From Paenibacillus riograndensis SBR5 (GTDB lineage Bacteria > Bacillota > Bacilli > Paenibacillales > Paenibacillaceae), in contig NZ_LN831776.1 of assembly GCF_000981585.1 (NCBI RefSeq), positions 387,001 through 451,000 on the forward strand: a DNA stretch of 64,000 bases. Reading direction: 5' to 3'. Under the pieces are notes generated by a model. It was not told the DNA's origin. It saw only the letters and a program-made list of their open reading frames with translations, and made no database searches. The translations under genes were made by a program, and so were the position numbers. Positions 1-64,000 of the stretch are shown in pieces (the first letter of the stretch is position 1; each line of letters starts with the position of its first letter).

Positions 1-447
1 AAGGTATGGAAGTTCCTTCAGTCGGAGGCCTTCCTGAACATTCTGTTCCAGCAGGCTTTGGCGCTGCCTGTGGTAGACGGCATCACGGACCTGCCGGGCC
101 AGGTTCCCGGTCTGGGCCATTTTAAGGAGTTTTATCCTACCGCAGAGGAATCTATTTACCCGCTCCCTCCGCAGATTATGGATCAGTACGATCCGAACAC
201 CGTTTCGGTGGAGCCGCGTGACTCTGGAGACCGGCCCCGGATGCAGCTCTATCTGCAGATCCTTTCCGGCGGGGTAAGTGCAGGCGAAGGACTCCGTGCG
301 GAAAGCGACCGTCTGAACCAGATGCTGGACATTGCCGCAACCGGATATTCGTTCAAGCATGAAGAGTACATCTATCCGGACTTCAATCCCCGTGCGCCGC
401 TGAAGGCCGAAAGCCTGGAGAGCCGCTTGAATTCCGGGCAGGAGTAA
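1..447 (+). CDS. C-terminal part of an ABC transporter solute-binding protein (partial)
   Basis: The reading frame is open from base 1 (KVWKFLQSEAFLNIL...) and closes at TAA 445-447, so the gene starts upstream of the window. About 148 residues are present. The helix with WKFLQSEAFLNILFQQ followed by a short hydrophobic strand and a proline-rich tail resembles the end of extracellular family 1 sugar-binding lipoproteins, where residues near 'WKFLxSxx' pack against the second lobe. The lipobox and most of the fold are outside the window, so substrate cannot be guessed. A strong terminator follows 85 bases downstream, so this is probably the last gene of its operon. Confidence 0.5.
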   Translation, partial: KVWKFLQSEAFLNILFQQALALPVVDGITDLPGQVPGLGHFKEFYPTAEESIYPLPPQIMDQYDPNTVSVEPRDSGDRPRMQLYLQILSGGVSAGEGLRAESDRLNQMLDIAATGYSFKHEEYIYPDFNPRAPLKAESLESRLNSGQE

Positions 448-530
448 GAACAGGGGAGAGGGCTGAACCATTGCCATTCGTGCAAGGTGCGGCTGCGAGG
501 GGTAACAACCGTTGCATTAGTTAAAGGAAA

Positions 531-573
531 GGACTGTTTCTAAAGGCCGCACGGCTTAGGAACGGTCTTTTTG
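531..573 (+). terminator. Intrinsic terminator after the partial binding-protein gene
   Basis: A 12-pair stem (GACTGTTTCTAA at 532-543 with TTAGGAACGGTC at 556-567, two G-U pairs) is followed by five T. Confidence 0.85.
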
Positions 574-758
574 CATTGGAGTCGAATGGTCTAACCGGTG
601 AGCGGTCGAGCGGTCGTACTGTTGAACCGGCTGCTGAGCTGTTGAACTGCTGAATCAGTGAATCGTTGAACCGTCAAAGCGCTGAACTGCCATCGTCGAA
701 CCGTCTAATGTCGAACGTCGAACCGTCAATCTGTCAATCCGTCCGGGCAGGCAGGATT

Positions 759-942
759 AGGTGGAAAAAGTAAAACTATTTTAAGAGAAATCGTTCCGCA
801 GCGGAGTTTAGTGGGAATTAGTAGACTTATTTCCAGAAAATCTGGCGTAGTTGAGGGAAAATGGGCTTATTAGTGGTACTTTTTCCCACTAAGGGTTGTT
901 TGAGGCTCAAATTATTTGGTTTAGTGGTACTTTTTCCACTTT
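759..942. repeat. Cluster of GTGGAAAAAG...ACTAAT interspersed repeats (block 1)
   Basis: A forward copy (GTGGAAAAAGT at 761-771) is followed by two reverse copies (TTAGTGGTACTTTTTCCCACT near 870-890, and the same with CCACT at 921-941). The same family recurs at 11898-12081 with the same forward-then-reverse order, so the block can fold into a long hairpin. Confidence 0.7.
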
Positions 943-1137
943 GTCTTGTTGTAGCCGTCTCTTCAGTTCATAAGAGGTATACAAGTTGTGCGCAAGCTCG
1001 CAGTCGTTCCGTCCACGCATCATGCCATGCGCTGGAATATTACTATATAAATCGCTTTGGTGTGCTGCTAGTGCTAGATTCCTTAAAAAGAACGAAGCCA
1101 TGCCAGCCAGAGGTGAGGGATTTGAAATCCAATATAA

Positions 1138-3591
<2,454 letters not shown>

Positions 3592-3626
3592 TGCATCGAA
3601 GGAGAAACAAATTTAAATTATAACCA

Positions 3627-3667
3627 GAAGGGGCCAACATCCAGAGGGTGAGGGCCTCTTCTTTTTT
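3627..3667 (+). terminator. Terminator of the collagen-like gene
   Basis: Stem GAAGGGGCC (3627-3635) with GGCCTCTTC (3653-3661), then six T. Confidence 0.85.
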
Positions 3668-3726
3668 GGGGTAGCAGCAGTCTCCAAACTCTGTAGATTA
3701 TCGAACTTTTATTATAGATGGCCTTA

Positions 3727-3755
3727 TTTAGCATCTGCTGTTCTCCGGCTACACT
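3727..3755 (+). promoter_or_regulatory. Candidate promoter of the Lpl-type transporter operon
   Basis: TTTAGC (3727-3732), 17 bases, TACACT (3750-3755). The spacer words TCTG, TTC and CCGGC are shared with the promoter at 12282-12310 ahead of the GH3 operon. The weak -35 suggests dependence on an activator. Confidence 0.55.
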
Positions 3756-3805
3756 TAAAGCATGGAAGAGAGAGAGACTGCTGAAGAAATCAGGAGGCGT
3801 AAGCG

Positions 3806-4792
3806 ATGATCACTCATGAAAAAAGAAACGCGCTGGACACCAGGCTGCATCTGCCAGTGCGGTTACATCCGAAAAGAAGCTCCATGCTGCGGCATTTGCT
3901 GAAGCACAAGGTGCTGCTGCTGATGCTGCTGCCGGGTGTAGTTTTCCTGCTCATTAACAACTACCTGCCGATGTTCGGGATCATCATTGCCTTCAAAAAT
4001 ATTAACTATGTCGACGGGATCCTCGGAAGCCCTTGGGTGGGGCTGGATAATTTCAAATTCCTGTTCGCTACCTCGGACGCCTGGATCATCACCCGCAACA
4101 CGGTGCTGTACAATTTCGTGTTTATTATTCTCAATCTGGTGATTGCCGTGTCCATCGCGATTGCCCTGAATGAGCTGAAAAACAAGCTGGCCGCCAAATT
4201 TTATCAGAGCGTTATGTTCTTCCCGTATTTCCTGTCGATGGTGGTGGTGAGCTATCTTGTATTCGCTTTTCTAAACGTTGAATACGGTTTCATTAACAAA
4301 GGAATCCTGGCGATGTTCGGGCTGAATGAGCTGAACTGGTACTCGGAGCCGAAATATTGGCCGTTCATTCTGCCGCTGATCAACCTCTGGAAAGGGGTGG
4401 GGTATGGCTGCGTAATCTATCTCGCGGCAATTATCGGCATTGACAGCGAGTATTATGAGGCGGCGCTAATTGATGGAGCCAGCAAGTGGAAGCAGATTCT
4501 TCATATTACGATCCCGCTCATCCGTCCGGTCATCATCATCACAACCATTCTTGCCATCGGCGGCATTTTCCGCTCGGACTTCGGACTGTTTTACCAGACT
4601 ACACTGAACTCCGGGGCACTGTATCCGACAACGCTCGTCATTGACACCTACGTCTATAACGCATTGATCAACATGGGCAATCTGGGCATGTCCGCCGCAG
4701 CCGGACTATACCAATCCATCGTCGGCTTCTTCCTTGTCCTCGGCTCGAACTGGATCGTGCGCAAGGTCGACAAGGACCAGGCTGTTTTCTAA
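3806..4792 (+). CDS. LplB-type carbohydrate ABC transporter permease
   Basis: A 328-residue inner-membrane permease with about six hydrophobic helices, the first at residues 37-60 (LLLMLLPGVVFLLINNYLPM). The typical LplB motif with 'GIIIAFKNIN' and 'FKFLF' is present, and the EAA loop reads EAALIDGASKWKQILHITIP, the contact for the ATPase. Family members import oligosaccharides together with an LplC/YtcP-type partner and a large lipoprotein, both of which follow. AGGAGG lies seven bases before the ATG. No ATPase gene is in this operon; such systems commonly share an MsmK-type ATPase encoded elsewhere. Confidence 0.92.
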   Translation: MITHEKRNALDTRLHLPVRLHPKRSSMLRHLLKHKVLLLMLLPGVVFLLINNYLPMFGIIIAFKNINYVDGILGSPWVGLDNFKFLFATSDAWIITRNTVLYNFVFIILNLVIAVSIAIALNELKNKLAAKFYQSVMFFPYFLSMVVVSYLVFAFLNVEYGFINKGILAMFGLNELNWYSEPKYWPFILPLINLWKGVGYGCVIYLAAIIGIDSEYYEAALIDGASKWKQILHITIPLIRPVIIITTILAIGGIFRSDFGLFYQTTLNSGALYPTTLVIDTYVYNALINMGNLGMSAAAGLYQSIVGFFLVLGSNWIVRKVDKDQAVF

Positions 4793-4800
4793 AACTTAAA

Positions 4801-4959
4801 AAAGGTGCGAGTAACGGAGGTGAAGTTTGGAACTGGAGGAGCGTTAGCGCCCGCCTTTATGTTTGGATTTCTACCGTAGCGAGCGGTTTAATTCAGGAAA
4901 TTCAAACATAACAGCGGCCGGAAGTCCAAACATTCACCGCAGTTACGAGCAACACCTTT
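4801..4959. repeat. Nested inverted-repeat element inside the transporter operon
   Basis: Outer arms: AAAGGTG...GTAACGGAGGTGAAGTTTGGA (4801-4829) and the complementary TCCAAACATTCACCGC...CACCTTT (4924-4959). Inner arms: TATGTTTGGATTTC (4858-4871) and GAAATTCAAACATA (4897-4910), one mismatch. The 159 bases separate the two permease genes, which otherwise would be closely linked. No T-run follows the arms, so this is not an ordinary terminator. Confidence 0.75.
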
Positions 4960-4990
4960 GATGTAGTAATTTAGAAGGAGGATGGAACCA

Positions 4991-5884
4991 GTGACCAACA
5001 ATGAAATATCCAGGCCGACGAATATTATACTCCATATTATTTTTATCATCCTGTCGATCACCTGCCTGCTGCCGATTGTGCTGGTGTTCATGATTTCGAT
5101 CACCGACTACGATTCGATTGTGCTGAACGGGTATCAGTTTATCCCGGAGAAGCTTAGTCTGGAGGCGTATGCTTATATTTTCAAAGACTATGCTGTCATT
5201 GTAAAAGCCTACGGCGTGTCTATCTTCGTCACCGTTGCCGGCACTCTGCTCAGCGTATTTATCTCTTCCCTGTATGCGTATCCGATTTCGCGGGCTGATT
5301 TCAAGTACAAAGGCTTCTTTGCCTTTCTGATTTTTTTCACGATGCTGTTCGGCGGCGGGCTGGTGCCCTGGTACATGGTCTACACCCAGGTACTTGATCT
5401 CAAAAACTCAATATGGGCCCTCATCGTTCCGATGCTGCTGTCCCCGTTCAATGTGCTGATTATGAAAACCTATTTCCAGATGAGTGTGCCGCCTGCGCTG
5501 ATTGAGGCCTCCAAAATTGACGGTGCCGGTGAGCTGCGGACCTTCTTCCGGATCGTATTCCCGTTGTCGCTGCCGGTATTTGCTACGATTGGCTTGTTCA
5601 ACACCCTGCATTACTGGAACGACTGGTTCAACAGCATGATCTTCATCACGGATACTGATCTTTATTCCCTGCAATACCTGATGTACAAAATGATCTCCCA
5701 GGCGGACTACCTGAGCCGCAACGGGGCTTTGATTCAGGGCTCGGCTACTGAGCTGGCCAAACTGCCGGGCGAAACGATCCGCATGGCCATGGCGCTGATC
5801 GGCATTGGTCCGATAGTGCTGGCATATCCGTTTTTTCAGCGGTATTTTATCAAAGGCCTGACGCTGGGTTCTATTAAAGGCTAA
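4991..5884 (+). CDS. LplC/YtcP-type carbohydrate ABC transporter permease
   Basis: The protein of 297 residues has six membrane segments and the family signature 'FTMLFGGGLVPWYMVYTQVLDLKNSIWALIVP' region, with EAA loop EASKIDGAGELRTFFRIVFP. It is the partner of the LplB-type permease upstream. The GTG at 4991 is preferred because AAGGAGG ends nine bases before it; the in-frame ATG at 4982 touches that site. It ends with KGLTLGSIKG, the usual C-terminus of this family. Fifty-six bases separate it from the lipoprotein gene. Confidence 0.9.
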   Translation: MTNNEISRPTNIILHIIFIILSITCLLPIVLVFMISITDYDSIVLNGYQFIPEKLSLEAYAYIFKDYAVIVKAYGVSIFVTVAGTLLSVFISSLYAYPISRADFKYKGFFAFLIFFTMLFGGGLVPWYMVYTQVLDLKNSIWALIVPMLLSPFNVLIMKTYFQMSVPPALIEASKIDGAGELRTFFRIVFPLSLPVFATIGLFNTLHYWNDWFNSMIFITDTDLYSLQYLMYKMISQADYLSRNGALIQGSATELAKLPGETIRMAMALIGIGPIVLAYPFFQRYFIKGLTLGSIKG

Positions 5885-5940
5885 CCTCGGATTTCACCGG
5901 TTTAGCATATATTGATTCATCTAGGGGAGGAAAACAAGAT

Positions 5941-7482
5941 ATGGCGGGAAAAAAGGGAACGGGTCTACTGCTTTCGTTTGTACTATTGATAGGACTATCG
6001 TTAAGCGGGTGCGGCGGAAGCAACAGCAATAATGAGGTTGCCCCGACGGGGACGCAGGCGGACAGCACTGCTGCACCGGCTGCTTCGGATAAGGCGGTGG
6101 CCACCGAAAAGACGAATGAGCTGGAACAGGTGGAGCTGTCGCTGTATCTGCCCGGCGGACCGGATAAGGATGTGGCCTCCGTCGAGCAGGCGATCAATGA
6201 ATATCTGAAGGATAAGATTAACGCCACAATCAAAATCAACCAGCTCAGCTGGGATAAACCGGCAGACAAAGTGAACCTGATGATCCAGTCCGGCGAAGTG
6301 TTCGACATGGTCTACACCTGGAACTTTATGACCAACGCCGCCAAAGGCGCTTATCTGCCGCTGGAGGAACTGCTGGACACCTATGCCAAAGAGACCAAGG
6401 CACAGATTAACCCGGCTTACCTGCAGGCGGCTACCGTCAATGGACATTTGTATGCGGTTCCAACCGAGAAGGAGCTGGGCCAGTCGGTAGGGTTTGCTTT
6501 TGATAAGGCAATTGTCGACAAGTATGGGTTCGATGTGAACAGCATCAAGAAGCTCGAGGATATTGAACCGATGCTGAAGACGATTAAAGAGAAGGAGCCG
6601 GCCATCACACCGCTGTTCATGAATCATACCGACAGCCTGAACTGGTTCACCGTGTACCCGGACAGCGAGGACCTCGATGGCAGCAATGAAATTCCGACAC
6701 TGCTCGATTATAAGACGATGAAGGTTTTTAACGAATATGACACCCCGGAAATTCTGGCACGGCTGAAGCTGATCCGCGAATGGTACAAAGCGGGTTATAT
6801 CAACAAGAACGGGGCTACCGACAAAACCGAGCTGAAGGATGCGGTAAAAAGCGGCAAAGCCTGGTTCACTTACGGCAATATGAATCCAACCTCTACCAAT
6901 GACTGGACCCGTCTCGCCGAGAAGCCGATGGTCATCAAAACCCTTCTGCCGGTACAGGTCAGCACCAAAAGCCTGCAGGGCTCCATGCTCGCCATCTCCA
7001 GAACCTCCAAAAACCCTGAGCGGGCCATGATGTTCATAAACCTGATCCATACCGATCCGGTCCTGTATAACCTGTTAACCTTCGGCATTGAAGGCAAGCA
7101 TTATAAAAAGGTAGGCGACAATACGGTTGAATTTATTCCGGACAGCGGGTATAACTCGGTATCCTCGTGGATGATCGGGAATGTGCTGCTGAACTATCTG
7201 AACAAGGACGAAGATCCGAAACGGGTACAGCTCTATACCGACTGGAACAAAAACTCCAAGGTGTCCCCGGTGATCGGCTTTGTGTTTGACTCGACCAAGG
7301 TGCAGTCGCAGATCGGCGCGCTGATCAACATTACGAAGCAGTATAAGAATACCCTGTATTCCGGGGAAAAAGACCCTGAGCCCATCCTGAAGGAAATGAA
7401 CAGCAAGCTGAAGGCCGCTGGACTGGATGCTGTCATAAGCGAAATTCAGTCGCAAATGGATGCGTTTTTGGCCGCCAAATAA
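5941..7482 (+). CDS. LplA-type extracellular sugar-binding lipoprotein
   Basis: A 513-residue lipoprotein with a signal peptide ending in the lipobox LSLSGC (Cys about residue 23), a low-complexity linker (about residues 24-60), then a large solute-binding domain typical of the 500-residue Lpl/YtcQ group, with the DUF3502-like C-terminal half. It delivers oligosaccharides to the two upstream permeases. GGGGAGG lies about ten bases before the ATG. The following gene, a secreted glycosidase, suggests that the pair takes up fragments released outside the cell. Confidence 0.9.
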   Translation: MAGKKGTGLLLSFVLLIGLSLSGCGGSNSNNEVAPTGTQADSTAAPAASDKAVATEKTNELEQVELSLYLPGGPDKDVASVEQAINEYLKDKINATIKINQLSWDKPADKVNLMIQSGEVFDMVYTWNFMTNAAKGAYLPLEELLDTYAKETKAQINPAYLQAATVNGHLYAVPTEKELGQSVGFAFDKAIVDKYGFDVNSIKKLEDIEPMLKTIKEKEPAITPLFMNHTDSLNWFTVYPDSEDLDGSNEIPTLLDYKTMKVFNEYDTPEILARLKLIREWYKAGYINKNGATDKTELKDAVKSGKAWFTYGNMNPTSTNDWTRLAEKPMVIKTLLPVQVSTKSLQGSMLAISRTSKNPERAMMFINLIHTDPVLYNLLTFGIEGKHYKKVGDNTVEFIPDSGYNSVSSWMIGNVLLNYLNKDEDPKRVQLYTDWNKNSKVSPVIGFVFDSTKVQSQIGALINITKQYKNTLYSGEKDPEPILKEMNSKLKAAGLDAVISEIQSQMDAFLAAK

Positions 7483-7644
7483 GATGTTGAATGATTAGCA
7501 GACCCGATTCCCGGTAAAGTTCGGCCATCCCCCTGATTCGTAACTTCAGCCTGCTGCGGCCGCTTGTCTGGGTGTCGGGTATTCCTATTCGCCGAATTAG
7601 CAATTGGGGGCCCTGTTTCTATTCTAATAGAAGAGGGTGTTAAT

Positions 7645-10600
7645 GTGCGAATGATTAAAAAAACAGCTGTACTGCTTACCCTGTTATGTGTACTGATGAC
7701 GGTTCTGATGCCGGGCGGGCGTATTGTATCCGCTGATCCTCCGGGCACAGCGGCAGGCAAGCAGGAGACTTCAATGACGTCAAAGCATGCAAAAAGCGAA
7801 GGCCCGGTTACCCGTCCGGTTTCCGCAGCTCTGCTGCCCGGGACGGTTGCAACCGCCACCTATGACCCTCCCGGCTTGCTATGGCAGGTGGGGACTGCAG
7901 ACAATAGCTCAGCCGAATTTACAGTTTACAATAATGTGTACAGCAATCTTACCCTGCCTCTGCCTGCTGGCAGCTGGAACACAGTCTCCAAAGGAATGAA
8001 GGCCGATGTCAATGGAACGGTGAACCTTACGTTTGATTTAACGGCAGTTCCTGAGCATGGAATGGAATTCAGCTTCAAAGTAATTGACGCAAGCACAGCG
8101 ATTCCCCAGCTTGCCGTATTCACAAATGGCCTCATGAGCGGACTCATTCAAATTACAGGTCTGAATAACGGGGAAGCTGCCCTGGAGAATACGTGGAAGC
8201 AAACCTACAGGCTGTATATTCCGAAAGAACAACTGCATACAGGCCAAAATGAGCTTAAACTGATGGTTGACCGCGGTTTGTATGCGGACCCGCAGGCTCC
8301 CGGATATGACGGTGACCAATATTTATGGTTCGAGTGGGACTATTTCAAGCTGAAGTCCCTCGAAGAGCAGGCGGAGGAGCCGATTCATGGACGGTATGTG
8401 CATTTGGGAACCACGCTGGCTGCAGCAACCTTCAGATATGACGAAAATGCGATCCGCCATCTGGCGCCAATGACCAAATGGATGGGCATCGCCTACAGCG
8501 GCAACTGGATGCGCGCCTCCTTCTGGTCGGATACGAGCGCAGGCTGGGACCCGCAGGGCCGGAACTATCTCGAGACGCTGCGTGATCTGAATCTGGAACC
8601 AATGGTGAATATCATCGGGGGCAACTGGAAGAACAATGCCGATCTGGTGGGCGGAACGATCAGCACGGCGTTGAGGAACTATTACTCCGCGTTTGTCAGT
8701 AAGTTCGGGGATTTGTACCAGTACGCGGAATCAGGCAACGAGCCCGGCTTGTTCAGGTGGTCCCAGCAATCTGTGCTGGCAATCCATGAGCTGATGGATC
8801 AGGAACGTCAGACCAACAACCAGCCCTATCTCAAAATTGTGGCACCCGGCTGGGCCTATTGGCCCTATAACGGAATTCCTGACGGGTGGGAACGGGATGC
8901 TGCCCAGCGCAAAGAGATTGAAGCGCTTTCAGATGTGACGAACGGACACAGCTATGGCGGAACCGGCGTACAGCCGCTGCCGGGCGGCAGCCTGTATGAA
9001 AATCTGCAGGTGTACGGGGAAGCGGATGAGGGCTTCGGCAAAGAGATGGCGATGAGTGAAACCGGCAGCAACGACAACCATTCCGACAATACGAAATATG
9101 GTACGTATGCCCACAGGTTCGCTTCCGCTTTTGACCGGGAGCTGCGCGGGGATATCGGCTATGTCGACCATATTATGCAGCATGCGGCCTTCTTCAATGA
9201 CGGCACCGAATTCGGCTTGTTCAATTCCGGCATCAACTGGAATACCCATCGCTTTGAGGATACGGCGGCTGTAGCAGCCAATACCAACGAACCGGGCGAG
9301 ACTAGACTGAAGACGTTCCGCAGGCTGGCCGCCGCATACGCCACCCATGGGCGTCCGCTCAGCTACGAGATTCTGAATCCATTGGACCTGAACGGGAAAA
9401 AAGCATATTTCCGGGCGGTGGACACCTCGGCGCTGGGCACCTCAGTTATAGGAGCTTCTGCAGATAAAATTCTGTTAAATTTTGTGAACTTTGAAACCGG
9501 ACCGGTGACGATGCAGGTCCGGGTCAAGATGCCGGAGTGCGGCGAATACACCGGAGAGCGGTTTGGACCCGGCGATACCTATGCCGCCGCCCACTCCAAG
9601 GTCCAGCTTACGGCAACGCCGGATCTTACGCTTACAGTAACCCTCGGCGCAGGCGAAACCGTCCAGTATATTCTGGATGAGCTGGAGACAGAGGCACCCT
9701 CCGCTCCAACCAGTCCGGCAGCAGTGGCGGTGAGCCATGAGCAGGTCAAAGTAACCTGGAATGCCGCAACGGACAACGACAGCGTTGTAACTTACAATGT
9801 ATACCGTGACGGTGGAACAGAACCGGTAATGACAATTCCGGGACGGATTACCTTTTATAACGACTACACTGTAACGCCTGAAACTGTATACAGCTATAGG
9901 ATTCAGGCAGTGGATGATTCCGGCAACGTCTCACCCTTAAGTACAGCTGTATCTGCAACCACACTGCCGATGCCGATCACGCCGCATGTACCCGGAGATC
10001 CGACCAAATTCGAGGCGGAAGCCGCCGCTTTTGCCGCGCCGCTCAAAATCGGCCACTACAGCATCGCTTCAGGGGGAAGAGTGGTGGAGCAGACCCATGC
10101 CGGAGGTTTGACCGTTCAAGGGTTCTATTCGGAGAACGGCGGAAGCTATACGTTAACTATTGCATACGCTTCCAATCAGGAATCGAAGAAAAATATCCTG
10201 ATCAACGGCGTAAAACAAACAACCGTGACCCTGCCTTCCACCGGAAGCTGGAATTCCAACTTTACCGCGAGACAGTACGGCATTACGCTTCAGCCGGGGT
10301 ATAACATGATTAGCTTCACCTCTGCCGGGAACGGCGCAAATCTTGATTATTTCAAGCTTGAAGAAGGGGCTTATGTTCCTGTCTCGGCCTGGTATACCGT
10401 GGAGCACGATCATCCTTATATCGACTATACCGGCTTCACGACAGCCTCCAATGGTGTATCTCACGTGACCTATGCGCCTGACGCCACCGCTGTGTTCAAT
10501 TTCAAGGGCATCGGGGTTCGCTGGAGATCGGATATCAAAAGTGATATGGGCAGCGCCGATGTCTACGTCGACGGGCAGTATAGGGAGACGATAGTTATTC

Positions 10601-11169
10601 CCCAGGCTGGTCTGGAGGGAGACAACAAAATTGTCTATGAGCTTACCGGTCTGGAGTATGGCCTGCACCGGATTGAGATCAGAGGGACCGACGGGCTGGT
10701 GATGGTCCACGGGTTCGAGTTCGAGAGCTATGAACCCATACTTCCCGCCCCGCTTCCGGACCTGACCGTTACAGATATCGGCTGGAATATCGTTAATAGC
10801 GACGGCACCCCATCTTCGCACACCATTCCGCAGCTCGGTGATTCCTTAATTTTCTGGGCCAAGGTAAAAAACATCGGAGTGCGTCCAACGCCGCTGAACA
10901 CCTCTACGGGGCTTGGGCAAATAACCGGCGGCGCTTTTTCCGTCAACGGCGGAGTGGTCTCCTGGACGGATACGAACAACACCGTGATCCAGCCGGGAGA
11001 AGAGATCACCCTAACCGCCAACAGCAGTGCCCAAGGCACGCCAAGATGGGCAGTTCCTACCATCGGCGATTTCACCATCGGCTTCTTCGTGAACGATATT
11101 TGGCGGTATGAGGAAATGAACAAGGAGAACAACAAATTAAGTGAGACATTGAGTATTAATCTGAACTGA
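7645..11169 (+). CDS. Secreted multidomain glycoside hydrolase (clan GH-A-like) with Fn3, CBM35-like and CARDB domains
   Basis: An exported protein of about 1174 residues. Signal peptide residues 1-29, then a beta-sandwich (about 60-230), a TIM-barrel-like catalytic region (about 245-660), a fibronectin III domain (about 690-775), a CBM35/CBM6-like domain (about 785-905), a second beta-sandwich (about 910-1030) and a C-terminal CARDB domain (about 1035-1174). The barrel has ESGNEP with Glu366 as candidate acid/base and AMSETGS with Glu472 as candidate nucleophile, the spacing expected for clan GH-A. I cannot assign a GH family with confidence; GH39/GH30-like enzymes are nearest in pattern. 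GTG 7645 is chosen because AAGAGGG lies seven bases upstream; ATG 7651 is an alternative. The neighbouring transporter and terminator suggest it ends a polysaccharide-use operon. Confidence 0.8.
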   Translation: MRMIKKTAVLLTLLCVLMTVLMPGGRIVSADPPGTAAGKQETSMTSKHAKSEGPVTRPVSAALLPGTVATATYDPPGLLWQVGTADNSSAEFTVYNNVYSNLTLPLPAGSWNTVSKGMKADVNGTVNLTFDLTAVPEHGMEFSFKVIDASTAIPQLAVFTNGLMSGLIQITGLNNGEAALENTWKQTYRLYIPKEQLHTGQNELKLMVDRGLYADPQAPGYDGDQYLWFEWDYFKLKSLEEQAEEPIHGRYVHLGTTLAAATFRYDENAIRHLAPMTKWMGIAYSGNWMRASFWSDTSAGWDPQGRNYLETLRDLNLEPMVNIIGGNWKNNADLVGGTISTALRNYYSAFVSKFGDLYQYAESGNEPGLFRWSQQSVLAIHELMDQERQTNNQPYLKIVAPGWAYWPYNGIPDGWERDAAQRKEIEALSDVTNGHSYGGTGVQPLPGGSLYENLQVYGEADEGFGKEMAMSETGSNDNHSDNTKYGTYAHRFASAFDRELRGDIGYVDHIMQHAAFFNDGTEFGLFNSGINWNTHRFEDTAAVAANTNEPGETRLKTFRRLAAAYATHGRPLSYEILNPLDLNGKKAYFRAVDTSALGTSVIGASADKILLNFVNFETGPVTMQVRVKMPECGEYTGERFGPGDTYAAAHSKVQLTATPDLTLTVTLGAGETVQYILDELETEAPSAPTSPAAVAVSHEQVKVTWNAATDNDSVVTYNVYRDGGTEPVMTIPGRITFYNDYTVTPETVYSYRIQAVDDSGNVSPLSTAVSATTLPMPITPHVPGDPTKFEAEAAAFAAPLKIGHYSIASGGRVVEQTHAGGLTVQGFYSENGGSYTLTIAYASNQESKKNILINGVKQTTVTLPSTGSWNSNFTARQYGITLQPGYNMISFTSAGNGANLDYFKLEEGAYVPVSAWYTVEHDHPYIDYTGFTTASNGVSHVTYAPDATAVFNFKGIGVRWRSDIKSDMGSADVYVDGQYRETIVIPQAGLEGDNKIVYELTGLEYGLHRIEIRGTDGLVMVHGFEFESYEPILPAPLPDLTVTDIGWNIVNSDGTPSSHTIPQLGDSLIFWAKVKNIGVRPTPLNTSTGLGQITGGAFSVNGGVVSWTDTNNTVIQPGEEITLTANSSAQGTPRWAVPTIGDFTIGFFVNDIWRYEEMNKENNKLSETLSINLN

Positions 11170-11268
11170 AGAAGGTGAAGAGTTGCTTCTTTCAACAGAT
11201 CGGCGAGCATGATTGATTCATTAGATAACTAAGTGCATCAAATGTGTAGAAGTGCATAAAGAGTATAC

Positions 11269-11304
11269 CAAAAAGACTTCTCAAAGCTGGAGGAGTCTTT
11301 TTTT
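11269..11304 (+). terminator. Terminator of the secreted glycosidase operon
   Basis: AAAAAGACTTCTC pairs with GAGGAGTCTTTTT around AAAGCTG, followed by a T-run to 11304. Confidence 0.9.
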
Positions 11305-11469
11305 ATCGTACGCTCAATTATTAATTCAACTATCGGTGCTATGGCAATAATAGCAACGGTGCAGATGGAAAAAGTTGGATATAATTCAAAAAACTTGGCC
11401 GGAGAATGGTCTTTAATATGGTATATTTACCTTGTTGATTACTAGAAGGGTCCTCCCCAGTGTGTAATT

Positions 11470-11514
11470 AAAGAGCCCTTCAAAGTGATTCTAAGACTTT
11501 GGAGGGCTCTTTTT
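11470..11514 (+). terminator. Second strong terminator with no gene before it
   Basis: A 16-pair stem (AAAGAGCCCTTCAAAG at 11470-11485; CTTTGGAGGGCTCTTT at 11497-11512) runs into T. Only about 165 bases separate it from the previous terminator and no frame is convincing there, so it may end a small RNA or serve as a back-up. Confidence 0.85.
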
Positions 11515-11657
11515 AAAAAGATAAGAAATTATATGTTTTGGGGGAACTGACTCCCCCTTATTTAACTGTAATACAGTGTGAAAAAATGTGGATATCTTGG
11601 AAGCCTCACAGGAATATACGCGATGCAGGAGGATAGGGCTTCATCCGCGGACTGAAG

Positions 11658-11838
11658 CGGACAGAGGAGCCCTTATTTTGCCAAAAATCCTACTTTTTCT
11701 GCAGTTACGGACTCAGGAGCCGTTATAACGTTCGATGGAACCTGGAATAAAGGGGAAAGGGAGAAATAAAGGCATCTCAGTCCGTCCTGCGGAATAGCCG
11801 AATCTTCTATCCATAACGGCTCTCCTGTCCGTAACGGC
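11658..11838. repeat. GGAGCCGTTAT inverted repeat set
   Basis: TTACGGACTCAGGAGCCGTTAT (first 20: TTACGGACTCAGGAGCCGTT) at 11705-11726 faces the complementary ATAACGGCTCTCCTGTCCGT at 11813-11832. A third related copy (CGGACAGAGGAGCCCTTAT) lies at 11658-11676. Confidence 0.6.
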
Positions 11839-11897
11839 TGCGGATCGATAGCGAAGGCATAGGGCGATCCGTCTTTACCGGCTTCCTCGCAGGTGCT

Positions 11898-12081
11898 AGT
11901 TGGAAAAAGGGAACTTATTTTTCCGAAAATTAAGAAATTCTGAGATTGAAGTGGAAAAAGTAAATCTAATTGGGCCGCATTTCTGGTCCAATGGTGAAAT
12001 GAGCTGAATTAGTGTCCATTTTTCCACTTCATCTGCTCGAGGATAGGGTACTCCGGCAAATTAGTGTCCCTTTTTCCACTT
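11898..12081. repeat. GTGGAAAAAG...ACTAAT interspersed repeats (block 2)
   Basis: Forward copies at 11898-11917 and 11949-11972, reverse copies (ATTAGTGTCCNTTTTTCCACTT) at 12008-12030 and 12058-12081. Same unit and same forward-then-reverse order as 759-942. Confidence 0.75.
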
Positions 12082-12128
12082 AAAGAGTTGCCGTAGGATT
12101 CATGGGGAGTCGTTCTCCAGGTAACGCT

Positions 12129-12178
12129 AGAACCAATACGGCTGTCCCGTGGAGGACGGCACAGCCGTATTGGTTCTT
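12129..12178. terminator. Perfect 17-pair hairpin upstream of the GH3 operon
   Basis: AGAACCAATACGGCTGT (12129-12145) pairs exactly with ACAGCCGTATTGGTTCT (12161-12177). Only three T follow on this strand and none of note on the other, so termination is possible but unproven. Confidence 0.55.
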
Positions 12179-12281
12179 TCCAAAGCTCAATCACAAAAAA
12201 CAAACTACTTTGAAGCAACCGGGCTGGATGAGAGATCTTCTGGCACAGTAGAATTTTATACTTATTTTATAGCTGTCTTTA

Positions 12282-12310
12282 TTTAGAGTGATCTGTATTC
12301 CCGCTACACT
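12282..12310 (+). promoter_or_regulatory. Candidate promoter of the GH3 operon
   Basis: TTTAGA (12282-12287), 17 bases, TACACT (12305-12310), closely matching the promoter at 3727-3755 including spacer words. Confidence 0.55.
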
Positions 12311-12342
12311 GTAGATAGTAACTACCGGGAGGAATTGTGACC

Positions 12343-14070
12343 ATGCATAGGCCGCTGACAAGGGAAGAGCAGGATTGGGTAGAGCGCACGCTGACATCCA
12401 TGAGCCTGCGGGAAAAGATTGGGCAAACGATGCAGGATCATGCGGGGCGGCTGCCCTTCAAGGGTAACGATGAGGAGGCGCTTGCGGCATATTTGAAAAC
12501 GTATCCAGTAGGGAGCTTTTTTATCGGCGGAGAGGTGATTCAGAAGGCGGCGGGCAAGGCGGAGGAGTACCGGGATTGGGCGGAGCAGCTGCAGCGGATC
12601 AGCAAATATCCGTTGCTGTTCTCCGGCGACCTGGAGTTTGGTGCGGGGTCGGCGGTGAAGAGCCTGACCGCATTCCCGCCGCTCCTTGGGCTGGCTGCTG
12701 CTGACGATGAGGCCCTGGCCTACGAATACGGCAAATTCACAGCACTGGAAGGGCGGGCGGCGGGTTTTACCTGGGCGCTGGCACCCGGGACGGATCTTTT
12801 GCTGAACTGGATGAATCCTGTAATTACTACGCGCTGCCTGGGGGATGACGCGAGACGGGCGGCCAGGCTGGCGGGCGCAGTCATGCGGGGAATGCAGGAC
12901 CATGGCCTGGCAGCATGTGCCAAGCATTTTCCGGGAGACGGGGTAGACTATCGGGACCAGCATATTGTGACCACCATCAACGGCTTGTCTGAGGAAGAGT
13001 GGTTCGCGGCTTACGGGCAAGTGTCGCAGCATATGATTGATCAGGGTGTCCTGTCGTATATGACCGGGCATATTGCCCTTCCCTGGCTGGAAGGAGGGAC
13101 GCAGGAAGAGAAGCCTGTACCGGCAACGGTGTCGGAACGCATCACCACAGGACTGCTGCGGGAGCGTATGGGCTTTGCAGGCGTGGTGCTGTCAGATGCG
13201 CTGGATATGGGCGGATTTCTGGCCTGGGGCAGTTATGAGAAACGGATGGTGGACTGCTTCAACAGCGGCACGGATGTGCTGCTGTGGCCGGGTGTGGAAT
13301 ATTTCGGGGTCATGGAGCAGGCAGTCAGTGAAGGGACCGTCCTTATGGAACGGTTGGATGCCAGTGTCCGCCGGGTGCTGGAGCTGAAAGCCTTGCTTGG
13401 GGTGCACCGGGTGGATCAAAAGGGCAGGGACCCGCAAGCGGTTCCGCTGCTGAATGACCGGCTACCGCCAAAGCTCGACCTGGAAGCCAGACAACTGAGC
13501 CGAACGATTGCAGAGCGCTGTATTACGCTTGTCCGCAATCGTGGCGGTATCCTGCCGCTTGACCCTCAGACCACCCGCCGGGTGCTGGTGGTTCTCCTGA
13601 ACAAAGTGACGGAAGGCCGCAAGTATGAGCGGATGAATGTCTTTGTGGAGCTTTTACGGGCGAGAGGGTTACAGGTGGATATCCTCGATGAATTTGAGCC
13701 GCTGGGCACGCTGCGCAAATGGGAGCTGTCGGGGATTCGCTGGGATGCTGCGTTTGCACCTTATTTTCTGCCTCTGCACGGCATGATGAATACAGCCCGG
13801 CCGGTGGGCGAGGCGGCCAAGGCGATCTGGGCGATGCAGCATGCGGAGACCATCCGTCCGATTGGAATTTCTTTTGCCACGCCATATTTGCTGCAGGATA
13901 TGCCGTTTCTGGATGCGCTAATTAATGCCTATTCGCTGCATGAAGAGACGGTGGAGCTTACGGTGAAAGCGCTGTTCGGAGAGGTGCCCTTTCAGGGGCA
14001 GTCTCCGGTGAAGGCGGACCCGCTGGACGGTTCTCCGGACTTAAAGGGGGTTCATCATCATGAACACTGA
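12343..14070 (+). CDS. Glycoside hydrolase family 3 protein (NagZ/beta-glucosidase type)
   Basis: A cytoplasmic protein of 575 residues with no signal peptide. The GH3 barrel fills about residues 15-350: KHFPGDG (194-200) is the substrate-binding motif, and Asp285 in LSDALDMGG is the expected nucleophile. The remainder is an alpha/beta sandwich. KHFPGDG resembles the beta-N-acetylglucosaminidase branch (KHFPGHGD) but the downstream His of that branch is not placed identically, so substrate is open. GGGAGGA ends nine bases before ATG 12343; the GTG six bases earlier is less well spaced. The last 11 bases overlap the next gene, indicating translational coupling with a GH88/105 enzyme. Confidence 0.87.
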   Translation: MHRPLTREEQDWVERTLTSMSLREKIGQTMQDHAGRLPFKGNDEEALAAYLKTYPVGSFFIGGEVIQKAAGKAEEYRDWAEQLQRISKYPLLFSGDLEFGAGSAVKSLTAFPPLLGLAAADDEALAYEYGKFTALEGRAAGFTWALAPGTDLLLNWMNPVITTRCLGDDARRAARLAGAVMRGMQDHGLAACAKHFPGDGVDYRDQHIVTTINGLSEEEWFAAYGQVSQHMIDQGVLSYMTGHIALPWLEGGTQEEKPVPATVSERITTGLLRERMGFAGVVLSDALDMGGFLAWGSYEKRMVDCFNSGTDVLLWPGVEYFGVMEQAVSEGTVLMERLDASVRRVLELKALLGVHRVDQKGRDPQAVPLLNDRLPPKLDLEARQLSRTIAERCITLVRNRGGILPLDPQTTRRVLVVLLNKVTEGRKYERMNVFVELLRARGLQVDILDEFEPLGTLRKWELSGIRWDAAFAPYFLPLHGMMNTARPVGEAAKAIWAMQHAETIRPIGISFATPYLLQDMPFLDALINAYSLHEETVELTVKALFGEVPFQGQSPVKADPLDGSPDLKGVHHHEH

Positions 14071-15124
14071 GCGGAAGCTTGCGGAGACGCTGGATCTATT
14101 GTTTCGATATATGATTTTGGAGGAGCATAAGGGACACTGGGGAATGGACATCGATCACTGGGACTGGGTGCCGGGGGTCGGCGTGATTTCGTTGATGGAG
14201 TACGCCACAGCCAGCGGGCGGGGGGAAGTTCTGGATTATCTGCTGCAGTGGGTGAACCGCAATAAACGCAAGGCCGAAGGGGCAAAAGTTATTAATGCAT
14301 TGGCCCCCTTTGCGCTCTTTCCGGAGCTGTACCGCCAGACAGGGGACCCATGGTTTCTGCAAAAAGCCATGTCCACCGCCGATTGGATGCTGAACGCTGC
14401 TCCGGTCACACGTGAAGGCGCATTGGAGCATACCGTAACGGAAAATGTGGATTTCCCGGAGCAGGTATGGGCGGATACAGTCTACATGGCGGTTTTGTTC
14501 CTGGCGCGCCTGGGCGGGCTGACGGGAGAGCCCCGGCTGGCGGATGCTGCAGTCCAGCAGACGCTGCTGCATCTGCAATTGCTGCAGGATCCGGAGTCGG
14601 GGCTGCTGTACCACGGCTGGAACAGCCGGGCGGGCAATCATATGTCGGCAGTCCATTGGGCGCGCGCCAATGCATGGATTACCCTGGCCGTTCCCCAGAT
14701 TGTAGCGGAGCTTAGAGAGGCGGTTGCGATTCCCGAAGAGTTGTACAGCCGGTACCGCTTGCTCGCCGCAGGTCTGCTATCCTGTCAGGCGGGGAATGGG
14801 TTATGGCATACGGTCTTGAACAGACCGGATTTTGTTCAGGAGACTTCAGGCAGTGCGGGAATAGCCTGCGGGTTCATCAAGGGCGTGGAGCAGGGCCTGC
14901 TGGAATCCTCTTATCTGGATGGTGCCCGGCAGACCGTTCAAGGTATTCTTCCGCTCATCGCAGAGAACGGAGAAGTGCAAGGGGTATCCGGCGGGACGCC
15001 CGTCATGCCTTCAGCAGATGCTTACAATACCATCGAAATCTACCCTACGCTGTATGGACAGGGGCTGGTGCTGCAGCTGTTCACGCAGGCGCCGGATCTG
15101 TTATCGGGCACACGTTCGGCATGA
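14060..15124 (+). CDS. Glycoside hydrolase family 88/105 (unsaturated uronyl/rhamnogalacturonyl hydrolase-like)
   Basis: A 354-residue cytoplasmic alpha/alpha barrel. Motifs of the family are visible: WADTVYMAVLFLARLG (about 135-150), HWARANAWITLAVP (about 197-210), QETSGSAGIACGF (about 257-269). Members such as YteR remove unsaturated uronic acid from oligosaccharides made by polysaccharide lyases. It overlaps the GH3 gene by 11 bases and precedes another putative carbohydrate enzyme, so the operon probably finishes off an imported acidic oligosaccharide. Exact substrate is not determinable. Confidence 0.87.
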   Translation: MNTERKLAETLDLLFRYMILEEHKGHWGMDIDHWDWVPGVGVISLMEYATASGRGEVLDYLLQWVNRNKRKAEGAKVINALAPFALFPELYRQTGDPWFLQKAMSTADWMLNAAPVTREGALEHTVTENVDFPEQVWADTVYMAVLFLARLGGLTGEPRLADAAVQQTLLHLQLLQDPESGLLYHGWNSRAGNHMSAVHWARANAWITLAVPQIVAELREAVAIPEELYSRYRLLAAGLLSCQAGNGLWHTVLNRPDFVQETSGSAGIACGFIKGVEQGLLESSYLDGARQTVQGILPLIAENGEVQGVSGGTPVMPSADAYNTIEIYPTLYGQGLVLQLFTQAPDLLSGTRSA

Positions 15125-15169
15125 AAAGCGGGATTGGATTCCCCTTACCTTGAGGAAAGGAAGATCATC

Positions 15170-16888
15170 GTGAAGAAAACGGCCGAACAGCTAAATAAAC
15201 ATGAAGCCATAGATCATCAGCGGATGCTGATCCGCAAAATGCAGTCACTCGGGTCCCGCTACAATCCGGAGCTCCGCATGCTTCAGTCGCCGTTCAGCAG
15301 CCCGGGTTATCATACCACGCTGCGGGGTGTAGAATTCATCCATTCCACCCGGGATTCGCTGTCGTATGCACTCGGGCTGCTGGATACAGAGCTTGCCGAG
15401 CATGAGCCGCGGGCCTTCGGGATTATCGCCCAGGTGGTGTCTCTTCAGGATACGGACCGCAGCCGGGATACCTTCGGGATCTGGCCCTGGTTCTATGAAG
15501 AACCGCTGGCACAAATGGCGCCGCCCGACTGGAACTGGGCGGACTTCTGCGGCAGCCGCCTGATTCAGGCCCTCAAGCGCCATGGGAACAGGTTCCCGGA
15601 GGCCCTGCGCAAGGCCGTTGCCGACTCCGTTAGCTATGCCTGTGAGGCCATTATCAAGCGGAACGTCGGGCCGGATTACACTAATATTGCAATTCTGGGG
15701 GCCTTCGTCACCAGAATTGCAGGGGAGCAGCTGGAACGCGGGGATTTCGCGGACTATGGGTTGAAGCGTCTGCAGAAGCTGTATGACTATACGATGAAGC
15801 GCGGCGCTTTTCAGGAATATAACAGCCCGGTCTATACGTACATCGCCATCCTGGAGTTATCCAAGCTGCATTCCGAAACCATGGATGACCAGGTGCGCGG
15901 GCTCACCAGAGAGTTGATTGATCTGACCTGGAGGAGTGTGGCGGGCTATTACCACCCGGCGACCGGGCAGTGGTCCGGCCCGCATTCCCGCTCTTATGAG
16001 ACGCTCCTGAATAATCAGAGCAAGGCTTTTTTGCAGGTGGCCACCCGGGGGACAGTGATGTTTTTCGGTTGGGAAGAGCTGCCGTACGAAGAAGAATGGT
16101 ACAAAAGCGGCTTCGAGTGTCCGGCAGCCTGTCTGGAGGCCTTCAGCGTTCCGCGTACACAAGAAATCAGGCAGCTTTATGAAGGCGATGAGACGGACGG
16201 CACCGGCAAATGGGCCGTTACTTATATGACGCCCCGGGTCAGCATCGGATCTTTTACAAATAGTGATCTGTGGAATCAGAGGCGGCCGCTGCTGGTCTAT
16301 GCGGATAACAACGGCCTTCCTGTTTATATGCAGCTCCGGTGCCTGCACGATGGCTATGACTTTTGCTCGGCCCGCTTCAAGTCGAAGCAGGAACAGGGGC
16401 AGGTGCTGTTCGGCATTGACTTCATCACAGATGGAGGGGATACCCATCCCAATCTGGATCTTACGGGCGGCGCAATCGAGGCTGGGGATTTACGGCTGCG
16501 GCTGGAGATCGGAGGCCAGCTCAAGGGAGTGGCTGCCAAGTCTACGGCAGAAGGGGCTTCCATTCGGGTCGGAGAGGCACACTGTGTGCTCACGACATGG
16601 TTTGCGGCGTTTACGGGACACTCAGGTGCGGGCCGCGACTGGACCTGGGAGGTTCATGAGACGGGGGACCGGATTCTGGTGGAGCTGATTCTGTACTCCG
16701 GCCCGCGCAAACGCATAGACCTTCATGCCCTTCAGCAGGCGGCAATGGTTTTTTCTTTGGATATGGAGAAGCCCCCGGGAAGCTCCGGTCCGCAAATAGA
16801 GGTGGCAGAGGGCAAGCTGCGGGTGAGCGCCAGCGGGGAAGAGGCGGAAGCCTTCTCGCTTCGTCTGCGCCCTGGTCAAGCGGAGTAG
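15170..16888 (+). CDS. Uncharacterised carbohydrate-active-type protein, helical N-half and beta-rich C-half
   Basis: A 572-residue protein without signal peptide that I do not recognise. Residues 1-320 are helical with repeated Trp/Tyr-containing segments (GIWPWFYEEPL, DWNWADFCGSRL, GPDYTNIAILGAF, YNSPVYTYIAILEL) like an alpha/alpha toroid; GPHSRSY at 270-276 is a candidate active-site loop. The last 230 residues are beta-strands. This architecture recalls polysaccharide lyases or heparinase-like enzymes, but that is inference. GTG 15170 is chosen because GAGGAAAGG lies nine bases before it; the longer frame from 15134 has no ribosome site. It follows the GH88/105 gene by 45 bases. Confidence 0.7.
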   Translation: MKKTAEQLNKHEAIDHQRMLIRKMQSLGSRYNPELRMLQSPFSSPGYHTTLRGVEFIHSTRDSLSYALGLLDTELAEHEPRAFGIIAQVVSLQDTDRSRDTFGIWPWFYEEPLAQMAPPDWNWADFCGSRLIQALKRHGNRFPEALRKAVADSVSYACEAIIKRNVGPDYTNIAILGAFVTRIAGEQLERGDFADYGLKRLQKLYDYTMKRGAFQEYNSPVYTYIAILELSKLHSETMDDQVRGLTRELIDLTWRSVAGYYHPATGQWSGPHSRSYETLLNNQSKAFLQVATRGTVMFFGWEELPYEEEWYKSGFECPAACLEAFSVPRTQEIRQLYEGDETDGTGKWAVTYMTPRVSIGSFTNSDLWNQRRPLLVYADNNGLPVYMQLRCLHDGYDFCSARFKSKQEQGQVLFGIDFITDGGDTHPNLDLTGGAIEAGDLRLRLEIGGQLKGVAAKSTAEGASIRVGEAHCVLTTWFAAFTGHSGAGRDWTWEVHETGDRILVELILYSGPRKRIDLHALQQAAMVFSLDMEKPPGSSGPQIEVAEGKLRVSASGEEAEAFSLRLRPGQAE

Positions 16889-16922
16889 GACTGCTGCCGG
16901 TACAGTCATCGCAAAAAGAAAT

Positions 16923-16971
16923 AAAGCAGCTAAAGAGGTCCGGGAGTTACCCTGCCTTCTTTTGCTGCTTT
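16923..16971. terminator. Bidirectional terminator between the GH operon and hflX
   Basis: AAAGCAGC-AAAGAGG pairs with CCTTCTTT-GCTGCTTT. T-rich tracts exist on the minus-strand side (toward the end of hflX) and partly on the plus side. Confidence 0.6.
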
Positions 16972-17025
16972 CAGTTAGATGGACAAGTTGGGCCGGGGCA
17001 CTGGGAAATTCAAGCGTGCTCTCAC

Positions 17026-18297
17026 TTACTGAGAGATCACAACAAAATCGCTTTTGAACCGCTCATAATCGGCGGCCCGGCATTCCAGCTTCAGGCGTGT
17101 GCCCTGTTCTTCATAGCTGACCTCCTGCACATCGGCGTGGTCATTGAAGTAGGAAACTACGCTGCCGCGGTCGAACGGCACCAGTATTTCGCACCGGATA
17201 TAATCATTGAAGACATGCTGGCGGACCAGGTCAATCAGCTCGGCGATTCCGCTTTTCTGCTTAGCGGAGAGAGTGACAGTATTCTCCTTTACTACAGGAT
17301 AAGGCAACTCTGTCAGGTCAGCTTTGTTATAAGCCTTAATGGCCGGGATTCCGTCAGCGCCCAGAGCCTTCAGGGTTTCCTCCGTAACAGCGATATGCTG
17401 GCCCACCTGCGGATCGGAAATGTCGGCTACATGAATCAGCAGGTCAGCCTCGGTAACCTCTTCGAGCGTAGAGCGGAAGGCCTTGACCAGATGATGGGGC
17501 AGCTGGCTGACAAAACCGACCGTGTCGGTCAACAAAAAGGTTTTACGGTCAGGCAGCTCAATGCTGCGCACTGAGGTTTCCAATGTGGCGAACAGCATAT
17601 CCTTGGCCAACACCCCTTTTTGAGACCCGGGGTGGTAGGTTTCCATTATGGTGTTCATTAAGCTGGACTTGCCGGTATTGGTATAACCGACGAGACAGAC
17701 TACGGGCACCTCGTTTTTGCGCCGCTGCTTGCGCTGGACCTGCCGCCGGGCTACTTGAGTCTGCAGCTCCAGCTGCAGTGCCGTGATGCGTTCCTCGATT
17801 CGGCGCCGGTCCAGCTCCAGCTTGGTTTCCCCGGCACCGCGGTTTTTCAGTCCCGCTCCGCCGCCTTGTCTGCCGAGGGACTCGCGCATTCCGGCCAGCC
17901 GGGGGAGCATGTACTGCAGCTGTGCCACCTCCACCTGGAGCTGGGCCTCCTTCGTTTTGGCACGTTCGGCAAAAATATTCAGAATCAGGACGGTCCGGTC
18001 AATGACCTGACGGTCCAGCGCCGATTCCAGATTGCGGATCTGGGAAGGGGAGAGCTCATCATTAAAAATAACAATGGGCGCCTCCAGCGCTTCCAACAGG
18101 GCTTCCAGCTCCCCGATTTTGCCTGTACCGATATAATGCGCCGGGTTAATGCGGCTGGATTTCTGGCTCAGCTCACCGACCACCTCAAGCTCACAGGCCG
18201 CCGCCAGATTGCGCAGCTCTTCCATGGAATAAGCGAAATCCTTGTCATTCTGCAGCTGAACACCGACAATCACTGCCTTTTGATGTACAGTTTCCAT
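17026..18297 (-). CDS. hflX: Ribosome-associated GTPase HflX
   Basis: A 423-residue protein with the N-terminal HflX domain (about 1-120), coiled linker with 'GGGAGLKNRGAGETKLELDRRRI' (family signature), and a G domain: P-loop GYTNTGKSS near residue 205, G3 DTVGF, G4 NKADL. HflX splits stalled 70S ribosomes after heat or antibiotic stress. The ATG follows GTGGAGG. The 445-base leader has a consensus promoter, a 12-codon leader ORF and a terminator 35 bases before the start, suggesting control by attenuation. It ends facing the GH operon with a shared terminator. Confidence 0.93.
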   Translation of the reverse strand: METVHQKAVIVGVQLQNDKDFAYSMEELRNLAAACELEVVGELSQKSSRINPAHYIGTGKIGELEALLEALEAPIVIFNDELSPSQIRNLESALDRQVIDRTVLILNIFAERAKTKEAQLQVEVAQLQYMLPRLAGMRESLGRQGGGAGLKNRGAGETKLELDRRRIEERITALQLELQTQVARRQVQRKQRRKNEVPVVCLVGYTNTGKSSLMNTIMETYHPGSQKGVLAKDMLFATLETSVRSIELPDRKTFLLTDTVGFVSQLPHHLVKAFRSTLEEVTEADLLIHVADISDPQVGQHIAVTEETLKALGADGIPAIKAYNKADLTELPYPVVKENTVTLSAKQKSGIAELIDLVRQHVFNDYIRCEILVPFDRGSVVSYFNDHADVQEVSYEEQGTRLKLECRAADYERFKSDFVVISQ

Positions 18298-18330
18298 ATA
18301 TTAATCAACCTCCACGAGTAAAATTGGACA

Positions 18331-18358
18331 TAAAAAAGCACAGGCCGTCTGCCTGTGC
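18331..18358 (-). terminator. Terminator in the hflX leader (probable attenuator)
   Basis: On the minus strand GCACAGGC (18358-18351), loop AGACG, GCCTGTGC (18345-18338), then six T (18337-18332). It lies about 35 bases upstream of the hflX ATG and downstream of the hflX promoter, so it ends leader transcripts rather than a separate gene. Confidence 0.85.
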
Positions 18359-18366
18359 TAACAGTA

Positions 18367-18615
18367 TCAATAGAGGACAACAGAATAGGGCCACCGGAGG
18401 AATCTACATTCCCCAAGTCCCTTCTTCGGCATTTCCATAGCAACAATGAATGTATGCAAAAAAATACGGCGGCCCGGCAGAACAGCAAGCTGCTGCACCT
18501 GTCTGCGGGGCGGTTCATTGTGATTGCCTGATGGAGCTGCAAGTATTCCTAAAGGCGATGCCGGCGTGACGATCTGTCCGCCGGACGTTTGGTTCAAGCT
18601 GTGGGCTGCCTTCAA
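18367..18615 (-). other. Possible 82-codon frame within the hflX leader
   Basis: A TTG-started frame ends nine bases before the attenuator stem. It lacks a recognisable ribosome site and any known domain. It may be only an accident of a structured leader, but translation up to the terminator would influence folding, so it is recorded here. Confidence 0.25.
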
Positions 18616-18677
18616 AAATAGATAGACCTATCCTGAGTCCTCTGCACGGGGCAGAGCTTTAGCGCTATAAAATTAGC

Positions 18678-18716
18678 TTAGCCGCGTAAAGTGCGAATCC
18701 GGATATAGTCTATCAC
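18678..18716 (-). CDS. Leader peptide of hflX (MIDYIRIRTLRG), candidate drug-sensing stall peptide
   Basis: A 12-codon ORF starting GTG at 18716, six bases after a strong GGAGGG, and ending TAA at 18678. The peptide, V/M-I-D-Y-I-R-I-R-T-L-R-G, contains Arg-Ile-Arg. Established knowledge: Arg/Lys-X-Arg/Lys is the motif at which macrolide-bound ribosomes stall on ErmDL-type leaders. It is the first start site of the transcript from the 18749/18772 promoter. Function in attenuation of hflX is inferred; TTG 18722 in frame is an alternative start (14 codons). Confidence 0.55.
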   Translation of the reverse strand: MIDYIRIRTLRG

Positions 18717-18748
18717 ACGCAACCCTCCGTTCTTCAAAAGTTACGTTG

Positions 18749-18777
18749 ATTCTAACACATCTGCCGGAAGCTGGCAA
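18749..18777 (-). promoter_or_regulatory. Sigma-A promoter of the hflX leader
   Basis: On the minus strand TTGCCA (18777-18772), a 17-base spacer and TAGAAT (18754-18749). Predicted start of transcription is about 18742, giving a leader of roughly 445 bases. Confidence 0.75.
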
Positions 18778-18859
18778 CTTGCTCCATTTCAGGGAGCGTC
18801 CGAATGCGCTGCCATGCCGCCAATCTGCCGTTTTATCTAGAAACTTCTAAATCATGGCG

Positions 18860-18868
18860 CATACGATA
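18860..18868 (+). promoter_or_regulatory. Sigma-K-like -10 element
   Basis: CATACGATA matches the CATANNNTA consensus of the mother-cell sigma-K factor, 33 bases before the coding start. An AAAC about 15 bases upstream is a partial match to the -35 (ACA/C). Confidence 0.5.
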
Positions 18869-18900
18869 TAAGAACGACATTACTAGAAGGAGGATGAGCT

Positions 18901-19695
18901 GTGCCTTATTTAACAACTAACACATTAACAAGCAGACCCACCAGGGGGCTGGGCACCATTAGCCAGGTAATCATAAAAACGGTCAACAACGGATCGTCCA
19001 AAGCTGTGGTGTATATAACAGGCCTGAATAATGATGTAACCCCCGAAACGCTGTTTGCCCAGGAATTATTTGAAGTGAATTACCGGGAGGTAGTAACCAG
19101 AATCTATAATATTACCCAGACTTATTTTCAGTTCAATGCCGTATACTCCCAGGAGCAGACGCAGATCCAGATTTTCCTGGTAGATAGTGCAGGTGTCTTG
19201 TCGCAGGTTGCGCTGGAGCAGCTTGAGGTCAGCCGGATCACCTCGGAATTCCGGGAAAATATCGCTGTCACTGCGTCCGACTTTGCGCTTATCAGCTTCC
19301 GCAGAAACACTGCGGTCGTAATTCCGGAGGCTGTGGCTGCTGAAATCAAGCCGGACAGCCTGGAAATTCTGGCCTCCACGCCGATCCGGTACAAAATCGT
19401 GGGCGGTGGAACCGTGAATGGCACCTTTGTCAACTTCCCTACGCCTACTACGGCGATCTCTGCAACCGAAACTGCACTGCAAGTGAATTACACCTGCACG
19501 GCCGTGACAGGCGGAAGGGTGATCACCCAAGGCATCGGTTCCGGCATAGCCGGTGCTTATCAGAATGTAGCCGCCAATTTGACTAGTCAGCAGCTTTTAT
19601 ACAATCTGACGGATGAAATCATCACACTGGTCGTCAGCTCGCTTGCAGGTTCAGACAATCTGGCAGCGGTCTTCAGAATGTCCGAGGAATGGTGA
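18901..19695 (+). CDS. Hypothetical spore-surface-type protein
   Basis: A 264-residue protein without signal peptide or known catalytic motif. It is beta-rich, with hydrophobic/polar alternation and many Thr/Ser/Val. The first 110 residues share a pattern with the N-terminal domain of the collagen-like protein at 1153: a V-x-I-x-x-x-N-x-x-S segment, then A-x-V-x-I-x-G, then a Phe-rich strand. This suggests both carry the same anchoring or assembly module. GTG start with AGAAGGAGG eight bases upstream. The CATACGATA element upstream implies late mother-cell expression. Function is unknown; spore coat or exosporium is inferred. Confidence 0.65.
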   Translation: MPYLTTNTLTSRPTRGLGTISQVIIKTVNNGSSKAVVYITGLNNDVTPETLFAQELFEVNYREVVTRIYNITQTYFQFNAVYSQEQTQIQIFLVDSAGVLSQVALEQLEVSRITSEFRENIAVTASDFALISFRRNTAVVIPEAVAAEIKPDSLEILASTPIRYKIVGGGTVNGTFVNFPTPTTAISATETALQVNYTCTAVTGGRVITQGIGSGIAGAYQNVAANLTSQQLLYNLTDEIITLVVSSLAGSDNLAAVFRMSEEW

Positions 19696-19697
19696 AG

Positions 19698-19725
19698 CCT
19701 GACTGCGCCGGCCCAGGGCCGGTCA
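19698..19725. terminator. GC-rich hairpin between convergent genes
   Basis: CTGACTGCGCCGGCCCAGG and GCCGGTCAG fold into a compact hairpin in the 27-base gap. It lacks a T-run. Confidence 0.35.
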
Positions 19726-22700
19726 GCCTACCCACTCCCTCCGCAGCGTGAACAGATCCTTCAGGGCATCGGTGGACAGCTCGGTAATCCAGCTTTCAGA
19801 GCTGGAGATCACATCATCGCTGAGCTGCTGCTTGCTCTCCAGCATTTCGTCGATTTTTTCCTCCAGCGTCCCCAGGGAGATGAACTTGTGCACTTGCACG
19901 TCCTTAGTCTGGCCCATCCGGTATGCGCGGTCCGTCGCCTGATTCTCTACAGCCGGATTCCACCAGCGGTCGAAGTGGAAGACATGATTGGCAGCGGTCA
20001 GGTTCAGGCCGACCCCTCCCGCCTTCAATGAGAGAATGAACACATTGGGCTGATCAGACTGCGTCCGGCCGCCAGCAGGCGGGACCTCCCCAGGTGGGGG
20101 CGCAGGGGTCTGGAATTGCTCTATCATGCGGTCGCGTGCGCTTTTGGGCGTGCTGCCGTTCAGATACAGCACGGGTTCCTGCAGCTCCTGGGACAGCACG
20201 GCCTGCAGCATCCTGCCCATGCCGACATATTGGGTGAAGATCAGGCAGCGCTCATTCTCCTCGCGCAGCTCACGCACCATGGCGAGCAGCCGCTCCAATT
20301 TTGCTGACCGCTCAATCAGGGCAGCGGTATCGACCCGGCCCTCCGATTCTGCCTCGGGCAAAGCATCCTTGCTCAGCAGCAGCGGATGGTCACAGAGCTG
20401 TTTAAGACTGGTCAGTGCGGCCAGAATAGCCCCTTTGCGTTCAATCCCTTCCAGCTTTTGCATCCGTTCCAGAAGGCCGTTGACGTTCTGGTCATACAGG
20501 GCTGCCTGTTCAGCCGTGAGGTGGACATAGGTTTTCATCTCGTTTTTGTCCGGAAGATCGAGCTGGATCGCCGGGTCTTTTTTCTTGCGGCGCAGCATGA
20601 ACGGCTTAACCATCTTTTGCAGATCCGCCGTCCGCTTCGCATCCCGTTCCTTCTCTATAGCATTTGCGAACCGGTCCTGAAAGGATTTGGCGCTGCCGAG
20701 GTATCCCGGGGTGATGAAGTCATAGATCGACCACAGCTCCGAGAGCCTGTTCTCGATCGGTGTTCCCGTCAGCGCGATCCGGTGCAGCGCCGGGAAGCTG
20801 CGTACAGCCGAGGACTGCTTGGTCCCGGCATTTTTGATGTTCTGTGCTTCATCCAGGCAGACCGCTGCCCAGGTGAATTGCTTGAGCAGCTCCTGGTCGA
20901 GCGCAGCCGTGGCGTACGAGGTCAGGACTACATCCGCCTGAGAGGCTACGCCGTAGAAGTAGCCGGCGTCCAGCCGCTTGCTTCCATAATGCAGCATCAC
21001 CTTCAGGGAAGGGGCAAACCGCTGCAGCTCCTTCTGCCAGTTGCCGAGTACTGAGGTCGGGCAGATGATCAGGGAAGGCCAGCCGGGCGGGTCCGTCTGC
21101 CGCACCCTGCCGGCAGCGGGGTCAGCTTCGGCTGCTTCCTCCAGCTCCTTCAAATGGAGCAGATAGGCAATGAGCTGCACGGTTTTGCCCAGGCCCATGT
21201 CGTCGGCCAGCACAGCCCCCAGGCCGAAACGGCGCAGGAAGGCCAGCCAGGCAAAGCCCTCCTGCTGGTAGCTTCTCAGCTCAGCGTGCAGCCCCGCAGG
21301 CACAGCGGGCTGAGGCCACCGGTCACGCTGCCCGAGCTGGCCGATCAGCTTGACCAGATGCGCGTTCAGCTCCACCTCCAGCCGGAAGCGCGCCGCGTCC
21401 TCTTCAGCCTGCTCCGCTGCAGCTTCAGCGGCTTCATCTTCGCTGCTGCCCAGCAGATGCAGCTGCAGCACATCCTGGAAGGACAAGCCCTGCGACTTGT
21501 CCATTCCGGCCATGGCCCGCTGAATCTGGGCCAGGAGGGCGGGGTCCAGGGGAATCCACTGGCCCCTGAACTTCACGAGCCGCTCGCCGCGCGCGACCAG
21601 CTCGGCGAACTCCGCCTCGGAGAGGTCGGCGTCGCCGATGGAGATGCGCCAGTCGAAGTCGACCAGCGCATCCAGCCCGAACAGCGACCGGCCGCCGCGG
21701 CTGCCCTCGCCGGCGCTGATCTTGGCGCGCAGGCGCGGCTTTTTGCGGCTGGCGGCTTCCCACCACGCCGGCAGCAGCACCTGCCAGCCGGCCTCCAGCA
21801 GGCGCCGGCTGTCGACCGTAAGGAACCGCCACGCGACCTCGTCGCTAAGCGATTCCCCAAGCACATCGCGCCCGCGGCCGATGTGTCCGCCGGGCAGGCT
21901 GTCCCGCAGGCGCGACAGCCACCCGGCCGCCCGCTCGCGGACGTGCTCCGCCCACGGCGCGGGCCAGCGCCCATGCGGCTCGCCGTCGTCCGAGAGCCGC
22001 AGCGGCACAAGCGCGGATTCGTCGCGCTTGTCCTGCAGCAGCAGCTGCAGCCGCCAGGACGAGTCCCCGTCCGGCTCCAGCAGCTGCAGCGCGGGGCGGA
22101 ACGGCGCGGAGTCCGCCTTCCAGCCGATGGACATCAGCCAGCTGTCCGCGTCCATCCCGGCGGCCGCCAGCCCGCTGCGGCTGAACAGCAGCGGAAATTC
22201 GCTCCGCAGGTCACCCGCCTCGGCTTCCGTGCTGTAATAGCGCTGAAAGACCGCCGCCGAGAAGGCGGCCTGCAGCCCTTCGGCAAGCGTGCTGCGCTCC
22301 TGCAGCCCGCGCAGCGCTTCCGCAGCGGTGCGGCTGCCGCGGACAGCGCCCGCAAGCGCCTGGCCGTCCCAGTCCCACCGCAGCTGGCCTTCGCGGAACG
22401 CGGAGAAGCTGGGAACATACTGCTTCTCATCCAGCAGCGCGGCCAGAACCGGGGCCAGTGCGGTCACGAGTGCAGCATTGCCCTCCCAGCTCCATCCAAT
22501 GTGTTGGAGCACCTTCAGATCCGCGAAGAACGGGATCACCTGCTCGGCGGGCAGAATGACCAGCTCCACGCCGTCGGCGTTCTGGGTAGTTAATTCCGTG
22601 CCATAGAAGGATTCTTCATGCCAGGCGAACAGCTGCTGCTTCAGCAGCAGGCCGGAGACATAGTCATCCCGTTCGTTGATGCCGTAGATCAGGGCATCGC

Positions 22701-22752
22701 CATATTGGCTCAAGGCCAGCTGGACGGTAATAGTTCGCGTATGCATACTCAT
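19723..22752 (-). CDS. SNF2-family DEAD/H-box helicase
   Basis: A 1009-residue protein. The N-terminal 480 residues are the bacterial SNF2-associated (SNF2_N upstream) region; the helicase core follows with Walker A LADDMGLGKTVQ, DEAQNIKN (motif II as DEAQ), LTGTPIENRLSELWSIYDF (motif III), and C-terminal motif VI ATDRAYRMGQTKDVQVHKFI. Such proteins translocate on duplex DNA or remodel RNA polymerase complexes. ATG 22752 overlaps the TGA of the upstream SWIM gene by four bases, which fixes the start; the longer frame from 22839 lies inside that gene. The pair is a common bacterial operon. Confidence 0.92.
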   Translation of the reverse strand: MSMHTRTITVQLALSQYGDALIYGINERDDYVSGLLLKQQLFAWHEESFYGTELTTQNADGVELVILPAEQVIPFFADLKVLQHIGWSWEGNAALVTALAPVLAALLDEKQYVPSFSAFREGQLRWDWDGQALAGAVRGSRTAAEALRGLQERSTLAEGLQAAFSAAVFQRYYSTEAEAGDLRSEFPLLFSRSGLAAAGMDADSWLMSIGWKADSAPFRPALQLLEPDGDSSWRLQLLLQDKRDESALVPLRLSDDGEPHGRWPAPWAEHVRERAAGWLSRLRDSLPGGHIGRGRDVLGESLSDEVAWRFLTVDSRRLLEAGWQVLLPAWWEAASRKKPRLRAKISAGEGSRGGRSLFGLDALVDFDWRISIGDADLSEAEFAELVARGERLVKFRGQWIPLDPALLAQIQRAMAGMDKSQGLSFQDVLQLHLLGSSEDEAAEAAAEQAEEDAARFRLEVELNAHLVKLIGQLGQRDRWPQPAVPAGLHAELRSYQQEGFAWLAFLRRFGLGAVLADDMGLGKTVQLIAYLLHLKELEEAAEADPAAGRVRQTDPPGWPSLIICPTSVLGNWQKELQRFAPSLKVMLHYGSKRLDAGYFYGVASQADVVLTSYATAALDQELLKQFTWAAVCLDEAQNIKNAGTKQSSAVRSFPALHRIALTGTPIENRLSELWSIYDFITPGYLGSAKSFQDRFANAIEKERDAKRTADLQKMVKPFMLRRKKKDPAIQLDLPDKNEMKTYVHLTAEQAALYDQNVNGLLERMQKLEGIERKGAILAALTSLKQLCDHPLLLSKDALPEAESEGRVDTAALIERSAKLERLLAMVRELREENERCLIFTQYVGMGRMLQAVLSQELQEPVLYLNGSTPKSARDRMIEQFQTPAPPPGEVPPAGGRTQSDQPNVFILSLKAGGVGLNLTAANHVFHFDRWWNPAVENQATDRAYRMGQTKDVQVHKFISLGTLEEKIDEMLESKQQLSDDVISSSESWITELSTDALKDLFTLRREWVG

Positions 22753-24395
22753 GGAATCAGCTTTCCTTTCCGCAGCTCCTCCTGCAATGCGCGAAGCCGG
22801 CTGTGCCGGGTGGTGAAGGCGTCCAGAAATTCTCCCCACCGCTCCTCGCGCTTCATCTTCTTGTACAACTTGGCGAGACGCTTCAATAGCTTAACAGCGG
22901 CCTTATAACTGTGGCGGTTCTTCTCCAGCACGAACCGTTCCGCTGCCTGATGGTAGAACGGCAGCAGCAGCTCCGGCGCATGTTTCTCGACCGGCTGCAG
23001 GTCGCTGACCCGGAAGTCGGAAGGCACCTTGCCGGAGGACAGCTGATAGTCCATCCAGTCCCGCCACTTGCCGTGGTCCAGCAGCTTGTCTTCATAGATG
23101 CCGCCTGAGAGCGGAAGCATCGCGGACAGCGTGCTCCACATTCGGGGTTCCGCCTCCGGCAGGCGGCGGACCACTTCTTCCCAGTATCCGGCATAGCTGT
23201 GCAGATTATATAAGCGGCTGTTCAGCAGAGGTCCTGTCGTTTCAAGCCAGGCCGCAAGACGGGACCAGTGTCCGGCTTCGGCGAGCGGCTCCAGGCAGCC
23301 GAGCAGCTCGTCCGGATGCAGGCCCGGCCGTTCGGAAGCGGCAGCCAGCCGTTCCCAGGCGGCTTTGTCGTCGCTCAGGTAGAAGTACATCCGGCTCTCA
23401 GCCAGCAGCAGCGCCGAGCGGTTAACAGCAGCGCCCAGCCCGCCAGCACGGTCACGGAGCGCTTCAAGCTCCTCCAGATAGAGCGCCGGATCGCTGGCGT
23501 TCGGGGCAATCCAGCGCTGCCAGAGCTGATCGTAGCAGAAGGAGAAATAAGGCTGCTCCCGCAGACGGTCGCGCGATTCCGTCAGCATCTCAAGCTGCAC
23601 ATAAGCCAGCGTATCCTTGAGCCTCGGCCATGCCTCCGGCTCTGAGGCGAGCGGCAGGCTGCGCTTCATCAAGCGGATAATCGCCTCTTGAAGCTCAGAG
23701 ACGGCAATAGCCGTGTAATATCCCAGCGCATAGCCTGGAGAAGAGAGGGCTCCTGCGTTATGCAGGCCGCCGGGTGTAATCAGACTCTCCAGGATGAACA
23801 GATGGGCATTAAGCTGGAACAGCAGTTCAGCGGCAGGCGGGAGGTCGGCCTTCGCCTGCGCAATGGCGGACAGCGCCCGTTCAGCATATTGCGGATTGCG
23901 CACAGTCTGGGCCAGCGGCGCGGTGAGCAGCGCCATGTAGTCACGCCACTCGGCTACCGTTGCCCCGGGAATCAGCCCGGCGAGCTTCTTCGCCTGTTCC
24001 CGGCGGCTGCCGGAAACACCGGCAGCAGAGGAAGCCTCCAGCGCCTCTGCCTTCTTCCGGTCGATAACGGCCTTGGCATTGGCCAGCATATTCACGGACC
24101 GTTCCTGCGACTCGGCAACACTCATCAGCACAGCCGCCATATGCTTGCAGGGTCCCTGTACGGGGCAATCGCAGTGACTATCCGTCAAGCTGTCCAGCTC
24201 CATACTGACAGCGTAATCCTCTCTGCCCTCGACAACCGCCATCACTCTCCGGGACGAGATCATCCGAAACGACCGGACACGGTTCTGTTTATAATATTGA
24301 AATCCCCGCTTGAGGGTCAGGTCATCAAAATAGTAAGCCACATCCGAAATGAGCTTATCCCATTCGGCATCGTTTATCATTGTTTTCGGCTGCAT
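22749..24395 (-). CDS. SWIM zinc-finger protein
   Basis: A 548-residue protein. The SWIM motif CDCPVQGPCKH (Cys-x-Cys ... Cys-x-His) is at about residues 74-84, and the rest is a long helical array. SWIM domains bind nucleic acid or protein partners; in bacteria they accompany SNF2 helicases, as here, where the stop overlaps the helicase start by four bases. The start ATG follows AGGAGATT. A TATAAT-like -10 lies upstream on the minus strand near 24440. Confidence 0.88.
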   Translation of the reverse strand: MQPKTMINDAEWDKLISDVAYYFDDLTLKRGFQYYKQNRVRSFRMISSRRVMAVVEGREDYAVSMELDSLTDSHCDCPVQGPCKHMAAVLMSVAESQERSVNMLANAKAVIDRKKAEALEASSAAGVSGSRREQAKKLAGLIPGATVAEWRDYMALLTAPLAQTVRNPQYAERALSAIAQAKADLPPAAELLFQLNAHLFILESLITPGGLHNAGALSSPGYALGYYTAIAVSELQEAIIRLMKRSLPLASEPEAWPRLKDTLAYVQLEMLTESRDRLREQPYFSFCYDQLWQRWIAPNASDPALYLEELEALRDRAGGLGAAVNRSALLLAESRMYFYLSDDKAAWERLAAASERPGLHPDELLGCLEPLAEAGHWSRLAAWLETTGPLLNSRLYNLHSYAGYWEEVVRRLPEAEPRMWSTLSAMLPLSGGIYEDKLLDHGKWRDWMDYQLSSGKVPSDFRVSDLQPVEKHAPELLLPFYHQAAERFVLEKNRHSYKAAVKLLKRLAKLYKKMKREERWGEFLDAFTTRHSRLRALQEELRKGKLIP

Positions 24396-24522
24396 TTGGG
24401 TTAATCTCCTGTACTATAGATCTGTTTGAACCCTACTATTATATCATTGATCAGGTTCTTCACTCTAAACGTTTAAAATCTTAAAGAGTATGATATGCTC
24501 CATATTGAAGGATGGACGGAAC

Positions 24523-26892
24523 ATGCTACTCTATGGTCTGGAACCAGAGACCCTGCGGAAGGATGAAGCAATACCAATGCTGCGCTTCAAATTGAAATAT
24601 TTGCTGAACAACAAACAAAACCGGCTGATCCTGATGCTGACCGTCAGTGTGTCGCTGCTGATTATACTGATTGGCCTGTTCTCCTACAGAGAGTACCGGA
24701 ATGCGCTAGATACGGAGCTGAACACGCCGAATATTGAACTGCTCCAGATCAATCTGGATGTCACCAACAGGGCATTCCGGGAGTCGGACAATAAAGCGGT
24801 GGATTTATCCTTTCACCAGGCTGTCCTGAAATACATGGATGCAGACACTGAAGATGCGGGGTTCGCCGCCGGGCTGCAGGATGTACTGAAAACGCTTGTT
24901 ACAGAGCCGGATATTCATGCCATCAGCGTGATTAAATTCAAAGATCATTCTGTGATTTCGAGCGGTTATGGCTACAAGGCCTCCTGGGAGGAAGCGCCGG
25001 AGCATGCCTGGACCCCGTGGATTGGGCAGATTAAGGAGAAGCCGCTGCTGATCAAAAGAAGAGTGTACACCGGCACCGATCCCCGGCTCAGCGCTACGGA
25101 GCTGCTCTCATTAGCCCGTCCGATCGTCCGGAATGGGGAGGTTGCGGGAGCGGTATGGATTGATCTGGATTACGACATGCTGTTCTCCAAAATGTACAGC
25201 CATTTGTCCAGCTATCAGTTTGTGTACGATCTGGAAGGCGAATTGATCTATCCGAAACTGAACCTCCCGTTTCCCCTTGCGGAAATGGACAAGGTGCTGA
25301 AGGAGATTGATGTAAGCCCTTTTGCCCACGTGAAGATTGAAGGCAAGGCCTACATGGCCAACCAGACCTTCTCCAATGTGACCGGCTGGCGGATGCTTTC
25401 ACTGGTTCCCATGGAGCAGCTGCTCAAAAATGTGACCACAGCGCGCAATATGATGCTCATGCTGTCACTGATTTCCATCGCTGTAGGGTGCTCGGCCATT
25501 TATTATTACAATTTCGCGGCCTTCCGGCCTTTGAAACGGATCAACAAGCTGTTGACTCCGGATATGGCTGCAGCCGGTCAAGGCAATCTGTATGATCTGG
25601 AGCCGGTGATCGGCAAGCTGGTGGGTGATTTCCAGAGCAAATCGCTGGTCGCGGATTGGAGTCTGCCGGAGCTGCGGTCCAAATACGTAAATGATCTGAT
25701 CAGCCGGAGCATGGGCACGCAGGAAATGCGGACCAAATGGGAGCATTATTTTTCCGATTGGCGGGAGGGTTCCTTCCAGCTGCTGATCATATCCATTGAC
25801 CGCTATTCGCAGTGGGCAGCGTCTTTTGTCGAAGAGGATCAGATGCTGCTGAAATATGCGATGAACAATATTGTACTGGAATATTTCGAGCCCGCCTGGA
25901 GAGTCGTGACCACTGCTCCGCAGAGGGACAGTCTGGCCGTGCTGCTTCAGCCCCGGGAGCAGGAAGAGAGGGAGCTTAAGGAGGAAGCGGTTAGACTGGT
26001 TGTTCTCCTGCAGGAAGTGCTGAAGATCTCTGTGTCCATCGGTGCGGGAAGCACGGCTTCAGGCGTTGCGCAGGCAGCCCGCTCCTACGATGAATCCATG
26101 CACGCCTTGTCCTGCCGCCTGTATGAGGGGTACAGCCTGGTTCATGCCTACCCGGAAGCGGAGAGCAAATATACCGAAAGCTTCGGCGCTGCGGATGAGG
26201 CCTGGAGGCAGGAGGTGCTGCACGCGCTGAAGTCATCGGATGGCGAAACAGCCCTGAAGAGGGTTCGCAGAGGAACGGGCGAGATACGTAAACTGGGCAT
26301 ACAGCCGCAAAAGGTCTTCCGCTCCATCAATGATCTGCTGGAGGAGATTATGAGTATTGCTACAGCCGGAGGTTATCCGCTTCCCGCTGAGCTTGCGGAT
26401 TACACCTGGCATCAGGTGACAACTATGGATCTTGCCGAAATTGAGGATATGCTGTGCCGCATTGTCATTCATATGGCTGATGTGCTGGGAGCGCACCGGC
26501 AGTCGAAGGAATATCTGCTTGTGCAGAATCTGATTGCGTATATGGAGAGCCACTTGCAGGAGAATATCGGACTTCAGGATATCGCAGCCCATGTCAATAT
26601 GGGGGTATCCTCGGTCAGCACGATCTTCAAGGAAGAGACTGGATCAACGGTATATGACTACCTCACCAACCTGAGAATTGATAAAGCCTGTGGGCTTTTG
26701 CAGGATAGCGGCCTGAAAATTGCCGACATCGCCCTGCAGGTAGGGTACCAGAATGAGAACAGCTTCATCCGGGCCTTCCGTAAAATCAAATCGACAACAC
26801 CGGGCAAGTTCCGGGAGAGCAGCAAATATGCCAGCGGATATGCAGATCGGCCAAAACCGCGCCGTTCCGGCGTTTCTGAGGATTCAGAATAA
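24523..26892 (+). CDS. Membrane-anchored AraC-family regulator (YesS-like)
   Basis: About 789 residues. A membrane helix (LILMLTVSVSLLIILIGLF) starts near residue 40, an extracytoplasmic Cache-like sensor spans about 65-290, a second helix (MMLMLSLISIAVGCSAIYYY) lies near 310, a GGDEF-unrelated linker follows, and the AraC HTH is at about 670-770 (IGLQDIAAHVNMGVSSVSTIFKEETG...GYQNENSFIRAFRKI). It senses an extracellular ligand and acts directly on DNA. Start uncertain: ATG 24523 has GAAGGA nine bases upstream, ATG 24577 (MLRFKLKYLL) fits the family better, and 24490 has no ribosome site. The next genes, a Bug-type binding protein and KdgT, are its likely targets. Confidence 0.85.
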   Translation: MLLYGLEPETLRKDEAIPMLRFKLKYLLNNKQNRLILMLTVSVSLLIILIGLFSYREYRNALDTELNTPNIELLQINLDVTNRAFRESDNKAVDLSFHQAVLKYMDADTEDAGFAAGLQDVLKTLVTEPDIHAISVIKFKDHSVISSGYGYKASWEEAPEHAWTPWIGQIKEKPLLIKRRVYTGTDPRLSATELLSLARPIVRNGEVAGAVWIDLDYDMLFSKMYSHLSSYQFVYDLEGELIYPKLNLPFPLAEMDKVLKEIDVSPFAHVKIEGKAYMANQTFSNVTGWRMLSLVPMEQLLKNVTTARNMMLMLSLISIAVGCSAIYYYNFAAFRPLKRINKLLTPDMAAAGQGNLYDLEPVIGKLVGDFQSKSLVADWSLPELRSKYVNDLISRSMGTQEMRTKWEHYFSDWREGSFQLLIISIDRYSQWAASFVEEDQMLLKYAMNNIVLEYFEPAWRVVTTAPQRDSLAVLLQPREQEERELKEEAVRLVVLLQEVLKISVSIGAGSTASGVAQAARSYDESMHALSCRLYEGYSLVHAYPEAESKYTESFGAADEAWRQEVLHALKSSDGETALKRVRRGTGEIRKLGIQPQKVFRSINDLLEEIMSIATAGGYPLPAELADYTWHQVTTMDLAEIEDMLCRIVIHMADVLGAHRQSKEYLLVQNLIAYMESHLQENIGLQDIAAHVNMGVSSVSTIFKEETGSTVYDYLTNLRIDKACGLLQDSGLKIADIALQVGYQNENSFIRAFRKIKSTTPGKFRESSKYASGYADRPKPRRSGVSEDSE

Positions 26893-27066
26893 GATAATAT
26901 GATTGTAGGACCTCCCCGGATACGATAAAGTTCTGCTTGAGAAAACTTTCACAGCAATCAAGCACAGGAGCTGATGTTCAGAAATTCGGGGGTGGGGCGC
27001 AAGAGCTAACGGCAGGGTTTGCAGGTTCCGGCCAGCAGCTCGGTATTCTTAATAAAGAGAAGAGGG

Positions 27067-28080
27067 ATGCTTTTGAAACGGGGAATGCGAATAGGAATCT
27101 GGACAGCATCACTGCTGGCTGTAGTCATCCTCCTTTTTATTGTAAGCCGCATAACGGACGATCGCAGCCACAAGGGGGATAACGCTGATTTCCCCGGGAA
27201 GCCGATCACATTAATTGTGCCGTACGCTGCAGGCGGAGGAACCGATGCAACAGCAAGGGCATTAGCCAAAGCGGCAGAGAAGGTTCTGGGACAGCCGGTT
27301 ATCGTTGTCAACCGGACGGGCGGGGGAGGCTCTGTCGGGCTGATGGAAGGCGCGGGCGCCAAGGGTGACGGATACACGGTAACCTTTTTGCCGGCCGAAT
27401 TGACCATCCTTCCGCATCTGGGCTTGCTGCCGATTACCTATGAGAAATTCAAACCCATCGCTCAAACCAATTTTGATCCTTCCGCCATTACCGTAAGGCA
27501 AGGCGCGCCGTGGCAGACAGTAAATGAATTTCTCGGCTTTGCGAAAGCGCATCCAGGTGAATTGAAAATGGGAAACGCAGGAACGGGGAGCATTTGGCAT
27601 TTAGCGGCCATAACGCTGGAACGGGAAACAGGTGTGAAGTTTGCACATATCCCCTTTGAAGGTGCCGGGCCCGCCGTCTCCGCTTTAATGGACGGTTTTG
27701 TGGATGCGGTGCCTGTGAGTCCCGCCGAAGTGAAAAAGTATGTGGATGAAGGAAAGCTGCGGACACTGGCGGTTAACGCCGACGAGCGCTCTGATGCGCT
27801 GCCGGGTGTTCCCACATTGGAGGAGCTGACCGGAATACATGTGAATTTCACGGGTACATGGCGAGGACTGGCTGTACCCAAGGATACACCGGACGCGATT
27901 GCGGATATACTCGCCGGGGCATTTATCAAGGGAACCGAAGACAAGGCCTTCCGTGAGTATATGAACGTTAATGGACTTGGACTGCTGGTTAAGGACGGCA
28001 AAGCCTTCTCGCGGCAATTGAAAGAAAGCGATGATACCTTCGCCAAAATGATTCCGGAGCTCGGACTCAGCCGCAGGTGA
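27067..28080 (+). CDS. Bug/TctC-family tricarboxylate-type substrate-binding protein
   Basis: About 337 residues. A membrane anchor (IGIWTASLLAVVILLFIVSRI) without lipobox is followed by the Bug fold, with hallmark PITLIVPYAAGGGTDATARALA and VNRTGGGGSVGL. Family proteins bind carboxylates in a pocket made by these two loops and feed tripartite tricarboxylate transporters (TctAB). No tctA or tctB is present; instead the permease KdgT follows by 150 bases. Start could be ATG 27067, TTG 27073 (best spacing from AGAGGG) or ATG 27085. Orphan Bug proteins can also act as co-sensors, which fits the adjacent regulator, but this is inference. Confidence 0.85.
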   Translation: MLLKRGMRIGIWTASLLAVVILLFIVSRITDDRSHKGDNADFPGKPITLIVPYAAGGGTDATARALAKAAEKVLGQPVIVVNRTGGGGSVGLMEGAGAKGDGYTVTFLPAELTILPHLGLLPITYEKFKPIAQTNFDPSAITVRQGAPWQTVNEFLGFAKAHPGELKMGNAGTGSIWHLAAITLERETGVKFAHIPFEGAGPAVSALMDGFVDAVPVSPAEVKKYVDEGKLRTLAVNADERSDALPGVPTLEELTGIHVNFTGTWRGLAVPKDTPDAIADILAGAFIKGTEDKAFREYMNVNGLGLLVKDGKAFSRQLKESDDTFAKMIPELGLSRR

Positions 28081-28082
28081 CG

Positions 28083-28096
28083 TGAAAGCGCAGTCA
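28083..28096 (+). promoter_or_regulatory. Candidate CcpA cre site before kdgT
   Basis: TGAAAGCGCAGTCA fits the cre consensus TGNAANCGNNNNCA. Located just after the Bug gene stop and 135 bases before KdgT. Confidence 0.4.
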
Positions 28097-28230
28097 AGCG
28101 AATTTTTTCTCAGAGAGAGCTGCCCGCAGGTTGGCATACTGTAGCGGACAGACTGGCTCGTGGGGCTGATTTGCTGCGCCTATAACATGCAAAATATTCA
28201 TTTTTATGCAAAAATTAAGTGGAGAAGGGT

Positions 28231-29247
28231 ATGATCAATCACATGAAAATCAAACAGACCTTAGATAAGATTCCCGGCGGTATGATGCTGGTTCCATTAT
28301 TTCTTGGAGCTATCATCCACACGGCTTTTCCAAATGCGGGCGACTACTTTGGCGGCTTCACCAAAGGCCTGATGACAGGTACTGTACCTATTCTGGCCGT
28401 CTGGTTCTTCTGTATGGGCGCTGCGATTGATGTTAGAGCAACCGGAACGGTCATCCGTAAATCCGGTACACTCGTATTGACCAAGATTGCCGTAGCCTGG
28501 GTAGTAGCCCTGATTGCCATTCAGTTTCTGCCTGAGGGCGGTGTGCAAAGCGGATTTTTTGCCGGATTATCTGTTCTGGCGATCATTTCCGCAATGGATA
28601 TGACCAACGGCGGCCTGTATGCCTCCATTATGCAGCAATATGGCACCAAGGAAGAATCTGGCGCATTTGTACTGATGTCACTGGAATCCGGGCCGCTCGT
28701 AACCATGCTGATTCTGGGCAGCACCGGGGCAGCCGTATTCGAACCGCATCTGTTTGTAGGCGCTGTGCTTCCTTTTCTGATCGGCTTCCTGCTGGGTAAC
28801 CTGGACCATGATCTGCGCGCTTATTTCGGCAAAGCTACACAGACACTCATTCCCTTCTTCGGGTTCGCACTGGGCAGTTCGATCGACCTGGGTGTAATTG
28901 CAGATACAGGCCTGCTCGGTATTCTGCTGGGGGTTGTTGTCATTATTATTACTGGTGTGCCGCTGATTCTGGCGGACAAATTCATTGGCAAGGGCAACGG
29001 AACTGCCGGACTTGCCGCCTCCAGTACTGCCGGAGCCGCTGTAGCGAACCCGATGCTGGTAGCCAACATGAAGCCGGAATTCCTGCCAGCTGCCGAATCG
29101 GCAACTGCGCTTGTGGCAGCCTCGGTCATCGTGACCTCGATCCTGGTTCCGGTCGTTACAGCATACTATTCAGACTATATGAAAAAGAAAAAACCGCCGG
29201 TAGAAGGCGGTCCCGTGGATATTCAAACTCAGAAAACTGCAATATAA
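28231..29247 (+). CDS. kdgT: 2-keto-3-deoxygluconate permease KdgT
   Basis: A 338-residue inner-membrane protein with about ten hydrophobic segments. Signature stretches of KdgT are present: [38 protein letters not shown] and [13 protein letters not shown]. It takes up 2-keto-3-deoxygluconate, a pectin and alginate breakdown product, by proton symport. ATG 28231 has GGAGAAGG immediately upstream; the frame extends to 28219 without benefit. Downstream is a strong terminator. With the GH88/105 operon at 14 kb this strengthens a picture of uronate-polymer use. Confidence 0.92.
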
Positions 29248-29580
29248 TATATTCGTGTAACAACGTGAATTTAGCCCCTCTAACCACCGTCATGCGGTGA
29301 AGGAGGGGCTTTTTAGTATAACTAGGAATCTTTATATTCCGTTGCTTCTTGAATCGCTGCTGCTTCGGCAATGCATTGGAAATATTTAGATTAATATTAT
29401 CACCGTTGTGTTTTTCTTGGCGCATTACTGGTTCTGCCGGGCAACTGATTGCACCTCCCGGACGGCTGGTGACCGAGGGGAATGCAATTTTTTTGCACTG
29501 TCGTAATCTTGCTCTCCTGTTCCAAAGGGCTGCATAAGGCATATTGAATCGTATATACTGGCGGTATGAGGTGATTACTG
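29248..29580. other. 333-base spacer before adaA
   Basis: Holds the kdgT terminator, a TGCAA/TTGCA inverted repeat around a T-run (29483-29497), and a probable activated promoter with -10 TATACT at 29554-29559 and weak -35. No gene seen. Confidence 0.5.
29273..29314 (+). terminator. Terminator of kdgT
   Basis: AGCCCCTC (29273-29280) pairs with GAGGGGCT (29303-29310), inner ACCACCG/GCGGTG pairs, then T. Confidence 0.9.
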
Positions 29581-30156
29581 ATGGACCAGGCATTATTCGA
29601 ACAGATCTACGAATCCGTTGTGCGGCGCGAACCGACCTATGATGGCGTATATTATACAGCGGTGCTGACGACACATATTGTCTGCCGCCCATCCTGCCGG
29701 GCGAGAACGCCGAAGGCGGGCAATGTGGTTTTTTATGAATCCTTGGAGCAGGCGGTAGCCGCCGGGTTCAGGCCCTGCAAAAGATGCCGCCCGGAGGAAG
29801 GCGGCGTGCTGCGCCCGGACGCAGTGCTTGCGGCCGAGGCAGACCGGCTGATGGAGGCGCAGTTCGGGCAGAAGGTGACATTGGAGATGCTTGCCGGATG
29901 GCTGAGGGTCAGCCCGTTCCATCTGCAGCGCACCTATAAGCGGGTCACCGGGCGGTCGCCCGCCGGGCGGCTCGATCAGCTGCGCATAGAGAAAGCATGT
30001 GCGCTGCTCGCAGATACGGAGCTTGCGGTTGCCGAGGTGGGACAAGCGGTAAGCTTTCGCGGGCCATCCCACTTTACCGCATGGTTCACGCGGAAGACCG
30101 GTCTGCCGCCGACAGAATACCGTGCCCAATTCAAAGGAGGGATTCATCATGAGTGA
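29581..30156 (+). CDS. adaA: AdaA: methylphosphotriester-DNA methyltransferase and transcriptional activator
   Basis: A 191-residue protein with the Ada metal-binding domain, zinc cysteines Cys35, Cys39, Cys66 and Cys69 (CRPSC, CKRC), of which the first accepts the methyl group. It is followed by an AraC-type HTH (about 95-185). Methylation turns it into an activator of its own operon, the adaptive response to alkylation. It overlaps adaB by eight bases and then alkA follows, as in Bacillus though in a different order. Confidence 0.93.
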   Translation: MDQALFEQIYESVVRREPTYDGVYYTAVLTTHIVCRPSCRARTPKAGNVVFYESLEQAVAAGFRPCKRCRPEEGGVLRPDAVLAAEADRLMEAQFGQKVTLEMLAGWLRVSPFHLQRTYKRVTGRSPAGRLDQLRIEKACALLADTELAVAEVGQAVSFRGPSHFTAWFTRKTGLPPTEYRAQFKGGIHHE

Positions 30157-30703
30157 AATTACGATTTATCGTCATACCCTGAACCTGGGGAACCGGGACT
30201 GGACCCTGTGGGCCAGTGAGAAGGGCCTGGTCCGTATATCTTTCGGGCTAGAAGAGCGTCTGCCTGAAGGGAAGTGGCTGAACACCTATGCTCCACGGCA
30301 TCGTTATCAGGAGGATCAGACGGTGTTCATGCAGCTTGGAATTACCCGGGAAATGGAGAGCTATTTCGGGGGGGCAGCGGTCAGCTTCAAGGATATCCCG
30401 CTGGATATCTGGGGCACTCCATTTCAGCAGGAGGTCTGGAAGGGACTGGCTACCATTGCGCACGGTGAAGTCATTACCTACCGGGAGCTTGCCGGGAGAA
30501 TTGGCAGACCGCAAGCCATGCGCGCCGTAGGGACAGCCAACGGACAGAATCCGCTGCCGGTCATTCTGCCTTGTCACCGGGTCATTGGCACGAATGGCAC
30601 ATTGACCGGATACCGGGGAGGGCTCAAGCTGAAGCAGGAGCTGCTTGCACTGGAAGGCATTAATCATGTGGGGGCGGCGGGCCATGAACGATTTGCTTTT
30701 TGA
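30149..30703 (+). CDS. adaB: AdaB: methylated-DNA--protein-cysteine methyltransferase
   Basis: A 184-residue protein. The active site PCHRVIG has Cys142; the helix-turn-helix reads TYRELAGRIGRPQAMRAVGTANGQNP. It repairs O6-methylguanine in a single-turnover reaction. ATG 30149 has AAAGGAGGG upstream, inside the end of adaA; the frame starting at 30122 lies within adaA and is not used. Confidence 0.94.
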   Translation: MSEITIYRHTLNLGNRDWTLWASEKGLVRISFGLEERLPEGKWLNTYAPRHRYQEDQTVFMQLGITREMESYFGGAAVSFKDIPLDIWGTPFQQEVWKGLATIAHGEVITYRELAGRIGRPQAMRAVGTANGQNPLPVILPCHRVIGTNGTLTGYRGGLKLKQELLALEGINHVGAAGHERFAF

Positions 30704-31583
30704 GCTGCCGCTGCCGGAGTTTTTCGATTTCGGGGTCTGCCTGGAATACCTGAACCGCTCGCCGCTTGAATGCCTGTACCGGACGGATCAGGAGGGAGTG
30801 ACCCGTTATTTCAATCTGGATAACCAGCCGCTGCTTATCAAGCTGACAGTTCCTCCGGGGAACAGAATGCACGTAACACTGCTGCACGGGGACATTCCCG
30901 GTCCAGGGGCGGCAGAATGGCTGGCCCGCTATATCCGGGAATGGTTCGATCTGGACCGCGATCTGGCGCCATTCTACCATTTGGCGCAAGCTGACCCGCT
31001 GCTGGCACCGCTTGCTGAGCAGCATAAGGGGCTGCGGATCGTCGGGATTCCCGATCTGTTCGAGGCGCTGTGCTGGGCCATTCTGGGCCAGCAGGTAAAT
31101 CTGGCTTTTGCCTACAGGCTGAAGCAGCAGCTGACCGCTGCCTTCGGCGGATCACTGGAATGGGAAGGGGATGTCTATTATACATTCCCTGGCCCGGAGG
31201 TGTTCGCGGATGTTCAGCTGGAGGAGCTGTGCGCCCTGCAGCTGACCCGCAGCAAAGCGCGGACAGTGCTGGACGTGGCCGCGCTTATAGCCAGCGGCGG
31301 CTTAAGCCGCGAAGCGCTGCTGGCGCTGCCGTCCCCGGACGCCGCCGAGCAGCGTCTGCTGCAGATCTGCGGTATCGGTCCATGGACCTCGCAGTATGTG
31401 AGGATGCGCTGTCTTGATGACACTACAGCCTTCCCGGTGGGAGATGTCGGGCTGCAGAATGCGGTCAAATTCCTGACCGGCATGGACCGGAAGCCTACCC
31501 CGGCAGAGCTCCTGAAGCTGGCAGAGCCCTGGCGCGGCTGGGAGGCTTACGCCACGTTTTATTTGTGGCGGGCGCTGTATTAA
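30684..31583 (+). CDS. alkA: DNA-3-methyladenine glycosylase II (AlkA-like)
   Basis: A 299-residue base-excision glycosylase. HhH motif LLQICGIGPWTSQYVRMR with catalytic Asp in FPVGDVGLQ about 15 residues further, as in AlkA. The N-terminal TATA-like domain (about 1-100) is also present. It removes alkylated purines. ATG 30684 overlaps the end of adaB by 20 bases, showing coupling; longer starts lie deeper in adaB. Confidence 0.92.
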   Translation: MNDLLFELPLPEFFDFGVCLEYLNRSPLECLYRTDQEGVTRYFNLDNQPLLIKLTVPPGNRMHVTLLHGDIPGPGAAEWLARYIREWFDLDRDLAPFYHLAQADPLLAPLAEQHKGLRIVGIPDLFEALCWAILGQQVNLAFAYRLKQQLTAAFGGSLEWEGDVYYTFPGPEVFADVQLEELCALQLTRSKARTVLDVAALIASGGLSREALLALPSPDAAEQRLLQICGIGPWTSQYVRMRCLDDTTAFPVGDVGLQNAVKFLTGMDRKPTPAELLKLAEPWRGWEAYATFYLWRALY

Positions 31584-31611
31584 AGCTTAATGAATGAATA
31601 CACCATATCAG

Positions 31612-31660
31612 CATACAAGCCATGGTTCCTGCAGCATCGGGAGTCATGGCTTGTATGTTT
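31612..31660 (+). terminator. Terminator of the adaA-adaB-alkA operon
   Basis: CATACAAGCCATG pairs with CATGGCTTGTATG, a perfect 13-pair stem, then TTT. Confidence 0.85.
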
Positions 31661-31715
31661 TACAGGACGGATGACCAAAATTTCTGCCGATTTTCAGGTT
31701 TTTTTCCTTGAAAAT

Positions 31716-31742
31716 AACTTTTTGGGTGTCTTGCCCATCTAA
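31716..31742 (+). promoter_or_regulatory. ECF-type autoregulatory promoter candidate
   Basis: AAC (31716-31718, within TGAAAATAAC), 17 bases, CATCTAA (31736-31742). This resembles the AAC/CGTCTAA pattern of sigma-V/M-like factors, one base off. Confidence 0.5.
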
Positions 31743-31775
31743 TTATATAGAGGGCCCTCAAGGAGGAAGAATCAT

Positions 31776-32318
31776 TTGCTGGACAACGAACTGGATATCA
31801 AAAAGGCGCAGAAAGGCGACCACGAAGCGTTTATCCGTCTTTTTAGACAACTGGAAACACAGTTGTACCGATTAGCCAAAACCATTCTGACACAAGATGA
31901 AGATTGCGCGGATGCGCTTCAGGAAACGACACTGAAGGTGTATAAAGGACTCGCGAGCCTTAAGCAGCCCAAGTTTTTCAAAACCTGGGTGATCCGCATC
32001 CTGATTAATGAATGCAATCAGTTGCTCCGTATGCGTGAGCGAACTGTGGCTGTGGCGGAAATCCCTGAGGAAACGGCCGCTTCCTATGCACATTTTGAAG
32101 ATTCAAGGAACGTGGACTTGCAAAGCTGCATTAATAGGCTGGACGAATCCCTGCGGCTGGCTATCGTGCTTTTCTACTATGAGGATTTATCCATTAAGCA
32201 GATTGCGGGTGTGCTTGGCATCTCCGAAGGAGCGGTCAGGGCACGGCTTCACCGCGCACGCCGATTGTTATCCGAACAGATACAGCCTGTGCGGGAGGAG
32301 GGTCTTGCTCATGAATAA
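31776..32318 (+). CDS. ECF RNA polymerase sigma factor
   Basis: A 180-residue sigma factor with region 2 (about 10-75; RLAKTILTQDEDCADALQETTLKVYKGL) and region 4 (about 115-170; IKQIAGVLGISEGAVRARLHRARRLL). TTG start with AAGGAGGAAG eight bases before. It overlaps the anti-sigma gene by eight bases (ATGAATAA). The promoter upstream looks self-recognised. Likely cue is a cell-envelope stress sensed by the anti-sigma factor. Confidence 0.92.
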   Translation: MLDNELDIKKAQKGDHEAFIRLFRQLETQLYRLAKTILTQDEDCADALQETTLKVYKGLASLKQPKFFKTWVIRILINECNQLLRMRERTVAVAEIPEETAASYAHFEDSRNVDLQSCINRLDESLRLAIVLFYYEDLSIKQIAGVLGISEGAVRARLHRARRLLSEQIQPVREEGLAHE

Positions 32319-33477
32319 TGAAAATTTAGAAAAGCAGCTCAGGGAGCTAAGAAAGGCTAATACACAGGAGCTTCCTCCTTTACTGCGAACGCGGCAGGAT
32401 TCAATTTATGCATCGCTCGCCACAATCGTCCAGGATTCTGGCGTGAAGAAAAAGAAAAGAAAAATATATCCAAAAATTGCGGCTGCAGCAGCGGCAATAT
32501 TGCTCAGTGTTATGCTGACGGCAATCTATCCGCCAGCGTTAGCCAATGCGCTGAAGCAGCTTCCGTGGGTAGGCGGTATTTTTGAACGGGCAGATGATCT
32601 GGGGCTGCAGGCCGCCCAGAGTTTGGGTCTGATTTCCCGTCCAAACAGCAGTGATACTCATGAAGGGATCACCTTATCTGCCGAAGAGGCTGTATTTGAC
32701 GGCAACCGTTTGGCATTCTCAGTGAAGCGTGAAGGGGAAAAGGAAGGGCTGGGCGATAAGCTGACCGGAGTTACAGTGGGCCCGGATGGGAAGCTTTTTC
32801 AGGAGAAAGGCACAATTTCATCTGCAAAAGTATTGATCGACGGGGTTCCGCTGGAGGAGTTTGCAGTTGGCCATTGGGAAGCTATACCGTATCTAAGCTG
32901 GATAGGCGGGAAGGAGGATAATACAGCTATTTTTGAGCTGGTAGATTCTTCGAATTTGGGTATCTCGACCAAACCCTTTCCTGACCAGTTTGTACTGACC
33001 TTAACCATTGGCTTAGAAGGCATTGATGAACCGTTCATTCTCCAAATTCCTGCACGGAGGGTTACAGAAAACATAATTGACACCCCTGGTATACGCGTAC
33101 AGGCAGATGGATGGAGTCTGACGCTGCAAAGGCTGGAATACAGTCCATTAACGACCCGTCTGTCACTCACGCTTGAACAAGATGCAGACGGAAATCGCAG
33201 AGCTTTTGAACTAACGGACTTTGAAGTAATGGATGAACAGGGACAGATTTTGGAAAGTACACATCAATCAGGTATCCTGTCTTCCGATAGGTCGCGTAAT
33301 GTGGATTTGCTTACAGAGCCGTTCGGCAAACACCCAAATATGCTCACCATCCGGGCCTATTATAATGAATTAAAGGACCCTAAGAAAAAGTATGGGTTGT
33401 ACAAAACAGATAGCTCCGGGAACGCTGTGAAGCATTATATTAAGGGCCTGGAGATTAACGTGCTAGTCCAACAATAA
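32311..33477 (+). CDS. Membrane anti-sigma factor with DUF4179 extracytoplasmic domain
   Basis: A 388-residue protein. The first 45 residues form a cytosolic anti-sigma segment, a membrane helix (KIAAAAAAILLSVMLTAIYP) lies at about 52-71, and the remainder is the DUF4179/DUF5643-type sensor. GGGAGGAGGG is placed before ATG 32311; the frame from 32008 lies within the sigma gene. It partners the sigma factor. Its outer domain (SDTHEGITLSAEEAVFDGN onward) is paralogous to the next gene product. Confidence 0.88.
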   Translation: MNNENLEKQLRELRKANTQELPPLLRTRQDSIYASLATIVQDSGVKKKKRKIYPKIAAAAAAILLSVMLTAIYPPALANALKQLPWVGGIFERADDLGLQAAQSLGLISRPNSSDTHEGITLSAEEAVFDGNRLAFSVKREGEKEGLGDKLTGVTVGPDGKLFQEKGTISSAKVLIDGVPLEEFAVGHWEAIPYLSWIGGKEDNTAIFELVDSSNLGISTKPFPDQFVLTLTIGLEGIDEPFILQIPARRVTENIIDTPGIRVQADGWSLTLQRLEYSPLTTRLSLTLEQDADGNRRAFELTDFEVMDEQGQILESTHQSGILSSDRSRNVDLLTEPFGKHPNMLTIRAYYNELKDPKKKYGLYKTDSSGNAVKHYIKGLEINVLVQQ

Positions 33478-33494
33478 CTTAGGAGATGGATATC

Positions 33495-34415
33495 ATGAGA
33501 AAAAAGACAATGAAATTGGCTGTAATTGTAAGTGCTGCCGTATGCCTTGGAGCGTTGGGAATGCCGGCCGCCACCTATGCATCCGGGGCTCAGCCAACCG
33601 CCGAAGCTATCCTGAATACACCGAAAGCCTCGGATTCACACGATGGGCTTACTTTGAAAGGCAAAGCACAGTTTGACGGTAATTATATTAAACTCAATCT
33701 GAGCCGCGAGGGAAACTTGTATTCAGGAAATATCGCAGGAATAACCTTAAATGCTAAAGGCAAACCTTATATTGCAGAAGGGACAATAGTGGATATAGAT
33801 GCCAAGATCACTCAACCGGGAGGGATCGAGTTGAAGTCGCCGCGCTGGAGCAAGGATGGGGATATCAACAAAGCGGTTGTTATATTGCCGATCGGATGGC
33901 TAAATGAAGAACAACAGGCAAGCCTGACCGCCGCCTCTGAAATCAGCGTGAATGTCAAGCTTCAAGGTGTGCAAGAGCCGTACGTACTGAAGCTTCCTTT
34001 TAAGCAGGAAGGAGTGGTGCGGAACATTCAGCCGCCTGCTCCAAAGGCTGACAGCCCATTTCAAATCGAAACCACCCGAATCGCTGCAGGAGAGAGCTCT
34101 GTGCGTATTGCATTGGCGGTAAAAGGAGTACCCGAGCAAGCCCATAATATTGGATATGACATTTATGACAACCTGGGAAATGAGTTGGACATGATCGCAA
34201 TGGAATCTGATGCATATAACAAGGACGCTATTAAGGGTACTATTTTTCAAGATTTATTGTACGGGGCGATCGGCCCGGACGCAGAATTTCTGATAATCAG
34301 ACCCTATCAAGCGGTGTTTGAAAAGGGCAACCAAGGGTTATATAAGCTGGATGCCAAGGGGAATGTAATTAAAAATTATTACAAGCAGCTGGAAATCAAA
34401 ATTCCTCTGAAATAG
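33495..34415 (+). CDS. Secreted paralogue of the anti-sigma sensor domain
   Basis: A 306-residue protein with an Ala-rich signal peptide ending about YASG at residue 28-31. The body repeats the motif order of the anti-sigma outer domain: SDSHDGLTLKGKAQFDGN, LSREG, IAGITLNAKGKPYIAEGTI, KLPF, and the C-terminus YKLDAKGNVIKNYYKQLEIKIPLK. It lacks a membrane anchor, so it may be a soluble ligand-binding or decoy version of the sensor. AGGAGATGG lies eight bases before ATG 33495. No enzyme motif is seen. Confidence 0.75.
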   Translation: MRKKTMKLAVIVSAAVCLGALGMPAATYASGAQPTAEAILNTPKASDSHDGLTLKGKAQFDGNYIKLNLSREGNLYSGNIAGITLNAKGKPYIAEGTIVDIDAKITQPGGIELKSPRWSKDGDINKAVVILPIGWLNEEQQASLTAASEISVNVKLQGVQEPYVLKLPFKQEGVVRNIQPPAPKADSPFQIETTRIAAGESSVRIALAVKGVPEQAHNIGYDIYDNLGNELDMIAMESDAYNKDAIKGTIFQDLLYGAIGPDAEFLIIRPYQAVFEKGNQGLYKLDAKGNVIKNYYKQLEIKIPLK

Positions 34416-34436
34416 GCATTGCCGCCAGCAAACTTA

Positions 34437-34493
34437 TTTTAAACAAAATTTAAACAGCCCCTGGCCCGGCATTTAAACTAAGCCCCTTACAAT
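34437..34493 (+). promoter_or_regulatory. Three ATTTAAAC direct repeats and TACAAT -10 before the hydrolase gene
   Basis: TTTTAAAC at 34437, ATTTAAAC at 34448 and 34471; -10 TACAAT at 34488-34493. Spacings of 11 and 23 bases put them on one DNA face, as for PhoB/PhoP-type regulators. Confidence 0.4.
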
Positions 34494-34512
34494 GAAGAAA
34501 TGAAGAGAGGGT

Positions 34513-35553
34513 ATGAAAGCAATCATCTTCATTCATCCATCATTGGGTAAAGGGGCTATTCATTTTATGAAAACGAAGAAAAAGTTCAAGTGGCTGAAAA
34601 TAATCAGGAACATCATTTTGTTTGTAGCCGCAGTCCTGCTTATAGTTATGTCGGGTAACGGCATAATGACAATGTATGAGCATAAGCAATATCCGGCATG
34701 GGGCCAGTATGTTGAAGTGAAGGGCAAAAAAATGCATGTGTACACGAAGGGAACAAAGGGCCGCACAATTGTAATGTTACCCGGGCTGGGCACAGCCGCA
34801 CCTGTGCTGGATTACGAACCTTTGCTGAATGAGTTGGCCCAACAAAATAAAGTGGTAGTCGTAGAGCCCTTCGGGTATGGCTGGAGCGATCAGACCAATG
34901 CAAAGCGGACTGTGGACAACATCGTCGGGGAACTTCGCAGCGCGTTGCAGCAAGCGGGCATCCCGGGCCCGTACACGCTTTTGTCCCACTCTGCATCCGG
35001 CATCTACAGTGTGTATTATGCCAATAAATATCCCGATGAAATCGAAGCGATTGCAGGAATTGATATCACCCTTCCGCAGGCCGTGGAGTACTTCAAGGAA
35101 TCTGTACCGGAGATCCCTGCATATATGAGCCTGATTGCACCAAGCGGTATAGCCAGACTTGCAACCTTTATCAATCCGTCAGATTTCCTGCCGAAGGCGG
35201 ACGAAGGCACGTATTCTGATGAGAACATCAAACTGACCAAAATGATTACAGCCTGGAATGCGTACAATAAAGACGTAGTAAATGAAGCCAAAGAAATGGA
35301 GCATAACATCAACGCAACGAAAGAAATGACCTTTTCGCCCAATCTGCCTGTAATAATCTTTACGCCCAAGATAGATAAGGTAACTGAAGACGGCAAGTCC
35401 AATATCACCTTCTACGAAGAGCAGCTCAAGAATGTACGCACCCACCAGCTTATCGTATTAAAAGGGCATCATTATCTGCACTGGACACACTATAAGAAAA
35501 TAGCCGATGATGTGAATGCATTCTTAAGTGCTACCCCGGCTCGCCCTTTGTGA
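34513..35553 (+). CDS. Membrane-anchored alpha/beta hydrolase
   Basis: A 346-residue protein. A single N-terminal helix (IIRNIILFVAAVLLIVMSGNGI) anchors a hydrolase domain. Nucleophile elbow SHS160AS replaces the usual G-x-S-x-G first Gly; oxyanion region is PGLGTAAP; Asp288 (TPKID) and His319/His320 (KGHHYLHW) can complete the triad. Substrate unknown. ATG 34513 with AGAGAGGG upstream, ATG 34567 possible. Followed by a terminator. Confidence 0.8.
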   Translation: MKAIIFIHPSLGKGAIHFMKTKKKFKWLKIIRNIILFVAAVLLIVMSGNGIMTMYEHKQYPAWGQYVEVKGKKMHVYTKGTKGRTIVMLPGLGTAAPVLDYEPLLNELAQQNKVVVVEPFGYGWSDQTNAKRTVDNIVGELRSALQQAGIPGPYTLLSHSASGIYSVYYANKYPDEIEAIAGIDITLPQAVEYFKESVPEIPAYMSLIAPSGIARLATFINPSDFLPKADEGTYSDENIKLTKMITAWNAYNKDVVNEAKEMEHNINATKEMTFSPNLPVIIFTPKIDKVTEDGKSNITFYEEQLKNVRTHQLIVLKGHHYLHWTHYKKIADDVNAFLSATPARPL

Positions 35554-35558
35554 AGTTC

Positions 35559-35606
35559 AAAAGACGATTGTTCATTCTGAATTCCGGATGAAGAGTCGTC
35601 TTTTTT
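35559..35606 (+). terminator. Terminator of the alpha/beta hydrolase gene
   Basis: AAAAGACGA pairs with TCGTCTTTT with inner TTCAT/GATGAA pairs; T-run to 35606. Confidence 0.85.
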
Positions 35607-35726
35607 ATTTTTGCAAAAAACTCTGCGTATTTCTTTAAGAATTACGTAAAACCCAAAAAAATGCTTTACGAAATTGAACCTTTTCATTAATACCGGACTT
35701 ACATTCAGTAGTTAATCTGTTTGATG

Positions 35727-35756
35727 TGGGAACGATCTCATATGGGAACGGTCTCA
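35727..35756 (+). promoter_or_regulatory. Tandem LacI-type operators
   Basis: TGGGAACGATCTCA (35727-35740) and TGGGAACGGTCTCA (35743-35756), starts 16 bases apart, immediately before the LacI gene. Likely autoregulatory. Confidence 0.55.
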
Positions 35757-35777
35757 CAGAGAAAGCGAGGGTAATCC

Positions 35778-36788
35778 GTGAGAAATATCAAAGAGATTGC
35801 GCAGCTGTCTGGTGTATCCAAATCTACAGTTTCCCGGGTAATTTCGGGCAGCGGATATGCAAGCCAGGAAGCAAGAGACAAAGTGCTTAAAGTTATTCAG
35901 GAGCTTCAGTACAAACCCAATGCGGTTGCGCGGGCGATGGTTTCGCAGCGGACGCACAATATCGGCGTACTGATCTATCGGCGGGAGTATCCTGTTGCGT
36001 CGCATCCCTTTTACGGAAAAATACTGGATGCCATTCTTGCGTCGGCTTCCGCTATGAACTATTCGGTATTTGTGACCACCGATCATGAGATGTCGCTGCG
36101 CTCCGCTGATTTTATGCTGGAGAAAAGAGTGGATGGGCTGATCCTGATCAGCCGTCTTGAACAGAATGTGATCGACCACATCGGCAAGTTTGGCGTTCCG
36201 TACATCATGGTGAACGGGTCCACGGATGTTCCCGGTGTCATTCATATCGTCAACCGCGACCAGGACGGAGGCCTGGAGGCCGCCCGGCATTTGAGCGGAC
36301 TCGGGCACCGGCGGATATTCATGCTCGCCGGACCGCAGTCCCACCGGAGCCATCATCTCCGGCTGGAGGGCTTCCGTTCTTATATGAACGGGCAAAGGGC
36401 AGAATTTGGCGGATCCGATATTGCTTATCTGCTGTCATCAACCTTTGAGGAGGGCTATCGGATGATGAAAGAGCATTGGGAGCATTTCCAAAGCCGGGCG
36501 TACACTGCGGTCTTCGGCACCAACGATATGATCGCACTGGGGGCGATGAAGTTTCTTATGGAGCATTCCGTTAGTGTTCCCGGGCAGGTGGCTGTTATGG
36601 GCTTCGATGATAATGATGTTGCATCCATTCTGACACCCTCACTAACTACGGTGAGAGTCGATACGGAGAAGATGGGAAGGCTGGCCTGCGTGATGCTGGA
36701 CAAGCTGATCCGGCATGAGCCGGTAGAGGAAACAGCGGTCGAGCTGGAACCGCAGCTGGTGATCCGCGACTCCACCCGACGCTTCTAA
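35778..36788 (+). CDS. LacI-family transcriptional regulator
   Basis: A 336-residue regulator. HTH at residues 2-24 (NIKEIAQLSGVSKSTVSRVISG), hinge helix near PNAVARAM, then a periplasmic-binding-like effector domain (about 60-336). GTG start seven bases after GCGAGG. It sits at the head of a seven-gene transporter/hydrolase cluster in the same direction and has two operator-like repeats upstream, so it probably represses its own operon until a sugar-like ligand binds. Confidence 0.92.
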   Translation: MRNIKEIAQLSGVSKSTVSRVISGSGYASQEARDKVLKVIQELQYKPNAVARAMVSQRTHNIGVLIYRREYPVASHPFYGKILDAILASASAMNYSVFVTTDHEMSLRSADFMLEKRVDGLILISRLEQNVIDHIGKFGVPYIMVNGSTDVPGVIHIVNRDQDGGLEAARHLSGLGHRRIFMLAGPQSHRSHHLRLEGFRSYMNGQRAEFGGSDIAYLLSSTFEEGYRMMKEHWEHFQSRAYTAVFGTNDMIALGAMKFLMEHSVSVPGQVAVMGFDDNDVASILTPSLTTVRVDTEKMGRLACVMLDKLIRHEPVEETAVELEPQLVIRDSTRRF

Positions 36789-36827
36789 TAACGGCGTGAT
36801 GCCGATGCCGAGAGGAGAAACGCTTGC

Positions 36828-37652
36828 ATGAGATGGTATTTAAAAGCTGTTGGCCCCAAAAAAATCATCGAGTTTTTGCTGCTGGCCGCCTTTGTGATTT
36901 TCTTTATGGGACCTTTGTTAAATCTGGCGATCCTGGCGTTCACCGGAAATTGGAGTTATCCGGACCCGCTTCCCCGGGAGTGGTCGCTGAAATGGTGGTC
37001 CTTTGTGCTGTCCCGGGACGGAATTGCCGAGTCGATTGGACTTTCATTCGGCATTGCCGCTATCGTCACCGCCGTGTCGATCCTGCTGTGCGTTCCTGCA
37101 GCTTATGCATTCGCACGGATCCGGTTCCCGCTCAGCCGTTTCTTCCTGTTCTCATTTCTGCTGACACACGCTTTTCCCAAAATGGGCCTATATGTTTCGA
37201 TCGCTGTATTGTTCTACAAAATCGGCCTGATGAACACCCTCCTGGGAGTGGTGCTCATCCATATTATCAACGTGCTGATGTATATGACCTGGATTCCGAC
37301 CGCTTCCTTCCGGAATGTCCATATGGCCCAGGAAGAATCGGCAAGGGATGTGGGAGCAAGCCCTTTCCGCGTCTTCCGCAGCATTACTCTTCCGCTGGCG
37401 ATGCCGGGAATTATTGTCGCATCCATCTTTACCTTCCTCAGCTCATTGGATGAAGCGCAGGGGACCTATCTTGTAGGGGTGCCTAATTTCAGAACAATGC
37501 CCGTGGTTATGTATGGCATTATCACGGATTATCCCGCTTATGCCGGCGCAGTGTTTTCCATTATTTTGACAGCCCCGACCTTGATTCTGCTGCTTGCCGC
37601 TCAGAAATTCGTCAGCGCAGATGTTTTGTCGAGCGGGTTCCAGATGAAATAA
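36828..37652 (+). CDS. ABC transporter permease (PotC/PhnE-like)
   Basis: A 274-residue protein with six membrane segments; EAA loop EESARDVGASPFRVFRSITLP. GAGAGGAG before ATG. Together with the permease at 39944, the ATPase at 37691 and the binding protein at 38775 it forms a complete importer. This subfamily carries polyamines, phosphonates, iron or small organic solutes. Context with a GDPD-like enzyme suggests a glycerol-phosphate or phospho-sugar-type ligand, as an inference. Confidence 0.88.
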   Translation: MRWYLKAVGPKKIIEFLLLAAFVIFFMGPLLNLAILAFTGNWSYPDPLPREWSLKWWSFVLSRDGIAESIGLSFGIAAIVTAVSILLCVPAAYAFARIRFPLSRFFLFSFLLTHAFPKMGLYVSIAVLFYKIGLMNTLLGVVLIHIINVLMYMTWIPTASFRNVHMAQEESARDVGASPFRVFRSITLPLAMPGIIVASIFTFLSSLDEAQGTYLVGVPNFRTMPVVMYGIITDYPAYAGAVFSIILTAPTLILLLAAQKFVSADVLSSGFQMK

Positions 37653-37690
37653 CAGGCGTAATTCCGCAGTCACTTTGACAGGAGGTCATT

Positions 37691-38722
37691 ATGAAGGCTC
37701 ATTTATCGATACAGAAGCTGACGAAACGGTACAAAACCGGCGACGGTGTCACCGATATTTCACTGGATGTGAAGAAAGGGGAGATGATCACCCTGCTTGG
37801 CCCTTCCGGCTGCGGTAAAACGACGGTGCTCCGCAGCGTCGGCGGATTCCTGGACCCGGACTCCGGCGACATCATGATCGAGGGAAAAAGCGTCTTGAGC
37901 GCGCCCCCGGAGAAGCGGCCGACATCCATGGTGTTTCAGGGCTATAATTTATGGCCGCATATGACGGTTTATGAGAATTTGGCCTTTGGCCTCAAGATCA
38001 GGAAAATCCGGAAGGCCGAACGCGATAAAGCAATTTCAGAGGTGCTTGAGCTGGTCCGGCTGCCCGGCTCGGAGAAAAAATATCCCGGGCAGCTGTCAGG
38101 CGGACAGCAGCAGCGTATTGCGGTGGCGAGATCGCTGCTGCTGAAGCCGGCGGTCCTGCTGCTCGATGAGCCCTTCTCCGCCCTGGATGCCAAGCTGCGC
38201 CACGAGATGCGTGAGGAGCTCCGGGAAATTCAGGCTGAGCTTGGACTGACGATGGTGTTTGTCACCCATGACCAGGAAGAGGCATTGTCCATTTCCGACC
38301 GAATCGTAGTCATGAACCATGGACAGATCGAGCAAATTGCAACACCGCAGGAAATTTATGATGAGCCGAAATCCTTATACGTCGCTCAATTTATCGGGAA
38401 AATGAATTTTATGAAGGGGGTGATCACTGAAGAGGGCATTCAAGTAGGTTCGCTTCGCTTTCCCAATGCCGCAGGCCTTACAGGTGAAGTCACTGTAGCG
38501 GTTCGGCCCGAGGATATTGTATTGGAGAGTTCAGCAGGAAGCGGGCTTCATGGAATCATTAAACAAATTATGGTGCTTGGGCATTATGCCGAGGTTTCTG
38601 CCGACATCCGGAATCATGGCGTGATCCGGGCCTTCATGGCCCGTGACAAGGTTAAGGAACTGCAGCAGGGTCAAGAGATTTCCGTCCAGTTCTCAAAAAT
38701 TTTAGCGTACCCGCAAGTGTAA
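37691..38722 (+). CDS. ABC transporter ATPase (PotA/UgpC type)
   Basis: A 343-residue ATPase. Walker A GPSGCGKTT (37-45), Q-loop FQGYNLWPH, signature LSGGQQQ (135-141), Walker B LLLDEP with Asp159-Glu160, H-loop FVTHDQEEAL, then a C-terminal TOBE domain (about 240-340). It powers the importer made with the two permeases. Ribosome site AGGAGG precedes the ATG at 37691. Confidence 0.93.
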   Translation: MKAHLSIQKLTKRYKTGDGVTDISLDVKKGEMITLLGPSGCGKTTVLRSVGGFLDPDSGDIMIEGKSVLSAPPEKRPTSMVFQGYNLWPHMTVYENLAFGLKIRKIRKAERDKAISEVLELVRLPGSEKKYPGQLSGGQQQRIAVARSLLLKPAVLLLDEPFSALDAKLRHEMREELREIQAELGLTMVFVTHDQEEALSISDRIVVMNHGQIEQIATPQEIYDEPKSLYVAQFIGKMNFMKGVITEEGIQVGSLRFPNAAGLTGEVTVAVRPEDIVLESSAGSGLHGIIKQIMVLGHYAEVSADIRNHGVIRAFMARDKVKELQQGQEISVQFSKILAYPQV

Positions 38723-38774
38723 ATCCGTTTCCAAGACTTTTATAAATTCATAAATCCTGAGGAGGCATTTGTGT

Positions 38775-39947
38775 ATGTTGAATAAGAAAAAGGCTCTATC
38801 CCTGACGGCAGGTCTGGTTCTGGCGGGTGCTGTGCTGGCTGGCTGCGGCTCTGATAAAAAGGCCGAATCCGCTGCGGACGGGGGCGGAAATTCCACTTCA
38901 GCTCCAGCCGCTTCATCGACAGAATTCACTTTTTATTATACTGGTTCGCAAAATGTGGATGATTTATGGAAAACGCTGATTCCGATGTTTGAAGCGAAGA
39001 ACCCGGATATTAAGGTTAACCCGGTCTACGTTGCTTCCGGTACAGCTGCTCAGCCTACCTATGATAAAATCATGGCTGCCAAGCAGGCGGGCAAGGGCTC
39101 GGGCGGTGTTGATCTCTATGAAAGTTCAATTGATGACGTTACTAAAGGCAAAAATGATGATCTGTGGGATTCGCTCAGCACCGGTTCGATTGCTAACTTG
39201 AATAACGTTGACCAGCAAACCATGAAAGACGTATCCAACCTGGCCGTTCCTTACCGTTCGTCTGCGGTAGTTCTCGCTTATAACAGCGATAAAGTTACTG
39301 CGCCTCCGCAAACACTGGACGAGCTTTACGACTGGATTCGTGCCAATCCGGAGAAGTTCGCCTACAATGATCCGTCTACCGGCGGTTCAGGCAGCTCGTT
39401 TGTGATTACGTCCATCTACAAATTTTTGCCGGAAGAGGCCATCCACAACTCCGATCCAAGCATTGAGAGCCAGTGGACGCAAGGCTTTGATCTGCTGAAG
39501 GATCTTGGTAAATATGTATACGGAAAAGGAATTTATCCGAAGAAAAACCAGGGAACCCTCGACCTGCTCGCCAGCGGCGAAGTTGACATGATTCCAGCCT
39601 GGTCGGATATGGTTCTGGATCAGATCGCCAAGGGGCAGCTGCCGGCTTCCACCAAAATGCAGCAGGTGACGCCAGGCTTTAATGGCGGCCCTACTTATCT
39701 GATGGTGCCTAAGCTTTCTGACAAGAAAGACGCGGTGTACAAATTCCTCGATTTCACGCTATCGCCTGAAGCGCAGGCAGAGGTTGTGAATAAAATGCAG
39801 GGCTTCCCGGGCATTAAGCTGTCCAATATGCCGCAAGACATCCAGGACTCCTTCAAAGGCGTGTCCGAAGGCTACCGGACATTCAGCCTTGGGGATCTGG
39901 GCAAGGATATCAATCAAAGATGGCAAAGTGAAGTTGCTGCCCAATGA
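38775..39947 (+). CDS. ABC transporter substrate-binding lipoprotein
   Basis: A 390-residue lipoprotein; lipobox LAGC (Cys about residue 22), Ser/Ala linker, then a PotD/Fbp-like binding domain (about 45-390) with DLYESSIDDV and FPGIKLSNMP. ATG 38775 sits nine bases after GGAGG; the upstream TTG is ignored. The stop overlaps the following permease start (ATGA). Confidence 0.9.
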   Translation: MLNKKKALSLTAGLVLAGAVLAGCGSDKKAESAADGGGNSTSAPAASSTEFTFYYTGSQNVDDLWKTLIPMFEAKNPDIKVNPVYVASGTAAQPTYDKIMAAKQAGKGSGGVDLYESSIDDVTKGKNDDLWDSLSTGSIANLNNVDQQTMKDVSNLAVPYRSSAVVLAYNSDKVTAPPQTLDELYDWIRANPEKFAYNDPSTGGSGSSFVITSIYKFLPEEAIHNSDPSIESQWTQGFDLLKDLGKYVYGKGIYPKKNQGTLDLLASGEVDMIPAWSDMVLDQIAKGQLPASTKMQQVTPGFNGGPTYLMVPKLSDKKDAVYKFLDFTLSPEAQAEVVNKMQGFPGIKLSNMPQDIQDSFKGVSEGYRTFSLGDLGKDINQRWQSEVAAQ

Positions 39948-40789
39948 GCAGACAAGCAAAAAGGGGGCTGCTGGGGATTTCCCTGGTGCTCCCTTCCTTT
40001 CTAATTCTGGTGTTTATCGTCGTCCTGCCTATTATAGGCTCTTTGAAGGAAAGCCTCACGAATGATGGGGGCGGCTACGACCTGTCCAATTATAAATTTT
40101 TGTTTACGGACAAGCTGATGCGCTCCAACATCATCTTTACTCTTGAGATCACCGTGATTTCTTCCCTGCTTGTACTGGCTATCAGTTATGTTCTTGCGGT
40201 CTATATGCGTTTCAATAACGGCTTTGCTGTGCGCTGGATCCGCCGGATGTACATGATTCCGATCTTTATTCCTACCGTGATTGCTACTTACGGCCTGATG
40301 CAGCTGCTCGGCAATCATGGCTGGGCGGCGCGGATTTTGTATCATCTGGGGCAGGACAGCTTTCCACGGATTATTTACGACATGAAGGGAATCATTATTG
40401 CAAATTTATGGTTCAATATTCCGTTTACTACGATGCTGCTGGGCTCCGCGTTATCGTCCGTGCCGGATTCCGTTATTGAAAGCGCCAAGGATGTAGGCGC
40501 AGGACGGCTCCGGATTTTCTGGAGATTAATTCTTCCATTGACCTATAAGACACTGCTGGTGGCGGTCACCTTCGTGTTTATGGGTGTGATCGGTTCCTTT
40601 ACAGCGCCTTATCTGGTGGGTCCCAATGCTCCGCAAATGCTCGGCGTGTCTATGGAGCAGGTCTTCGGTGTTTTCCAGGACCGTCAGCTTGCTGCAGCCT
40701 TGGCCTTCTTCACCTTCCTGTTATGCTCGTTTATCGGATACTTCTATGTGCTTTCCATGATTAAAGAGGAAGGGGTGCGGCGGTCATGA
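39944..40789 (+). CDS. ABC transporter permease (second subunit)
   Basis: A 281-residue permease with six membrane segments; EAA loop reads ESAKDVGAGRLRIFWRLILP. It overlaps the lipoprotein gene by four bases and the next gene by four. Pair of the permease at 36828. Confidence 0.9.
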   Translation: MSRQAKRGLLGISLVLPSFLILVFIVVLPIIGSLKESLTNDGGGYDLSNYKFLFTDKLMRSNIIFTLEITVISSLLVLAISYVLAVYMRFNNGFAVRWIRRMYMIPIFIPTVIATYGLMQLLGNHGWAARILYHLGQDSFPRIIYDMKGIIIANLWFNIPFTTMLLGSALSSVPDSVIESAKDVGAGRLRIFWRLILPLTYKTLLVAVTFVFMGVIGSFTAPYLVGPNAPQMLGVSMEQVFGVFQDRQLAAALAFFTFLLCSFIGYFYVLSMIKEEGVRRS

Positions 40790-41259
40790 AGACGGCAATC
40801 TTGGATGCCCAGGGTAGAGTGACACCTGCAAGCTCGAAATCGCATATTATCCACCGCTTCTTTCTGACTTCGGCGGGAGGGCGGCTAGGGATCGATTTTA
40901 GGTACGGCCCCAAGCAGCTGGAGGATTTGGAGAAAGCGCGGGCTTTGATCGAGCACAGTATTGATCTCTATTTTGAAGAAGAAACCATAGCACAGGCCAA
41001 AGCGCACTTTAAATCGTATTTGCCGCTTAACAATCTGATTACGGTCTCGGTTGACAGCCCCAATGGGCATCTTGGTGCTGCGCACCGGCATGATCCGGAG
41101 CAGGTTCTGCATGTATCCAGATATGAAGCCTCTCCAGGTCTTGTCTGCGGGGATATCGTGGCGGGAATGTGGGAGGTTACCTTAAGCCTGCATGCCATCG
41201 TAACTGACTACTGTGAATATTCGCTGCAAATCTGGCAGGAAGAGGAGGCGGCAAAATGA
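40786..41259 (+). CDS. Hypothetical protein of the LacI/PHP operon
   Basis: A 157-residue cytosolic protein, no known motif. The second half (GLVCGDIVAGMWEVTLSLHAIVTDYCEYSLQIW) has the look of the beta-sandwich found fused to or beside CehA/McbA-type PHP hydrolases. It overlaps both neighbours by four bases (ATGA), so it is stoichiometrically coupled to the PHP enzyme and may be its partner subunit. Function not known. Confidence 0.7.
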   Translation: MKTAILDAQGRVTPASSKSHIIHRFFLTSAGGRLGIDFRYGPKQLEDLEKARALIEHSIDLYFEEETIAQAKAHFKSYLPLNNLITVSVDSPNGHLGAAHRHDPEQVLHVSRYEASPGLVCGDIVAGMWEVTLSLHAIVTDYCEYSLQIWQEEEAAK

Positions 41260-42248
41260 CATGGATAGCCTGTGAGCTTCATACGCATACGTTCCACAGT
41301 GATGGCAGGCAGTCTTTGGACGAGCTGGCTTTGGGGGCCAAAGCGCTTGGGTTTGACTGTATTGCCCTGACCGACCACAATACGATGGCAGGATTGGCGC
41401 ACAAGGAACAGATTGAACGTGAAACCGGACTGTTGATTATCCCGGGTATGGAATGGACCACTTTCTTCGGTCACATGGTTACAATCGGGATCGAGGATTA
41501 CCAGGATTGGCGGAAGGTGGGGCCGGGAGATATCCATGCCGGACTGGCCCGGGTTCATGAGCAGGGCGGCCTTGCCGGCATGGCTCATCCTTTCCGTCCG
41601 GGCAGTCCGATGTGTACAGGCTGTTTCTGGGAGTTTGAAATCCGCGACTGGAACGAGATCGATTATATCGAGGTCTGGTCCACGACCTTTGCCCCGGTGA
41701 AGAAAAACAACATCCGTGCATACCGGCTGTGGACGGACAAATTGAACGAAGGTTTCCGGCTTGCCGCTACTTCGGGAAGGGACTGGCATTTCCAGGAGCG
41801 GACGGATGCCCCCTTATCCGTGACCTACTTGCGGATTCAAGAGGGGGAAGCGCCTTTTACTGAACGGGCGATAGCAGCTTTGTCTTCCGGCCGGGCTTCC
41901 GTCACCTTGGGACCCAGGCTTGATCTGCAAGTGAATGTGAACGGGGAAGTGTATCAAATCGGTGATGCAGTAAGTAGCTCCGACGAAAGAGAACGGCTGG
42001 CGTCTGTTAAAGTTCTGGCGGATTTCACCTCCCGCCATGAGCATTGGCATTTGCCGGAGCAGTCATATACGGTCAGTCTGAAGAGCAATTTAGGCGTATT
42101 GTCCGAGCAGGCCGCGATGCCGGAGCAGTTTCCGCTTCATGCTGAAATCTCCGTTCAAGGCTTGCTGTGGATGCGCGCCGAGCTGTGGGGTGTTATTCAG
42201 GGTGTGAGAACGCTGATTGCGTTTACGAATGCCATATATTTCGATTGA
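41256..42248 (+). CDS. PHP-domain metallohydrolase (CehA/McbA-like)
   Basis: A 330-residue protein. The metal motif ELHTHTFHSDGRQS opens at residue 7, TDHNTM follows at about 47, GMEWTTFFGH and MAHPF supply further ligands. Family members hydrolyse phosphoesters or carbamate-type bonds. In an operon with an importer and a GDPD-like enzyme, a role in cleaving an imported phosphodiester or related solute is inferred. ATGA overlap with upstream gene. Confidence 0.88.
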   Translation: MTWIACELHTHTFHSDGRQSLDELALGAKALGFDCIALTDHNTMAGLAHKEQIERETGLLIIPGMEWTTFFGHMVTIGIEDYQDWRKVGPGDIHAGLARVHEQGGLAGMAHPFRPGSPMCTGCFWEFEIRDWNEIDYIEVWSTTFAPVKKNNIRAYRLWTDKLNEGFRLAATSGRDWHFQERTDAPLSVTYLRIQEGEAPFTERAIAALSSGRASVTLGPRLDLQVNVNGEVYQIGDAVSSSDERERLASVKVLADFTSRHEHWHLPEQSYTVSLKSNLGVLSEQAAMPEQFPLHAEISVQGLLWMRAELWGVIQGVRTLIAFTNAIYFD

Positions 42249-42286
42249 ATAAAGAATTTATCCAACAAGAAGGCGAGGGATCGGAG

Positions 42287-43060
42287 ATGGAGGCAGAAGA
42301 AAGGAAACCCTTCCCGTTCATAACAGCCCATACCGGCTGCATGGAGACGCTGGACAATACCCTGGACGCTGTGCGGATGGGGATTGAGCTTGGAGCGGAT
42401 ATCGTTGAGGACGATGTGCGGGTGACGAAAGACGGAATTGCCGTAATGGCTCATGATGATATCTGGACCACGGCAGCGGGGCGGAGCATCAGCATCTCAG
42501 AGACGAATTTTACCGAGCTGAAAAATGTGGAGGTCGCAGTAGATTATGCCGGCAAGCAGGGCAGCATGACCTTCAGCACGCTGGAAGAGATGCTGCGGCT
42601 AATCAAGCCGACCGGAACCATCGCCAATCTCGATCTGAAAGTGGATGAAGCCGTGGACGCTGCCGCAGAACTGGTCCATAGCTTAGACATGCTGGAACAG
42701 GTCTTTCTGTCAGGCTGCGAAAAGGAGCGTGCCCTGTTGGCACAGCGCAGACAGCCTCAGCTCAGAAAGCTGCTTAATGCAGACATCCGGCTCTTCAGAA
42801 CCTTGCCTTATGAGTTTGCGGTGGAACAGACCTGCCGGGAGGCACTGGAGGCTTCCTGTTTTGGAATCAACATTTATCATGAAGTTGTGACTCCCTGGTT
42901 TATGGAGCGCGCCCGTGCTTCCGGGCTGCCCGTGTATGTCTGGACCGTGAACGAAACGCAGCTTATGGAGCATTACGCCGATCTTGGCGTTGCCTCCATT
43001 ACGGCCCGGAATGTGCAGGCATTGGCGGACTTGAAGCAGGCGAGAGCCAATGAAGCATGA
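42287..43060 (+). CDS. Glycerophosphodiester phosphodiesterase-like protein
   Basis: A 257-residue TIM-barrel. Start at ATG 42287, seven bases after GCGAGGG. It opens with ITAHTGCMETLDNTLDAV, where canonical enzymes have HRG...PENT. The acidic metal ligands (EDDVRVTKDGIAVMAHDD) and second His are retained, but the Arg of His-Arg is Thr. It thus may have shifted substrate, perhaps a sugar-linked phosphodiester. Last gene of the LacI-controlled operon; 38 bases after the PHP gene. Confidence 0.82.
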   Translation: MEAEERKPFPFITAHTGCMETLDNTLDAVRMGIELGADIVEDDVRVTKDGIAVMAHDDIWTTAAGRSISISETNFTELKNVEVAVDYAGKQGSMTFSTLEEMLRLIKPTGTIANLDLKVDEAVDAAAELVHSLDMLEQVFLSGCEKERALLAQRRQPQLRKLLNADIRLFRTLPYEFAVEQTCREALEASCFGINIYHEVVTPWFMERARASGLPVYVWTVNETQLMEHYADLGVASITARNVQALADLKQARANEA

Positions 43061-43099
43061 CCTTATTGACCTCGATCTAAACTAACCTGCAAACAGGAG

Positions 43100-43132
43100 A
43101 AAAGGCTTGAGCAGCGGAATCTGCATCAAGCC
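43100..43132 (-). terminator. Terminator of the VOC gene
   Basis: GGCTTGA-GCAG pairs with CTGC-TCAAGCC; on the minus strand the stem is followed by TTTT. It may also stop plus-strand transcripts from the GDPD gene. Confidence 0.7.
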
Positions 43133-43152
43133 CAAAACCTCACTTTGAGTAC

Positions 43153-43578
43153 TTATCTTCCCCGCTTCGTGAACACTTGAAAGGCTACCCCGAACTTGTC
43201 GGTGACCATGCCGTAAGCGGGGCTGAAGTATGTGGGACCCAGCTCGATCTCGACGTGGCCGCCTTTTTGTAAAGAGTGGTACAGCTGCTCAGCCTCTGCG
43301 GTATTGTCAGCCGTGATGCAGATGTTGATGCCGTTGCCCGGATGCAGCACCAGTCCCTCCTCCAGATCAGCCACAAAAAAATCTGTTTCCCCCACACGCA
43401 GCACAGAATGGGCAATGCGTGCCTTGGCTTCCTCTGACATCGGTGCATCGGGATTCTGCGGCCCTTCTCCGGCGGTTTGCTTGAAGAGCAGCTTAGCCCC
43501 CAGCACCTCCTGATAAAATTCAATCGCCTGCTGTGCATGGCCGTCGAGCAGTATAAAAGGGTTCAGCTGTAATGTCAT
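43153..43578 (-). CDS. VOC-family (PhnB/glyoxalase-like) protein
   Basis: A 141-residue protein with PhnB-like start LQLNPFILLDGHAQQAIEFYQEVLGAKLLF and end YGMVTDKFGVAFQVF. It is a beta-alpha-beta-beta-beta metal- or ligand-binding fold. Substrate unknown. It is divergent from the WYL regulator at 43692, which may control it. Confidence 0.88.
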   Translation of the reverse strand: MTLQLNPFILLDGHAQQAIEFYQEVLGAKLLFKQTAGEGPQNPDAPMSEEAKARIAHSVLRVGETDFFVADLEEGLVLHPGNGINICITADNTAEAEQLYHSLQKGGHVEIELGPTYFSPAYGMVTDKFGVAFQVFTKRGR

Positions 43579-43641
43579 ATTCCAATCTCTCCCTGCTGTT
43601 GAATTTGCCCGCTAGAGCTGGGCTATAAGTTCATTGTAGGG

Positions 43642-43665
43642 TATAATAGTGACAAGTATTGTCAC
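43642..43665 (+). promoter_or_regulatory. Promoter -10 and palindromic operator of the WYL regulator
   Basis: TATAAT (43642-43647) is followed at once by GTGACAA-GTA-TTGTCAC (43649-43665), a perfect 7-base inverted repeat spanning the start of transcription. Confidence 0.6.
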
Positions 43666-43691
43666 AAATAAAAAATTATTGGAGCTATGCT

Positions 43692-44717
43692 ATGTCAAAA
43701 TCCAAACGGCTGCTGGATCTGATGATGACCGTCAACCGCAAGCGAAAATTCACTGTAAAAGAGCTGGCAGGGGAGTTCGGCGTGTCCCCGCGGACCATCC
43801 TCAGGGATTTGCAGGAGCTTGGGGAGCTGGGGGTTCCGCTATATTCCGAAGTGGGGCCGCATGGCGGCTACCAGGTGTTGAACGAAAGAATCCTCCCGCC
43901 GATTGCGTTTACGGAGGAGGAAGCGGTGGCGATCTTTTTTGCCAGCCATGCCCTGCGCCACTACAAGTACCTGCCCTTCAAGGAAGAGTCTGTAGCCGCA
44001 TTGCAGAAGTTTTATCATTATATGTCCGGGGATGTCCGCGACCGTATTGACGAGATGAAACACAGGATTGATTTCGTGACCCCCGCCAGACAGGCGGAGT
44101 TTCCATATCTCGCTATTCTGCTGGAAGCCGCCACAGGACAGAAGGTGCTGCAGATTGATTATGAAACGAAAGGCAAACGTATGGACCGGGCCATCCAGCC
44201 GATCGGTATTTATGCCAGCAATGGGCTGTGGTATTGCCCGGCCTATTGTTTCCTGCGGGGCGGCATCCGCGTGTTCCGCTGTGACCGGATTCATACCGCT
44301 GATTATGCGGTGTCCGGGCCTGCGCCGCTGGATTTGCGGCATGTGCTTCTAGGCAATAAGGAGTCATGCAGCAATCTGGAACAGGCAGGGAACACGGGTC
44401 TGCAACAAGAACCCGGACTGGAGATAAGTAAGCAGCGGGAACGGGCGACCAGCAAGAAGAATGAGCGGACGAGGCTTTACATTGGGCTGACAGATGAAGG
44501 TGTTCAGGCTTGTGAGGCTGAGCTGTGGTCGTCATCCTTGCTGCATATCCGTGAAGACGGCACCGGCTGGCTGGAAGGAGATATCCCGCACAAAGACCTG
44601 CCATTCTTCGCACGGTTCGTAATTGGCCTCTGCAATGAGGCTGCGGTGAAGGAGCCGCAGGAGCTGGTCCGGGCGGTGAAGGAGCTGCTTGCCGGGATGC
44701 TGGCGAAATATAAGTAG
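43692..44717 (+). CDS. HTH/WYL-domain transcriptional regulator (YafY-like)
   Basis: A 341-residue protein. N-terminal HTH (about 1-60; ELAGEFGVSPRTILRDLQELGELGVPL) and a WYL domain (about 140-220) with the IGIYASNGLWYCPAYCFLRGGIRVFRCDRI stretch. Start ATG 43692 with GGAG seven bases upstream. A poorly conserved Gln/Glu-rich linker lies at about 225-265. It is likely autoregulated through the palindrome before it and is divergent from the VOC gene. Confidence 0.88.
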   Translation: MSKSKRLLDLMMTVNRKRKFTVKELAGEFGVSPRTILRDLQELGELGVPLYSEVGPHGGYQVLNERILPPIAFTEEEAVAIFFASHALRHYKYLPFKEESVAALQKFYHYMSGDVRDRIDEMKHRIDFVTPARQAEFPYLAILLEAATGQKVLQIDYETKGKRMDRAIQPIGIYASNGLWYCPAYCFLRGGIRVFRCDRIHTADYAVSGPAPLDLRHVLLGNKESCSNLEQAGNTGLQQEPGLEISKQRERATSKKNERTRLYIGLTDEGVQACEAELWSSSLLHIREDGTGWLEGDIPHKDLPFFARFVIGLCNEAAVKEPQELVRAVKELLAGMLAKYK

Positions 44718-44818
44718 GATGGTGCCGGGTACCTCCTCATATTCTCTTTGTTCAGAATCTGTAACTTCAATCATTATTCTTTTCCGTTTACAAACTCTTA
44801 ACCCGCTATTCGCATTGT

Positions 44819-44844
44819 CTTAATTGTAGGTTACTACAATTAAG
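44819..44844 (+). promoter_or_regulatory. Perfect 11-base inverted repeat before the two-component genes
   Basis: CTTAATTGTAG, GTTA, CTACAATTAAG, 35 bases before the kinase start; operator or regulator target. Confidence 0.55.
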
Positions 44845-44878
44845 GGTACTACATGCGATAGACTGGGAGAGCTGCAAC

Positions 44879-46711
44879 TTGAACTGGAAGAAAAAACTCA
44901 ACTCGGTGTTTTCCGGCTGGAAGCTGCTGCTGTTTGTATTGATATCGCTGCTAAGCCTGTGCCTCGTTGCCCTTCAAGGCTACCTGCTCAGCAAGCAGTC
45001 GACGCAAACGATCGAAACGCAAGTAAATCAAATGATTAGCGATAATATGGATTCGCTGTCGGTGAACATCACGAATGATCTTAGCTATATGGACGATTTT
45101 GCCCGCACCTTGTCCAATAATGCTGATTTGATCAACACCTTCAAGCTGGACCCGGCGGAACGAAAGGTAATGACGGAGGAGTGGATGAAAGCTTTCTCCG
45201 AGTATTACCGGCTGCGGCTGCCGCTGAATATTCAGGTGCTGCTTAATCCGGACGAGCTATATGCCTACCCCTCCTTGAATGTCTGGGAGGAGCATGAGAT
45301 AAGAACAATCGTCTCTTCTTTTCCGTGGTTCGACCAACGGGTGTCGCTTGACAACGACTACCTTCATTGGAATGTCACTGCCGACTTTCACACTAACTCC
45401 TCGTCCGGCGCCTCTTCCAACGCCCTCTATGTCAGTAAAAATATCATCCGCGACAACCGTTCGTTAGGCCTGCTTGTTATCGAAATGAACGGGTCATTGA
45501 TCGAGCGGCTGCTGAACCGTGCGCAAATTCATGCGCAGAACGCTGTATTCATCGTTTCGGGAGAGGGTCAACTGCTGTTCCGCAACGAAAATATGCTGAA
45601 ACCGCTGCAGGAAGACGCCGAATTGTTCAGTACAGCCACGCAGATTCTGAAGCGGGGCGATGATCACGGCACGCAGAATATTTCGTGGGCAGGCTCCCCG
45701 TATTACCTTATTTACAAGCAAATTTCATCGACGCCATGGACGATGTTCTCACTTATTCCGATGTATTCGTTCCATTCTGACAGCATGAATATTTGGCATA
45801 CGACGGCGATTACGACCGCCATTTCGGTCGTGCTGATTGCCGCCTTCTTCTGCGTCCTGTATTTGAAGGTGACGCTGCCGATCGCGCAGCTGTCCCGGAT
45901 CGTAAGAAAGGCGGGCCAAGGGCAGACGCCCGAGACGTATGCTTACAAGGGATTCAAGGAAATCGAAACGTTGAACCGCGGCATTTTCCGCTTTTTCGAG
46001 CAGATTCAGGAGCAGTTCCAAACGATCAAGCGTGGTGAAAACGAGAAGCGGAAGCTTGAGCTGCATCGGCTGCAGGAGCAGATGCGGCCGCATTTTTGGC
46101 ATAATTCGTTGAACTCGCTGCGGTTTTTGGCTGTGCTGAACGGTGACAATCAGATGGCTGAGGCGATCCTTTCTTTAACCCGGATGCTTGACTATACACT
46201 AAGGAATACCGATGTGCTGTACAGCACACTGGAGGAGGAGAAGGATTATGCGATGAGCTTCGTACGGTTTCAGGAGATCCGGTCGATGCAGCAAATCCGG
46301 GTGAATCTGGAGCTGGACGAGCGGGCGATGCAGGCGCAAATTCCGAAGTTTACCCTGCAGCTCATTTTGGAAAATTCAATCATGCATGGCTTTGCTGCTC
46401 CTTTTGACAAAGAGCCATGGATCCGGGTCGTTGCAGAAACGGAAGACGAGCTTCTAATCCTTCGCATAACGGATAACGGCAACGGCATGGATCAAGCGAC
46501 GCTGCAGCGGCTGTTCCAACCAGAGCGCAAGCAGCACAGGGCACGCCGGTCCTCGGGGCTAAGTCTCATCAATCTGCAGCAGAGGTTCCGATTGGAGTAT
46601 GGCAGTGGCTTCGGCATTCGCGTCGCAAGCGAGCACGGTCAATTTACGGAAGTGACAATGACACTGCCTTTGATGACGACAGACAACGAGCAAGAAAGGG
46701 GCCCGATATGA
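44879..46711 (+). CDS. YesM-like sensor histidine kinase
   Basis: A 610-residue kinase: membrane helix at about 13-38, Cache-like sensor (about 40-300), second helix (about 308-330), HAMP, His_kinase domain with QMRPHFWHNSLNSL, phosphorylated His405, and HATPase with ITDNGNGMD. The usual PHFLYN has become PHFWHN. TTG start eight bases after GGGAGA. Its TGA overlaps the response-regulator ATG. Partner senses a carbohydrate-like signal for the operon at 48476-59350. Confidence 0.92.
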   Translation: MNWKKKLNSVFSGWKLLLFVLISLLSLCLVALQGYLLSKQSTQTIETQVNQMISDNMDSLSVNITNDLSYMDDFARTLSNNADLINTFKLDPAERKVMTEEWMKAFSEYYRLRLPLNIQVLLNPDELYAYPSLNVWEEHEIRTIVSSFPWFDQRVSLDNDYLHWNVTADFHTNSSSGASSNALYVSKNIIRDNRSLGLLVIEMNGSLIERLLNRAQIHAQNAVFIVSGEGQLLFRNENMLKPLQEDAELFSTATQILKRGDDHGTQNISWAGSPYYLIYKQISSTPWTMFSLIPMYSFHSDSMNIWHTTAITTAISVVLIAAFFCVLYLKVTLPIAQLSRIVRKAGQGQTPETYAYKGFKEIETLNRGIFRFFEQIQEQFQTIKRGENEKRKLELHRLQEQMRPHFWHNSLNSLRFLAVLNGDNQMAEAILSLTRMLDYTLRNTDVLYSTLEEEKDYAMSFVRFQEIRSMQQIRVNLELDERAMQAQIPKFTLQLILENSIMHGFAAPFDKEPWIRVVAETEDELLILRITDNGNGMDQATLQRLFQPERKQHRARRSSGLSLINLQQRFRLEYGSGFGIRVASEHGQFTEVTMTLPLMTTDNEQERGPI

Positions 46712-48282
46712 AGGTGATGATTGTTGAAGACGAAATCCTGGTGCGGCTTGGTTTAAGAAAATCGATTCCTTGGTCGTCACTCGGGCTGGAGTTGGTGTGC
46801 GAGGCCAAAGACGGAGCGGAAGCCTGCGACATGTTCACACGGCATCTTCCCGACATCGTGCTTGTCGACATCGAGCTTCCCAAGATGGATGGGCTGAAAT
46901 TTATCCGTTTTGCCAAGACGCATGGGAGCGGGACGCATTTTATCGTATTGACCTGCCATCAGGATATGAAATATATGCGCGAAGCAATTAAACTCCAGGT
47001 GACTGATTTTATCTTAAAATCGACATTGGACATGAAAGAACTATGCGATATTTTGCAAAATATAACGTTGGAGCGGTTGCGTGATACATCTGTGGATAAG
47101 GCCGGACTGCAGGATGCCGCCGCCGCTATGCCCGCCGAGGATTTTTACCGCAGCTGGCTGAACGGATCGCTGCGCGATTCCGGGCAAATTCGGCAGCAGC
47201 TTGCGCAAATGAATGTGAACCGGCCGGTTGGACGGTTTATAGCCTGCGTCATGCAGCTCGATGTCCGCCCGCCCGCCGATCATAAGCTTTCCGATGCAGA
47301 CATTCGCAGCATGGGACAGCAGATCGGGCAGCTGCTCATGCAGCAGCATGGAGAACACGTTCTGGGCAGCGTGGAAGAAATGCATATGCAGCGGTGGCAT
47401 TTTATTGTGTCCGACCGATTGGCGGTCTCGGAGATGATCCAGTGGATGGATACGGTAAAAGAAAACGCCGGCATCGCATTTTCCGTCGGCTGGAGCGCTT
47501 CATTCGTCCATCCGCACGAGTGGCGGGCTTATGACCGCAAAGCGGTTGAGCTGCTCCAGCATCAATATTATGACGCGGAAGGACGTCTCTACACCGGGGA
47601 AGGCCAGCTTGGCGAAACGCTGTCCGAGCTGGTGCATAAAGCGAAAAAACAAATATACGACATGATCGGTTCACTGCGCTTTGCCGAAACAAGGCTTATG
47701 TTGGCCGATCTGCTGAAGGAACTGCAGCGCTCCCCCCGTTTGCATCCCCATATTGTTAAAAATATGTTTACGGAATTTTTGTTCCGCATTTGGTCTGCGT
47801 GCGAAGAACTGGCGGCTGGAAACCCGATCGCCAACCATCAGCTGGTCGATCAAATATACGCGACCCAGAAGCTCGATCAGACTGTCTCCCTGCTGCTGGC
47901 CGATATGCAAAGAGCCGAGCGCCAGCTGGAAATGACCAACTCGGTCAACGATAAAACGAAAATAGTCGTGCTTGTTAAACAATATATTAAAAATCATTTG
48001 CAGCAGGAAATTTCCCTGCAAGAAATTGCCGACACCTTCCACATCAACAGATCCTATCTGAGCCGGTTGTTTCGCGAGGTCAGCCAAATGAGCTTCACCG
48101 AATTCGTTTTATACGAAAAAACCGAGCTTGCAATCGTCATGATGCAGAGCGGCAAAAGCTTAACGGAAATATCCGAGAAGCTCGGGTATTTGAATTTGAG
48201 CTCATTCACGCGCATGTTTAAAAAGGTGCGGGGCGCATCGCCGTCCCTGTTCGTCAACTACGAGCCACGCGCCACAAAATGA
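46708..48282 (+). CDS. YesN-like AraC-type response regulator
   Basis: A 524-residue protein. Receiver domain 1-120 with Asp54 as phosphoacceptor (VLVDIELPKMDG), middle region about 130-400 and AraC HTH at about 425-515 (LQQEISLQEIADTFHINRSYLSRLFREVS). It overlaps the kinase gene by four bases. Expected to activate the large secreted-protein gene and ABC operon directly downstream, which has a TATAAT -10 but no good -35. Confidence 0.93.
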   Translation: MKVMIVEDEILVRLGLRKSIPWSSLGLELVCEAKDGAEACDMFTRHLPDIVLVDIELPKMDGLKFIRFAKTHGSGTHFIVLTCHQDMKYMREAIKLQVTDFILKSTLDMKELCDILQNITLERLRDTSVDKAGLQDAAAAMPAEDFYRSWLNGSLRDSGQIRQQLAQMNVNRPVGRFIACVMQLDVRPPADHKLSDADIRSMGQQIGQLLMQQHGEHVLGSVEEMHMQRWHFIVSDRLAVSEMIQWMDTVKENAGIAFSVGWSASFVHPHEWRAYDRKAVELLQHQYYDAEGRLYTGEGQLGETLSELVHKAKKQIYDMIGSLRFAETRLMLADLLKELQRSPRLHPHIVKNMFTEFLFRIWSACEELAAGNPIANHQLVDQIYATQKLDQTVSLLLADMQRAERQLEMTNSVNDKTKIVVLVKQYIKNHLQQEISLQEIADTFHINRSYLSRLFREVSQMSFTEFVLYEKTELAIVMMQSGKSLTEISEKLGYLNLSSFTRMFKKVRGASPSLFVNYEPRATK

Positions 48283-48288
48283 TAAATG

Positions 48289-48324
48289 AAAGGCGGCAAT
48301 CGGATAATCCGGCCGCTTTTTTTT
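48289..48324 (+). terminator. Terminator after the response-regulator gene
   Basis: AAAGGCGG pairs with CCGCTTTT, and a T-run follows. Confidence 0.75.
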
Positions 48325-48426
48325 ACATTTCGTTGATGAAGTGCTGCTGCTGCAATCCGGCAAACATCATATAAAGAGATAAACGATCGGTCACTTCCTG
48401 TCATGTCCCCCTTGCCCCATCCCTCT

Positions 48427-48432
48427 TATAAT
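48427..48432 (+). promoter_or_regulatory. -10 element of the megaprotein operon
   Basis: TATAAT 44 bases before the coding start; the -35 region (TGTCCC) is poor, as expected for a YesN-activated promoter. Confidence 0.45.
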
Positions 48433-48475
48433 CTGAACTGTACAAGTTGAACAACATAAACGAGGAGGAGTTAAA

Positions 48476-51400
48476 ATGAACGCCGGCAAGATTGCCACGC
48501 GGACTATGAAAGTATGGATTACTGCTATCGTCGTTTTTGTCATGATCAGTCCCGATATGCACGCATTTGCCGCTGGGCCCCGCCCGGAAGAGGCCTTCCT
48601 GTTGGACGCTACAAAGGCTGAGGGGAAAACTAAGCCTCCTGTTCTTGCTTTTCCTGTCATGAGCGATACGCATATTGGCATTGAAGATGTTTCCGTGGAT
48701 GCAGCCGCCAAATTTAAAGAAGCTTTAGCGGTTTATAACAAGCTCATCAAATATGATGCCGTAGTGGTTAACGGCGACTTGGTGGATAGCGGGAAGGTAG
48801 AACAGTACGACACGGCCATGAGCATTTTGAATAAAAATAAAATAAAAGGGGCCAAGCCGGTCATCGTTCCCGGCAACCATGAATACTACGCAAGCGAAGA
48901 GTTTGGCGGCGATAAGTATAAAGCGGCGGAACGGTTCTATGACAAGACCGGTATGAAAGCGAAAGGAAACGATGTGGAAGCCGTCAACCCGCAGACAGAA
49001 AATGCCGGCGTTTACTACGACACTTGGGTCAAGGGGTACCATTTTATTGTGATGGATCATGACCGCAGCGCCATGTCCGACGCCAAATACCAGTGGCTTG
49101 AGAAGAAGATCAGCACGGATCAGAAAGGGAAGAAGGCCGACCCTGCAAAACCGGTATTTGTGTTTACTCATTATCCGTACCGGGATACGACCTACGGCAG
49201 CGAAAGTGCAGGTTGGAAAAATCCGGCCGAGTATGCCAAATTTAAAACGGTCATGGCCAAGCATCCGAATGCCATGGTGTTTACCGGGCACACGCACTAT
49301 ACGCTGGAGCACCCCAATACGATCAACGCGGACGACGGATTCATACGCGTAAATGACGGCGCAACCGCGTTCGTACAGGGGCACGGTTACAGCAACGACG
49401 ACGATATTTATTTGGACAAAAAATTATCGCAAGGCTTGCTGGTTAAGGTGTATAACGACAAAGTTGTCATCGAAAGAAGAGAACTTGACCAGAACGGAGC
49501 CGTTATCGGAGAGCCATACAATATTAATTTGAAAAATCCCGTGAGTTCGGCAAAACAATATTCGACCGATATCCGCAATCCCGAATTCAAGACGGGGGCG
49601 AAGCTGACGGTATCTTCCGTCAACGCGGTATCTGCCATACTGGCATGGCCAAAGGCCGTGGACGACACGCGCGTCGATCATTATGAAATAACCGCGAATG
49701 ATAAGCTGATCGGAGCACCGCTCGTTATATCGCCATTTGCCGAGGCTCAGACCCATTCTTTTGCGGCAAAAGGGTTATTGCCCGATACGGAATATGCCGT
49801 ATCCATCAAAGCTGTCGACGCGTCCGGAAAATCGTCGCAGACGATAACCGCAGCCTTCAGAACTTCGGCTGCACCGGCAGGTTACGACCCGCAGCAAGCG
49901 GATGTTCTGGACATGGACTTCAAGAACGCAGCGGGCAATGTTGTGAAAGACCGTTCCATCAACCAAAACAATGCCGTGCTTGAGAATAACGCCAAGCTGA
50001 TGGAGGATTCCAAGTTTGGCAAGCAAGTGCTTGTCCTTGACGGAGCAGGCAGCCGGGGAATCCCGAGTTCTGTCGCACGGGTGAAGTACAACAGCAGTAT
50101 GTTCAAGCAGGATGCGTTTACGATTGAGACCGCCTTTTATATTTCGCCTGACAGCGATTTGTCTAAGGACGAGTACCACATTATCGGCAACTACGAGAAT
50201 GGCGGAATGTATCTCTATTACTCTGCTAAAGACAAGAAGTTTGTGTTTGACACCCAAAATTCGCACGATCCGGCCGAGTCGGGTGAAATCGCGGACGTGA
50301 AGGGAAAAGTGTTTTACCTCACCGCCGTATATGACGGAGATGCGGCACACGGGTATGCCAATGGTTCCATTCAGCTCTACGTGAACGGAGTTTTGGCCGG
50401 CAGCAACAAAACCGGGGGGCCGCTCCCGATCAACGAAACGAACGACTTGATTATCGGCGGCGATGTCGAAGCCTACGGCGATGTGATCCATCTGTTTGAA
50501 GGTGCGATCGACCATATGAAGATTTATTCCCGTCCGCTTAGCTCCGGGGAAGTTGCGGCGAACTATAACGCTGCTAGCGGAGCGGTCAAGATCGTAGGCG
50601 GACATGATATCGTGCTGTTCAAAGATGAAATCGCCTGGCTGGATGTCAAGGCGCCGGAAGATGCCGAGGCGGATTGGAGCATACCAGCGAATGGCGTCAT
50701 TAAGGAAGATGACGACAACGGCAACAGACGCGCAATTAAAGCAATGGCTCCCGGCGTCGAAACTGTTCGCGTAACGTCCGGGAACGGAAGCGATGCAGCC
50801 AGGGTGATCGTAGCCAATTATAATGTCAAACTGACGCTGAACGCCGGCATCCATAATACGGCAGACCTTGCCTCCATCATGGCGCCGGGTAAATCGGCAA
50901 CGAATTGGAGCTCGCTGTCGCCAGAAGTGGCGACCGTTGACGACCGCGGCATGGTGACCGCCAGAGTGATTGGCAATACGGTCATATCCGCTATGGTAGA
51001 CGGCCAGACAGTAAGGACCAGGGTGATCGTGGACCCCGATCCGGCTCAGTTCGAACCTCTGGACCCGATCGATATTTCGCACAGGCCAACAACGGCGCAA
51101 AAGGTCAGTCTGGCAGGCATTACACCTGCGGCCGCGGGCCAAGTGCTGCAAAAGGAAGTCAGCAAGTACGCGAAAACAGATCCCGCACTGCCGCAGGAAG
51201 TGAAGGACTATATTAACGGCGTCATTCCGGCGCCTACAGAGAAGTCGATTCCGGTATTGAACGGGAAACTTCCCGGTGAAATCCTGCCCGTTGATGCTGC
51301 AGATGTCAAATTCAGCGTCACGGACGTGACCTATGCGGCGAATGACAAACTCAGTGTTACGGATGCCACCTATACCGTATGGATTGCCACAAGCAAGGGT

Positions 51401-53554
51401 GTTGTCCGCATTAACCAGAACGAGGCATACTCGCGCGACGTCGTGCAAATGTTCGCAACACACCGTTATTTGCCTGATGATGATGTCCAGTTTATCTCAT
51501 CCGACGGGAACAACGGCATTTGGGCCGTAACGGGCAGCGGCGTATCCCATATCGCAATGATCCCGCTGGGCTATGAAGAAAAAGCGCAGATCATGAGCGA
51601 TAATCTGGAAGCCAATAACCTGCGACGCGGTCCTGGCGGTCAAATCGCCCTCCCGTTCTTGTCCGAAGGCAGCGGCTCGCCAGGAAACCGCCGCGGGTAT
51701 GAAACGGATAACGACGGGTTATGGACAGCCGATGCCATCGCCGGCGAATTATTCCGTACCGCAGTGGAGGAAGCCCGGAATCCAGACAGCGAGCAGGCCA
51801 AACAGGCACGCGCGCGGGCGACAAGATCCGTCGAAGCCGATCTGTTGCTCATGTACGTCACGGGACGCGCAGGGCAAATCGAGTCCAAAATCCGGATGCT
51901 GCCATACAGCACAATGGATGTCGGTTCGATGAGCTACTCCTATTTGCGGGCAGGAGGGAACCGGGATAACCCTGCCGATTATGTGTATGCAGGACCGGCG
52001 GAGACCGAGAAACGAACGATTCAGGGCTTTATCAGCCGGACGATGGGCATCGACAAGGAAGGCTTCGACAAGCATAACAGCTGGGACGGCATTTTCTATA
52101 AAAAAGGCTTGACGGTTGACGGCAACAGCTATTCTTACAATACGACGGATTCGTTGACAGACCCGACAAATACGGGGAATAGTGATGTTAGAAAGAAAGG
52201 CTGGGGCGAATTTGCCGGTTCGGTCGTCAATTCCGCGAACGGTATTCCCGAAAGACTTGCCAAGCTCTTTACCGATCTGGGTGCAACCGAGCAGGACTTG
52301 TACTACAAGGGCGATACCAGCGCCGACGAAATTCTTGGACATATGTATTTGTACAAAATTGCTTACGATACACTGGGCACCGGACCGAACGCTGATCACG
52401 AGCTGGGACGGCTGATTGCCAATGCGGCGGGAGAGTTCGCACGGCATATTATCAACAACGGCTACACGATCACCGATATTACCGGGCAGCCGACCGTTCA
52501 CGGAAAGTACACAGCCTACACGTTCGGCCGCACCGAAGACGCCGGCGAGGACACCGCACTACGGGCGGCAGAGCTGATGACCATCTTCAAGACGGCTGCC
52601 TATATCACGGGCAACGACATGTTCCTGAACGAGTATCGCAAGGTGGCCAGGGACTATGTGTATCCGTCCGTATTTGAAAATGCGGATGCTTATAACGATG
52701 TAGTGGGCGGTACTAAAGGGGAAGGACCGCTTGCGGGCGTCAAAGAGCTTGCAGACGTTGTAATGCCGCCGCAGAGCGGGACTGCCAAAGGATACATGAA
52801 CCGGTTGAACCAGCGCTGGGCGAGCTATTATTACGCCAGTAGAAGAGACGGCGACCCGTCTCCGTTCACCTGGTACAACTATTCGGACGAGCGGCAGGCG
52901 ATGTTCACTTTCTACAATCTGATCACCATTCCGGAAAAGCCGGAAGACGGAGATATTGCGTTCATGATTCGCAAAGGACTCGACAACTGGTACAACTCCA
53001 ACATGCAGTACGAGGACGAACCGCTGTGGGATTATATTTACCAGCTTGCTTATCCTGAGAAGAAAGTGATCGATGTGGACAAAGCGGCATGGGTGCTGAA
53101 ACGGACGCCGATCGACCGGACGGATTATTACGTCAATCTTACCGGCCGCACTGATATTTCGTGGTTTGTAACAAAAGCGATCACCAATGCCGACGACGGT
53201 TATAACGACAGAACTTCGGACGGAGGTCTCATCACCAGTGCAGGTGTTCCTGCGGCCAACGGGATCGTATACGACCCTGCGACAGGGCAATACATCAAGC
53301 AGCCTGTTAAGGAAGGCGACCTGTTTGTTGCCAGAACAAGAAGACAGGAAGGCAGACATGTGCAAACGGCTGTGAAGGATGATCCGACCAGGAAGGTTGC
53401 GGTTTCGCCTGACGAACGTCCGTTAACGCGCCCCGGCGACAGCATGTTCGCACTTGACGACGGGGGCAATGAACAGGTGTGGGATTACGGGAACGCGTTC
53501 AACGCTCCGTATTGGATGGCACGATACTATGGCATGATTACCGGGGATCGTTAA
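48476..53554 (+). CDS. Secreted multidomain metallophosphoesterase (1692 residues)
   Basis: Signal peptide 1-33 (VWITAIVVFVMISPDMHAFAA), then a calcineurin-like phosphoesterase domain (about 50-335) with all metal motifs: DTH (64-66), GD (100-101), GNHE (133-136), FTHYPY, GHTH (271-274). Next Fn3 (about 380-465), LamG/concanavalin-like (about 480-700), Big-type immunoglobulin region (about 700-860), a propeller-like stretch (about 960-1060), and a C-terminal helical domain (about 1070-1692) with SADEILGHMYLYKIAYDTLG and DERQAMFTFYNLI, resembling an alpha/alpha toroid of unknown family. No anchor motif at the C-terminus. Good AGGAGG before ATG. It precedes a sugar importer with a 30-base gap, so it probably frees ligand for it. 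Confidence 0.85.
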   Translation: MNAGKIATRTMKVWITAIVVFVMISPDMHAFAAGPRPEEAFLLDATKAEGKTKPPVLAFPVMSDTHIGIEDVSVDAAAKFKEALAVYNKLIKYDAVVVNGDLVDSGKVEQYDTAMSILNKNKIKGAKPVIVPGNHEYYASEEFGGDKYKAAERFYDKTGMKAKGNDVEAVNPQTENAGVYYDTWVKGYHFIVMDHDRSAMSDAKYQWLEKKISTDQKGKKADPAKPVFVFTHYPYRDTTYGSESAGWKNPAEYAKFKTVMAKHPNAMVFTGHTHYTLEHPNTINADDGFIRVNDGATAFVQGHGYSNDDDIYLDKKLSQGLLVKVYNDKVVIERRELDQNGAVIGEPYNINLKNPVSSAKQYSTDIRNPEFKTGAKLTVSSVNAVSAILAWPKAVDDTRVDHYEITANDKLIGAPLVISPFAEAQTHSFAAKGLLPDTEYAVSIKAVDASGKSSQTITAAFRTSAAPAGYDPQQADVLDMDFKNAAGNVVKDRSINQNNAVLENNAKLMEDSKFGKQVLVLDGAGSRGIPSSVARVKYNSSMFKQDAFTIETAFYISPDSDLSKDEYHIIGNYENGGMYLYYSAKDKKFVFDTQNSHDPAESGEIADVKGKVFYLTAVYDGDAAHGYANGSIQLYVNGVLAGSNKTGGPLPINETNDLIIGGDVEAYGDVIHLFEGAIDHMKIYSRPLSSGEVAANYNAASGAVKIVGGHDIVLFKDEIAWLDVKAPEDAEADWSIPANGVIKEDDDNGNRRAIKAMAPGVETVRVTSGNGSDAARVIVANYNVKLTLNAGIHNTADLASIMAPGKSATNWSSLSPEVATVDDRGMVTARVIGNTVISAMVDGQTVRTRVIVDPDPAQFEPLDPIDISHRPTTAQKVSLAGITPAAAGQVLQKEVSKYAKTDPALPQEVKDYINGVIPAPTEKSIPVLNGKLPGEILPVDAADVKFSVTDVTYAANDKLSVTDATYTVWIATSKGVVRINQNEAYSRDVVQMFATHRYLPDDDVQFISSDGNNGIWAVTGSGVSHIAMIPLGYEEKAQIMSDNLEANNLRRGPGGQIALPFLSEGSGSPGNRRGYETDNDGLWTADAIAGELFRTAVEEARNPDSEQAKQARARATRSVEADLLLMYVTGRAGQIESKIRMLPYSTMDVGSMSYSYLRAGGNRDNPADYVYAGPAETEKRTIQGFISRTMGIDKEGFDKHNSWDGIFYKKGLTVDGNSYSYNTTDSLTDPTNTGNSDVRKKGWGEFAGSVVNSANGIPERLAKLFTDLGATEQDLYYKGDTSADEILGHMYLYKIAYDTLGTGPNADHELGRLIANAAGEFARHIINNGYTITDITGQPTVHGKYTAYTFGRTEDAGEDTALRAAELMTIFKTAAYITGNDMFLNEYRKVARDYVYPSVFENADAYNDVVGGTKGEGPLAGVKELADVVMPPQSGTAKGYMNRLNQRWASYYYASRRDGDPSPFTWYNYSDERQAMFTFYNLITIPEKPEDGDIAFMIRKGLDNWYNSNMQYEDEPLWDYIYQLAYPEKKVIDVDKAAWVLKRTPIDRTDYYVNLTGRTDISWFVTKAITNADDGYNDRTSDGGLITSAGVPAANGIVYDPATGQYIKQPVKEGDLFVARTRRQEGRHVQTAVKDDPTRKVAVSPDERPLTRPGDSMFALDDGGNEQVWDYGNAFNAPYWMARYYGMITGDR

Positions 53555-53584
53555 ATGATCCAGGGTGATCGGGAGGAGAAACAA

Positions 53585-54946
53585 ATGATGAAATGGCAAA
53601 AAAACGGACTTATCATGCTGCTTGTATTATGCATCGGCCTGCTCTCGGCCTGCAGCAGCGGCAGCCAGGGAGGGGGAGCGTCGTCTGACGGCGCTTCTTC
53701 CCCGCAAGCCCAGGAAGCGGAGGGCAGCGGCCAACCGAAAAACGTCAAGCTGGTGTTCTGGAATACGTCGTATCCGACGATTGATGCGAACAATAAAACG
53801 AAGAGGAAGGAAGACTTCTACATTTACAAGGCGATCAAACGCTATGAAGAGGCGAATCCGGGCATTACGATCGATATCCAGGATATCCCGGACGGCACGA
53901 ACGCGATGACCAAGTTCCAGACGGCCGGCATCGCCAAGAACGGTCCGGATATTACGAATCTTTGGTCCGGCAGCTACACGCTTGATTTGAAGCAATATTT
54001 GCAGCCGCTGGATCAGTACCTGAAGCAGGAACAGATCGATGCGCTGACAGGCTGGAACGCAGCGACCGAAAATTTTGCCGACAACGGTACGATTTACGGG
54101 GTTCCCGACGGCAGCGATGGTACGATCGGCATTTTGTATAACAAGGAACTTTTCGCTGACGCAGGCATCGATCCGGAAAAGCTGGACCTGAACAACGCTA
54201 AGCAGTTTATGGACATGCTGCAGAAGATCAAGGACAAAGGCTTTACCCCGATCGGCATGGGCGATGACGGCGATTTTGTCTACTTCCTTGATTATTGGTT
54301 CGCGCAAATGGTCGGCACGGCTGGCATTAACGACATCACGAACGGAAAAATGAAGTTCAATAATCCGGAGCTGCTTAATGTCGTTCAGCAATACGTTCAG
54401 CTGTACAAAAACGGATTCGTCACGAATGACCAGCCGCAAACGCAATTTTACAACGGCAAGGTGGCGCTTATTTTCGGCGGCTTCGGCTACATCAAGGATG
54501 CGCGGGCAGCGCTTGGCGATAAGCTGGGCATGATGAAAATTCCTGATTTCAGCGAATCCGCACTTGTGCATAACGGCGGTGTCGGGGGCAGTGGAGCAGA
54601 TTTTGTTGTATCCAAGTCATCGGAGCACCCGGAGGAAGCATTGAAGTTCATTATGTTCCTGCTGAGCGAGGAAGAGCAAATTGCCCGCTTCAAAGACGGG
54701 TACGGCAAGCTGCTTAACGTGAAAAACGTAGATGTCAGCAAGCTGACCGACGATCCGCTCATTGTTCAGCAGCAGCAGTGGGCAAACGAGGAGAGCACGA
54801 TATTCTGGCCGGATAATATCTATCCTTCGGAATTGTCGTCTTATATCAGCTCGCTGAATTCGCTGGTGATTAAGCAACAGCTTTCCGCCGAAGATTTCTT
54901 GTCCAAGCTCGATCAGAAGCGCGACGAGATCATCGCACAAAAATAA
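53585..54946 (+). CDS. Sugar ABC transporter substrate-binding lipoprotein
   Basis: A 453-residue lipoprotein; lipobox LLSAC (Cys about 22), then Ser-rich linker and family 1 solute-binding domain with VLVF-type N-strand (KLVFWNTSYP), GVPDGSDGTIGILYNKELF and GGFGYIKD. ATG 53585 six bases after GGGAGGAG; upstream starts lie nearer the previous gene. Feeds the two permeases that follow. Confidence 0.9.
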   Translation: MMKWQKNGLIMLLVLCIGLLSACSSGSQGGGASSDGASSPQAQEAEGSGQPKNVKLVFWNTSYPTIDANNKTKRKEDFYIYKAIKRYEEANPGITIDIQDIPDGTNAMTKFQTAGIAKNGPDITNLWSGSYTLDLKQYLQPLDQYLKQEQIDALTGWNAATENFADNGTIYGVPDGSDGTIGILYNKELFADAGIDPEKLDLNNAKQFMDMLQKIKDKGFTPIGMGDDGDFVYFLDYWFAQMVGTAGINDITNGKMKFNNPELLNVVQQYVQLYKNGFVTNDQPQTQFYNGKVALIFGGFGYIKDARAALGDKLGMMKIPDFSESALVHNGGVGGSGADFVVSKSSEHPEEALKFIMFLLSEEEQIARFKDGYGKLLNVKNVDVSKLTDDPLIVQQQQWANEESTIFWPDNIYPSELSSYISSLNSLVIKQQLSAEDFLSKLDQKRDEIIAQK

Positions 54947-54965
54947 AACCAAGAGGTTGAACCCG

Positions 54966-55838
54966 ATGCATTATCGTACAAAACAAATATGGTCCGGTTA
55001 TCTGTCGCTCGCTCCTGCTTTCCTTGCGCTTGCCGTTTTCATCTTCTACCCGATGGTCAATACGTTCCTGCACAGCTTTACGAAGTGGGACGGGAATACG
55101 GCGCGCTGGATCGGACTGAGCAATTACAAGTTTATTTTCACGAATGGCGAGCTGTGGACCCTGCTGCGCAACAATGCAATTTTTCTGCTGTCGATTCCGG
55201 GCATCCTGCTCCTTTCGTTGATCGTGTCCGTGCTGCTCTTCGAACAGATGCCTGGTTGGCGCTTCTTCCGCTCGCTTTATTATATTCCGACCATTCTTTC
55301 TTCGGTGGTTGTCGGGCTGCTGATGAAGTCGATGTTCTCCCCGTCCGGGGTCGTCAATCAATGGATTGGCGCCCTCGGCCTGCCGGGGGGTGACACGGAA
55401 TGGCTCGCTTATACGCCGACGGCGTTTATGGTATTGATCTTTTGCTTTTACTGGCAGACGCTCGGGCAAGGGGTGCTGCTTTTCTTATCCGGGCTATCGT
55501 CCGTTTCGCCTGAAATCTTCGAATCGGCAAGCATCGATGGAGCCGGCTGGTGGCAACGTTTGTTTCATATTGTGATTCCGTCGCTGGTGCCGACGATCGC
55601 TTATTTTACCGTAACGAACGTCATTTATTGCTTTATCGGGCTGTTCTCGCTTGTTTATGCCGTGACCAGAGGCGGCCCGGGGCTGGAAACGACACCGATC
55701 GACTATATGATCTATATCAAAGCTTTCCAATCGCCGGATCAGCTCGGTTACGCAAGCGCCTTGTCCATCGTGTTGTTCGCCATTGTGTTGTTCGTTTCCT
55801 GGCTGCAACTAAGGCTGTCCAGCCGATTTGAGAATTAA
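54966..55838 (+). CDS. Sugar ABC transporter permease (MalF/UgpA type)
   Basis: A 290-residue membrane protein with six helices; EAA loop ESASIDGAGWWQRLFHIVIP. ATG 54966 nine bases after AAGAGG. Partner of the next permease; the ATPase must be supplied in trans. Confidence 0.9.
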   Translation: MHYRTKQIWSGYLSLAPAFLALAVFIFYPMVNTFLHSFTKWDGNTARWIGLSNYKFIFTNGELWTLLRNNAIFLLSIPGILLLSLIVSVLLFEQMPGWRFFRSLYYIPTILSSVVVGLLMKSMFSPSGVVNQWIGALGLPGGDTEWLAYTPTAFMVLIFCFYWQTLGQGVLLFLSGLSSVSPEIFESASIDGAGWWQRLFHIVIPSLVPTIAYFTVTNVIYCFIGLFSLVYAVTRGGPGLETTPIDYMIYIKAFQSPDQLGYASALSIVLFAIVLFVSWLQLRLSSRFEN

Positions 55839-55850
55839 AGGAGCAACGTT

Positions 55851-56681
55851 ATGGTTTACAAGAAGTCGTTTTTCACAAAAAGCATCATTTACATCGTGCT
55901 GATCGCCATCGCGGTGGTTGATTTTTATCCGATTGTATATATGGGAATGAACAGCATGCGGACGTCGGTCGATTTTTTCAAAAATCCCGGCGGGTTTCCC
56001 GAATCGTTCAATTTCCTTAATTTCGAGGCGCTTTATTTGCAGTTTGACGTGTTACGCTTATTCGGCAATACATTGTTTTGTGTGGCTGTTGCCTTCGTGT
56101 TGACGATGGCACTTTCCATTCCGGCAGCCTATGCGTTCTCCAAAATGTCGTTTCCGTACCGGTCCGCGCTCTACTTGCTGATGATTGCCACGATGACGAT
56201 CCCGAGCATCACGTTTATCGTGCCGAACTTTTTGCTGATGTCGCAATGGGGGCTTGTCGACCATTTTCTGTCCGTCATCCTGATGTGGGCGATTACGAGC
56301 ATTTCGTCCAACGTATTTTTGCTGACATCGCAAATGCGCGGCATTCCGAATGAAATCCTGGAGGCGAGTCAGATCGACGGCATCGGTTATTTTCAAACGT
56401 TATGGCGTTTGATTATCCCATTGTCGGTACCGGGCATCATGACGCTGGCGATTTTTAACTCGACGGTCTGGTGGAACGATTTGTTTACGCCGTTAATTTT
56501 TTTGCAATCGGATGAACTGAAAACGATGACCGTCGCGGTCGCCACGATACTGAAGCGGTTCGACACCGATTATCCGCTGCTGTTAGCCGGGCTGTTCATG
56601 ACTTCACTGCCGCCGATGCTCATTTATATCGGATTGCAAAAATATATTAGAAAAGGACTTGTCACCGGTTCCGTCAAATAA
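55851..56681 (+). CDS. Sugar ABC transporter permease (MalG/UgpE type)
   Basis: A 276-residue permease; EAA loop EASQIDGIGYFQTLWRLIIP and C-terminus KGLVTGSVK typical of the family. AAAGGAG before ATG, 12 bases from the previous gene. Confidence 0.92.
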   Translation: MVYKKSFFTKSIIYIVLIAIAVVDFYPIVYMGMNSMRTSVDFFKNPGGFPESFNFLNFEALYLQFDVLRLFGNTLFCVAVAFVLTMALSIPAAYAFSKMSFPYRSALYLLMIATMTIPSITFIVPNFLLMSQWGLVDHFLSVILMWAITSISSNVFLLTSQMRGIPNEILEASQIDGIGYFQTLWRLIIPLSVPGIMTLAIFNSTVWWNDLFTPLIFLQSDELKTMTVAVATILKRFDTDYPLLLAGLFMTSLPPMLIYIGLQKYIRKGLVTGSVK

Positions 56682-56704
56682 ATGAAAAAACAGAGGTGCT
56701 ATCT

Positions 56705-57919
56705 ATGACGCAACAGCCGATACGCTTAGCGATTGTAGGCGGCAATCGAGGCAGCCGCTTTTACGACCTGCTCGCATGGATCGCCGATCGAATCCGGTTG
56801 GCGGCGATATGTGATGTGGATGACCGGATATTGAGCAATTGGAAGGAGCAATATCCATCGATTCAAACCTATCAGAACTATGAGCAGCTGCTGCAAAATC
56901 CGGACATCGACGCCGTATTTTTGGCCAGTCCGATGCTGCTGCATGCCCGGCAGTCTATCGATGCGCTGAAGGCGGGTAAGCATGTGTTAAGCGAAGTGAT
57001 CGCCGCTCATACGGTGGAGGAGGCATGGGAGCTTGTCGAGACAGTGGAGCAGACCGGTCTCGTCTACATGATGGCGGAAAACTATTGCTTCTCACGCACG
57101 AGTCTAATGATCCGGCATATGGCGGAGCAAGGTCTGTTCGGCGAAATCACCTATATGGAGGGAGGCTATATCCATGATTTGCGTGCGCTCGTCCATCAGC
57201 CGGACGGTTCGTTGAATTGGCGCGGGCAACTCCATCATACCTATAACGGCATGAACTATCCGACCCATTCGCTTGGTCCGCTTGCGGGGTGGATTGCAGT
57301 GAACAAGCAGGGCGGGGACCAGTTGGAGAGCATATCCACTTACGTGTCCAACTCCCGTGCCTTGCGGAAATATTTCCATGAGCAGTTTGGCGGGAATCAC
57401 CCGGCGGCCCAGGACGGGTATTGGAAACAGGGGGACTGCGCAGTAACGGCCGTCCGTACCCGAGGCGGCGTCCTTATTACGCTGCGTGTTGACTGGACGT
57501 CTGTTCGGCCCCATAATATGCGCCATTATGCGCTGCAGGGGACAGCGGGCGCTTATTTGTCGGCCCGCCATGACCAGGAAGGCGATCTGATCTGGCTGCG
57601 TGACCGTTCGCCGATTGCGGATGATGGGGCGGACAAGTGGGAATCGCTTGAGCGCTACCGGCCGGAATACGACCACCCGCTATGGAAGCAATGGGCGCAT
57701 CACGCTTCCTTATCCGGGCACGGCGGCGGGGATTTCCTAGTGATGGAGGAATTTGCTTCGGCCATTACAGAGCAGCGTTCCCCGGCAATCGACGTGTACG
57801 ATGCGGTGACGTGGAGCAGCATTTTTCCGTTGTCGATGGAATCGGTTGCGGCTGGCGGCAAGCCGCTCGCTATCCCTGATTTTGCAAGAAACAGGGGTAA
57901 GCAAGAAGGGAGAGGCTAA
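56705..57919 (+). CDS. Gfo/Idh/MocA-fold protein, GH109-like NAD-dependent glycosidase candidate
   Basis: A 404-residue protein with an N-terminal Rossmann fold (IRLAIVGGNRGSRF) and a C-terminal Gfo/Idh domain. The catalytic EKP triad of dehydrogenases is instead SEVIAA with Glu97. Features of GH109 are visible: ENYC, EGGYIHDLR (Tyr155, His157), WRGQLHHTYNGMNYPTHSLGP (Tyr185, His188). GH109 enzymes hydrolyse alpha-linked amino sugars using NAD without net oxidation. ATG 56705 follows AGAGGTG by eight bases. It is inside a sugar-importer operon, so an imported glycoside as substrate is inferred. It could instead be an ordinary dehydrogenase with altered site. Confidence 0.75.
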   Translation: MTQQPIRLAIVGGNRGSRFYDLLAWIADRIRLAAICDVDDRILSNWKEQYPSIQTYQNYEQLLQNPDIDAVFLASPMLLHARQSIDALKAGKHVLSEVIAAHTVEEAWELVETVEQTGLVYMMAENYCFSRTSLMIRHMAEQGLFGEITYMEGGYIHDLRALVHQPDGSLNWRGQLHHTYNGMNYPTHSLGPLAGWIAVNKQGGDQLESISTYVSNSRALRKYFHEQFGGNHPAAQDGYWKQGDCAVTAVRTRGGVLITLRVDWTSVRPHNMRHYALQGTAGAYLSARHDQEGDLIWLRDRSPIADDGADKWESLERYRPEYDHPLWKQWAHHASLSGHGGGDFLVMEEFASAITEQRSPAIDVYDAVTWSSIFPLSMESVAAGGKPLAIPDFARNRGKQEGRG

Positions 57920-57921
57920 TT

Positions 57922-58485
57922 ATGAACGGGGAGAGAGCACCGGAGGAACAGCAGCTGCCCCAGCTGGTCATGCGCAGAGACAGCTTGTCCGATTTGCCTG
58001 ATATCGTGCTGCCAGCAGGGTACCGGCTGCGCCATTTCGAACCGGGCGATGACATGCATTGGGAGCGGTTGGTTGAATTGTCGTTCGGATGGACCCGCAG
58101 CTTTGCGGAACAAATCGGCGGGAACGCTTATTTTCGGGCCGAACGGGTATTATTTATTTGCTGTGGCGACATTCCCGCCGCTACAGCAACCGCCTGGCAC
58201 GAGCCGAAGTGGGGGGAGGCGTGCGGTTATTTGCACATGGTCGGAGTACATCCGGACCATGGGGGCAAAGGGCTCGGCTATGCCGCCAGCCTCGCCGCAT
58301 TGCGGCAAATGCGGGAAGACGGCCGCCGGCACGCGGTTTTGGAAACGGACGATTTTCGGCTGCCGGCGATTAAAATCTACAAGAAGCTAAATTTCAACCC
58401 CGTTTACGAGCATGACAACCATCCGAAGCGCTGGGAGCAAGTCTATCGGAAACTTGGCTTACATCTGGAAGAAAGAGGAGAATGA
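57922..58485 (+). CDS. GNAT-family acetyltransferase
   Basis: A 187-residue GNAT fold with acetyl-CoA loop MVGVHPDHGGKGLGYAAS (about 104-122) and C-terminal ETDDFRLPAIKIYKKLNF. Two bases after the GH109-like gene and one base before the PP2C gene start. Its acceptor is unknown; in this operon an amino sugar is plausible. Confidence 0.88.
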   Translation: MNGERAPEEQQLPQLVMRRDSLSDLPDIVLPAGYRLRHFEPGDDMHWERLVELSFGWTRSFAEQIGGNAYFRAERVLFICCGDIPAATATAWHEPKWGEACGYLHMVGVHPDHGGKGLGYAASLAALRQMREDGRRHAVLETDDFRLPAIKIYKKLNFNPVYEHDNHPKRWEQVYRKLGLHLEERGE

Positions 58486-58486
58486 T

Positions 58487-59350
58487 ATGGAAAGGCAGGT
58501 CTTAGCAGATTTGAACGTGCGGGCAGGGACCCGGCCGGGCAATCCGGAGAGGCCGAATGAGGACGCCATTGTTGTTCACGCCAACTGCCACATTTACGGC
58601 GTGATTGATGGCGTATCCGCTATGGGCGGAGATAGCGGGGCTAACGGCCGCTCTGGCGGCTATATTGCGGCGCGGCTGCTCGCTGACGGGTTGCAGGCGA
58701 GCGAGCCGGAGGACGGCCTTATGCAAGCGGTGCTCCGGGCGAATGACAGGCTGCGCCAGCAGATGGCCGAGGCCGGAGTCGATCTGGCGTACAAGTGGAA
58801 GCTGTGGGGAGCCGTGTTCGCCGTATGCAAAGTGTACGAAACTTTCGTAGACTTTGTTCAATGCGGCGACTGTATGCTGTTTGCGCGGTATAAGGACGGA
58901 ACGGTCCGCGTGCTGACCCGTAATCAGGTCGCACCGTTCGATTGGGGCACGCTACAGGAGAAGCAGCGGCTTACGGCAGCGGCCGCAACCGGGGAAGAAG
59001 TCGGTAGACACATCACCCGGATGGCGGAAACCAATCGCAGCCTGGCGAATACGCTGGCAGGTTATTCAGTTATGAACGGCGATCCGGCTTTCGGGCAGTT
59101 TGTGGAATACGGCCGGATTTCCAGAGCGAATCTCGTTCGATTATATGCACTGTCTGACGGAATGTTTCATTTCATCGAGCATGCTGACGATCCGCATAAA
59201 TGGGAGCAATTGCTTGCCCGGCTGGACGATTGGGGCATCGACAACGAAATGGATCATCTCACCGGTCTGGAGGACCAGGATCCGCTCTGCACGCAGTATC
59301 CGCGCCATAAAAAGTCGGATGACAAGTCGGTTGTTATTGTGGATTTTTAG
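58487..59350 (+). CDS. PP2C-type protein phosphatase
   Basis: A 287-residue protein. Metal motifs of the PPM family: NERPNEDA, GVIDGVSAMGGDS, FVQCGDCM, LSDG and KKSDDKSVVIVDF. These enzymes dephosphorylate Ser/Thr using two metal ions. ATG 58487 (AGGAG spaced eight), placed one base after the GNAT stop. No partner kinase is in the window. It is unusual at the end of a sugar-uptake operon. Confidence 0.85.
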   Translation: MERQVLADLNVRAGTRPGNPERPNEDAIVVHANCHIYGVIDGVSAMGGDSGANGRSGGYIAARLLADGLQASEPEDGLMQAVLRANDRLRQQMAEAGVDLAYKWKLWGAVFAVCKVYETFVDFVQCGDCMLFARYKDGTVRVLTRNQVAPFDWGTLQEKQRLTAAAATGEEVGRHITRMAETNRSLANTLAGYSVMNGDPAFGQFVEYGRISRANLVRLYALSDGMFHFIEHADDPHKWEQLLARLDDWGIDNEMDHLTGLEDQDPLCTQYPRHKKSDDKSVVIVDF

Positions 59351-59356
59351 AAGCTG

Positions 59357-59404
59357 AAAAAACAGTCGCAGAGTCCCGGCGGTCATGCCGGCGCCCTGCG
59401 GCTG
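59357..59404 (-). terminator. Terminator of the MocR gene
   Basis: CAGTCGCAG and CTGCGGCTG pair with inner CCGGC/GCCGG; on the minus strand it runs into TTTTTT. Confidence 0.75.
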
Positions 59405-59480
59405 TTCGTCACATTCGGCTAACAGCTTTTCAAGCTTGTTCAGTAAAAAATGCATTATATTTCATTGTAAATTTTTTACT

Positions 59481-60893
59481 CTATATTTCCCACACCCCGG
59501 CTAGAAGCCGGATGCCTTCCTCAATCCTTTCCTCGGCAATGCCGCCGAAGCCCAGAATAAATTCCGGCGCATCATGCTCCGGCCCGCTCCACCATGTATA
59601 GGACATGGGCGTAACACGGATACCTGCCGCTGCGGCCTTTTCTGCGAGCTGGCGGGCACTGCCGCCGCTGCGAAGGGCGAGCAGAATGTGGAAGCCTGCC
59701 CCTTGACCGTGTACCGCTGCGGTTTCCCCGAAATGCTGCTGGATCGCGTTCAGAAGCAGATCATGTTTCCTCTGGTAGACCAGACGCATCCTCCGCAGAT
59801 GCTTCGCAAAGTGCCCCCTCTCCATGAAATAATGCAGCGCAATCTGATTCAGACGGGAAGCGGAATGCTCCAGGTACAGTTCGCTTTTCAGGCGGTGATA
59901 GTCCGGCACAAGCGGCTTGGGCAGCACCATGTAATGAATACACAGCGCCGGGGCCAGCGATTGGGCGAAGCTGCACATATAAATCACCGGACTGTCTTCC
60001 AAAAGTCCCTGCAGGGCGGGAATCGGCCGTCCATGATAGCGGAACTCCCCGTCATAATCATCCTCTATAATATAGCCGTTGTTCGCCCGGGCCCACTCCA
60101 GCAGCGCCAGCCGCTTCGCAATGGGCATTACCATCCCCCGGGGGAACTGGTGGGAAGGCGAGAGGTACACGGCATTCGCTCCGCTTGCGTATAGCTGCGT
60201 TACGTCAAGCCCGTCTTCCTGCAGTTGAAGGGGCAAAATCTGAAAGCCATGCCGCTGGAACGCCGCAGGAAGCAGGTGGTATCCCGGATTTTCAATCGCA
60301 AGCTTCATCGCCTTCTCCTGAAGCAGGAGTGCCAGTAGCGAGCATAGCGTATACTGGTCGCCGCCGATCACAACCTGCTCTGCTGTGCAGCGCAGCCCGC
60401 GGAACTGCCGCAAATGAGCGGCGATGCTCTCCCGCAAGGCAGGTTCTCCCTGCGGATCGCCGTATTGCAGCAGATCAGGATTGGCCAGCTGCTCCTGATA
60501 GAGGCTGCGCCATATTTTATCTGGAAAGAGGGAGAAGTCGTTTCGCGAGATATGGAAATCATACGGGTAGGTCCGGGAATCACGCGGGGTAATAGGCCGG
60601 AGCGTCAGCGGTGAGCGGTCTGGCTCTGCTGCGGCTCCGCCCAGCCCATGCACCTGCTGTACATAATATCCGCTGCGCGGCTTGCTCACGATGAACCCCT
60701 CGGACAGCAGCTGCTGGTAGGCCAGTTCTACCGGAGTGGTGCTTAGCTGAAGCTGGGCGGCCAAGATCCGGATGGAGGGCAGACGGGTGCCCGTTGGCAG
60801 CGAGCTGCTGATGATCGCTTTTTTGAAATAGTCATATAGCTGTATGTAGTAAGGTACTCTGTCAGTGTCACTAAGATTCGGGACAAGCAGCAT
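59481..60893 (-). CDS. MocR/PdxR-family regulator lacking the PLP lysine
   Basis: A 470-residue protein: GntR winged HTH (about 10-78; RILAAQLQLSTTPVELAYQQLLSEGFIVS) and an aminotransferase class I domain (about 110-470). The pyridoxal-pocket Asp is present (IIEDDYDGEFRY) but the Schiff-base lysine motif SFSKSLAP reads SFAQSLAP, with Gln311. This should prevent internal aldimine formation. Start near a TTGT-rich palindrome divergent from the GNAT gene. Confidence 0.88.
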   Translation of the reverse strand: MLLVPNLSDTDRVPYYIQLYDYFKKAIISSSLPTGTRLPSIRILAAQLQLSTTPVELAYQQLLSEGFIVSKPRSGYYVQQVHGLGGAAAEPDRSPLTLRPITPRDSRTYPYDFHISRNDFSLFPDKIWRSLYQEQLANPDLLQYGDPQGEPALRESIAAHLRQFRGLRCTAEQVVIGGDQYTLCSLLALLLQEKAMKLAIENPGYHLLPAAFQRHGFQILPLQLQEDGLDVTQLYASGANAVYLSPSHQFPRGMVMPIAKRLALLEWARANNGYIIEDDYDGEFRYHGRPIPALQGLLEDSPVIYMCSFAQSLAPALCIHYMVLPKPLVPDYHRLKSELYLEHSASRLNQIALHYFMERGHFAKHLRRMRLVYQRKHDLLLNAIQQHFGETAAVHGQGAGFHILLALRSGGSARQLAEKAAAAGIRVTPMSYTWWSGPEHDAPEFILGFGGIAEERIEEGIRLLAGVWEI

Positions 60894-60936
60894 AGGAACT
60901 CCTATCTGTCCTTCGAAAAAGGACGGTTTTGTCTAT

Positions 60937-60955
60937 TTGTAAGTATACAATTGTA
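60937..60955. promoter_or_regulatory. Palindromes in the MocR/GNAT divergent region
   Basis: TTGTA-AGTA-TACAATTGTA: TACAATTGTA is a perfect palindrome at 60946-60955 and TTGTA/TACAA forms another. Confidence 0.5.
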
Positions 60956-60995
60956 CCTTATCATAGAGCTACATTAACGACAGGGGATGAAGAGA

Positions 60996-61562
60996 ATGAG
61001 TAGGAACTCAGGCATGCTGTGGGGGGAAAAGGTGTATCTGCGCCCGCTGAACGGGGAAGACGCCGAGCTGTATTACCATATGTTCTACGATTCGGAGGCC
61101 CGCAGGCTTACGGGAACGCAGAAGCATATTACGAAGGAGCAGATCGCGGCATATATTGAGCGCAAAGCGGAAGATGACAGCGGGGTGCTGCTGCTGATCG
61201 CCCTTAAGGACAACGATGAGACCATCGGCGATATTGCCATCCAGGATATGGACCGCAATAACCGTACGGCCAATTTGCGGATCGCTATCGGAGACGAAGC
61301 CCATCAGGGAAAAGGTTACGGCCGGGAAGCGCTGCTGCTGATGCTTGACTACGGCTTCGGAATTCTGAATCTGCACCGGATTGAACTCGAGGTTTACGCA
61401 TATAATAAACGCGCAGCGCATGTGTATGAGTCCATTGGTTTTGTCCGGGAGGGTGTGCGGCGCCAGACACTTTTCTATAACCATGAGTACCATGATGTGA
61501 TAATGATGAGCATGCTGGAGAACGAGTACCGGGAGCGCTACATATCCACGAAGGTCAAATAA
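60996..61562 (+). CDS. GNAT-family acetyltransferase (RimJ/RimL/SpeG-like)
   Basis: A 188-residue protein with DEAHQGKGYGREALLLML (acetyl-CoA loop about 105-122), HRIELEVYAYNKRAAHVYESIGF and VREG near the end. ATG 60996 has AGGGG nine bases before; ATG 60987 is adjacent to that site. The CtsR-like repeat overlaps its stop. Divergent from the MocR gene, which may regulate it. Confidence 0.88.
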   Translation: MSRNSGMLWGEKVYLRPLNGEDAELYYHMFYDSEARRLTGTQKHITKEQIAAYIERKAEDDSGVLLLIALKDNDETIGDIAIQDMDRNNRTANLRIAIGDEAHQGKGYGREALLLMLDYGFGILNLHRIELEVYAYNKRAAHVYESIGFVREGVRRQTLFYNHEYHDVIMMSMLENEYRERYISTKVK

Positions 61563-61569
61563 GGTCAAA
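61553..61569 (+). promoter_or_regulatory. CtsR-type heptad operator 1
   Basis: GGTCAAA-TAA-GGTCAAA, exact match to the (A/G)GTCAAA-N3-(A/G)GTCAAA consensus; its TAA is the stop codon of the GNAT gene. Confidence 0.7.
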
Positions 61570-61647
61570 AAGTGAAAAACACTAAAATTTGGTTTAAAAA
61601 ATGAGCTGAAATGCCGGATTTTCCCGGTTTTTCGGCTTATACAGGTT

Positions 61648-61676
61648 TTGTCTTCCCCCGGGAGGGGGGCTATAAT
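61648..61676 (+). promoter_or_regulatory. Sigma-A promoter of the hsp20 gene
   Basis: TTGTCT (61648-61653), 17 bases, TATAAT (61671-61676). Predicted start at about 61683, just before operator 2. Confidence 0.75.
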
Positions 61677-61685
61677 GAAGCCATA

Positions 61686-61708
61686 GGTCAAATAAAGTCA
61701 AAGTCAAA
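61686..61708 (+). promoter_or_regulatory. CtsR-type heptad operator 2 (three heptads)
   Basis: GGTCAAA-TAA-AGTCAAA, and a third AGTCAAA overlapping by one base at 61702-61708. It covers the start of transcription. Confidence 0.75.
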
Positions 61709-61725
61709 TGAGAGGAGAATGTAAA

Positions 61726-62193
61726 ATGTTTGATTTGGTTCCTTTTGGAAAACGCAGAGATGATGCTTTTGGTGTGCTGGCCAAGTCCCTGAATGAAGTG
61801 TTCAATGATGATTTTTTTGCACCCATTAAAAGCTCCACGATGTCCTTCCGTACGGATATCCGTGAGAGCGAGCAGGCGTATCTGATTGAGGCTGAACTGC
61901 CCGGCTTCAAAAAAGAAGAAATCGACATTGATTACGCCAGCCCTTATTTGACGATCAAGGCGGTACGCAAGGAAGAAAACAGTGAAGAAAACAAAGACCA
62001 TCAGGTGGTGCGCAGAGAACGCCGGTATGGGGAGTACGTCCGCCGGTTCTATGTACAGGATGTTGCCGAGGATGAAATCCGCGCTTCGCTGAAGGACGGT
62101 TTACTGACTCTGTCGGTACCGAAACAGCAGAAGTCGTTAGGCAAACGCATTGAGATTCAGGATAATGGTTCTTCCGGAGAGCAGCTTCAATAA
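61726..62193 (+). CDS. Hsp20/alpha-crystallin small heat-shock protein
   Basis: A 155-residue chaperone. The alpha-crystallin domain spans about 40-135 with FRTDIRESEQAYLIEAELPGFKKEEIDI and the C-terminal GLLTLSVPK. It binds unfolding proteins without ATP. ATG 61726 eight bases after AGAGGAG; the ATG at 61708 lies in the operator. CtsR control is strongly suggested by the two heptad operators. Confidence 0.92.
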   Translation: MFDLVPFGKRRDDAFGVLAKSLNEVFNDDFFAPIKSSTMSFRTDIRESEQAYLIEAELPGFKKEEIDIDYASPYLTIKAVRKEENSEENKDHQVVRRERRYGEYVRRFYVQDVAEDEIRASLKDGLLTLSVPKQQKSLGKRIEIQDNGSSGEQLQ

Positions 62194-62685
62194 AAACTTC
62201 ATTACAAGCTTCAATAAACAGGAATTTGGCTAATGCGGCGCTATGCGGCAGGCCTCCGGGGGAAGCGGAGCGCGTTGCTGCATCGCCGCAGAGTAGAAGC
62301 GGAGGTTCAAGTCCGGCTGGATCGGCTGGTAAAAGGGTTTCCCGGGCCGGCGGCCAGCGCCGTTCCCTCTAAGATCCCTGCAGGAACAGCGGATTCACCG
62401 GGCTTTTCATATAGCACCATCATACAGGCGCATTGTAGTGGGGATTCCGGCTATGGTGCGCCTTTTTACGGAATTGAAATTTATCTATTGCAGCAGATTC
62501 CACTTGGTGGGGTTGCCCGAGGATAATCTTGGTTTAGGGAGAATAGGCTTGGATGTGCAGGTAAATGGACTGAATGGCAAGCGAATGGGAAGGAAGCAGC
62601 GATATAATCAGGCCGGAAAACAGGGTAATAAATAATAAAGAACAGATGGATGGTACGGCTCAGCTTATGAAAGGAGGAGATACCG
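62194..62685. other. 492-base spacer between hsp20 and dnaJ-like gene
   Basis: Holds the hsp20 terminator. The GC-rich part before it (62240-62410) contains no credible gene; a GGTTCAAGTCC word at 62305 resembles a tRNA T-arm but there is no tRNA fold. No CIRCE or CtsR repeat seen ahead of the next gene. Confidence 0.5.
62426..62467 (+). terminator. Terminator downstream of hsp20
   Basis: AGGCGCATTGTAG (62426-62438) pairs with CTATGGTGCGCCT (62451-62463) with G-U pairs, then T. Confidence 0.8.
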
Positions 62686-63672
62686 TTGGCGGCAAACTAT
62701 TACGAAGCATTGGGTGTAGGGGAAAAGGCCTCCAAGCAGGAAATCAAAAAAGCCTACCAGAAGCTTGCCAAGAAATGGCATCCCGATGTCAATAAAGCAC
62801 CGGAGGCGGAAGCCAAGTTCAAGGAAGCGGCGGAAGCGTATGAGGTGCTGGGCAATGATGAAAAAAGAAAAGCCTATGATGAGGAGCTCCGCTACGGATT
62901 CGGCGGCGCAGCCAGGGGCGGGACGCGGCGCAGCGGAGCTTCTTCGTCGGCGTATGGGGATTCGTCTTTTGGCGCGGGGTGGGGCGGAAGCTCCTCCTTT
63001 GGCGGAAGTATTCCCGATGATGATTTGTTTGGAATGTTTTTTGGCAGCCGGGGTGCGGCGGACCGGGCGGGATTTGACTTCTTTTCGGGCAGCGGCAGCC
63101 CATTCGGCGAGGCCCGCAGCACGATGCAGGCGCAGCTTGAGGTTTCGCTGGAGCAAGCATATAAAGGCGGCAGCATCCGGGTCCAGGTGGGCGGCAAGGA
63201 TGTGAACGTCAGCATTCCGCCGCGTTCTGCTGAGGGGACGGTTATCCGGATTCCCGGCAGCAGCGGGAATGGGGCGGGGCAAGACGGTGATCTGCTGATC
63301 TCCCTGCATCTGCTGCCGCATAACATTTACGAACCGGACGGCGGAGATCTGTACGGCACAGTGGAGATTGCACCTTGGCAGGCCGTGCTCGGCGGCGAAG
63401 CCAAGGTTCCGCTGCCGGACGGCAGCAGCGTGAAGCTGAAGGTCCCGGCCGGGATGGCGGGCGGTCAAACGCTGCGCCTCTCCGGCAAGGGGCTGAAGCG
63501 CCCGAATGGCGCGAACGGAGACATTCTGTTCGCGGTAGAGATTGTGATTCCCGCCGGGCTGACCGAGGCGGAGAAAAAGCTGTACCGCCAGCTGGCCGAA
63601 GCTGGCAGCTTCCAGGCCGGGCCCAGACGGAAGGGCCCGGGGGCTTCGCGTCGCAGAGCCGCGATGGGCTAA
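62686..63672 (+). CDS. CbpA-type DnaJ co-chaperone
   Basis: A 328-residue protein. J-domain (about 3-70) with HPD (KKWHPDVN), Gly/Phe-rich linker (about 70-145), and two DnaJ C-terminal substrate-binding domains (about 150-305), without zinc finger. TTG start with AAAGGAGGA eight bases before. It stimulates DnaK. It could be named cbpA/dnaJ-like. Follows hsp20 but has its own spacer. Confidence 0.9.
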
Positions 63673-63736
63673 GCGCAATGCCGGCAGCTGGCGCGCCGCC
63701 CATACCCAGGCGGGCGCTAGCCCGGCGGGGCTTGAC

Positions 63737-63962
63737 GGAAACAACGGCGGAATTGCCGCAGGCGGGCGGTACGAGGAAATGAGAGGTAAAAGTACCTTTG
63801 GATTTGGTGTAGGCGGGCGATAGGAGGAAATGAGAGGTAAAAGTAACCTTGATTTCGCTACAGGCAGCTATTGATGGGTTGAAACAACGGCAGAAGTGCT
63901 GTTGTTAGGCGCGGCGCAGCCGTGATCGGCGGAAACAACGGCAAAAGTGCCGTTGTTAGGCG
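63737..63962. repeat. AACAACGGCA palindromic intergenic repeats and tandem 45-base repeats
   Basis: Copies of GAAACAACGGC...GTTGTTAGGCG at 63881-63911 and 63931-63962; the second has perfect AACAACGGCA/TGCCGTTGTT arms. A truncated copy is at 63737-63764. A separate 45-base unit with GAGGAAATGAGAGGTAAAAG repeats at 63761-63805 and 63812-63855. Confidence 0.75.
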
Positions 63963-64000
63963 CCCGGCGGCCGCCCAAACAGGCATGCCATCGGCGCGGG

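Follow-up and report, generated by a model that had tools for sequence, protein, structure and literature searches.

A putative ribosome-sensing attenuator ahead of an HflXr-type gene in Paenibacillus riograndensis SBR5 and its likely kinship with macrolide-resistance leaders

The leader that precedes one of the hflX genes of Paenibacillus riograndensis SBR5 most likely is a ribosome-sensing transcription attenuator that would turn the gene on when a drug stalls translation, a reading to which we assign a probability of about 0.85. It is supported by the conservation of a short leader ORF (uORF) and of its RxR motif, by a downstream gene of the HflXr clade, by an intrinsic terminator, and by homology to the proven rli80-hflXr attenuator of Listeria.

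The window, that is, the whole stretch of 64,000 nucleotides analysed (contig NZ_LN831776.1, positions 387,001 to 451,000), carries on its minus strand, in this order, a promoter, a Shine-Dalgarno (SD) sequence and the leader ORF, then structured sequence down to about 18603, variable sequence, the terminator and hflX. The promoter TTGCCA-17-TAGAAT has an extended -10 (TG) and spans 18749..18777 (-35 at 18777-18772, -10 at 18754-18749); a similar promoter-like arrangement, TGCCA ... TGTGnTAAAAT, is seen in many relatives with an Arg-Ile-Arg (RIR) leader peptide. The SD GGAGGG (18723..18728) is followed by the leader ORF MIDYIRIRTLRG (18678..18716), whose 12 codons and stop read M I D Y I R I R T L R G from a GTG at 18716 to a TAA at 18680-18678, with the putative RIR arrest motif at codons 6-8. 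The terminator AGCACAGGC-agacg-GCCTGTGCT and its U tract (18331..18359, stem 18359-18337) lie about 320 nt beyond the uORF, and hflX (17026..18297) begins 419 nt from the uORF start. This layout of promoter, GGAGGG, 12-codon ORF, terminator and hflX had been proposed by an earlier sequence-only reading, and it was borne out at these positions. A pattern scan counted 4 terminator-like sites against 4.1 in shuffles and 5 promoter-like sites against 2.1; the scan alone is no evidence for the element, and conservation is. A scan of the window with Rfam 15 returned no family at its gathering score, and the adjoining ORFs at 18901-19695 (+, 264 aa) and 15134-16888 (+, 584 aa) gave no Pfam match at E 0.001.

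The gene product, 423 aa long, is HflX by TIGR03156 (433.5 bits), and a second full hflX lies about 4 Mb away in the same genome. In a midpoint-rooted tree of 23 proteins, in which the long branch of the second copy calls for caution, the window copy grouped with Listeria HflXr (fork 100/99), apart from the genome's second copy and from the canonical-type HflX of Bacillus, Cytobacillus and Exiguobacterium. By this phylogeny the window gene is the HflXr-type copy and the other the canonical hflX. The idea that the element also precedes the canonical hflX was rejected, since the covariance model found no match there (L001). The paralog is present at E <= 1e-100 in 70 of 100 same-genus genomes, our own included. 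In genome G052 (L078), an intact leader is followed by an hflX that falls into two frames and gave two matches at 98% identity.

Seventy hflX-paralog leaders of the same genus, the window's own among them, were cut out for comparison. Under a strict rule a uORF with [RK]xR is present in 67; the three misses are L075, which still reads KFR, L073, which reads HFR with His for the first basic residue, and L066, which is frame-broken. Most of the 70 encode MID[YF]IR[IV]RTLRG or a near form. Among the 18 most distant leaders (L060-L077; 61-65% protein identity), 16 carry KFR forms such as MINIKFRFFTLCR and MNDKFRYYTLCH, the remaining two being L066 and L073; L066 has kept the RNA module despite its frame-broken KFR-type uORF. 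Within the 12-codon RIR class, synonymous changes make up 164 of 273 pairwise differing codons, or 0.60 against 0.26 expected from random single changes, the pairs (34 leaders, 12 distinct sequences) not being independent; the second Arg alternates between CGN and AGA. The leader peptide looks to be under selection, and the claim of an Arg-Ile-Arg leader peptide held up when hflX loci were aligned, with ORF and RxR conserved and codons changing synonymously.

The 5' part of these leaders also shares a fold. Applied to an alignment of 36 of the 70 leaders (A1, near-duplicates left out), in which the GGAGG of the SD is invariant, RNAalifold closed the fold by pairing GGGT of the SD with RCCC further downstream. 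It also paired the uORF start-codon region with a later CAT-like stretch and TCC with GGA, and placed a helix P1 at the uORF end and a hairpin P2, CTCTGC/GCAGAG. In the window, P0 (18603..18725) comprises GGGTTGC 18725-18719 paired with GCAGCCC 18609-18603, the uORF's TATCC 18705-18701 with GGATA 18633-18629 and, by eye only, ATAGA 18713-18709 with TCTAT 18626-18622; its cores GGGT/RCCC and TCC/GGA come from RNAalifold and pair counts, and their extensions from inspection by eye. P1 joins the uORF end to the following TAGCGC stretch (18661..18686), and P2 is the local hairpin CTCTGC-cccgt-GCAGAG (18640..18656), both placed by RNAalifold and pair counts. P2 is paired in 99.5% of cells of A1 and in 96.8% of those of A3, an alignment of 95 hits (94 distinct) before many gene families; P1 is the weakest part, with 55-93% of cells paired over the wider family. 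The A1 structure exceeded all 500 shuffles on five measures and was ahead of slid versions on four, a slide of -2 having more cells changed on both sides (15 vs 12), and A1 alone offers modest covariation evidence. In A3, which was fitted to the model and so leans towards it, both-side changes occur in 21 of 22 pairs, and the score was 0.375 against 0.214 in shuffles (0/500) and at most 0.127 in slid versions. The comparison suggests that the SD and first ORF codons pair with the antiterminator's other end, making P0 a candidate anti-antiterminator.

The predicted antiterminator consists of a strand S2 (18620..18656), which contains TGCCCCGTGC (18653-18644), and a target S3 (18348..18389), made up of CCTATTCTG, GTCCTCT and GCACaGGCAGA, both assigned by duplex prediction and a swap test. 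The last of these S3 parts is the terminator 5' arm and loop, and S3 was likewise seen by eye to end in the 5' arm and loop in the 70 leaders. The sequence-only reading had guessed that TGCCCCGTGC acts as the antiterminator; it picked the right word, which pairs towards the terminator arm, but the word appears to be only part of a much longer helix, a long-range antiterminator of about 30 base pairs ending in the terminator 5' arm. The S2-S3 duplex was predicted in 70/70 leaders, with E from -32 to -47 and a mean z of -3.8 (60 mononucleotide shuffles of S2 per leader); z was weaker than -2 in 10 of the 70. RIR-class leaders pair GAGGAC/GTCCTC and CAGGATAGG/CCTATTCTG, and KFR-class leaders GCGAACGG/CCGTTCGC instead, a different sequence that is again complementary within its class. 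Among 34 non-redundant leaders, cognate S2-S3 pairs averaged -38.6 kcal/mol vs -33.5 for swapped pairs, a fit reached by none of 20,000 permutations overall, by 3 within the RIR class and by 100 within the KFR class. A chance word match for TGCCCCGTGC was rejected by this cognate-versus-swapped test. The specificity is statistical, not absolute: a strand's own target was the very best for only 3 of the 34, and S2 often fits the targets of other loci equally. A second terminator-like hairpin lies mid-leader, between module and antiterminator target, in L060-L062, L072-L076, L134, L138, L161, L181 and L231 (for example AGAAAGGCAG...CTGCCTTTCTTTTTT); no clean equivalent was seen in the window's leader.

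By these comparisons S2 and S3 co-evolve between loci, which argues against direct occlusion in the manner of the tlrB gene of B. subtilis, where the stalled ribosome itself, timed by a NusG pause and without an antiterminator, would block the terminator or an SD-sequestering structure. Attenuation of tlrB is proven, and its leader peptide resembles the VIIDFIRIR of L036 and L037 (PMC6851288, for tlrB), but a terminator some 320 nt past the uORF is out of a ribosome's reach, and we consider such a mechanism improbable for the window.

We further modelled the effect of a stalled ribosome by masking an assumed footprint that took in the first P-site base with 14 nt on its 5' side and 17 nt on its 3' side. 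In the equilibrium fold, a ribosome at RxR raised S2-S3 pairing by at least 0.2 in 45 of 66 leaders; pairing stood at 0.2 or more in 50/66 leaders when stalled and in 20/66 when the ribosome sat at the stop codon, and below 0.1 in 58/66 when free. Stalling at RxR brought the terminator itself below 0.5 in just 13/66. When the transcript was ended at the terminator loop (67 leaders), the 5' arm paired with S2 at a median of 0.10 without a ribosome, 0.79 with it stalled and 0.53 with it at the stop codon; values above 0.5 occurred in 29, 60 and 35 leaders, respectively. The window's leader in this half-made state was paired at 0.65 free, 0.82 stalled and 0.37 at the stop codon; at equilibrium its S2-S3 pairing rose from 0.42 to 0.50 on masking and the terminator still formed (P 1.00). 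Alternative folds, as anticipated by the sequence-only reading, thus shift in most leaders upon stalling, but only weakly in the window's own, and the modelling speaks fairly well for a ribosome-driven switch in the family and weakly for one in this leader. Because the terminator persists at equilibrium and many leaders are paired without a ribosome, the model needs kinetics.

This weak switch in the window's own fold is what would speak for a constitutive leader, in which hflX is not drug-regulated and the conserved stretch is used otherwise, for example as a pause site or small RNA. Such a leader seems very improbable, given the homology to rli80, which is proven to be regulated (PMC6310831), and the association of the RNA family with resistance genes.

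For the attenuator we infer the following course. Without drug, ribosomes would traverse the leader ORF quickly, the SD and first codons would pair with the GGATAGGTC...GCAGCCC stretch as anti-antiterminator, P2 would hold the rest of S2, and the terminator would halt transcription before hflX. A macrolide-type drug would stall the ribosome at Arg-Ile-Arg (codons 6-8) and so cover the uORF half of the anti-antiterminator; the freed S2 could then zip with the late-made S3, from GGATAGG towards CTCTGCC, and capture the terminator 5' arm before the 3' arm is made, so that hflX is transcribed and HflXr may split stalled ribosomes. The inducer is likely a macrolide. As the VIIDFIRIR form of L036 and L037 resembles the tlrB leader peptide MIIQFIRYR, which stalls with tylosin and not with erythromycin (PMC6851288), 16-membered macrolides are a fair first guess by analogy.

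Among the closest known systems is the rli80-hflXr leader of Listeria monocytogenes (L330). Two covariance models were used, R1 built from A1 and R2 from 84 hits, the E-values of R2 being rough; R2 matched L330 at 53.6 bits (E 1.2e-10) and, in B. licheniformis, the leader of ermD (L326) at 80.4 bits, neither having been in its training set. Like the window, the Listeria locus has an HflXr-clade gene, in an organism with another hflX besides, and, by covariance model, the same SD and AACGGGATTGGTCT module. It too has a short RxR uORF, MRYIRLRFPKNLCN, of 14 aa with RLR (PMC6310831); the distance from uORF start to gene is about 254 nt there and 419 in the window. No terminator-like hairpin in L330 passed our rule, and its S2-S3 pairing is thus unscored. 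The window shares with the rli80 type an RxR uORF after a strong SD, a terminator between uORF and gene, an HflXr gene with a separate canonical hflX and, judging from comparative sequence with weak folding of its own leader, an antiterminator and an anti-antiterminator that exclude each other, with the uORF forming part of the second. On the Listeria side, a further hallmark is induction by lincomycin and erythromycin, lost on change of the uORF start codon. These likenesses indicate an rli80-type attenuator before hflXr, the same kind in a new lineage. Least probable of all is a riboswitch whose highly conserved, structured 5' module binds a drug or other ligand directly with an incidental uORF, as the uORF is conserved at the peptide level and, for rli80, stalled ribosomes were argued over direct binding (PMC6310831).

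The ermD/ermK leaders of B. licheniformis resemble the window in RNA family, in an RxR leader peptide and in a long-range pairing that overlaps the terminator arm, and differ in gene and peptide (RLRFPTLN). ermK is reportedly controlled by transcriptional attenuation. The Erm(K)L peptide is quoted as MTHSMRLRFPTLNQ in PMC4335068, and the same RNA family includes Erm genes with a MTHSMRLRFPTLNQ leader peptide (L301, L309). B. subtilis tlrB/yxjB, like the window, has an FIRxR leader peptide, and a macrolide-stalled ribosome acts there on transcription termination; its RxR lies at the very C terminus, whereas the window's RIR is followed by TLRG, and a NusG pause, an SD-sequestering hairpin and the stalled ribosome's own prevention of termination are described for it (PMC6851288). 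The mef(E)/mel and mef(A)/msr(D) systems combine an RLR leader peptide with an anti-attenuator of distant repeats (PMC4335068); the covariance model gave no significant match (best E > 0.2) for the Streptococcus mef(A)/msr(D) leader (L328, MTASMRLR), so that this attenuator apparently follows a similar logic with a different RNA. Nor was there a significant match (best E > 0.2) at hflX in three plasmid records, from Lysinibacillus, Latilactobacillus and Paraclostridium. The notion that any RxR leader is a family member was rejected, mef(A)/msr(D) and the Paraclostridium hflX leader having RLR and no match. The family is therefore defined by the RNA and not by RxR alone, and the element is absent from some HflXr-clade genes. 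In genus g64, the hflX leaders inspected have no RxR uORF of the window's type.

R1 matched 92 of the 100 genomes of the genus and, at order level, 255 of 392 genomes in 30 of 49 genera. From the genus hits outside hflX, 40 regions were taken; one R1 hit at a contig end (G038), which is also outside the 70 hflX leaders, was left out. The first recognised gene was a macrolide-resistance homologue in 39 of the 40: RlmA/TlrB type in 10, Erm, Mph and macrolide esterase in 9 each (one esterase split) and Msr ABC-F in 2. Among the ten of RlmA/TlrB type, one stands behind an inserted TnpB and one is a fragment before an ABC-F; no recognisable resistance gene followed the element in the remaining region (L141). 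In an NCBIfam scan of 20 proteins, Erm, Msr and two of three esterases exceeded general-family cut-offs, and Mph and RlmA types matched below strict ones. L149 has an IS200/IS605 TnpB gene between element and RlmA gene.

Among 398 Bacilli genomes searched at class level, R2 matched 125, spread over 52 of the 145 genera. Part of the order- and class-level matches was examined, gene classification at order level beyond the genus covering L163 only. Of 74 class-level loci (73 distinct places, L156 and L233 being the same), 67 matched reference Erm, Mph, esterase, ABC-F, RlmA or HflX, with three ABC-F at 25-28% identity; the other seven are an HflX, an Mph, three LmrB-type, one Mef-type and one general MFS protein (L193), the LmrB- and Mef-type proteins scoring under curated drug-specific cut-offs. 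A search of named genomes with the exact pattern gave 66 loci, 58 with these resistance genes and 3 more with Mef-type genes; five (L264, L269, L272, L280, L285) had too little DNA to judge. Outside Bacilli, six genomes of a 299-genome phylum sample matched at E <= 1e-4 (seven loci), with ABC-F, Mph or HflX behind the element in five and no downstream gene identified in two (L338 and L339, other classes). On plasmids, 23 records were similar to one ABC-F leader, for example before mef(F)-msr(G) in Macrococcoides canis and before a predicted ermD in B. licheniformis; the window leader as query found nothing there. NZ_CP030101.1 is a 2.9-Mb Listeria replicon filed as a plasmid, and the 'Stenotrophomonas' plasmids CP065518.1 and CP031730.1, whose names may be wrong, carry the element with a Lysinibacillus-like hflX.

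Long-range pairing recurs in this wider set. With a fixed 480-nt target, 53 of the 72 loci that could be scored had a best duplex overlapping the terminator 5' arm, vs 309 of 1440 shuffled strands; z was < -2 in 47/72, and 19/72 showed no overlap. The 72 remain from 80 hand-picked hits, namely 77 of the 95 A3 hits plus L325, L326 and L330, after eight without a terminator-like hairpin (L330 included) were dropped; the 18 A3 hits left out by hand were near duplicates, loci with the gene unassigned at that time and a few others. Esterase leaders had weak z scores (mean -0.9), yet overlapped the arm in 6/7. Several esterase leaders that match the RNA model (L121, L125, L129, L130, L142, L144-L147) have odd uORFs without RxR, either MLIFFPVSL or a three-codon ORF such as MLN. 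Two tandem copies of the element, about 420 nt apart, precede erm in L112-L115 and L151, and in L112, L114, L115 and L151 a macrolide-esterase homologue comes next. In L112, L113 and L114 the 480 nt that follow the second copy held no terminator-like hairpin.

Homologues from eight gene families are found behind the switch: hflXr, erm, mph, macrolide esterase, msr ABC-F, rlmA/tlrB, mef and lmrB-type efflux. We think it probable that rli80-hflXr, ermD/K and many undescribed attenuators have a single modular RNA switch as their common ancestor, which has passed among at least eight unrelated families of resistance genes across Firmicutes and plasmids, its long-range antiterminator re-evolving in complementary pairs and its arrest peptide being tuned per gene, which would amount to a class-wide RNA-encoded macrolide regulon.

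The combination had been thought undescribed for this lineage. That stands in part: an RLR uORF before hflX in Bacillales, uORFC-6-1, with covarying structure after the start codon, has been reported, but the main text of that report does not name Paenibacillus (PMC8632094). We compared uORFC-6-1 by its description only; in the window, part of the structure lies before the start codon, as P0 takes in the SD. Drug-induced transcription attenuators are a known kind, to which the window element is an added member. What is less expected is that many macrolide attenuators look like one homologous RNA module, and a search of open-licence PMC papers found no description of them as such. If this is true, one covariance model would be enough to detect, by the leader alone, genes for inducible resistance to macrolides, lincosamides and streptogramins, as well as uncharacterised genes behind the same switch, and peptide-to-drug specificity could be tested by comparing naturally occurring leader peptides on one shared RNA scaffold. 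For Paenibacillus, it would mean that hflX-based ribosome rescue is probably drug-induced and not housekeeping.
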